DNA from: Planctomycetota bacterium
Lineage (GTDB): Bacteria > Planctomycetota > GCA-002687715 > CAIWVZ01
Direction: 5' to 3'
Assembly: GCA_017853435.1 (NCBI GenBank)
Contig: JAFMJN010000006.1
Coordinates: 1-32,658 of the forward strand
Length of the DNA: 32,658 nt
Shown one piece after another: positions 1-32,658 of this stretch; positions within the stretch are counted from its first letter, which is position 1, and every line of letters starts with the position of its first letter. Below the pieces are notes generated by a model that worked only from the letters and a program-made list of their open reading frames with translations, searched no databases and had not been told where the DNA came from. Both the position numbers and the translations under genes were made by a program.

Positions 1-1491
1 TGGCGGGCACGGCTCGACGCGGTCGACGCGGCCTCCGGACGCTTCGACGCCGCCGCGCGGCGTACAGCCGATGCCTGGCGCACCCGCTGGGATCGCAGTT
101 GGATCTTCGTCGAGCCCGCCTCGGCGACACCGGGGACGACGAGCCTGTCGGCCGCATGGGCGTTGCAGCGCTACGCCACGGCCGCCGCGACGCGCGGCGA
201 GTTCCCCATGAAGTTCAACGGATCCATCTTCACGGTCGCGCCCAAGTTCGTGAACGGCGCGACGTGGAACGAGGACTTCCGCAACTGGGGCGGTGATTTT
301 TGGTGGCAGAACACGCGCCTTCCGTACCACGGAATGTTGGAGCGCGGCGACGGTGATCTCGCCGCGTCGCTCTTCGATTTCTACACCCGGGTCGCCGAAG
401 GATGTCGCGCCCGCGCGAAGGTGTACGAGGGCGTCGACGGGATCTACTTCCCGGAAACGATGTCGACCTTCGGCACCTACGCGAACGACGATTACGGTTG
501 GGACCGCACCGGGCGGAAACCGAACGACATCGCCTGCGAATACTGGAAGTGGGCGTGGAATCAGGGTCCTGAATTGGTCGCCCTGATGCTCGATCACTAC
601 GACATGACCCGAGATGTCACGCTCCTGCGTACGAAGACGCTTCCGATGGCCGACGGGGTGCTCGCGTGGTTCGACGGTCGCTTTCCCCGGACTTCCGACG
701 GCCGTCTGAGCATCACGCCGACGCAGAGCGTCGAGACCTATTGGCGCGACGTCGTCAACGACTTGCCGTGCGTCGTCGGTTTGCACGAGATTCTCGGACG
801 CCTGCGTGCTTTGCCTCGCGACGACGTGGGTGACGTGGGAAATCGTGCGCTGTGGGATCGCCTCGCCGCTGCCTTGCCGCCCGTACCGACGCGCGCCACG
901 GAAACCGGCGAGACCGTGTTCGCGCCTGCGGCCTCGTTCTCTCCGCAGCGATTCAATTGCGAGAACCCGGAGCTTTGGGCGGTGTGGCCGTTCCGTTGGT
1001 CGGGCGTCGGTCGCGACACGCTCGACGTCGGCCGCGCGACCTACCGCACCCGCATCGAGAAGATGACCCACGGGTGGACGCAGGACGGACAGCAGGCGGC
1101 GCGACTCGGCCTCGCCGCCGAAGCCGCGGCGAATCTCGACGCCAAGTTGCGCAACACCCACAAGAACTTCCGCTTTCCGACGTTCTGGGGGCCCAACTTC
1201 GACTGGCTTCCCGACCAATGCCACGGGTCGAATTTGATGACCACGTTCCAGGAGATGCTCCTGCAGTCCGTCGGCGACACCATCGTGGTGTGTCCGGCGT
1301 TGCCCCGCGATTGGAGCGGAACCTTCCGACTGTGGGCCTCCGGAAAGACGCGCGTTACGGTGACGCTCGAGACGGGGCGCGTGACGTCGCTCGACGTTTA
1401 CCCCGAGCATCGGAAGGCGGACGTCGTCCTCGGCGAAGGTTGGCGGTTGGATGAAACTCCGCCGCCCGGCCCCCGCTTCAAGCGGCTGTGA
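1..1491 (+). CDS. DUF5703-family glycoside-hydrolase-like protein, C-terminal part
   Basis: The reading frame is open from base 1 to the TGA at 1489-1491, so the gene starts before the window; the ATG at 163 is internal. Visible motifs are KFNGSIFTV, NWGGDFWWQNTRLPY and FPETMSTFGTYANDDYGWDR, followed by an Asn/Trp-rich region ending in PNFDWLPDQCHGSN. This series matches my memory of DUF5703-type proteins, which carry an (alpha/alpha)6-barrel related to fucosidase/GH95-like enzymes. The inferred role is hydrolysis of a plant or algal polysaccharide side chain, probably outside the cytoplasm, but the signal peptide, if any, lies outside the window and the substrate is not readable. The C-terminal 60 residues look like the small beta-domain that usually ends such enzymes. 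msrA follows after 21 bases and may be co-transcribed. Confidence 0.8.
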   Translation, partial: WRARLDAVDAASGRFDAAARRTADAWRTRWDRSWIFVEPASATPGTTSLSAAWALQRYATAAATRGEFPMKFNGSIFTVAPKFVNGATWNEDFRNWGGDFWWQNTRLPYHGMLERGDGDLAASLFDFYTRVAEGCRARAKVYEGVDGIYFPETMSTFGTYANDDYGWDRTGRKPNDIACEYWKWAWNQGPELVALMLDHYDMTRDVTLLRTKTLPMADGVLAWFDGRFPRTSDGRLSITPTQSVETYWRDVVNDLPCVVGLHEILGRLRALPRDDVGDVGNRALWDRLAAALPPVPTRATETGETVFAPAASFSPQRFNCENPELWAVWPFRWSGVGRDTLDVGRATYRTRIEKMTHGWTQDGQQAARLGLAAEAAANLDAKLRNTHKNFRFPTFWGPNFDWLPDQCHGSNLMTTFQEMLLQSVGDTIVVCPALPRDWSGTFRLWASGKTRVTVTLETGRVTSLDVYPEHRKADVVLGEGWRLDETPPPGPRFKRL

Positions 1492-1512
1492 TCTCGCGAA
1501 AGGAAAACGGAC

Positions 1513-2055
1513 ATGGCGCGTGAAGTCGCGGTGCTCGGTGGAGGATGTTTTTGGTGCCTCGAAGCGGTGTTTCTCCGCGTGAGGGGCGTCGAATCCGTGC
1601 GATCGGGTTATTGCGGCGGAGACCCGGCGTCGGCCAATTACCGCGACGTGTGTTCGGGACGCACCCGCCATGCGGAGGTGGTCGAGATCGTCTTCGACCC
1701 GACCCTCGTGACGTTTTCGGATTTGCTCGACGTGTTCTTCGTCATCCATGATCCGACGACGCGCGACCGACAGGGCGCGGACGTCGGGCCTCAGTATCGA
1801 TCCGTCGTGTTCGCCCGCACCGCGGAACAGGCCGACGCCGCGCGTTCCGCCGTCTCCACGCGCGAATCGTCGCGGACGTTCGGGGCGCCGATCGTGACCG
1901 AGGTCGTCGATCCTCCGGGTCCGCCTTTCCACGTGGCCGAGGCCTACCATCAGGACTATTTCGCGCTGAATCCGATGCAGCCCTACTGCCGCGCCGTCGT
2001 CGATCCGAAGGTGCGAAAGTTTCTGACGACGTTCCCCGACCGCGCCGTTCGCTGA
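1513..2055 (+). CDS. msrA: Peptide-methionine (S)-S-oxide reductase MsrA
   Basis: MsrA reduces the S-epimer of methionine sulfoxide in proteins and repairs oxidative damage. The 180-residue product carries the signature GGCFWC at residues 10-15, with the catalytic cysteine at 12, then GYCGG, the HAEVVEIVFDP strand, QGADVGPQYRS and HQDYF near the C-terminus, all in family order and at the normal length. The ATG at 1513 is preceded by AAAGGA at a suitable distance, which fixes the start. The gene lies 21 bases behind the DUF5703 gene and is followed by a GC-rich hairpin and T-run. No MsrB domain is fused to it. The resolving cysteine is probably the one in PYCRAVV near residue 162. Confidence 0.96.
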   Translation: MAREVAVLGGGCFWCLEAVFLRVRGVESVRSGYCGGDPASANYRDVCSGRTRHAEVVEIVFDPTLVTFSDLLDVFFVIHDPTTRDRQGADVGPQYRSVVFARTAEQADAARSAVSTRESSRTFGAPIVTEVVDPPGPPFHVAEAYHQDYFALNPMQPYCRAVVDPKVRKFLTTFPDRAVR

Positions 2056-2060
2056 CCGAC

Positions 2061-2100
2061 GCCGTCGCCGTGCGGTGCGGCGATCGGGCCGGTTTTTCCC
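2061..2100 (+). terminator. Possible terminator after msrA
   Basis: TCGCCG (2065-2070) and CGGCGA (2078-2083) form a 6-bp stem around a 7-base loop just after the msrA stop. A run of five T lies at 2093-2097, about ten bases past the stem, which is further than usual. The arrangement is terminator-like but weak. Confidence 0.35.
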
Positions 2101-2181
2101 AAATAAGATCGGAATTTGGGGGGCGGGACGATGTTCCTTCGAACGATTCCGTCGTCTCGGTGCCTTTTCGGTGAACGCGGT

Positions 2182-2187
2182 TATGAT
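2182..2187 (+). promoter_or_regulatory. Possible -10 element upstream of the AAA+ gene
   Basis: TATGAT, one mismatch from TATAAT, stands 56 bases before the ATG at 2244, in the 188-base gap behind msrA. No convincing -35 hexamer is seen at 16-18 bases upstream. The call rests on the hexamer alone. Confidence 0.3.
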
Positions 2188-2243
2188 TCGCCACCCCGGT
2201 ACGGCGGCCGGAAAAGCAACAAACAACACGCCGGGATCCTCAC

Positions 2244-3116
2244 ATGCCTCCAGCTCCGAAGAAGGCCGCCTCGGCGAAGTCCGACAAGGTGGTCGATGCC
2301 ACGGTCGAAACGGTGTTCCCCGGTGTTTCCGGGATGCTCGAAGTCAAGCAGGCCCTGCTCGACCGGGTGTATTTGCCTTTGGTCAACCCCGGCCTCGCGT
2401 CGAAGTACGGTCTCTTCCCGCTGCCCGGCATGCTCCTTTGGGGGGCCACCGGAAACGGCAAGTCCGTCGTCGTGCAAGCCATGGCGGCGTCGGGAGACGT
2501 CTCCGTGTTGCGCGTGACGCCGGGCTCGCTCGCGGAAACCTCGACCGACGAGACGCAGGAGCGTGTGGCGACGGCGCTTTCGAAGGCGAAGGCCGATGCT
2601 CCGCTCATCCTTTTCCTCGACGGCTGCGATCGGTTCCTCATGCGGACCGAACGCGTCTTGGAAATGCTCGACGGCATCGAACGCAGTGAACACGTCGCCG
2701 TCGTCGCGACGGCGTTCCGTCCGGATCGCGTCGACTTCGAGGTCCGCAAGGTGCTCAACTTCGTGAACGATCTCGAAGTGCGTGCCCCGGCCGAATCCGA
2801 CCGTCTCGATCTCGCCCAGCACCAGTTCGAAGTGCTCGACCGTCCGCGCGCCGATCAACTGGATCTGCCGGGATTCGTGCGCGAAACGGCGGGCGCGTCG
2901 CGTGCCGAGATCATCCAAATGTGCGGCGACGCCGCGCGCTATGCGTTCCTCCGTCGCGTGCGCGGTGGCGAAAACGTGGCCATCACCACCAGCGATTTGG
3001 TCGACGCCGTCAACCAATGGCGCAGCCGTCGCCCGGCGCCGCCGATGAACCGCGAAGCGCCGATGCACGACGGCCCGCCGTCGCCGCCTCCCTTCCGGCA
3101 TCATCGCCGCGGCTGA
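2244..3116 (+). CDS. AAA+ ATPase-like protein with degenerate catalytic motifs
   Basis: The 290-residue product has one AAA+ module of the classic (FtsH/Vps4-like) type. A P-loop GATGNGKS is at residues 67-74. The Walker B strand reads LILFLDGCD (121-129), so the normal catalytic glutamate after the aspartate is glycine (127). The sensor-1 segment is ATAFRPD instead of ATNRPD, and the usual RRPGRFD arginine-finger loop is replaced by EVRKVLNFVND. The C-terminal lid helix (ASRAEIIQMCGDAARYAFL) is present. The tail from about residue 260 is rich in Pro, Arg and His. From what is known of the family, it should bind ATP but hydrolyse it poorly; that is inference. No partner gene is adjacent. The start follows a weak Shine-Dalgarno; no better in-frame start precedes it. 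Confidence 0.85.
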   Translation: MPPAPKKAASAKSDKVVDATVETVFPGVSGMLEVKQALLDRVYLPLVNPGLASKYGLFPLPGMLLWGATGNGKSVVVQAMAASGDVSVLRVTPGSLAETSTDETQERVATALSKAKADAPLILFLDGCDRFLMRTERVLEMLDGIERSEHVAVVATAFRPDRVDFEVRKVLNFVNDLEVRAPAESDRLDLAQHQFEVLDRPRADQLDLPGFVRETAGASRAEIIQMCGDAARYAFLRRVRGGENVAITTSDLVDAVNQWRSRRPAPPMNREAPMHDGPPSPPPFRHHRRG

Positions 3117-3136
3117 TTCGAGGTCGCCATTCCATG

Positions 3137-3180
3137 AAAAAACCCGCCGCTTCCAACGAAGCGCGCGGGTTTCTTCTTTG
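3137..3180 (+). terminator. Strong intrinsic terminator, probably bidirectional
   Basis: AAACCCGC + CGCTTC (3140-3153) pairs with GAAGCG + GCGGGTTT (3158-3172) around a CAAC loop, giving a 14-bp stem with a single bulged C at 3164. A T-rich tail (TCTTCTTTG) follows on the + strand and an A-run (GAAAAAA) precedes it, which is a T-run when read from the other strand. It lies between the convergent AAA+ gene and the minus-strand methyltransferase. Confidence 0.9.
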
Positions 3181-3194
3181 TTTCGGGTTGGCCG

Positions 3195-4406
3195 TCAGTC
3201 CGGAAGGCGGCGCAGCAGGATCAGGTGTTCGCGGCGGGGGAGGCCGTGGAACAGGTCGATCAAGTACGGGTCGGCGGGCGGGCGATCCTGCGACGCCATC
3301 GCGACGCGGGTGAGCGGCGTCGACTTGATCGCGTTCAAGATTCCCGAGAGCGCATTTTCCGGAGCCCCGCCGACGACGCCGTCGCCGACGATGACGAAGG
3401 CGAATGCGCCCGGCTTCAGAACGCGGGCCATGGCCTTCAGATAGGCGATGCGGTCGCGTTCCCAGTCCATCGGCATCGGACCGCTGCCGTCTCCGCGCGC
3501 GCCCATCTGTTTGCGTTCGAAGTCTTCACGGTGGAGGCGCAGCATGACGAAGCGCGCGGCGTGGGCCTCGGCGTAGTCGTAGACACCCGCGTAGGGCGGC
3601 GACGTCACGATGGCGTCCACGGAGGCGTCTTCGATGCGGTCGAGCAAGCGGGCATCGCCGGTTTCGATCCGTGCCGGAGGGGTCCCTTCCGGAACGACGT
3701 CCGCGAGTTCCGCCAATCCGCGCGCGAGTTCGGCCGCCTTGTCGCCGAACCACTTCGACGGGAACCCGCGAGCCACGTGGCGATCGCTGGGCTCTTCACC
3801 CTCTTCCGGCTTGCGTTCGACCACCTTCGACAGGATGGCGCTGAACGTCATGCGCAGCGGAAGCGAGATGGGATCTTCGTCGGGGATGCGGCCGATTTCG
3901 GCGCGCAGCCCGAAAAGTTCGAGCGCGATGTGCGGCGGGAAAAACTCGAGAGCTTCACGCGACCACATCGGCATCGGGGGCTTCACGCGTTCGATGGCGC
4001 GTTCGGCCGACACCGCCGCGATGGCGGCGGCCGTTTCGACGAGGCGCGTGCGCGTCGCTTCGTCGGTGATCATCGTGCGGACGCGCGCGATGCGACGGGC
4101 GAGGGGGGAAAGATCGCGCCCGACGGCGGCGCATCCGCGACGCATCGCTTCAACGACCACGGTGCCGCCACCCGCGAAGGGGTCGAGCACCAACTGCCCC
4201 GGCTTCGCGAGTTTCTCCACCGCGCGGCGCGCGACGAACGGAGGCATGCGCCCCGCGTAGGCGTGAAAGCCGTGAGTCAGCGACCGATCGAGGGATCCGT
4301 CGTCGTCTTCGAAAAGCGAAACGAGCCACCCCGCGGCCGCGTCGTCGCCTTCGCGGTGCACACGTCCGTGCCAAGTGGAAAACGCCTGCTTGCGTCGGTC
4401 GTTCAT
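3195..4406 (-). CDS. SPPY-motif amino-methyltransferase (DNA or RNA target)
   Basis: The 403-residue product has the SAM-binding motif LDPFAGGG (residues 74-81) and, about 190 residues later, the catalytic motif VTSPPY (267-272). TSPPY is typical of enzymes that methylate exocyclic amino groups (N4-cytosine or N6-adenine). The order motif I then motif IV, with a long helical insert between, resembles COG1041-like and alpha/gamma-class enzymes. No restriction endonuclease is adjacent. The start MNDRRKQAF at 4406 is chosen because its ATG overlaps the stop of the RNase D gene (ATGA), implying translational coupling; the ORF track's longer N-terminus is Arg/Pro-rich shadow from the rnd gene. Co-expression with RNase D hints at an RNA substrate, but this is inference. 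A related enzyme lies at 23456-24610. Confidence 0.85.
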   Translation of the reverse strand: MNDRRKQAFSTWHGRVHREGDDAAAGWLVSLFEDDDGSLDRSLTHGFHAYAGRMPPFVARRAVEKLAKPGQLVLDPFAGGGTVVVEAMRRGCAAVGRDLSPLARRIARVRTMITDEATRTRLVETAAAIAAVSAERAIERVKPPMPMWSREALEFFPPHIALELFGLRAEIGRIPDEDPISLPLRMTFSAILSKVVERKPEEGEEPSDRHVARGFPSKWFGDKAAELARGLAELADVVPEGTPPARIETGDARLLDRIEDASVDAIVTSPPYAGVYDYAEAHAARFVMLRLHREDFERKQMGARGDGSGPMPMDWERDRIAYLKAMARVLKPGAFAFVIVGDGVVGGAPENALSGILNAIKSTPLTRVAMASQDRPPADPYLIDLFHGLPRREHLILLRRLPD

Positions 4407-5650
4407 GAAGGCTCGCGAGAGTCGCCGGCGTCGATGCCGGGCAAGGTATCCGTGCCGTCGTCGAACGCGTCGCTGCTCTTGCGGCGCCAGCGGCTGCGCT
4501 TCAGGGTTTCGAGGGGCGGCGGATCCTTGGTGATCGCCAAGATGTCCTCGGCGTAACGGGCGATGCGGTCGTCTCCGAGCCACGGGATTTCCCGAAGCCC
4601 TTCGGTATCGACGGGACGCGCCGCCGCGATGCGATCGATCGCGTGATTCGGAAGGATGGCGAGCGGTGTCCGGCGATCGGTTTCCGAGCGTTGGCGGCGC
4701 CAAGCGCGGAGCGCTTCGCCGATGGCGACTTGCCAGTCGGGGAGACGCGGGCCGAGCGGAAGACGCAGCGGAACCATGTGAGCGTTCTTTTCGCCCGTGC
4801 GGATCGCCTGAATGAGGCGCGCTCCGATGCGATCGAAGACGTGCGCGGGCACGTTCGCCGTGCGATGGATGATCGCCGGGTCGATGGGGCGCTGATGGGA
4901 CAGCGCGATCAGGGCGTCGTTGCCGAGGACCTTGAACGGCGGGCGGTCCGATTCCGAGGCGAGGGATTCGCGGAGGTGCCACACTTCGCGAAGGACCGAC
5001 AAGCCGACTTGATCGAGGTCGCGCGCACCCTTTACGCGGCGGAACCCCTCGGGGTCGAGGGATTCTTCGACCATCGGCACCTGCGCCATGCGGTCGAATT
5101 CGATCCGGGCGACTTCATGCAGGGCTTCCGCCTGAAGATCGCGCTCGATGCGGCGGCGAAGTTCGGAGAGGTACCGCACGTCGCTCGACAGATAGTCGAG
5201 ATGTTCGCGATAGAGAGGACGCTTGCCCCAGTCGAAGCGCTGGTACGTCTTGTCCAACGTGACGCCGAAGTTGTCCGACACGAGGGCCGCGAGCCCGAGA
5301 GCCTCGCGTCCGAGGAATTGCGACGCCACCATCGTGTCGAAGATGTTGGCGAACCGGAATCCCGCCTTGCGCTTGAGGATCATCAAGTCGAAGTCGGCGC
5401 CGTGGAAGACCTTCGTCACGGACGGGTCTTCCATGAACGACGCGATGGGGGCGAGTTCGGGAACCGCGAGGGCGTCGACGAGGAAGATCCGACCGCCCGC
5501 TTCGATCTGCAGGAAGCAGAGGCGCGCGCGGTAGCGGTACATGCTGTCCGCTTCCGTGTCGAGGCAGATCTCCGAAACGCCGGACAGAACGTCCGCCAGT
5601 TTCTTGACCGCGGCGGCATTGTCGATCCAGACGATATCGGACGAAGACAT
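4403..5650 (-). CDS. rnd: Ribonuclease D (3'-5' exoribonuclease, tRNA maturation)
   Basis: RNase D trims 3' ends of tRNA precursors and other small RNAs. The DEDD exonuclease residues are all visible: ICLDTEAD (Asp31, Glu33), KVFHGADFDL (Asp86/88) and YLSSD (Tyr153, Asp157). A helical HRDC domain follows at about 210-290, with RPPFKVLGNDALIAL, and a second HRDC-like stretch ends near RAWRRQ. At 415 residues from the chosen start it is slightly longer than the E. coli enzyme. The start MSSSDIVWID places the first beta strand at the normal distance; an upstream in-frame ATG (MRFGIAAG) adds only low-complexity sequence. The region just upstream is pyrimidine-rich without a Shine-Dalgarno. The downstream methyltransferase overlaps by 4 bases. 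Confidence 0.93.
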   Translation of the reverse strand: MSSSDIVWIDNAAAVKKLADVLSGVSEICLDTEADSMYRYRARLCFLQIEAGGRIFLVDALAVPELAPIASFMEDPSVTKVFHGADFDLMILKRKAGFRFANIFDTMVASQFLGREALGLAALVSDNFGVTLDKTYQRFDWGKRPLYREHLDYLSSDVRYLSELRRRIERDLQAEALHEVARIEFDRMAQVPMVEESLDPEGFRRVKGARDLDQVGLSVLREVWHLRESLASESDRPPFKVLGNDALIALSHQRPIDPAIIHRTANVPAHVFDRIGARLIQAIRTGEKNAHMVPLRLPLGPRLPDWQVAIGEALRAWRRQRSETDRRTPLAILPNHAIDRIAAARPVDTEGLREIPWLGDDRIARYAEDILAITKDPPPLETLKRSRWRRKSSDAFDDGTDTLPGIDAGDSREPS

Positions 5651-5797
5651 AGGGGAGGGAAGGTAGGGGTTTCGGCCCCTCCCCGCAAGCCGACCCCGCC
5701 CACCGGGCCGACCGATGGTGCGGCCCGCCGCGATCCCAAAGCGCATGGGTGAAAGCGCTTCGGGCTCGGTGGGTATTCGCGGGGAATCCCGTCCTCG

Positions 5798-5833
5798 GGG
5801 ATCGGAAGCCGCGAAGCCGCGTCTCCCGATCCC
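5798..5833 (-). terminator. Inverted repeat behind hsp20, possible terminator
   Basis: GGGATCGG (5798-5805) and CCGATCCC (5826-5833) can form an 8-bp stem around a 20-base loop that contains the direct repeat GAAGCCGC. It sits 12 bases past the stop of the minus-strand hsp20 gene. No T-run follows on the minus strand, so it may be a processing or Rho-linked hairpin instead. Confidence 0.35.
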
Positions 5834-5844
5834 GTCGATGCGGA

Positions 5845-6270
5845 TCAATTGATGGCGATCTTGCGGGACTTGCTCTGCGCCGATTTCGGCAGCGTCACGG
5901 TGAGGACGCCGTCTTTCATCTCCGCGCCGACCTTCGACGTATCGACGTCGCTCGGGAAGCGCAGCGACCGCGCGAACGACCCGTGACTGCGTTCGATGAC
6001 GTGCCAGCGACCGTCCTTCGTCGATTCCTCCCGCTTGCGTTCACCGGAGACGGTAAGCACGCCTTCGGCGAAGGCGACGTTGACTTCGTCTTTGGCGACG
6101 CCGGGGAGATCGAGCATGACCTTGTAGCCGTCGTTCGACTCGATCACGTTCATGTTCGGCGCGAAGGCCGGTGCCGTGATGCGGTTCGTCGTCGGAAGCC
6201 AGTCCTCGAAGAAGGTCCGAAAGGGGTCGGTGGCGTTGGCGAGTTGGGTCTGAAGTTGGGATGGAGTCAT
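5845..6270 (-). CDS. Small heat-shock protein, Hsp20/alpha-crystallin family
   Basis: This ATP-independent holdase chaperone binds unfolding proteins in the cytoplasm. The 141-residue product has the alpha-crystallin domain from about residue 45: NMNVIESNDGYKV, LDLPGVAKDEV, GVLTVSGERK and the late signature GVLTVTLPK, ending in the IxI-type tail RKIAIN. Length and motif order are normal for bacterial class A/B Hsp20. The start MTPSQLQTQL at 6270 is preferred over the ORF-track extension because the extra 56 residues are not Hsp20-like. Upstream bases GAGAAACC give a weak Shine-Dalgarno. No CIRCE element was seen in the 200 bases upstream, so HrcA control is not supported by the sequence. Confidence 0.93.
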   Translation of the reverse strand: MTPSQLQTQLANATDPFRTFFEDWLPTTNRITAPAFAPNMNVIESNDGYKVMLDLPGVAKDEVNVAFAEGVLTVSGERKREESTKDGRWHVIERSHGSFARSLRFPSDVDTSKVGAEMKDGVLTVTLPKSAQSKSRKIAIN

Positions 6271-6470
6271 GGTGGTTTCTCGTTGGCATCGTCCGCGTGT
6301 TTCGGCGACGGCCTTGCCGAGGAACTTCTTCAGCATGGTGCGTGCCGCCGCCTTCGAACCACGATGAAACGGCCTATGCGGCGTTTGTGCGAGCGCGTTC
6401 GGACGAAATGGCGTCAGGAGGCGGTCAAAGCGGCACACGCCGTGCGGAAGCGTCCGCGTCGCGAAGACTC

Positions 6471-6830
6471 TCAGGGGGATCGGCGTGGAAAAACCCGCAT
6501 CACATCGTCGATTTCGGAAACGACGGTGCGCCGGTCGGTTCCTTCGGGCGGGTGCGCCGCGTGCATGACGAGTGGGCGCAACGTTCCGCGTGCGATGGGA
6601 TAGGCGTCGAACTCGGAGCGGGCGAGCAGAGCGACCAGATCACGTGCGAGGGCTTCCGTTTCGGGCTCGTAGGGAGGAAGTGCCGCGAGTCTGGCGACAC
6701 CCGCACGGAAGGCCGAGATCGGATCCTTCGCGTCGCGCGCGATCGCGTTGGTGAAACCTTCGGCGGGGGCGTCCGTCTGGGCGCACGCGAACAGAAGCAC
6801 GACGCACGTCGATGCGATGCGTGGGTTCAT
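6471..6830 (-). CDS. Small putative lipoprotein of unknown function
   Basis: The 119-residue product begins MNPRIASTCVVLLFACAQTD, a signal-peptide-like N-terminus with LFAC as a plausible but imperfect lipobox (Phe at -2). The mature part is helical and acidic to neutral with no motif I recognise. The start is supported by the ATGA overlap with the stop of the HEAT/vWA gene, so the two are translationally coupled and may act together in the periplasm. The longer ORF-track version is Arg/Glu-rich shadow of the upstream gene. The tail ends DDVMRVFPRRSP. Confidence 0.7.
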   Translation of the reverse strand: MNPRIASTCVVLLFACAQTDAPAEGFTNAIARDAKDPISAFRAGVARLAALPPYEPETEALARDLVALLARSEFDAYPIARGTLRPLVMHAAHPPEGTDRRTVVSEIDDVMRVFPRRSP

Positions 6831-9139
6831 CGTGCGACGTAGGTGCCGCCGGTCAGTCGCGCGAGCCGCTTCATGAACTCCGCATCGTGATCCTTGCCGA
6901 CACCGACGCAGTGGATTTTCACCTTCTTGAGGTCGTTCATCCGCTGCATCTCCGACACGATCTGCCGAGGTTCGACGAGGCGACCACGATTCGGCTGTCC
7001 GTCCGACATGAGGAAAATGGTGTCGAGCGTCACCGTGTAGCGTTTGTCGAACGTCCCGCGGCCCGCCATCTCGAAGGCCTTTTCGAGCGGGTCGAAGATG
7101 TTCGTCGGTCCCGTCGCCTTGATGCCTTCGATGAACTTCACGGCATCGGCACGATTCTCCTTCGCGTTCGCCATCTTCGGCTTCCACACGGTGAAGTCGT
7201 GGTTGAAGAAGATCATGCCGAACATCGCGTCGTCGGGAAGCGAGCGGAGGGAAGCGATCATCTCGCGTTTCGCGATGTTGAGACGCGACTGCGCTCCGGT
7301 GGCCGCGTCGGCCTCGTTCATGCTCCCCGAGATGTCGAGGATGTACATGATGCGCTTCGAGCGGGTTTCGATGCCGTAGAAGGTGGTGCCGCTGCCCTTC
7401 TTCGCGCCGTCTTCACCCTTCGCGGTCTCGTCGTCCTTCTTCTTCTCGATGAGGGTCGGAAGTTTGCGGCCCGTTTCGAGCCACCAAGCATTCCACGCGT
7501 CACGTGTCGTGCCGATGTCTTTCCCGGCGAGATCCTTGAGCGCGGCGACGGCGGCCGTGCCGACCTTGCCCTTTTCGTCGACTACCGACACGAGCGATGG
7601 AACGCCGTCCTTGCGGCGGAGGCGGCCGAGCGCCGTGCATGCGGCGGCACGGACGTCCGAAGACGCTTTCACTTGGACTTCGGCGATGATCGCCTGGAGA
7701 GGAAGGACCGCCGAATCGTCGTCCTGATGACCGAGGGACTCGACGGCGGCGAGGCGTCGGGCCTCCTCGTCCTTTTCCTGAGGTCCGAAGGGCGCTTCGA
7801 GGGCGAGGCGGTTGAGCGCGGAACGCACCGCTTCATGCTTCACGGGACCCGCCGCTTTGGTGTAGCGAATCGCCCGCGGGAAGTCCTTCGTCGCGTTCGC
7901 GCGTGCGAGCGGTTCCGCGATGAGACGCGCCGCAGCGCGTTCGGCGATGAGTTTCGGTCGGGAAGAGATCGCCTTTCCGACGGCCGCGCGCCGCGCTTCC
8001 GCGAAGTCCGCGTCGTCGACGGCGACTCCCGCGGCGCCGCCCGCGGCTTTCGCGACTTCCGGGGGCGGACCTTTCAGTCGGCGCCGCCCGTCGACCGCGG
8101 GGACCATGCCGTCGACGGCGAGCAGCCGACGGACTCCCGCGAGCAGACCTTTGTCACCGACGGACGTGATCGCGGTCCCGCGCGTCAGCGGGTCGCTCGC
8201 ATCGATGTCCGCCACGATCTTCTTCAGATTCGCCGCTTCACGACCGACGAAGTCCTTCCAAAGGGTCGCGTTGTCGAAGAAGGTGATTCCGGTCAGGTCT
8301 TCGAGCGCCTCGACGATTTCGTCGAGGACGCGACCTTCTTTACCGGGTAGCGCGTCTGCGAGAGGCGCGAGGGCGTCGAGCGAACCGATATCGGCGAGTG
8401 CGCGGGCCGCGCTGACCTGAACGCTCCACGTTTCGTCGTTCAACGCCTTGCCGAGAACTGACATCGCGGAGGCGTCGCCGAGGCGACCGAGTCCGTCGCA
8501 TGCGGCGGCGCGCACCGCGGGTTCCTGCGAGCGCACGACGAGTTCGAGAAGCGAGGCCCGCGCTTCGGCCGTGGGCGTCGCACCGAGGACTTTCACGAAC
8601 AGGACTTTGTCGTCGACTTTGGATTGCCGTTCGACGGCGTCGGCGATGTCGATGATGGATTTCGCTCGGAGCAATCCGTCGAGACCGGCGAGCAGGCGCC
8701 CCGCGCCGTCGAGACAGAGGGCGGTCACGGTTTCCGCGTCGACGAGCTCGGCGTCGAGCTGAGCCATCTTCGCTTCGAGTTCCTTCGCCTTCTTTTCGAT
8801 GGGTGCAGCGGTGCCGACGGTGACGGCTCGTCCCTTCGACAGCTGATCGTCGATCTGTTTCCAAAGCTCTTTGACTTGTTTCCCGAGGGAAGCGATCTCG
8901 GAGCGATTCTTGTCGATCTTCGCGTCGGCCGTGCGGATGGCGGCGAGGAACTCCGGGACGAGCGTCGGATCCTTCGTGGCGACCGCCGCTTCGACCGTCG
9001 CCGTGCGCGCCTCGGTGCCCTTCTCGCGGGCGATGTCGCGGACCTTGCCCTTCAGGGCGGCCACGTCCGCTCCTTGGGCGCCGAGGTCGGCGAGGAAGAG
9101 GAGCAGCACGGCCAAGAGTCGGAGCGTGGAGAGCTTCAT
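6827..9139 (-). CDS. Secreted HEAT-repeat protein with C-terminal vWA domain
   Basis: The 770-residue product starts with a clear Sec signal peptide (MKLSTLRLLAVLLLFLADLGAQG). A coiled-coil-prone stretch follows at about 60-125 (KQVKELWKQIDDQL and KKAKELEAKMAQLDAEL). Several HEAT-type helical repeats follow, for example AVRAAACDGLGRLGDASA and SVQVSAARALADIGS, with a second set near SDVRAAACTALGRLRRKDG. A von Willebrand A domain fills about 595-770, with MIDAS motif DISGS at 602-606 and the later SDGQP aspartate. Such proteins act as metal-dependent adhesion or scaffold proteins in the periplasm or at the surface; the partner is unknown. The start at 9139 is preferred over 9160 because it gives a proper signal peptide and has GGAA upstream. 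A 119-residue putative lipoprotein gene overlaps its stop. Confidence 0.85.
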   Translation of the reverse strand: MKLSTLRLLAVLLLFLADLGAQGADVAALKGKVRDIAREKGTEARTATVEAAVATKDPTLVPEFLAAIRTADAKIDKNRSEIASLGKQVKELWKQIDDQLSKGRAVTVGTAAPIEKKAKELEAKMAQLDAELVDAETVTALCLDGAGRLLAGLDGLLRAKSIIDIADAVERQSKVDDKVLFVKVLGATPTAEARASLLELVVRSQEPAVRAAACDGLGRLGDASAMSVLGKALNDETWSVQVSAARALADIGSLDALAPLADALPGKEGRVLDEIVEALEDLTGITFFDNATLWKDFVGREAANLKKIVADIDASDPLTRGTAITSVGDKGLLAGVRRLLAVDGMVPAVDGRRRLKGPPPEVAKAAGGAAGVAVDDADFAEARRAAVGKAISSRPKLIAERAAARLIAEPLARANATKDFPRAIRYTKAAGPVKHEAVRSALNRLALEAPFGPQEKDEEARRLAAVESLGHQDDDSAVLPLQAIIAEVQVKASSDVRAAACTALGRLRRKDGVPSLVSVVDEKGKVGTAAVAALKDLAGKDIGTTRDAWNAWWLETGRKLPTLIEKKKDDETAKGEDGAKKGSGTTFYGIETRSKRIMYILDISGSMNEADAATGAQSRLNIAKREMIASLRSLPDDAMFGMIFFNHDFTVWKPKMANAKENRADAVKFIEGIKATGPTNIFDPLEKAFEMAGRGTFDKRYTVTLDTIFLMSDGQPNRGRLVEPRQIVSEMQRMNDLKKVKIHCVGVGKDHDAEFMKRLARLTGGTYVAR

Positions 9140-9271
9140 GTCGTGAAATTCCGGGCGCACCCGGCCGACGCCACTTTACACCCCGGGGCCGTACGGAAGG
9201 CGGTTCAGCGGCCTCCCACCGCGACGAACGATTCGAACGTCGTGGGTGCCGCGCTCCCGCGGCGCCGGGCC

Positions 9272-9277
9272 TATCAT
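9272..9277 (+). promoter_or_regulatory. -10 element placed for a leaderless mRNA of the M1 peptidase gene
   Basis: TATCAT ends exactly six bases before the ATG at 9284, where transcription from it would start at the A of the start codon. No Shine-Dalgarno is present and no -35 box is evident. The same TANNNT-N6-ATG geometry occurs at three other genes in the window. Confidence 0.5.
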
Positions 9278-9283
9278 GAGCCC

Positions 9284-11281
9284 ATGTCGCTTCGAAAAAC
9301 CGTGGTTTGGGGTTGGCTCGCGTTCGCCGCGTTCCTGTGCGTCGGTTGCGGAGGCGACGACGACGTTTGGATCGAGGTCGACGAGCCGGGCTGGGTCGTC
9401 GCGAATCCGCAATCGCATCGCACCTACGAAGACACGTTCCGACCGATCGCCTTGCCGAGCCCGAACGCTCAGCGCACCGCGAGCGGAGCCCCCGGCCGTG
9501 CCTACTGGCAGCAGCGGGCCGATTACGCGATCGACGTCGAACTCGACGCCGCGCGGAACGAGATTCGCGGGACTGCCACGGTCACGTACACGAACCAGTC
9601 TCCGGATCCGTTGCCGTACGTGTGGCTTCACTTGGAGCAGAATCTGTTTCGGAAAGGGTCGCTCGGATCCGTGGCGCACCGCGGATCCGGTCGATTCAAC
9701 ACCACGGGTTCATCGTCGCTCGGCTACGACATCGAAGCCGTGACCACCGCCGCGGGCGAACCGCTGTCGCTGGCCGTCTACGACACGGTCGGTCGACTCG
9801 ATCTCCCGAGTCCCGTCGCGCCGGACGGCGGCAAGCTCGTCTTCAAGATCGGATGGCGCTTCCGGATTCCGGAAGACGAAGTGATGCGCTTCGGCATGGA
9901 GCAGGTTCAGGACGGCGTCATTTGGGAGTTGGCGCAATGGTTCCCGGCCGTCGCGGTCTACGACGATGCGCATGGTTGGAACACGCTTCCGTATCTCGGA
10001 AACGGCGAGTTCTACACGAACTTCGGAACCTACGACGTCGCCATCACGGTGCCGAGCGATCATCTCGTCGCCGCGACGGGCGTGCTCCTCAACCCGGAAG
10101 ACGTGTTGACGCCGATTCAACGTGAGCGGTTGGATGCGGCGCGGCGGACGACGTCGACCGTCACCATTCGCGGAATGAACGAAGTGCGCGATCCCGGATC
10201 GCGTCCGAAGGCCGGCAAGAAGGCCACGTGGAAGTTCCGGGCGGACGACGTCCGCACGTTCGCGTGGGCGTCGTCGCCCGCGTTCATTTGGGACGCGTGC
10301 TCGACCGGCGGTGTGTTGGTGCAGTCGTTCTATCCGAGAGAAGGCGCAAGGACGTGGGCGAAGGCCACCGACGATCTCCGCTTTTCCATCGAGCACTACT
10401 CGAAGACGTGGTTCCCGTATCCGTACCCCGTTGCGACGAACGTCAACGGTCGCGAAGGCGGCATGGAGTACCCGATGATCGTCTTCTGCTCCGAGCGCGA
10501 AGACCCGTACGACCTCTGGTACGTCACGACGCACGAGATCGGGCACAACTGGTTCCCGATGATGGTCAACAACGACGAGCGTCGGCACGCGTGGATGGAC
10601 GAAGGTCTCAACACGTTCATCAACTGGTATGCGTCGATCGCCCGTTATCCGGGTCGCCCATGGCCCGGGCGGTGGCGCGGAGTCGAACCCTCCGCCCGAT
10701 TCCCCGACTACGGCGACGTGATTCGCGACCCTCGACGTCAACCGATCGAAACGGTCCCCGATCGAATCGAAGATCCGCAGATCGGAACGACGCAGTACCG
10801 CACCGTCGCGGTCGGTCTCGTCGTGCTTCGCGAGAAGATTCTCGGACCTGAACGATTCGACGCCGCCTTCCGCGAATACATCCGTCGTTGGGCGTTCAAG
10901 TCGCCGCGTCCCGCCGATTTCTTCCGCACCATGGAGGATGCCGCGGGTTGCGATCTCGCGTGGTGGTGGCGCGGATGGTTCCTCTCGACCGACACTCTCG
11001 ATCACGCGCTCGAATCCGTCCGTTCCATGCCCGATCAGCGCGGAACGATGGTGACGGAGATCGTCGTGAAATCCGTGGGTCGCATGGTTTGCCCCGCGGA
11101 ATTCGAAATCCGCTGGGACGACGGAACGACGAGCCTTCATCGAATCCCGGTCGAGGCGTGGGCGACGACGGATCGCTACGTCTTCACGTTGCAGGATCGG
11201 CGGCGTGCCGCCGCCGTGCGGTTGAATCCCGACGGCGGATGGCCCGACGTCAATCCCGCGAACGATCAGTGGGTTCGCTGA
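9284..11281 (+). CDS. M1-family zinc metallopeptidase, putative lipoprotein
   Basis: This is a gluzincin aminopeptidase-type enzyme. The zinc motif HEIGH is at residues 417-421 and the third ligand is Glu440 in WMDEGLN, the correct 18-residue spacing. The substrate-side motif GGMEYP (392-397) stands in the place of GxMEN. A conserved YRTVAVGL segment later carries the likely transition-state tyrosine. The N-terminus MSLRKTVVWGWLAFAAFLCVGC is a lipoprotein-like signal with Cys22 as probable lipidation site, followed by GGDDD. The 665-residue length fits the bacterial secreted M1 subgroup. The ORF track extends 220 residues further upstream, but that part is antisense to the HEAT/vWA gene. Expected location is the periplasm or outer membrane, degrading peptides for import; a POT peptide transporter is encoded about 5.7 kb downstream. 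Confidence 0.9.
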   Translation: MSLRKTVVWGWLAFAAFLCVGCGGDDDVWIEVDEPGWVVANPQSHRTYEDTFRPIALPSPNAQRTASGAPGRAYWQQRADYAIDVELDAARNEIRGTATVTYTNQSPDPLPYVWLHLEQNLFRKGSLGSVAHRGSGRFNTTGSSSLGYDIEAVTTAAGEPLSLAVYDTVGRLDLPSPVAPDGGKLVFKIGWRFRIPEDEVMRFGMEQVQDGVIWELAQWFPAVAVYDDAHGWNTLPYLGNGEFYTNFGTYDVAITVPSDHLVAATGVLLNPEDVLTPIQRERLDAARRTTSTVTIRGMNEVRDPGSRPKAGKKATWKFRADDVRTFAWASSPAFIWDACSTGGVLVQSFYPREGARTWAKATDDLRFSIEHYSKTWFPYPYPVATNVNGREGGMEYPMIVFCSEREDPYDLWYVTTHEIGHNWFPMMVNNDERRHAWMDEGLNTFINWYASIARYPGRPWPGRWRGVEPSARFPDYGDVIRDPRRQPIETVPDRIEDPQIGTTQYRTVAVGLVVLREKILGPERFDAAFREYIRRWAFKSPRPADFFRTMEDAAGCDLAWWWRGWFLSTDTLDHALESVRSMPDQRGTMVTEIVVKSVGRMVCPAEFEIRWDDGTTSLHRIPVEAWATTDRYVFTLQDRRRAAAVRLNPDGGWPDVNPANDQWVR

Positions 11282-11420
11282 AAATCCGCGGAGGGACACA
11301 AGCGCGCCGCCGTTTCTGCCGATGAAGCATGGGTGCGGTTCGCCGCACTTCAGGCAAGAGAGTGAAGCGCCCGGTACGAGGGGCGCCGCGACATACGATC
11401 CTGTCCGCTTTATGTTGATT

Positions 11421-11466
11421 GAAGCCCGCATCCCCGGCGACGGAGATGCGGGCTTCGCTTCTTTCT
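11421..11466 (+). terminator. Intrinsic terminator of the M1 peptidase gene
   Basis: GAAGCCCGCATC (11421-11432) pairs perfectly with GATGCGGGCTTC (11445-11456). Inside, CCG-GCGA-CGG adds a short stem capped by a GNRA-type tetraloop. The T-rich tail GCTTCTTTCT follows. It lies about 140 bases past the peptidase stop; the 11282-11420 stretch shows no gene. Confidence 0.88.
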
Positions 11467-11604
11467 CCGTGTCATAGCGCGTCGACGTTCGTCGGTCGGA
11501 GGCTATGGTGTTCAAGCGGGGATGACGAAGTTTCCGCAGTCGCCGATTTACGACCACTTGCAGGGCGACCCACAAATCCTGCTAAAGCGTCGGTGCCGTT
11601 TCCC

Positions 11605-11638
11605 GTCCGGGCGGTTCCGCGCATGCGGAGCCCCGGAC
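11605..11638 (+). other. Stem-loop in the leader of the MoxR-type gene
   Basis: GTCCGGG (11605-11611) pairs with CCCGGAC (11632-11638), with an inner CCGC-GCAT-GCGG hairpin. It ends 13 bases before the GTG start at 11652. The rest of the 11467-11651 gap holds no ORF I can support and no clear -10 box. The structure may affect translation of a start that lacks a good Shine-Dalgarno, but a chance GC-rich fold is possible. Confidence 0.4.
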
Positions 11639-11651
11639 GCGGACAACGCTC

Positions 11652-13124
11652 GTGCCGAAAAAAACGCCGACCGCAGAACCTTCAGCCACCGACGCCGTTC
11701 CGGATACGCCGCTCCATCCGCCCGAAGTCTTGAAGCCTCCGGGTGCGTTGAGACGCTTGGGCCTCTTCGGCCTCGATGCGATCGAAGCGCCGGTGCTCGC
11801 CGCCGTCGCGTTGCGAGCGCCACTCCTTCTCGTCGGCTCGCACGGCACCGCCAAGACGTTGTTGCTCTTGCGCATCTCGGAGGCCCTCGGACTCGAGTGC
11901 CGCCATTACAACGCCAGCCTCCTGAATTTCGACGACCTGATCGGCTTTCCCGTCCCGACCGCCGACGGGTCGTTGAGCTACGCGAAGACGCCCGCCGCGA
12001 TCTGGGGCGCGGGAGCCGTGATCTTCGACGAGATCAGTCGTTGCCGTCCGGAGGTGCAGAACAAACTGTTTCCGATCGTCCACGAACGAAAAGTCCAAGG
12101 ACTTCCGCTCGAATCGTTGGAGCACCGCTGGGCCGCGATGAATCCGCCGTGCGGCGATGGGTGTGAGGACGGTTGGAGCGGCAGCGAGCCGTTGGACGCC
12201 GCGTTGGCCGACCGCTTCGCGTTCGTCGTTCGCATGCCCGCATGGTCCACGTTTTCGATCGACGAGCGCCGTGCGGTGATCGCCGCGGAGGAGAGACCGT
12301 TGGGGGCTTCGGATTGCGCGGCGTTCGCGCGTCGGATCGAAGGAGTACGCGCGGCACTCGGTGCTTGTGAAACCGCGTGGGGGACGGCGATCACCGACTA
12401 CATACGGATCGTCGTCGATCTGCTCGCGACGTCGGAGATCGACCTCTCTCCGCGTCGCGCGAACTACCTGCGTCGCAATATCCTCGCGGTGCATGCGGTG
12501 TTCGCGTCCGCCGGCGTGACGTGGGATCCGTCCGAAGCGACGTTGCTCGCTCTCGCCGCATCCATCCCGCAACAGGCTCAGGGTCGCGACGTGCCCGTCA
12601 TGAAGCTGAAAACCGCGCATCGCGAGGCGATGAAGATCGCCACGCTCGACCCGGCGGATCCGCTTCGGCTCGTGCTCGCCACCACGGATCCTCTGCGGCG
12701 TCTCGAAGTCGCCTGCGGCGCGTCGTGGGAGTCGCGAGCGACCGAATTTTCCAACGTGGTGATCGACGTGTTGGCGGAACTGCGGCCCGGAGCCCGGGAC
12801 GCGGCGGCGGCTTACATCGTCGAATCGGGGCACCTCGGACGATTGAATTCGGCCGTCGCTTCGCAGGTCGGAGAGATCTATCGCCGCCTCGCGGTCACGC
12901 AGAAGGTGGACGATCCCGTCCATACGTCTTCGAAGGCATGGAAGACGTGGGGTCGGATGAAGGAAGTGCTGGCGACACTCGACCCCGAGTCGGCGCGGGA
13001 TCGTCGGTGTGCGAACGCGCTCGTCGCGTTGTTCGTCGAGAGCACCCTGAAGACTCCCGAAGACGTCGATGCCGCGCACCGCCGTTTTTTGACCGTGAGC
13101 GAAGTCCTCGGAGCGGTCGCGTGA
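11652..13124 (+). CDS. MoxR-type AAA+ ATPase of a MoxR/vWA cluster
   Basis: The 490-residue product is a MoxR/dynein-related AAA+ ATPase (COG0714-like). Walker A is GSHGTAKT (62-69), Walker B VIFDEISRC (123-131) with Asp126/Glu127, sensor-1 AAMNPP (Asn164), and a likely arginine finger in ALADRFAF (Arg188). The NASLLNFDDLIGFPVP segment after Walker A is typical of this clade. The C-terminal 250 residues are helical. The predicted start is GTG, the first good codon before MPKKTPTAEP; no strong Shine-Dalgarno precedes it. Family knowledge: MoxR ATPases work as chaperones with vWA-domain partners, inserting metals or remodelling targets. Such a partner is encoded two genes downstream. A 64-base gap separates this gene from the next; the other three genes overlap one another. 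Confidence 0.88.
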   Translation: MPKKTPTAEPSATDAVPDTPLHPPEVLKPPGALRRLGLFGLDAIEAPVLAAVALRAPLLLVGSHGTAKTLLLLRISEALGLECRHYNASLLNFDDLIGFPVPTADGSLSYAKTPAAIWGAGAVIFDEISRCRPEVQNKLFPIVHERKVQGLPLESLEHRWAAMNPPCGDGCEDGWSGSEPLDAALADRFAFVVRMPAWSTFSIDERRAVIAAEERPLGASDCAAFARRIEGVRAALGACETAWGTAITDYIRIVVDLLATSEIDLSPRRANYLRRNILAVHAVFASAGVTWDPSEATLLALAASIPQQAQGRDVPVMKLKTAHREAMKIATLDPADPLRLVLATTDPLRRLEVACGASWESRATEFSNVVIDVLAELRPGARDAAAAYIVESGHLGRLNSAVASQVGEIYRRLAVTQKVDDPVHTSSKAWKTWGRMKEVLATLDPESARDRRCANALVALFVESTLKTPEDVDAAHRRFLTVSEVLGAVA

Positions 13125-13188
13125 AGGTCTTCGCCGTGTGCATGGCGTCGAGCCCGGCTAAAGATCCACCGAGCGACGAGGGGGCTCC

Positions 13189-13632
13189 ATGCGCGTGACA
13201 CCCGACACGGTCATCCGGTGGGACGGCCTCGCGCCGCCGAACGGCACGACCTCGCCCGACGAACTGCACGGTCTTGCCCTTCGTGTCGAATGGGCGGGGT
13301 ATCCGCACGACGACGGACTGATCGGGCTCGCGCGGATGTTCGGAATCGGCGACGTCGATGCGGAGTCGGTCGAGGCGTGCCTCCGCGACGCGATCGATCG
13401 TCGAACGCGTGAGTTGCGATTGCCGAGCGGATGCGTCGTCGTCCCTCCCGACGATCGACATCGTCCGTTCGGTGGCGACGCGTTCACCGCCTTCGCGCTC
13501 GCGTCACGCGCGAATCAAGCGGTGTGGATCGCGTGCAAATACCCGGTGCTCCACGGTTCCCTCGGAGCGAGGCGGTTTTCTCTTCTGATCCCATGGGGAT
13601 GGGTCCGTTCCCATCCGGAGGTTTTCGTATGA
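13189..13632 (+). CDS. Unrecognised 147-residue protein of the MoxR/vWA operon
   Basis: No family is recognised. The product is soluble-looking, with no signal peptide or membrane segment. It begins MRVTPDTVIRWDGL and contains PDELHGLALRVEWAGYPHDD, the acidic helix GIGDVDAESVEACL, and a late stretch AFALASRANQAVWIACKYPVL followed by SLLIPWGWVRSHP. A very good Shine-Dalgarno (GAGGGGG) precedes the ATG at 13189, and the stop overlaps the start of the vWA gene as ATGA, so it is a real, translationally coupled gene. Its position between a AAA+ ATPase and its presumed vWA partner suggests an adaptor or substrate role; that is inference only. Confidence 0.8.
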   Translation: MRVTPDTVIRWDGLAPPNGTTSPDELHGLALRVEWAGYPHDDGLIGLARMFGIGDVDAESVEACLRDAIDRRTRELRLPSGCVVVPPDDRHRPFGGDAFTAFALASRANQAVWIACKYPVLHGSLGARRFSLLIPWGWVRSHPEVFV

Positions 13633-14996
13633 CTCTTTGTACGTCGATGGCCGATCGTCTGCTCGACGCGTTTCCGAGCGGCTCCTACACGACGGTCGGG
13701 TTGTTGCGGGTCTTCGACATCGTCGAATCACGCGATGTTCCGACGGCCTGTGTCGAGTGTCGCGTCGCTCCGTGCATCAAGGTGAATCCGGACTTCGTGG
13801 CGAAGCACGCCAAGACACCCGAGCACCTTCTCATGTTGGTGTTGCATGAAGTCCACCACGTGATCTTGGGGCATACCCGCATGTTCGATGGCCCGGGACG
13901 CCTCATGAACTTCGTGTTCGACGTCGTGATCAACGGAATGCTGTGCCGAGCGTTCAACGGCGAAGCCTACACGTCGTTCTTCACGTCGTACTACGACGAG
14001 GGGAATTTCCCTCTTTGTCTGCTGCGGCCACCGCCGGGTTGGCCGAAACGCAGCGACGGCGTGGCCTCCGGGCTGAACGCGCTCGCGCCGAATTTCCGTT
14101 CGGTCGTCGCGGAAATTCACCAGCAGATCTATCGATTCGGAGCGTCGTACGAAGAGGTCATGTCCGTGCTGAAGTACTGCACGCCGAAGTTGCCGGACTT
14201 GGAGGCGGCGCTCATGGCGGCGCTTCTCGGCACTCACGACGAGGAGACGGGTCCGGCGCCGAACCTCGCAGGTGAGTTGACGGCGGCGACTCCCGAACTT
14301 TCCTCCGCGTGGCGGTCGATTCCTTGGCCTTTCCAAGATCGATGGGACTTCGAAGTACGACGGACGACGGTCGCTCCACGCCGCCACCGTTCTCCGCGTG
14401 AGGTGCTCATCGGATTGATGAAGCGTGTCGCACGGCGGGGAGCGTCGGGAAGAGCGCCGCGAAAGAGCATGGGGGCGGGCGTCACCGTAGGAGCGATTCC
14501 GACGTGGGGTCGGCGCGAGCGTTGCCTGAAGTCGCTCGGAGTGACTCCGGTCTTACATACGAACGCGACTTCGCGACCGACGGTCGTTCGAGATGTGGAC
14601 CGTGTGCACGTCTACGTCGACGTCTCGGGAAGTGTGAATACGGTGATCGGCGCGCTTTACGGAGCGGTCCTCGCATGTTCGGAGTTCGTCCATCCGCGGG
14701 TCCATCTGTTTTCGACGGAAGTCACGGACGTGTCCTTCCGGGAACTCGCCGCCGGCGTCGTCCGAACGACGGGAGGAACGTCGATCGAATGCATCCTCGC
14801 GCACATGCGTCGACACGATGTGCGGCGTGCGGTGTGGATCACGGACGGATGGGTCGGTGTTCCGTCGAAGTCCGACGAAGCGTGGTTGAAGCAGCGACGG
14901 ATCGCCGTCGCCTATGTCGGACCTAGTCCGAACAGTCTATCGATCGAATCGTTCGTCGTCGCCGAGGCGGTACTGCCGACGGGAGGTGGATCGTGA
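13629..14996 (+). CDS. Putative metallopeptidase with C-terminal vWA-like domain (DUF2201/COG3864-like)
   Basis: The 455-residue product joins two modules. The N-terminal part has LHEVHHVILGH (residues 72-82), a HExxH zinc motif with another His at 82, followed by FVFDVVINGML (96-105), matching the putative-metallopeptidase domain (DUF2201-type) that precedes vWA-like domains. The C-terminal part has a complete MIDAS: DVSGS (331-335), Thr384 in TGGTS and Asp406 in WITDGW. A basic linker (RRHRSPREVL, RKSMGAG) separates them. The start at 13629 overlaps the previous stop by 4 bases and excludes the 66 extra residues in the ORF track. It is the expected partner of the MoxR-type ATPase. The stop overlaps the GTG of the MetK-like gene. 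Whether it is a working protease is not known. Confidence 0.87.
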   Translation: MTLCTSMADRLLDAFPSGSYTTVGLLRVFDIVESRDVPTACVECRVAPCIKVNPDFVAKHAKTPEHLLMLVLHEVHHVILGHTRMFDGPGRLMNFVFDVVINGMLCRAFNGEAYTSFFTSYYDEGNFPLCLLRPPPGWPKRSDGVASGLNALAPNFRSVVAEIHQQIYRFGASYEEVMSVLKYCTPKLPDLEAALMAALLGTHDEETGPAPNLAGELTAATPELSSAWRSIPWPFQDRWDFEVRRTTVAPRRHRSPREVLIGLMKRVARRGASGRAPRKSMGAGVTVGAIPTWGRRERCLKSLGVTPVLHTNATSRPTVVRDVDRVHVYVDVSGSVNTVIGALYGAVLACSEFVHPRVHLFSTEVTDVSFRELAAGVVRTTGGTSIECILAHMRRHDVRRAVWITDGWVGVPSKSDEAWLKQRRIAVAYVGPSPNSLSIESFVVAEAVLPTGGGS

Positions 14997-16117
14997 ATCC
15001 AGTCATGAAGGCGGCGGAATGGGTGTTTCCGGGACATCCCGACAAGTTGTGCGACGCCATCGCGGACGCGGTGGTCGAAGAAGCGGTGCGACGCGATCCG
15101 TTCGCGCTCGTCGGCGTCGAAGCGGCGGTGCATCGGCGATCGGTGCATGTGACGGGACGCGTTGCGGGAGTCGGGGCCGAGACGATTCCCGTCGACGCTC
15201 TCGTACGCGCCGTGTATGCAAGTGCGGGCTTCGACGCCCGCTTCGGGCCCGCCCCGGAAGATCTCGTCGTCGATGGCGACTTGGTGCTCGAGGCGCCGCT
15301 CGAAGGCGAAGCCGAGATTCGCGGCATCGCCGTGGACCAGGCGGTGTGCATCGGTTGGGCCAACGATCTCCCCGGAGCGCACCATGTACCGGTCGAGCAT
15401 GCGTTGGCGCGAGCGGTGGCTCGCGGCCTTCACGCCTTGCGCCGAGAAGCCCCCGAACTCGCACTCGGTCCGGATGGAAAGGTGCTTGTCGTGCTTGCCG
15501 AGACGTCGGTCGGCGGCGCGACGGTCCGGCAGCTCGATGCGCTGCACGTGTCGCTGCAGCAGGGCTCTTCGGGGGATGCCGTCGCCCTTCATCGTGCCGT
15601 GCGGAGGCGGGTCGAGGAAGTTTTGAAGCACGAAGCGGGACGTATCCCCGGGCTCTCTCCGAAGTCCCCCGACCGCCTTTCGGTCGTCGGGGCGGGGATC
15701 TTCGAAGTCGGAGGACCTCATGGCGACAACGGTTTGACGGGCAAGAAGACGGTGGTCGACGCCTATGGGCCCCGGGTGGCGATCGGGGGCGGGGCGCTTT
15801 CCGGCAAGGACTTCTTCAAGGTCGATCGTGCGGGGGCGCTCCACGCCCGTCGTTTGGCGAAATGCGCGGTGGCGTTGGGCGTCGCTTCCGAAGTACGGGT
15901 GGAACTCGGTTGGTTTCCCGGCGATCGCGAGGCGCGTTTGCTCGGTGCGTACGGACCATCGGACGTGCCGCTCGATCTTCGTGCCTTGGCGGCGCGTACC
16001 GACCTGTCTCTCGCGCGCTCCGGCGAAAGCTTCTTCACCGGGGGCCTCGTCGAACGAACGCGGTGGGGGGCCTTCTTCGACGTCGAGGCTCCTTGGGAGG
16101 TCCTTCCACGTTGGTGA
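14993..16117 (+). CDS. Divergent S-adenosylmethionine synthetase (MetK-like)
   Basis: The 374-residue product has nearly all methionine adenosyltransferase landmarks: GHPDK (14-18), LGPDGK (158-163), GGPHGDNGLTGKKTVVDAYG (240-259) and GGGALSGKDFFKVDRAGA (265-282), covering the equivalents of E. coli His14, Asp16, Lys165, Arg/Lys244-245, Lys265, Lys269 and Asp271. The normal GAGDQGxMFGYA lid loop is instead GIAVDQAVCIGWA, keeping only the Asp-Gln. Catalysis of SAM formation from ATP and methionine therefore looks possible but with altered loop control or substrate. The GTG start overlaps the vWA stop (GTGA) and has GGGAGGTG upstream. Being locked into a MoxR/vWA operon rather than near methionine genes suggests a dedicated paralogue; it could also be the only MetK of the genome, which the window cannot tell. 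Confidence 0.85.
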   Translation: MNPVMKAAEWVFPGHPDKLCDAIADAVVEEAVRRDPFALVGVEAAVHRRSVHVTGRVAGVGAETIPVDALVRAVYASAGFDARFGPAPEDLVVDGDLVLEAPLEGEAEIRGIAVDQAVCIGWANDLPGAHHVPVEHALARAVARGLHALRREAPELALGPDGKVLVVLAETSVGGATVRQLDALHVSLQQGSSGDAVALHRAVRRRVEEVLKHEAGRIPGLSPKSPDRLSVVGAGIFEVGGPHGDNGLTGKKTVVDAYGPRVAIGGGALSGKDFFKVDRAGALHARRLAKCAVALGVASEVRVELGWFPGDREARLLGAYGPSDVPLDLRALAARTDLSLARSGESFFTGGLVERTRWGAFFDVEAPWEVLPRW

Positions 16118-16209
16118 TGCGCCCGGTTGCCGGACCGGGGACGGGAATCGCGACCGCGTGCGACGCCTGTGCCGACGTCGCGTGTCGGCCCTTCGATGGG
16201 CGGACGGGC

Positions 16210-16215
16210 TAGACT
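16210..16215 (+). promoter_or_regulatory. -10-like element placed for a leaderless O-methyltransferase mRNA
   Basis: TAGACT ends six bases before the ATG at 16222. Only CGGGAC lies between, which is a poor Shine-Dalgarno. The geometry matches that seen at 9272, 29489 and 32458. Confidence 0.4.
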
Positions 16216-16221
16216 CGGGAC

Positions 16222-16878
16222 ATGTCGGAAACCGCGACGCCCGTCACCCCCGCCCATCTCGAATACATCCGCGCCCGCACCGACGCCGAAGGACCGTTTC
16301 TCGAATCGCTGCGCCGGGCCGCGGTTGGCGCGGGCATCCCCTCGATTGCGATCGCCGTCGAGCAGGGGAGTTTTCTCTCCACCCTCGTCCGCGTCTCGCG
16401 TGCCCGCGACATCGTCGAAGTCGGGACCCTCGCGGGGTATTCCGCCTTGTGGATGGCGCGCGGACTCCCCGACGGCGGGCGGATCGTGACCATCGAGAAG
16501 AGTCCGCATCACGCCGCGTTCGCCCGTGAATGGGCGGGAAAATCCCCATGGACGGACAAGGTCACCGTCGTCGAGGGGGCCGGGGGCGACGTGCTGCCGA
16601 CGCTTTCGTCCTCCGCGTTCGACGGTGTGTTCCTCGACGCCGACAAGGCGGGCTACGCGGCCTACGTCGACGAAGCGCATCGACTGTTGCGCCCGGGCGG
16701 CTGGATCGTGGTCGACAACGCATTCGCATTCGGTGAACTGTTCGTGGAGGCCCCGAAGGATCGGGAGACCCCGGCGGTGAAGGCGTTCAACGACCGATTC
16801 GCGAGCGACCGTCGCTTTTCCGGCCTCATCGTCCCCATGGGCGATGGTTTCTGGATGGCGACCAAGGTCGCCCCCTAG
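16222..16878 (+). CDS. SAM-dependent O-methyltransferase (family 3, CCoAOMT-like)
   Basis: The 218-residue enzyme belongs to the metal-dependent catechol/caffeoyl-CoA O-methyltransferase type. The SAM loop is VEVGTLAGYSALWMA (about 55-69); VTIEKSPHHAAFA supplies the ribose-binding acidic residue, and the metal site is FLDADKAGY and IVVDNAF. Length and motif order are normal for the family, which transfers a methyl group from SAM to a vicinal-dihydroxy aromatic compound in the cytoplasm. It lies 104 bases behind the MetK-like gene, so a shared transcript is possible, but it may have its own promoter (see 16210). Its natural acceptor cannot be read from the sequence. Confidence 0.9.
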   Translation: MSETATPVTPAHLEYIRARTDAEGPFLESLRRAAVGAGIPSIAIAVEQGSFLSTLVRVSRARDIVEVGTLAGYSALWMARGLPDGGRIVTIEKSPHHAAFAREWAGKSPWTDKVTVVEGAGGDVLPTLSSSAFDGVFLDADKAGYAAYVDEAHRLLRPGGWIVVDNAFAFGELFVEAPKDRETPAVKAFNDRFASDRRFSGLIVPMGDGFWMATKVAP

Positions 16879-16899
16879 CGCGGCTCCTGTCGGGACGGG

Positions 16900-16905
16900 T
16901 ATCCT
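16900..16905 (+). promoter_or_regulatory. Possible -10 element of the POT transporter gene
   Basis: TATCCT stands upstream of a palindromic leader and the Shine-Dalgarno of the transporter gene. Transcription would start near 16912. No -35 box is obvious. Confidence 0.35.
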
Positions 16906-16916
16906 TTCGCCCGCAT

Positions 16917-16935
16917 GACGGAGTGACACTCCGTC
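16917..16935 (+). promoter_or_regulatory. Perfect palindrome in the leader of the POT transporter gene
   Basis: GACGGAGT-GAC-ACTCCGTC is an 8-bp perfect inverted repeat with a 3-base centre, directly followed by the GAGGA Shine-Dalgarno (16936-16940) and the ATG at 16945. It may be an operator for a dimeric repressor or an RNA hairpin next to the ribosome site. No T-run follows, so it is not a terminator. Confidence 0.5.
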
Positions 16936-16944
16936 GAGGATTCC

Positions 16945-18693
16945 ATGTCCAACCCCAGCACCCCGACCAACGAACGGACCCTCTTCGGCCATCCGATCGG
17001 TCTGTTCACGCTCTTCGTCACCGAGATGTGGGAGCGTTTCAGCTACTACGGCATGCGCGCCATCTTCACCCTCTTCATGGTGAAGGCGCTCGCGTTCGAC
17101 AAGGAGCAGGCGTCGCGCGTGTACGGCAACTACACGGGTCTCGTCTACCTCACGCCGCTCCTCGGTGGCTACGTGGCGGATCGTTTCTGGGGAAATCGCA
17201 AGTCGATCATGTTCGGCGGCTTCCTCATGGCCGTCGGGCAGTTCCTCATGTTCGGTGCGGGCACGGTGTACAAGGCGCAGCCGGAACTGGCTCCGACGCT
17301 CATGTACGCCGGACTCGGATGCCTCATCTTCGGCAACGGGTTCTTCAAGCCGAACATCTCGACGATGGTGGGTCAGCTTTATCCGCAGGGCGACAAGCGC
17401 GTCGACTCGGCGTTCACCATCTTCTACATGGGCATCAACCTCGGCGCCTTCATCGCGCCGCTCGTGTGCGGCTACCTCGGCGATACGGGCAACGCGGAAG
17501 ACTTCCGCTGGGGCTTCCTCGCCGCGGGCATCGGCATGGTGCTGAGTCTCGTGTGCCTCGCCGCCTTCGGCGACCGCACGCTCGTTTCGCCCACGGGCGG
17601 CGACGTCGGCAAGGCTCCGAATACCGCACGTCAGACCGAGACGGCTGCTTCGTCGGAAGCGAAAGCCTCTCCGATGTCGCTCGTCGTTTGGGTCGGCGCC
17701 TTCATCGGTCTCTACGTCCTCTTCTCGAAGACGTGGTGCGAGGGTGACGTGATCGGCTCGGCCATCTACGCCCTCACCATCGCGGCACCGGGCTACATCA
17801 TCTCCGATCCGTCGCTGTCGAAGATCGAACGGACCCGCATTTGGGTCATCTACATCATCGCGTTCTTCGTCATCTTCTTCTGGTCGGCGTTCGAGCAGGC
17901 GGGCGCTTCGCTCACCTACTTCGCGGAAGAGCAGACCAACCGCACCGTCGGATCGACGGTCGTTCCGGCGTCCTACTTCCAAGCCATCAACGCGGTGGCC
18001 ATCGTCCTCCTCGCTCCGGTCTTCGTCAGCCTTTGGACGCTGCTCGGCAAGCTCAACAAGGAACCCGCGTCGCCCTACAAGCAGGCGATCGGATTGGGTC
18101 TCCTCGCGGTGGGCTACTGGGTCATCGCGGTCGGCGTGAAGGACTTGGCCCCGGGCACGAAGGTGTCGATGTTCTGGCTCGTCGCTCTCTACACCATCCA
18201 CACGCTCGGCGAACTCTGCCTGTCGCCGATCGGTCTTTCCATGGTGAACAAGTTGGCACCCGTGAAGGTCGCCTCGCTTCTCATGGGTGTGTGGTTCTTG
18301 TCGACGTCGGCGGCGAACAAGTTCGCCGGAACGCTTTCCGAGTACTACCCGGAGCCGGTCGTCGCCGTGACCGCGGTCGAGAACGCCGGCAAGGCGCAGA
18401 ACGCGGATCTTTTCCCGGCGAATTACGTCAAGGAAAAGAGGAAGGTCAACGGCGTCAACGTGATCGCGCTCGAGAGCATCAAGTTCGGCGAGATCAAGGA
18501 TGAAGGCGCCCGCGCTTCCGCGCGCACCGCGCTCGAGCGCGACTTGGTGGACAACGCGAAGACGTTCGCGGGTATGAAGATCGCGAACCTCTACGACTTC
18601 TTCATGCTCTTCGTCTACATGTCGGGAGCGTCCGCCGTCTTGCTCTTCGTGCTGTGTCCGATGCTGCTCAAGATGATGCACGGCGTCAGATAG
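16945..18693 (+). CDS. POT/PTR-family proton-coupled oligopeptide transporter
   Basis: The 582-residue inner-membrane protein belongs to the POT branch of the major facilitator superfamily, which imports di- and tripeptides with protons. The proton-coupling motif EMWERFSYYGMRA is in helix 1 (about residue 27 onward). The PTR signature is present as GFFKPNISTMVGQLYP and FTIFYMGINLGAF. Many further hydrophobic helices follow, for example IWVIYIIAFFVIFFW. An extra soluble segment of about 70 residues (VENAGKAQNADLFPANYVKE to FAGMKIANLYDF) precedes the last helix. GAGGA lies 4 bases before the ATG. A convergent hairpin ends the unit. A metallopeptidase lipoprotein gene 5.7 kb upstream could supply peptides, but that link is only suggestive. 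Confidence 0.95.
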   Translation: MSNPSTPTNERTLFGHPIGLFTLFVTEMWERFSYYGMRAIFTLFMVKALAFDKEQASRVYGNYTGLVYLTPLLGGYVADRFWGNRKSIMFGGFLMAVGQFLMFGAGTVYKAQPELAPTLMYAGLGCLIFGNGFFKPNISTMVGQLYPQGDKRVDSAFTIFYMGINLGAFIAPLVCGYLGDTGNAEDFRWGFLAAGIGMVLSLVCLAAFGDRTLVSPTGGDVGKAPNTARQTETAASSEAKASPMSLVVWVGAFIGLYVLFSKTWCEGDVIGSAIYALTIAAPGYIISDPSLSKIERTRIWVIYIIAFFVIFFWSAFEQAGASLTYFAEEQTNRTVGSTVVPASYFQAINAVAIVLLAPVFVSLWTLLGKLNKEPASPYKQAIGLGLLAVGYWVIAVGVKDLAPGTKVSMFWLVALYTIHTLGELCLSPIGLSMVNKLAPVKVASLLMGVWFLSTSAANKFAGTLSEYYPEPVVAVTAVENAGKAQNADLFPANYVKEKRKVNGVNVIALESIKFGEIKDEGARASARTALERDLVDNAKTFAGMKIANLYDFFMLFVYMSGASAVLLFVLCPMLLKMMHGVR

Positions 18694-18712
18694 CGCCTTC
18701 GCGGCACGCTCG

Positions 18713-18753
18713 CGGCGGAGTTCCGATCTTCGGAACTCCGCCGTCGTCGTTTC
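18713..18753 (+). terminator. Terminator hairpin between the POT gene and ahpD
   Basis: CGGCGGAGTTCCG (18713-18725) pairs perfectly with CGGAACTCCGCCG (18731-18743) around ATCTT, a 13-bp stem. TCGTCGTTT follows on the + strand. It lies between convergent genes and so may serve both, though no T-run is seen for the minus strand. Confidence 0.85.
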
Positions 18754-18765
18754 GGGAGGTGCTCG

Positions 18766-19302
18766 TCAGCCCGTGAACGCCGCCGTCGCGTGGACGACGG
18801 AGGCCATGCGCACGGCATCGTGAATGGTCGCGACGTCGACGCCGTGGTCGCGCAACTTGCGGTCGTGGGCCTTCACGCAGAACTCGCAGTTGTTGACCGC
18901 GGAAACCGCGAGCGCGAACAGTTCCATGTCGGTTGCGTCGGCTTTCGGCGCCGCAAGCCGCTGCATGCGCAGACGCGGCGCCATCGACCCGTACACCGGA
19001 TCGCCGACGAGGTGGCGGAATCGATAGTAGACGTTGGTCATCCCCATGATCGCGGCGGCGGCCTTCGCGTCGGCGATCGAGCCGTCGCCGACACCCGCCG
19101 CGCGCGCCTCGGATTCGATCGTGCCCGCGAGGGTGCGCGCACCGAGGGCGGTCGCAACCGCGACGGCCGTTCCCCAACGTCGTTCGGGTGTCGTGCCGGC
19201 GTCGTCGAGAAGGCTGCGGAGATTCAGCCGCAGATCCTTCGCGTCGTCGGGAAGTGTCGCGAGAAGTTGGTCCATGGTCATCGTCGTGTCGATGGGGTTC
19301 AC
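18766..19302 (-). CDS. ahpD: Alkyl hydroperoxide reductase accessory protein AhpD
   Basis: AhpD is a carboxymuconolactone-decarboxylase-fold protein that recycles AhpC in organisms lacking AhpF. With the GTG start, the catalytic residues are Glu127, Cys139 and Cys142 (NNCEFC) and His146. The 12-residue Glu-Cys spacing and the CxxCxxxH motif match the M. tuberculosis protein, and the 178-residue length agrees as well. The GTG at 19302 overlaps the ahpC stop (GTGA) and has GGAG eight bases upstream, so the pair is translationally coupled; ATG at 19281 (MTMDQLL) is an alternative that gives a product 7 residues shorter. The protein acts in the cytoplasm and probably takes electrons from a lipoamide partner, as known for its family. 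Confidence 0.93.
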   Translation of the reverse strand: MNPIDTTMTMDQLLATLPDDAKDLRLNLRSLLDDAGTTPERRWGTAVAVATALGARTLAGTIESEARAAGVGDGSIADAKAAAAIMGMTNVYYRFRHLVGDPVYGSMAPRLRMQRLAAPKADATDMELFALAVSAVNNCEFCVKAHDRKLRDHGVDVATIHDAVRMASVVHATAAFTG

Positions 19303-19841
19303 TTGGCGGTCTCCAAGGTGGGGGTGCCGGGTTTCCAGTTGCAGGGGCAGAGTTCGTCGGTTTGCAGCGCATCGAGGATGCGCAGCACTTCGGGTACGGA
19401 GCGACCGACTTTCAGGTCGTTCACCGAGACCCAGCGGATGACGCCCTGTGGATCCACGATGAACGTCGCGCGGAGCGGAACACCGTCTTGCTTGTGCAGG
19501 ATCCCGAGAGCTCCGCAGAGCTCGCGCTTCGTGTCGGCGAGCATCGGGAACGGCAGGTCGCGCAGGTCCTTGTGGTCCTTGCGCCACGCCAGATGCACGA
19601 AGTGCGAATCGAGACTCAGGCCGAGCACTTGGGCGTCGCGATCCGCGAACCGACCGTGAGCCTTGCCGAACTCCGCGATTTCGGTGGGGCATACGAACGT
19701 GAAGTCCAAAGGCCACGCGAAGAGCACGAGCCACTTGCCCGGAAAGGCGTCGTGCGTGAGCCTCGCGAATTCATGACCCGCGTCGAGACCGACGCAGGCT
19801 TCGAGGGAGAAGGGGGGAAGGGTGTCACCGATGGTCAACAT
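19299..19841 (-). CDS. ahpC: Alkyl hydroperoxide reductase AhpC (2-Cys peroxiredoxin)
   Basis: AhpC reduces hydrogen peroxide and organic peroxides. The 180-residue product has the peroxidatic motif DFTFVCPTE with Cys51 and the resolving motif ELCPCNW with Cys165 and Cys167. Two C-terminal cysteines, the [10 protein letters not shown] segment and [20 protein letters not shown] are features of the actinobacterial-type AhpC that works with AhpD, which is encoded next. The start [11 protein letters not shown] is the only one that gives a normal N-terminus; the longer ORF-track form runs into the intergenic control region. A sigma-54-like promoter lies about 130 bases upstream (19969-19984) and a sigma-54 activator gene is divergent, so peroxide- or redox-triggered activation is likely by inference. 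Confidence 0.95.
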
Positions 19842-19968
19842 GGGAGGGGTACCTTCGTGTCGGTTGGGGACTGGAGGAGCGCTTGCGGTTCGGAAGACGC
19901 ATCGGCCGCGATTCCGCCACCGATTTCGGTGGGGTGTCGCCGCTCGGGGCGCTTCCGACCATCGTCGA

Positions 19969-19984
19969 TGCACCAACCGTGCCG
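19969..19984 (-). promoter_or_regulatory. Sigma-54-type promoter facing ahpCD
   Basis: Read on the minus strand the site is CGGCACGGTTGGTGCA. Against the -24/-12 consensus TGGCACG-N4-TTGCA it has the invariant GG and GC at exactly 10 bases apart and two mismatches overall. Transcription would start near 19957 and give a leader of about 115 bases before ahpC. The adjacent divergent gene encodes a sigma-54 activator, which strengthens the call. Confidence 0.65.
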
Positions 19985-20094
19985 GAGCACGGTGCCGCCG
20001 CCGTCGACCGGGCAGAAATGGTTCTCCAGTCGAGACTTGTGACGTTTTCTCGCGCGCGCCGCGTGTCGCCGAATCCCAAAGAGGGGGTGCGATG

Positions 20095-20110
20095 TACCGA
20101 AAGATCGGTA
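20095..20110. promoter_or_regulatory. 16-bp palindrome, candidate activator binding site
   Basis: TACCGA-AAGA-TCGGTA is a perfect inverted repeat. It lies about 110 bases upstream of the -24 element of the ahpC-facing promoter, a usual distance for an enhancer site of a sigma-54 activator. Its right edge also overlaps TAGGAT (20109-20114), a possible -10 box for the activator gene, so the same site could mediate autorepression. Confidence 0.5.
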
Positions 20111-20158
20111 GGATGGCACCGGAGCCTCGGTGAATCACCGACCTCCGCCGGACGCCCC

Positions 20159-21838
20159 ATGAAGAAGCCGACCAAACCCGATCCCGCCCCGACGTCGTCC
20201 GCGAAGCCCGCGTTGCCTCCGAGTCTGGCGAAACCGGGGCGCGTGTCGGCCCTCGAACGCGCGCTCGAAAAAGTCGCGCGACCGAAGACGGCGGCCCCTG
20301 CCCCGGCGACGCCGCTCTCCGGCGCGGCGATGACGGCGAACATGGAAGGTCTCGTCACGGTGACGGGCCGCGCGACCGACGTCGACGCTCTGCTCGCGGG
20401 GGGCCTCGGTTGGCTCGAAGGCATCGCTCCCTACGACATCGCGGCGGTCTTCATCCGCGAAGGGGATGCCTTGGTGCTGCGCGCCGCGCGCGGGCCGCTC
20501 GCCAAGGCGGAGCACTTGGGACATCGGCTTCCGCTGTCGGCGTTCCCCGGGATCGCGCGGACGATGGTGACCGGACGCGCGCAGGGATTCGATGCGCGCG
20601 TTCATGGAACCGAAGGCGACCCGTTCGACGCGCTGCTCGGCTTCGAGCCGGGGCACGCGTGCCTCGTCGCGCCGCTGAAAGCGGGTGAAGCGACTCTCGG
20701 AATCCTCACGCTCGATCGATCGGTGTGTTCGCCGTACGCCGACGGAACGGTGCAGCTCGTCCAGATGTACGCGGGTCTTCTCGGCCTCGCGATCGATCGC
20801 GCCGCGAAGGCCGCCGAATTGGAACGCCTGAAAGGTCATGCGGAAGCGCGCGCGGAGTGGCTCGAACGCGAAGTCGCCCCGCGTCCGACGACCGATGCGA
20901 AGAAACCCTCGAGTCGCGGATTGCGCGAAGCCCACGAACGCGCGCGTCAAGTCGCGCCCGCGTCGACTCCGGTGCTCATTCTCGGAGAGACCGGTACGGG
21001 GAAGGAGCGCATGGCGCGCCTCATCCACGGACTTTCTCCGCGTGCGAACGGACCGTTCGTCAAGATCAACTGTGCGGCGATTCCCGCGGGTCTTCTCGAG
21101 AGCGAACTCTTCGGTCACGTGAAGGGCGCCTTCACGGGAGCCGTGCGCGACCGACCGGGCCGATTCGCGGCGGCGGATGGTGGAACGCTTCTTCTCGACG
21201 AGATCGGCGATCTTCCGCTTGATCTTCAGTCGAAGTTGCTGCGCGTTCTTCAAGAGTCGACGTTCGAACCCGTCGGCGGCGACCGCACGGTGCGGGCGGA
21301 CGTCCGCGTGCTCGCCGCGACGCACGTCGATCTACCCGCGGCGATCGCGGCGGGACGGTTCCGCGAAGATCTCTACTATCGTCTCGCCGTGTTCCCGGTG
21401 ACGCTGCCGCCGCTCCGTGAGCGGCTCGACGATCTTCCGGAGCTCGCGGCGGAACTTCTCGTCGACGTCGCGGCGCGTGCGGGTCGCCGCGGGCTCTCGC
21501 TCGGCGCCGACGCGATCGACCGCCTCGCGGAACACGGATGGCCCGGCAACGTGCGCGAACTCGCCAACGTGCTCGAGCGCGCGGCGATTCTCTGCACGGG
21601 GACCGTGATCGGCGCCGCGCACGTGGAAATCCCCGGTGCGAAGTCGTCCGCGTCGACGATCACCGACGCCGCCGAACCGGTCACGATGGCGGAGGCGTCG
21701 AAGGTGCACATCGCCCGCGCCCTCGAACTTTCGAAGGGGCGCATCTACGGACCGAAGGGAGCCGCGGCTCGGCTCGGCCTCAAACCGTCGACCCTTCAGA
21801 GCCGCATGAAGAAGTTGGGGATGCGCTACGTCGATTGA
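20159..21838 (+). CDS. Sigma-54-dependent transcriptional activator (GAF-AAA+-Fis HTH)
   Basis: The 559-residue product has the full layout of an enhancer-binding protein of the FhlA/NorR type. A Pro/Ala/Lys-rich N-terminal 60 residues is followed by a GAF-like sensor domain (about 65-215, ending [16 protein letters not shown]). The AAA+ domain has Walker A GETGTGKE (276-283), the sigma-54 contact loop GAFTGA (323-328), Walker B LLLDEIG (344-350) and sensor-2-side GWPGNVREL (460-468). A Fis-type helix-turn-helix closes it ([21 protein letters not shown], 534-554). The ATG at 20159 follows the intergenic region; the ORF-track extension upstream is non-coding. It is divergent from ahpC, which has a sigma-54-like promoter, so ahpCD is its likely target. 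The ligand of the GAF domain is unknown. Confidence 0.92.
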
Positions 21839-21854
21839 CGTGGCGCACCGGAAC

Positions 21855-23357
21855 TCACCACGCGAGTCGCGCGGTGTTCGATCGGCCGACGAAGGTGAGT
21901 CCGGGGCCGACGAGAACCCCGACGATGTCCCACGTGCTGCCCGCGAGGCTCGAAAGCGCCCCCGGCGGCAGAACGATGGCGGTGTCCGGGAAGACGCCGC
22001 CGATTCCCGTCGGGAAATGCAGCGGATTTCCGGGAAGCATCGGCTGACTGATCAGGGTCGACCACGTGAACGCGTCGGGCCACAGCCCGAAGAACGGTCC
22101 CGTGCCGAGAGCGTGGGTCGCGTCGGTGGAGACGAGACACCACCCTTCCGTCGCGAGCGGGTCGATCAGACCGAGCGACAGATAAAGATCCCCGGTGCCC
22201 GCACCCGTCGTCGTCGCGGTCAACAGGTTGTTGATGGTGGCTTCGTCGGCACCGATATCGAACGGTGCGACGCGCGGCTGTCCGTCGTGGTCGTCGACGA
22301 GCCACGGCGAATTTTGACCGGCGCTGAGGCAGGGTGATACCGCGGTGAGGTGGAGATCACCCGTCGCTTGATTGACGTAGAGCGGGTCGCCTTGGATCGA
22401 GTTGACGTCGTAGCCCGTCGCTTGCCACCCGGCGAGCGTGAGATTCGCGCCGCCGTAGACCACTCCTAGGCCGTTCACCGGATTGAAGCAGTTCCCGTTC
22501 ATGATCGTCGGACGCAACGTCCCCGAACACCACATGTTCACTCCGGTCCCCGGCGTGCCGAAGATCTCGTGGAAGATGTTGTCGACGACTTCCGTGTTCA
22601 ACGTCGTCGCGCCGTACCAGCGCACCGCGCAGTACTGCGAGGACGACGTCGGATGGTTCACGTAGAACGAGTTGCCGATGATGCGGCCGTTCGTGGCGGC
22701 GGCACCGACGCGGAGGCCGTAGTAGGCGGCCGCGGTCACGAAGTTGTTGCGGAAGGTGCAGTTCGCGGCTTCCATACGTCCGATCCAGTAGCCGCCGCCC
22801 GCGATCTTGCAGCGTTCGACGATGACATCCGTGCCGCCCGTGTGGGCGAAGGCTTCGTAACCGCCGCCGAAGGTCGATTGCGAGATCGTGATGAAGCTGC
22901 CGCCCGTGATTTGGAACGCCGACGGAATCGGCGACGCGGTCGCGGTCGTCGTCGGGATCGTCGCGGTGCATCCGGTGAACGTGATGTTGGACGCCGTGCC
23001 GCCGATCGCGACGAGATTGACCGAAGTGGTGGCGGCGATCGTCGTGCCGTTGAACGTGAGATGGCTTCCGCCCGTCACGTTGATCGCCGGGTACACGGTG
23101 GAGGTGATCGTCCCGCCCGTGATGGTGACGGGCGCGGCCAATCCTTGACCCGGCCAACCCGTGAAGGTGAACGGGCCGGTTTCGGTACCGGACAACGAGA
23201 ATGTGACCGGACCCGACGCGCCGACGGCGGTGAGGGCCGCGATGGCCGCGCCGAGGTTGGGATACGCGCCGCCCGTTCCGATGGTGTAGTTGCCCGCGAG
23301 CGACTGGGCCGGAAGGGCGAAACAGAGAGTGAGGATCGCGAAGAGGAATCGGCGCAT
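21855..23357 (-). CDS. Secreted right-handed beta-helix protein with extra C-terminal domain
   Basis: The 500-residue product has a clear Sec signal peptide (MRRFLFAILTLCFALPAQSLA) and a strong AAGGAGA Shine-Dalgarno upstream of its ATG. The first 380 residues show short repeats rich in Gly, Thr, Asn and Ile (VTITGGTITSTVYPAINVTGG, NCTFRNNFVTAAAYYG) typical of parallel beta-helix folds, ending with the DIGADE motif commonly found after such helices. The last 120 residues form a separate domain rich in Gly, Leu and Trp, beginning near LLTATTTGAGTGDLYL. Beta-helix proteins of this kind bind or cleave polysaccharides at the surface; no catalytic residues can be assigned, so the function is unknown. 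It is divergent from the second methyltransferase gene. Confidence 0.85.
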   Translation of the reverse strand: MRRFLFAILTLCFALPAQSLAGNYTIGTGGAYPNLGAAIAALTAVGASGPVTFSLSGTETGPFTFTGWPGQGLAAPVTITGGTITSTVYPAINVTGGSHLTFNGTTIAATTSVNLVAIGGTASNITFTGCTATIPTTTATASPIPSAFQITGGSFITISQSTFGGGYEAFAHTGGTDVIVERCKIAGGGYWIGRMEAANCTFRNNFVTAAAYYGLRVGAAATNGRIIGNSFYVNHPTSSSQYCAVRWYGATTLNTEVVDNIFHEIFGTPGTGVNMWCSGTLRPTIMNGNCFNPVNGLGVVYGGANLTLAGWQATGYDVNSIQGDPLYVNQATGDLHLTAVSPCLSAGQNSPWLVDDHDGQPRVAPFDIGADEATINNLLTATTTGAGTGDLYLSLGLIDPLATEGWCLVSTDATHALGTGPFFGLWPDAFTWSTLISQPMLPGNPLHFPTGIGGVFPDTAIVLPPGALSSLAGSTWDIVGVLVGPGLTFVGRSNTARLAW

Positions 23358-23411
23358 CGGAATCTCCTTGCGTGGCCGACACAGCGTAGGGGGAAAGGCG
23401 CGCTTTCGGCA

Positions 23412-23431
23412 GTCCCTCGGGGAAAAGGGAC
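23412..23431. other. Inverted repeat in the divergent promoter region
   Basis: GTCCCT-CGGGGAAA-AGGGAC forms a 6-bp stem with an 8-base loop in the 98-base gap between two divergent genes. GGTTTTCG follows on the + strand. It could be an operator or an attenuator-like hairpin; evidence is limited to the symmetry. Confidence 0.35.
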
Positions 23432-23455
23432 GGTTTTCGAGTAGGATCGAGGGCC

Positions 23456-24610
23456 ATGCAGGAACGCAAATGGGGAAAGAACGTGCGCATCGACCAACGT
23501 CGTCGGGTGGCCGCACGCGAGGCGCTCGAACACGAGTTCGACGAACTCGTCCTCATCGACGATGCATGGGAGACGTTGGTTACGGGTGAAGGCGCGAGGG
23601 CCGAACCGTTGCACCGATGGTTGCCCTACCGTCAGCAGTTCTCGCCGGAACTCGTCCGTAAGTTCTTCGCCGACGCCGGGTTGGTCCCGGGCATCGTGGT
23701 CGATCCGTTCAGCGGGTCCGGCACGACGGTGATCGAAGCGGCGCGTCTCGGGCAAGCTGCCGTCGGGACCGAGGCGCTGCCCGTTCTCGGATGGTTGGCG
23801 AACGCCCGCGGATTGCGCGAGGCCCCCGAACCCGTGACGCCGCCCGAACCCGAGAACTGGCGTTCGTGGTGGGTGTCGCAGTCCCATCCGGCCCAAAAAG
23901 CGATGATCCTTTGCGCGGCCGCGCGCACCGTCACCGGGGAAGGCAAGCGCAAGGTGGCCGCCCCGCCGTGGGAACTCATCCGCGACGCCCACATCATGGT
24001 GGCCGAGGATTTGGCCCGTCCTTTGAAGCGGCCGAATCGCGTGGTGACGGGAGACGCCCGGCGAATGCCTCTCGCCGACCGTATCGCGGGGGGCATGGTG
24101 ACGTCGCCTCCGTACCTGTCTCGATACGACTACACCCGCGTAACGTCGTTCATCGAAGCCCTCCATCGCAACACGCCGCTCGAGGAATCCCGCAAGGTGC
24201 AAGTGACGGCCGCCGTCAAACAAGGCATCAAGCCGCCGAAGGCGACGGACACGCATCTGTTGCCCGAAGCGGTGCATGAAATCCTCCGCGGTCTCGAAGG
24301 TGCGGGGCATCGCGCCGACGCCGCCATCGTGCGCAACTACTTCAGCGACATGCGCAAGGTGCTCGTCGAAAGCCTCCGCGTCCTGCGTCCGGGGGCGCCC
24401 GCCTGGTTCGTCATCGGTGGCGCCGACATCGAACACGAGTACATCCCTTCGGATCTCATCTGCGCCGCGATGGGCCGCGACGTCGGCTTCACCGTCGACG
24501 GCATCATCGAAGCCCGACGCCTGCGTCTCGGCCAGCGGCAGCTGGGGTTCCTCACCGGAATTTCGCCGCGGGAGAGCATCGTGCGCTTCCGCGTCCCCGA
24601 TGAAGACTGA
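23456..24610 (+). CDS. SPPY-motif amino-methyltransferase, second copy type
   Basis: The 384-residue product carries SAM motif I VVDPFSGSGTTVIEA (81-95) and the catalytic TSPPYLSRYDY (216-226), the same order as the enzyme at 3195-4406 and with a comparable Tyr/Asp-rich run after SPPY. The N-terminus contains PLHRWLPYRQQFSPELV, a segment often seen before motif I in such enzymes. The C-terminal part has RNYFSDMRKVLVESLRVLRPGAPAWFVIG. Target is an exocyclic amino group of DNA or RNA; no endonuclease is adjacent. The tsaB start lies inside its last codons (11-base overlap), implying coupled expression with a tRNA-modification gene. TAGGAT at 23442-23447 may be its -10 box, with GAGGG just before the ATG. 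Confidence 0.85.
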   Translation: MQERKWGKNVRIDQRRRVAAREALEHEFDELVLIDDAWETLVTGEGARAEPLHRWLPYRQQFSPELVRKFFADAGLVPGIVVDPFSGSGTTVIEAARLGQAAVGTEALPVLGWLANARGLREAPEPVTPPEPENWRSWWVSQSHPAQKAMILCAAARTVTGEGKRKVAAPPWELIRDAHIMVAEDLARPLKRPNRVVTGDARRMPLADRIAGGMVTSPPYLSRYDYTRVTSFIEALHRNTPLEESRKVQVTAAVKQGIKPPKATDTHLLPEAVHEILRGLEGAGHRADAAIVRNYFSDMRKVLVESLRVLRPGAPAWFVIGGADIEHEYIPSDLICAAMGRDVGFTVDGIIEARRLRLGQRQLGFLTGISPRESIVRFRVPDED

Positions 24611-25220
24611 ACACGTCATCCTCGCGATCGAAACCTCGGGCGACGTCGCCTCGGTGGCGTTGTTGGTCGACGGCGTCGTCGTGTGGTCGCGCGAGTTTCC
24701 GGAAGCCGTGAAGGGCGGAGCCGCGGTGGCGCCGGGCGTCGCCGAAGCGCTCGCGCTCGGTCACGTTCCGACGGCGGTGGCGGTCGGCGCGGGTCCCGGT
24801 TCCTACACGGGCGCGCGGATCGGCATGACGTGGGCGAAGGTGTTCGCCTTCGCACGCGGGCTTCCTTTGTATCCGGTCCCCGGTCCCGAAGCGCTCGCGC
24901 GCGCCCACGCCGACGGATCACGACGGGTCGCCGTTTCGATTCCCGCTCATACGGGTGTGGTGTACGCCGCCGTCTACGACCCCTCGACGTCGCCGCCCGG
25001 CGTGATCGTCGCACCGTGCCTTCTGTCCGCGTCCGCTCTCGACGAAGCCGCGGGCCCCGACGCCGTACGCATCGCGGTACCGACCGTTCGCGTCGCCGCC
25101 GCCTTCGTCGGTCGCGTCGCCTACGAACACATTTCGGCGGGACGCGCACCCGCCTCCGGCGACGCCGAAGAACCGCTCTATCTGCAGGCGTCCGCTCCGG
25201 AGCGGAAGATCGCCCCATGA
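24600..25220 (+). CDS. tsaB: tRNA N6-threonylcarbamoyladenosine complex protein TsaB
   Basis: TsaB is the non-catalytic partner of TsaD in making t6A at position 37 of ANN-decoding tRNAs. The 206-residue product begins MKTEHVILAIETSGDVASVAL, has the hallmark GAGPGSYTGARIGM (61-74) and ends shortly after EPLYLQA, the usual C-terminal motif. Length is normal for bacterial TsaB. The ATG at 24600 lies inside the end of the methyltransferase gene; the much longer ORF-track form is shadow. The stop overlaps the start of the AsmA-like gene by 4 bases. Codon and base composition match the neighbours. The tsaD and tsaE partners are not in the window. Confidence 0.92.
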   Translation: MKTEHVILAIETSGDVASVALLVDGVVVWSREFPEAVKGGAAVAPGVAEALALGHVPTAVAVGAGPGSYTGARIGMTWAKVFAFARGLPLYPVPGPEALARAHADGSRRVAVSIPAHTGVVYAAVYDPSTSPPGVIVAPCLLSASALDEAAGPDAVRIAVPTVRVAAAFVGRVAYEHISAGRAPASGDAEEPLYLQASAPERKIAP

Positions 25221-28200
25221 GTCGTCTTCGGGCGCTCGTGCTCGGGGTCCTCGTCTTCCTGACGGCCTCCCTCGCGGGAACCGTGTGGTTGCTGAATTCC
25301 GACAAGCTCGCGTCGATGGCGCGTTACGCGGCCGCGTTCGCCTTCGAATCCGACGTGCGTTGGGAAGAGATCTCGAGCGACGGTTGGGACACGATCGTCG
25401 TCAAAGAACTCCAACTCATGCGGCCGGGAGAGCCGGACACGATCTACGGAACGATCGACGAAGTCCGCGTCTCGATTCGTCCGTGGCGCATTCCGTTCCG
25501 CGACGCGTCCATCGTGAAGGACGTCGAACTGCGCAACGCGCGCGGCACCGTGCGATGGGATCCGAAGACCGGATTGCTCGATATGCCGTCTCCCATCAAG
25601 GAGGAGTACGGCGAAACGAAAGGCGGGTCGCTCGGCGACATCCCCGTCATCCGTCTCGAAGGCTTGTTCGTCACGCTCGAACACGCGCCGTACGTTCTGA
25701 AGACGCGCCAAGAATTGGCGTTTCCCGGTCTGAAGATCGACGTGATGCCCGACGGTTCCGAGCGTTGGCTCTACCGTTTCGGCGCGACCCTGAAGGACAA
25801 CCCGATCCTCGGCACCTTCGACATCGGCGGCAAATTCAACGCTCAGACGATCCAGCTGTCGATCCATCGCCCCGGAGATCTCGTCGGGGAACAACTTCGC
25901 GAAATTCTCCGCGAGCCGGAGGACAAGCGCACCGCGGAACTCCTCGCCGGACTATCTGTGAAGGGGGACATCGGACTCGGTCTCGACGTCTTCGGCCGCG
26001 CGGGTGATTCGACGACGTCGATCGGCGGCACCATCCGTCTCGACGGCGCGAGCATTTCGCATCGGACCATTCCCGTGCGGCTCGACGACATTCAAGGCCG
26101 CGTTTCCTTGAACGACGGCGTGCTGTCGACCAAGTCGCTCACCGCGCGCTTCGAAAACGCGGATCTGAACCTCTCGGCGAACGTCGATCTTCGGCCGCAA
26201 GCCGAGCGCCTCGTAATGGCCGACGTCGATCTCGTCGGTCTCGATCTCGGTGGAGGATTCGCCGATCGCCTCTCGCATCTCGGGGGCGCCACGCTCAAAG
26301 TGAAGGAGCAGGTCGACGCGTGGCAGCCGCGCGGCTTCGCGAACCTGAAGGGACGTCTCGCGGTGCCGGGTCCCGCAGCGCGTGTTCCCACCACTCCCGA
26401 GCCGTGGTTGTTCATCGACCTCGATCTGCGCAAGAGCGTCGCGATCAATTACCGGGGATCCGTTCAGGAAGATGGTCTTCGACACGGATTCCCGTATCTA
26501 CTTTCCGACGTCTCCGGCGTCGTGCGCTTCACCGACCTCGACATGCGATTCGATCGTGTGACGGCGAGCCATGGATCGGCGTTCATCGAAGCCCGCGGTT
26601 TGATCGGCTACGAGCGGGCCGACGACGAGACTTACGACGTCGATATCGTCGCGCAGGGAATCCCCATCGACGATGCGTTGAACGACGCTCTTGAAGAGGA
26701 AGGCCGCGCCTTGCTGAGCGCGCTCGACGCCGAAGGCGTCGTCGATCTTCTCATCGGAGTGAAACGGACGCGTCGTGACCCTCCGGGTGCTCCGATCATC
26801 GCCGACGTCGATCTTCGGGGCGTTCGTTTGCGCCCGAAGCAGTTTCCACTGCTCGCCGACGATGCACGCGGTCGTGTTCACATCGAGGGTTCGACGATCC
26901 GCATCGACGGTGTCCGTGCGCGGCATCGTGGCGGCGACGTGATGGTGTCGGGACGCATCGGCACCGGCACCGAGTCGGGCGTCGTCGATTTGAAGGCGGA
27001 ATTCCAACGTCTTCCGGTCGAAGCACCGCTGCTCGACGCGCTCGACGTTCCGTCGCCGGAGGCGGCGGACGAACTGCGCAGCCTAGCCGTCTTCGGGCGC
27101 GTCGGTGGAACGGTCACTCTGAAAGCCGACCGCGAGCGGCCCCTCGACGTGAAGGGGATCTTCGATCTCGACGGTGTCGGCCTGACGTTGAATACGCCGA
27201 AGTTGCCGATCGAGAACGTCGAAGGTCCGGTCGCGTTCGAAAACGGACGGATCACGATCCGTGACGGGGTCCGCGCCACCTTCGTCGGCGAACGCTTCGC
27301 CGCCCGCGGCACGATCGATCCGCAAAAAGGACTCGATCTGACGATCGAGGCGGACCGTTTCAAACTCGACGAGCGGTTCTTGAGCGCGCTCGCACCCGCG
27401 ATCCCGGGATACATGCTGATGGAGGATCGTCCGATCCTCGACGGTGTCGCGTCCGCGGTGGTCCGCGTGAAGGGACCCCGCGATGCGGTCGTCGTCGACG
27501 CCGACGTGACCGCACAGGGTATCGACGTCGCTTTCACCAACGGGCTACGCCTCGCGCGCGTCGAAGGCCGCGTGGCGTTCGCACCGGACGGTGCCGCGGT
27601 CGGAAGCGAGATTTCCGCCGAGTTGCCCGTCGCTCGAGCGGGTGCCGATGTGCGACCCGACGATGCGATGGCGCCGCAGCGACGCACCTCGTTGACGGCG
27701 AACACGGCGACATGGACCCCCGCGCGGCCCGCCTCCGGTCGGCGCCCCGCGACGGAAGCGCGCTTGTCGATCGAAGGCGCGATGCTCCGCGACGCTCCGT
27801 TGGGGGCCGACTTCTTCAAAGCGTTGGCGCTTCCGGGAAACGTCGAGTCCGCTCTTTGTGAGCTCGAACTTTCCGGGCGATTGGACGCGACGTGCCGCGG
27901 TGTTTCGTGGACGCGCGAGGCGGGTTGGCAGATCGGTGCTTCGGACGCGACGTTCACCGATATGGCGCTCGGTGCCGACCGACGCGTCGAAGCACGCCTC
28001 TTGAAGGTGAGCCGCGGCGTATTCGGGGACGAGCCCGACGGACGTGTGTATCGCGGCCGACTGGAAGGGACATCGGTCAGGGCGTTCGGCGTCGCGATGC
28101 CTCGCATCGCGGCCGACCTCGCCTGCAACGCTCGTGCGTTGGAACTCGGTCGTATTTCGGCGACGCTCTTCGAAGAAGCGACGAAGGCGCAGCGCGAGGG

Positions 28201-28870
28201 TGAAACGGATCGACCCGCGGGTGGTCGACTCGAAAACGAGTCGACGAAACTCAAGGTGCATTTCCCGGACGGAACGTTCGCGCTGGACGTCGTCGCGACC
28301 GATGTTTCCATTCCGGATCTCGTACGCGTGTTCGAGGCGGATCCCGGCGACGTTTGGGGCCGCCTCCGGTGCGAAGTCGCCGTCGTGGGTCCGATGACGG
28401 ATCGTCCGCGTTGGATCGGTCGTGCCCGCACGGCGGCGAACGTCCACAACGTCGTGGAGCTGCCGCTGTTCGCGAAGCTCTTCGGCATCTTCGACATCAC
28501 GAAGTTGTTCCAAGGACGCAATCCCGGAGCGATGGTCGATGCCGACGCCGAAATTCGCGACGGGGGATTCCACCTCTCGCGCGTGCGCGTCGCGGCGCCC
28601 GACGTTTCGCTCGACGGGAAGGGTTGGCTCGGCTTCGATGGTCGTATCCGAGCGAACTTCGACGCCACCTACCGAGCCGGGATCGACCCCTTGTCGTTGC
28701 TCGGACTCATGTTGAAGGGCCTCGCGGCCTCGAAGATCGGCGTGGTCGGAACGTTGGGGACGCCGGATGTTTCTCTGAGCGAGATCGACGCGACGCCGCC
28801 CGGTCCGGAGTCGGCACCCGCGAGTCGGCCGACGCCCACGTCCGCACCCGCGGCCGCGGATTCGCGCTGA
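25217..28870 (+). CDS. Large AsmA/YhdP-like envelope protein
   Basis: The 1217-residue product has one N-terminal membrane anchor (LRALVLGVLVFLTASLAGTVWLL) and then a long beta-rich periplasmic body. AsmA-superfamily traits are the recurrent strand pattern (FDIGGKFNAQTIQLSI, VDLVGLDLGGGFADRL, VRGTIDPQKGLDL-type segments) and the C-terminal AsmA-like stretch GGFHLSRVRVAAPDVSLDGKG followed by GVVGTLGTPDVSL. Proteins of this superfamily (AsmA, TamB, YhdP) bridge the periplasm and help move phospholipid to the outer membrane; the assignment to that role here is by analogy. The last 25 residues are Pro/Ala/Thr-rich. ATGA overlap with tsaB fixes the start; the 1395-residue ORF-track version adds antisense-like sequence. 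It is the end of the methyltransferase-tsaB operon. Confidence 0.8.
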   Translation: MSRLRALVLGVLVFLTASLAGTVWLLNSDKLASMARYAAAFAFESDVRWEEISSDGWDTIVVKELQLMRPGEPDTIYGTIDEVRVSIRPWRIPFRDASIVKDVELRNARGTVRWDPKTGLLDMPSPIKEEYGETKGGSLGDIPVIRLEGLFVTLEHAPYVLKTRQELAFPGLKIDVMPDGSERWLYRFGATLKDNPILGTFDIGGKFNAQTIQLSIHRPGDLVGEQLREILREPEDKRTAELLAGLSVKGDIGLGLDVFGRAGDSTTSIGGTIRLDGASISHRTIPVRLDDIQGRVSLNDGVLSTKSLTARFENADLNLSANVDLRPQAERLVMADVDLVGLDLGGGFADRLSHLGGATLKVKEQVDAWQPRGFANLKGRLAVPGPAARVPTTPEPWLFIDLDLRKSVAINYRGSVQEDGLRHGFPYLLSDVSGVVRFTDLDMRFDRVTASHGSAFIEARGLIGYERADDETYDVDIVAQGIPIDDALNDALEEEGRALLSALDAEGVVDLLIGVKRTRRDPPGAPIIADVDLRGVRLRPKQFPLLADDARGRVHIEGSTIRIDGVRARHRGGDVMVSGRIGTGTESGVVDLKAEFQRLPVEAPLLDALDVPSPEAADELRSLAVFGRVGGTVTLKADRERPLDVKGIFDLDGVGLTLNTPKLPIENVEGPVAFENGRITIRDGVRATFVGERFAARGTIDPQKGLDLTIEADRFKLDERFLSALAPAIPGYMLMEDRPILDGVASAVVRVKGPRDAVVVDADVTAQGIDVAFTNGLRLARVEGRVAFAPDGAAVGSEISAELPVARAGADVRPDDAMAPQRRTSLTANTATWTPARPASGRRPATEARLSIEGAMLRDAPLGADFFKALALPGNVESALCELELSGRLDATCRGVSWTREAGWQIGASDATFTDMALGADRRVEARLLKVSRGVFGDEPDGRVYRGRLEGTSVRAFGVAMPRIAADLACNARALELGRISATLFEEATKAQREGETDRPAGGRLENESTKLKVHFPDGTFALDVVATDVSIPDLVRVFEADPGDVWGRLRCEVAVVGPMTDRPRWIGRARTAANVHNVVELPLFAKLFGIFDITKLFQGRNPGAMVDADAEIRDGGFHLSRVRVAAPDVSLDGKGWLGFDGRIRANFDATYRAGIDPLSLLGLMLKGLAASKIGVVGTLGTPDVSLSEIDATPPGPESAPASRPTPTSAPAAADSR

Positions 28871-28898
28871 TCGTCGACCCGCGGTGCGTTCCCGACGT

Positions 28899-29483
28899 TT
28901 AGGTCGGGATCCCCTCGTTGCGCGCTTCGAGCAAGAGACGCCGCCGCGTCACGAGATGCAGCACGATCGCCCCCGCGGGGAGTCCGATCGCGACGATCCA
29001 AAAGGGAAAACTCTCGAGCCGTCCGTCGGGAGAGAGTGCGGCGCGGCCCGTCGCGTCCAAGGCTCGGCGAAAGGTCTCGGCGATCACGAGCGCGGTTACC
29101 GAAAGGAAGACCCGCGTCGGTCGAAGGATGCGCGCCCGTGCGGCCGGGGAAAGGGCGGCGAACACTTCCGGTTTCGGAACGTTGATTCCGTTCGGCTTGA
29201 CGGCGGCGCGTCGCACGACGGTTCCGCCGAGAAAGACGAGAAGAATCGGCACCAGCGTCCCGATGACGGGCAGGACCCACCACGAATCTTTCGAATCCCA
29301 ACGGTTGGGGGTGCCGTCCCAATCGAAATGCATGGGAACGCGTTCGGGGAGTCGCGGCCACCAAGTCGTCGCCGTGATCCAAACCCCCATGACCGCCGCG
29401 AAGGCGGCCGCGGGCAGGATGCGATCCGTCCATATGTTCGGAGGTGCGGGATCGTCGTCGGTGGACGGGTTTGCGGGCGGCAT
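28899..29483 (-). CDS. DUF1648-domain membrane protein
   Basis: The 194-residue inner-membrane protein has the DUF1648 signature PRLPERVPMHFDWDGTPNRWDSK (about 43-65), seen in SdpI-like and related membrane proteins. About four hydrophobic segments are visible: AAAFAAVMGVWITATTWW, WVLPVIGTLVPILLVFLGG, TRVFLSVTALVIAETF and FPFWIVAIGLPAGAIVLHLV. Function is unknown; some relatives give immunity to peptide toxins, but no such toxin gene is near. Its start is only 17 bases from the manC start on the other strand, so the promoters of both must overlap each other's 5' ends. It converges on the AsmA-like gene with a 28-base gap that shows no terminator. Confidence 0.8.
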   Translation of the reverse strand: MPPANPSTDDDPAPPNIWTDRILPAAAFAAVMGVWITATTWWPRLPERVPMHFDWDGTPNRWDSKDSWWVLPVIGTLVPILLVFLGGTVVRRAAVKPNGINVPKPEVFAALSPAARARILRPTRVFLSVTALVIAETFRRALDATGRAALSPDGRLESFPFWIVAIGLPAGAIVLHLVTRRRLLLEARNEGIPT

Positions 29484-29488
29484 GCTGA

Positions 29489-29494
29489 TACCAT
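29489..29494 (+). promoter_or_regulatory. -10-like element placed for a leaderless manC mRNA
   Basis: TACCAT ends six bases before the manC ATG at 29501. The intervening CATGAC is not a Shine-Dalgarno. The whole divergent gap is only 17 bases, so a leader of normal length cannot fit unless it lies inside the neighbouring gene. Confidence 0.45.
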
Positions 29495-29500
29495 CATGAC

Positions 29501-30574
29501 ATGGATTCCAAGCGTCTCGTGGCCGTGATCATGGCCGGTGGCAGCGGTACCCGATTCTGGCCCCGCAGCCGTCGCAACCGACCGAAGCAGTTTCTCTCCT
29601 TCACGGGCGAAGACTCTCTGCTGACGTCCACGGTCAAGCGCCTCGAGGGGCTCGTCGCACCGGAACAGACGTTCGTGATCACCGGCGCGGTCCACGCGAA
29701 ACTCGCGCGTGAGCACACCGGACTTCCGCCCGCGTCGATCATCGCCGAACCGGAGCGTCGCGACACGGCGGCGTGCATCGGTCTCGGCGCCATGCTCGCG
29801 CAGTCCGTCCGCGAAGATGCCGTGATGGTGGTCCTCTCGGCCGACCATCTCATCGAGCCCGCCGCTTCGTTCCGCGATACGTTGATGCGGGCGGCCGAGC
29901 TCGCCGACGCGCACGACGCGCTCGTCAGCATCGGACAGCGGCCGACCCGGCCCGCGACGGGGTTCGGCTACATCGAACTCGGGAAACGCATCGACGATCG
30001 CACTCCCGTCGGATTCAACGTCACCTCGTTCCGCGAAAAGCCGGACGCCGAAAAGGCGCGCCGTTTCCTTCAGGCGGGGAACTTCCTTTGGAACTGCGGG
30101 ATCTTCGCGTTCACCGCCCGCGGCATTCTGAAGGCGATGCGTCAGCACCTGCCCGAACTCGCGCAGGGATTGGACAACATCACCGACCCGCGGGATCCCG
30201 CGTGCATCGAACGCGCGTGGACGGCGCTGCCGAAGATCTCGATCGACTACGGTGTGTTTGAAAAGGCCACCAATCGGCTCGTCGTCGAATCGACGTTCCG
30301 TTGGGACGACGTCGGCACCTTCGAAGCGATCGCCCGCTACCGCACACCCGATGCGTCGGGCAACGTCGCACGCGGAGACGCCGCGTTCCTCGAAGGCACG
30401 AAGAACTGCCTCGTCGACAACGACGCGGGGGGGCTCGTCGTGATCTCCGGCGTGAGCGACGTGGCGGTCGTCCGATCGGGCGACGTCGTGATGGTCGTTC
30501 CGCGTCGCGATCTCGAGAGCGTTCGCAACGTGGTGGACCGTCTCGCCAAGGACGGACGGCACGAGGTGCTGTGA
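29501..30574 (+). CDS. manC: Mannose-1-phosphate guanylyltransferase
   Basis: This enzyme makes GDP-mannose from mannose-1-phosphate and GTP for polysaccharide and glycan synthesis. The 357-residue product has the nucleotidyltransferase signature VIMAGGSGTRFWPRSR followed by RPKQFLSF, then VVLSADHLIEP, GFGYIELG, the sugar-binding FREKPDAEKA and NFLWNCGIFAF. It is the short, single-function form without the phosphomannose isomerase domain. The beta-helix-like C-terminal part (ISIDYGVFEKA, FRWDDVGTFEA) is present. The ATG at 29501 gives a normal N-terminus. The stop overlaps the likely GTG start of ruvX. Product use is unknown; the GT-C-like membrane protein gene nearby could be a consumer of activated sugars only in a loose sense. 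Confidence 0.95.
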   Translation: MDSKRLVAVIMAGGSGTRFWPRSRRNRPKQFLSFTGEDSLLTSTVKRLEGLVAPEQTFVITGAVHAKLAREHTGLPPASIIAEPERRDTAACIGLGAMLAQSVREDAVMVVLSADHLIEPAASFRDTLMRAAELADAHDALVSIGQRPTRPATGFGYIELGKRIDDRTPVGFNVTSFREKPDAEKARRFLQAGNFLWNCGIFAFTARGILKAMRQHLPELAQGLDNITDPRDPACIERAWTALPKISIDYGVFEKATNRLVVESTFRWDDVGTFEAIARYRTPDASGNVARGDAAFLEGTKNCLVDNDAGGLVVISGVSDVAVVRSGDVVMVVPRRDLESVRNVVDRLAKDGRHEVL

Positions 30575-31020
30575 CCTCCGGAAACCCCGTGGACGACGGC
30601 CGCGGAGCCGTGATGGCGCTCGACGTCGGAAACCGTCGTATCGGAGTCGCGGTGACCGACGCGCGCCGCCAGTTCGTGTTGCCGCGCGAGACGCTCGAAC
30701 GGGTTTCCGCCGATGCGGATGCTCGGGCGTTGAAGAAGATCGTGGAGGAAGACGGCGTGCGCTGGATCGCCGTCGGATTGCCGATCAACGTGGACGGCAC
30801 TGAAGGTCCGCAGGCGCATGCATCGCGTGCGTTCGCGGCGGACCTGACCGCTCGGACGGGACTTCCATGCCTCTTCGTCGACGAGCGTTACACGTCGATC
30901 GAGGCCGACGAGGCGCTGCGCGAACGATTCCGCGATTGGCGCGATCGGAAGGCCCGCGTCGATCGTGGCGCGGCGGCGCTCATCCTACGTACGTACCTCG
31001 AACACGGCCCGATGCCCTGA
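30571..31020 (+). CDS. ruvX: Putative pre-16S rRNA nuclease / Holliday-junction resolvase-like protein (YqgF family)
   Basis: RuvX/YqgF has an RNase H-like fold and takes part in 16S rRNA 5'-end maturation. Motifs are MALDVGNRRIGVAVTD, with the first catalytic aspartate, VGLPINVDGTEGPQA, and the final DERYTSIEAD and DRGAAALIL segments, all in normal order. The GTG at 30571 overlaps the manC stop (GTGA) with GAGG upstream and gives 149 residues; the ATG at 30613 with GGAG upstream gives 135 residues and is a fair alternative, being closer to the family N-terminus. The stop codon abuts the stop of the convergent membrane-protein gene (TGATCA), leaving no room for a terminator between them. Confidence 0.9.
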   Translation: MTSGNPVDDGRGAVMALDVGNRRIGVAVTDARRQFVLPRETLERVSADADARALKKIVEEDGVRWIAVGLPINVDGTEGPQAHASRAFAADLTARTGLPCLFVDERYTSIEADEALRERFRDWRDRKARVDRGAAALILRTYLEHGPMP

Positions 31021-32451
31021 TCAACGGCGCCCCAGCGCGACGCGTACCGCTTCGCGCCGCGGCGAAGCATCACGGAGGACGACGACCGCGCCGTCGTTGC
31101 CCGCGTACAGCGGGATCCAACCGAAACGTTCGGCGTTCTTCGGGAGGAAGGCCGTCGGGATCACGAGCATGTCGACGGCGTATTTCTTCGCGACCGCTTC
31201 GAGCAGAGCCGGATCGTCGACGCGAGACCATTCGGCCGCGAGCGCGGCGCCGAAGCGGGTGACGCGACCGTCGGTCGCGGTGCGGCAGTTCGGTCCGAGC
31301 ATCGAGGCGAGATAGCCACCCCACGCCGGAGGATGCGCGAGGTTCAGCGGAACTCCCAACGTACGGATCCACGTCGCGGCGGCGACCGGATAGCCGCGCC
31401 CCGCGGAGGCTTCTCCGAAAAGTCGATCTTCGCCGAAGGCGGCGACGGCACGCGCCTCTTCCGCGAGATGCAGGACGGGGACGGTCAGGAAAGCCGCCGC
31501 GCTCAGCGCAACGGCCGCGCCGAAGCGACGGACGCGTTCCGGTCCCCACGCCGCCAAGAGGGAGGCCGCCGCGAGATGAAGCCCGAAGACGAAGCGGACT
31601 CCCGTCCATGTCGTCAAAAGTGCAACCGCCGCGTCTCCCGGTCGGCATGCGACGAATCCCTTTCCGTCGCGACGTCGGACGAACTCCGCGAGCGTCGGGA
31701 GTGCCGCGAGCGCCACGGCGGCGAGCGCCGCCCACGCGGCCGGAAAGTCGCGCACGGGAAAGTCGGCGAGTCGACGCCATTCCGGAATGAGAGGTCGAAG
31801 CGGAGTCGTGTCGGCGGCGTACGCGAGTAGGGCGGACGGACCGTCGGGGTGGATCGCGAGTCCGACGACGGACGCCGCGAACGTCGCGACGGCGGCCTTC
31901 GGATTCGGGCCGATCAGGCGACCACCCGCGAGAAGCGGGGCGAAGATCGCGCCGGGGTGGAGGTTGGTCCAAAGCGCCGTGAGGCCGAAGACGCGAAGGG
32001 TGCGCCCGGGGGACTCGCGGTCGAGGAGGTCCGCCATCACCGGAACGAGGGCGAGGGTGATCAGGTCCGGACGAAGTCGGAAGCGATCGTCGCCGAGCGC
32101 CATCCACATCGCCGCGACGAGGAGACCCGCGAGCGGGGTGCCGCCGCGCCGTGCGCCGAGCCGAAACGCCGCCGAGGCCCCCAAGGCGCCGAGGGCCGCC
32201 GCCGCGATCCGAAGTCCGCCGACACCGAAATATCGGTGTATGGCCGCCATGAGCGTGTCGGAGAGCCAAGCCTGATGGTCGGGGGCCGTCGGCAGGGGCA
32301 AATGCGAGAACGGCTCGACGGTGGGCCAGGCGCCGTGTTCGAGGGCCAGCTGCCCGAGACGCAGATGCCAGTGGAAATCCATGTCCATGACGGCCGTGAA
32401 CCCGAGAAGGGCCCCGACGAGCATCACGAACGCATGAAAACCCCGCGACAT
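31021..32451 (-). CDS. Polytopic membrane protein, GT-C glycosyltransferase-like
   Basis: The 476-residue protein has many hydrophobic helices of Ala/Leu-rich type and a first loop reading VMDMDFHWHLRLGQLALEHG followed by EPFSHLP. This D-x-D...WH...G...P...PFS pattern is seen in a group of large membrane proteins of the GT-C glycosyltransferase fold that are common in planctomycetes and delta-proteobacteria. The C-terminal 130 residues are a soluble domain (NLAHPPAWGGYLASMLGPN, AVDMLVIPTAFLP), as in related enzymes. The acceptor and donor are unknown; a polyprenyl-linked sugar donor would be typical. The ATG at 32451 is six bases after TAACGT, fitting a leaderless start. Confidence 0.75.
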   Translation of the reverse strand: MSRGFHAFVMLVGALLGFTAVMDMDFHWHLRLGQLALEHGAWPTVEPFSHLPLPTAPDHQAWLSDTLMAAIHRYFGVGGLRIAAAALGALGASAAFRLGARRGGTPLAGLLVAAMWMALGDDRFRLRPDLITLALVPVMADLLDRESPGRTLRVFGLTALWTNLHPGAIFAPLLAGGRLIGPNPKAAVATFAASVVGLAIHPDGPSALLAYAADTTPLRPLIPEWRRLADFPVRDFPAAWAALAAVALAALPTLAEFVRRRDGKGFVACRPGDAAVALLTTWTGVRFVFGLHLAAASLLAAWGPERVRRFGAAVALSAAAFLTVPVLHLAEEARAVAAFGEDRLFGEASAGRGYPVAAATWIRTLGVPLNLAHPPAWGGYLASMLGPNCRTATDGRVTRFGAALAAEWSRVDDPALLEAVAKKYAVDMLVIPTAFLPKNAERFGWIPLYAGNDGAVVVLRDASPRREAVRVALGRR

Positions 32452-32457
32452 GACGTG

Positions 32458-32463
32458 ACGTTA
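32458..32463 (-). promoter_or_regulatory. -10-like element placed for a leaderless GT-C-like gene mRNA
   Basis: On the minus strand TAACGT is followed by CACGTC and the ATG at 32451. The six-base spacing is identical to the three plus-strand cases. No Shine-Dalgarno is present. Confidence 0.4.
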
Positions 32464-32574
32464 TCCGAAGCGTCGGCCCGGCGGTCTTGAACGGGCGGAA
32501 CGGGGGATTCCGGCCCGGGTGCGGATGCGGCGAGGGGCGGGGTGTCGGTTGGGGAAGTCCCCCCGGTGGGTTAG

Positions 32575-32630
32575 CGTGTGCCTTGGATAGGTCCAACCCT
32601 GTGGGGGTTGCCACCCGAAGGCCGTACACG
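32575..32630 (+). other. Foldable segment near the window edge, possible RNA or leader
   Basis: CGTGT pairs with ACACG at the ends, CCTT with AAGG inside, GGT with ACC, and AACCC with GGGTT around a TGTGG loop, giving nested imperfect stems over 56 bases. The 207-base end of the window shows no recognisable ORF on either strand. It does not match any structured RNA I know (SRP, RNase P, tmRNA, 6S). It might be the leader of a gene beyond the window. Confidence 0.25.
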
Positions 32631-32658
32631 TCGCCCCCGTCGACGAAGGGCTCTCGCA

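Follow-up and report, generated by a model that had tools for sequence, protein, structure and literature searches.

Predicted leaderless gene starts from −10 boxes abutting ATG in a Planctomycetota genome

Some 9-10% of the genes in this Planctomycetota genome very probably have a leaderless or near-leaderless start from an abutting −10 box, beside genes led by a Shine-Dalgarno (SD) sequence. In this reading, a housekeeping (sigma-70-type) promoter would adjoin the gene directly, with the TANNNT hexamer that ends six bases before ATG as its −10 box. RNA polymerase would begin at the A of ATG, a position that we infer from the geometry and the base preference, and would produce an mRNA with neither a 5′ leader nor an SD sequence. 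A ribosome, probably the 70S particle, would then initiate on the 5′-terminal AUG, a step taken from the literature on other bacteria, in which translation from a 5′-terminal AUG is a known mechanism (PMC9031893). The predicted 9-10% would comprise genes with the abutting layout and a variant with a leader of 1-3 bases, and the coexisting SD-led genes would be more frequent within operons. The layout of the predicted promoters and its conservation are established by sequence statistics.

Four gene starts in the window and in a close relative

The window, the whole stretch of 32,658 nucleotides that was analysed, is one contig (C322) of a 2.9 Mb assembly in 331 contigs that is 93% complete. The assembly lacks a 16S rRNA gene, and no MYXO-CTERM-like tails turned up. 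The first-pass annotation had listed four gene starts in the window as TANNNT-N6-ATG lacking an SD sequence; all four read so at the exact coordinates, and an SD sequence is present at none of them. On the forward strand, TATCAT (9272-9277) lies six bases before ATG 9284 of a predicted leaderless gene for a lipoprotein-like M1-family peptidase of 666 codons (9284-11281), which is divergent from the gene at 6827-9139. TAGACT (16210-16215) and TACCAT (29489-29494) lie at the same distance from ATG 16222 of a predicted leaderless O-methyltransferase gene (PF01596, 16222-16878) and from ATG 29501 of a predicted leaderless gene for a mannose-1-phosphate guanylyltransferase-like protein (NTP_transferase, ManC beta-helix; 29501-30574). 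On the reverse strand, TAACGT (32463-32458) lies six bases before ATG 32451 of a predicted leaderless gene for a 476 aa protein of unknown family (31021-32451). The gene at 16222, with a same-strand gene 104 bases upstream, presumably heads a transcription unit.

The pattern is also rare by chance, as had been claimed. Because the TANNNT background at one offset is about 4 of 765 called ATG starts, with a chance of ~0.5% at a single start, only ~0.14 matches are expected at one offset among the 25 window starts. The excess corresponds to P ~4e-4 for three matches and P ~1e-5 for four, for an offset picked post hoc.

Three of the four starts were also chosen independently by a gene finder based on coding score. 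For the fourth gene, the gene finder alone took the in-frame ATG at 32424, nine codons further downstream. We favor ATG 32451, because the orthologue in a second genome of the same genus (G002) retains it together with TAACGT and the spacing. In the same relative, neither the hexamer nor the six-base distance has changed at ispG or at any of the four window genes. Across these five genes, no hexamer position differs (0/30), compared with 7/30 spacer positions and 55/300 positions in the 60 bases upstream.

Two further boxes, absent from the first-pass annotation, belong to candidate near-leaderless genes. TAGGAT (23442-23447, forward strand) lies eight bases before ATG 23456, and TACCTT (5660-5665, reverse strand), the weaker case, lies nine bases before ATG 5650.

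Two other window genes drew our attention for their protein sequences. The S-adenosylmethionine synthetase (14993-16117) matches Pfam in its N- and C-terminal domains, and its central domain scores weakly (23 bits, below the cut-off). The POT-family peptide transporter (16945-18693) has 80 listed relatives that are mostly from Bacteroidota (43-67% identity), and in this 65% GC genome it was possibly acquired by horizontal transfer.

Genome-wide spacing and promoter anatomy

A scan of the genome for enrichment at this offset, the refutation check set by the first-pass annotation, bore the pattern out, with 191 occurrences of TANNNT-N6-ATG, compared with 117 of the reversed pattern. Because the reversed pattern differs in base context and is a poor control, we added a spacer-shifted control; with a C required before ATG, the whole genome contains 156 matches at spacer 6 and 31 at spacer 15. 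These whole-genome counts are free of any bias from the choice of contigs. The positional profiles cover 1.43 Mb (65% GC), about half of the genome, in which about fifteen large contigs were taken from the list of pattern matches, giving a slight bias toward spacer 6. Counts per spacer length over these 1.43 Mb form a sharp single peak at spacer 6 (n = 93, compared with a background of ~24), and spacers 7, 8 and 9 form a shoulder (43, 37 and 48). To allow for the codon periodicity of TA patterns relative to ATG, we used a frame-matched background, over which the peak remains (93 vs 26, P ~3e-24) and spacers 7, 8 and 9 are also raised (P ~1e-4 to 7e-4). The pattern survives as well when the window is excluded (89 vs 24 at spacer 6).

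The same offset stands out among called genes. Our gene finder is home-made and not a curated annotation; it uses only the coding score, ignores upstream sequence, and called 1025 genes. TANNNT at spacer 6 precedes 43 of 765 ATG genes and 6 of 165 GTG genes, where other offsets give ~4 and <1, respectively. Another 16, 20 and 16 called ATG genes have the hexamer at spacers 7, 8 and 9, and we estimate the TANNNT excess at ~9-10% of genes. SD tetramers at the usual spacing are found at ~35% of starts, bearing out the first-pass proposal that two start modes coexist, and an SD-like tetramer is found in 7 of the 49 spacer-6 genes. The two signals differ in gene context. The spacer-6 box occurs in only 1 of 187 genes that overlap a same-strand upstream gene, compared with 21 of 248 divergent starts, and the SD trend is the reverse, with SD sequences relatively commoner in overlapping same-strand genes than at divergent starts.

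Bases outside those used for selection are also biased. Among the 43 spacer-6 ATG genes, 93% have C at −1, compared with ~64% of other starts; 74% have G at −14, the second base upstream of the box, and 51% have A at −8. With spacers 6-9 pooled, the −35 position at a 17-bp spacer to the box has raised T (31%), T (29%) and G (44%), with P ~3e-4, 1e-3 and 2e-2, too weak to call gene by gene. The extended pattern GNTANNNT-N5-CATG has 50 matches, located at 29 called starts, 13 in-frame alternative starts and 8 intergenic sites; none of the 50 is within or antisense to genes. The base preferences, the location at gene starts, the rarity in overlapping genes and the conservation all agree with the earlier reading of TANNNT as a −10-like element with a predicted transcription start at the A of ATG.

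We consider it unlikely that these are real −10 boxes whose transcripts usually carry leaders of 1-9 bases, or start inside the gene with a nearby downstream ATG as the true start codon. Such a reading could draw on the shoulder at spacers 7-9, on the downstream ATG taken by the gene finder for one of the four window genes, and on the manC orthologues of several genomes from another family of the order (L225-L230), which have TANNNT 14-16 bases upstream of the start and no SD sequence, a distance that would give a leader of ~8-10 bases. However, the highest peak is at exactly six bases, C at −1 climbs to 93% at that spacer only, and ATG 32451 is conserved together with its distance from the box. 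Since spacers 7-9 are raised, some genes may carry leaders of 1-3 bases, and the spacing is not strictly fixed.

A compositional or coding artefact, in which codon periodicity or upstream stop codons at a set distance from the next start would align TA..T with ATG, is far less probable still. Control patterns that contain TA do recur every 3 bases relative to ATG, and at several sites the box includes the stop codon of the preceding gene. But the peak persists over the frame-matched background, TAC/TAT boxes, which cannot be stops, have a peak of their own (53 vs 16), as do TAA/TAG boxes, no spacer-6 peak was found for GTG, TTG, CTG and other triplets in a raw scan of the 1.43 Mb, and the hexamer is conserved above its own spacer. 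Stop-codon spacing and coding periodicity are thus refuted as the cause of the whole class; any one site may still be chance.

Distribution among relatives and known leaderless systems

Outside the genus, orthologues vary in how they start. In another family of the same order, the GTG start of two ispG orthologues (~69% identity) is preceded by TATAGT at a six-base spacing, and the ATG of a third by TAGGAT at a five-base spacing. Several orthologues of the O-methyltransferase and of the M1 peptidase from outside the genus instead carry SD sites. Such a change between leaderless and SD-led starts among orthologues is expected, because Zheng et al. described mode switching. Across the phylum, a spacer-6 excess reaches P<1e-3 in 25 of 59 genomes (this one counted), the highest ratio being 6.3, and is absent from many of the 59. 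Predicted leaderless starts would therefore come and go among relatives, as judged from these 25 of 59 genomes and from orthologues that switch with SD-led starts.

The TANNNT-N6-ATG starts are a further lineage of a known leaderless phenomenon and no new kind of system. Zheng et al. (2011) reported TA-led (leaderless) genes in 207 of 953 bacterial genomes (PMC3160421), and leaderless transcription has been predicted in 21.6% of bacterial species (Lomsadze 2018, as cited in PMC9581028). Like the TA-led genes of Zheng et al., those here carry TANNNT ~10 bp upstream of the start codon, have the uninformative middle bases of GC-rich genomes, and stand alongside SD-led genes with orthologues that change mode. 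Their share of ~9-10% is below the averages in that survey (~19% in Actinobacteria, 39% in Deinococcus-Thermus, 16% in delta-Proteobacteria and 13% in Acidobacteria; PMC3160421).

The promoter anatomy also resembles that of Mycobacterium tuberculosis leaderless promoters (Cortes et al. 2013, PMC3898074), in which TANNNT occupies −12 to −7, in many cases extended to CGN-TANNNT, a C directly precedes the transcription start (−1), and the −35 element is weak or absent. In M. tuberculosis the starts were mapped by RNA sequencing, whereas those here are predicted, and a weak TTG at −35 is detectable here where none was found in M. tuberculosis (PMC3898074). In Deinococcus-Thermus, too, TANNNT ~6-7 bp before the ORF is an alternative to the RBS motif in one genome (PMC12340547). 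It serves nearly one-third of genes in D. radiodurans, compared with about one-tenth here, and the commonest box there is TACACT (PMC12340547), whereas here many boxes are of the TAG or TAC type with A as the fifth base. The general picture of leaderless transcription is unchanged; the signal allows gene starts to be corrected in this uncultured lineage.

Gene ends and short intergenic regions

At three loci (L016:2683-2695, L033:6036-6048 and L054:7764-7776), the TAA or TAG stop codon of the upstream gene forms the first three bases of the next gene's −10 box, and the next gene begins 9 bases after the stop. At L016, for example, ispG is followed by a radical SAM gene with a shared stop and box. 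It is doubtful that a stop codon serving as the first half of the next leaderless gene's −10 box is a regular, selected layout in operon-like neighbours; if so, a gene end and the next promoter would share bases, a small architectural variant.

Spacer-6 TANNNT also occurs on both genes of two divergent pairs, 39 (L137:8219-8259) and 63 (L138:6044-6108) bases apart. In each very short intergenic region, two abutting predicted leaderless promoters point apart.
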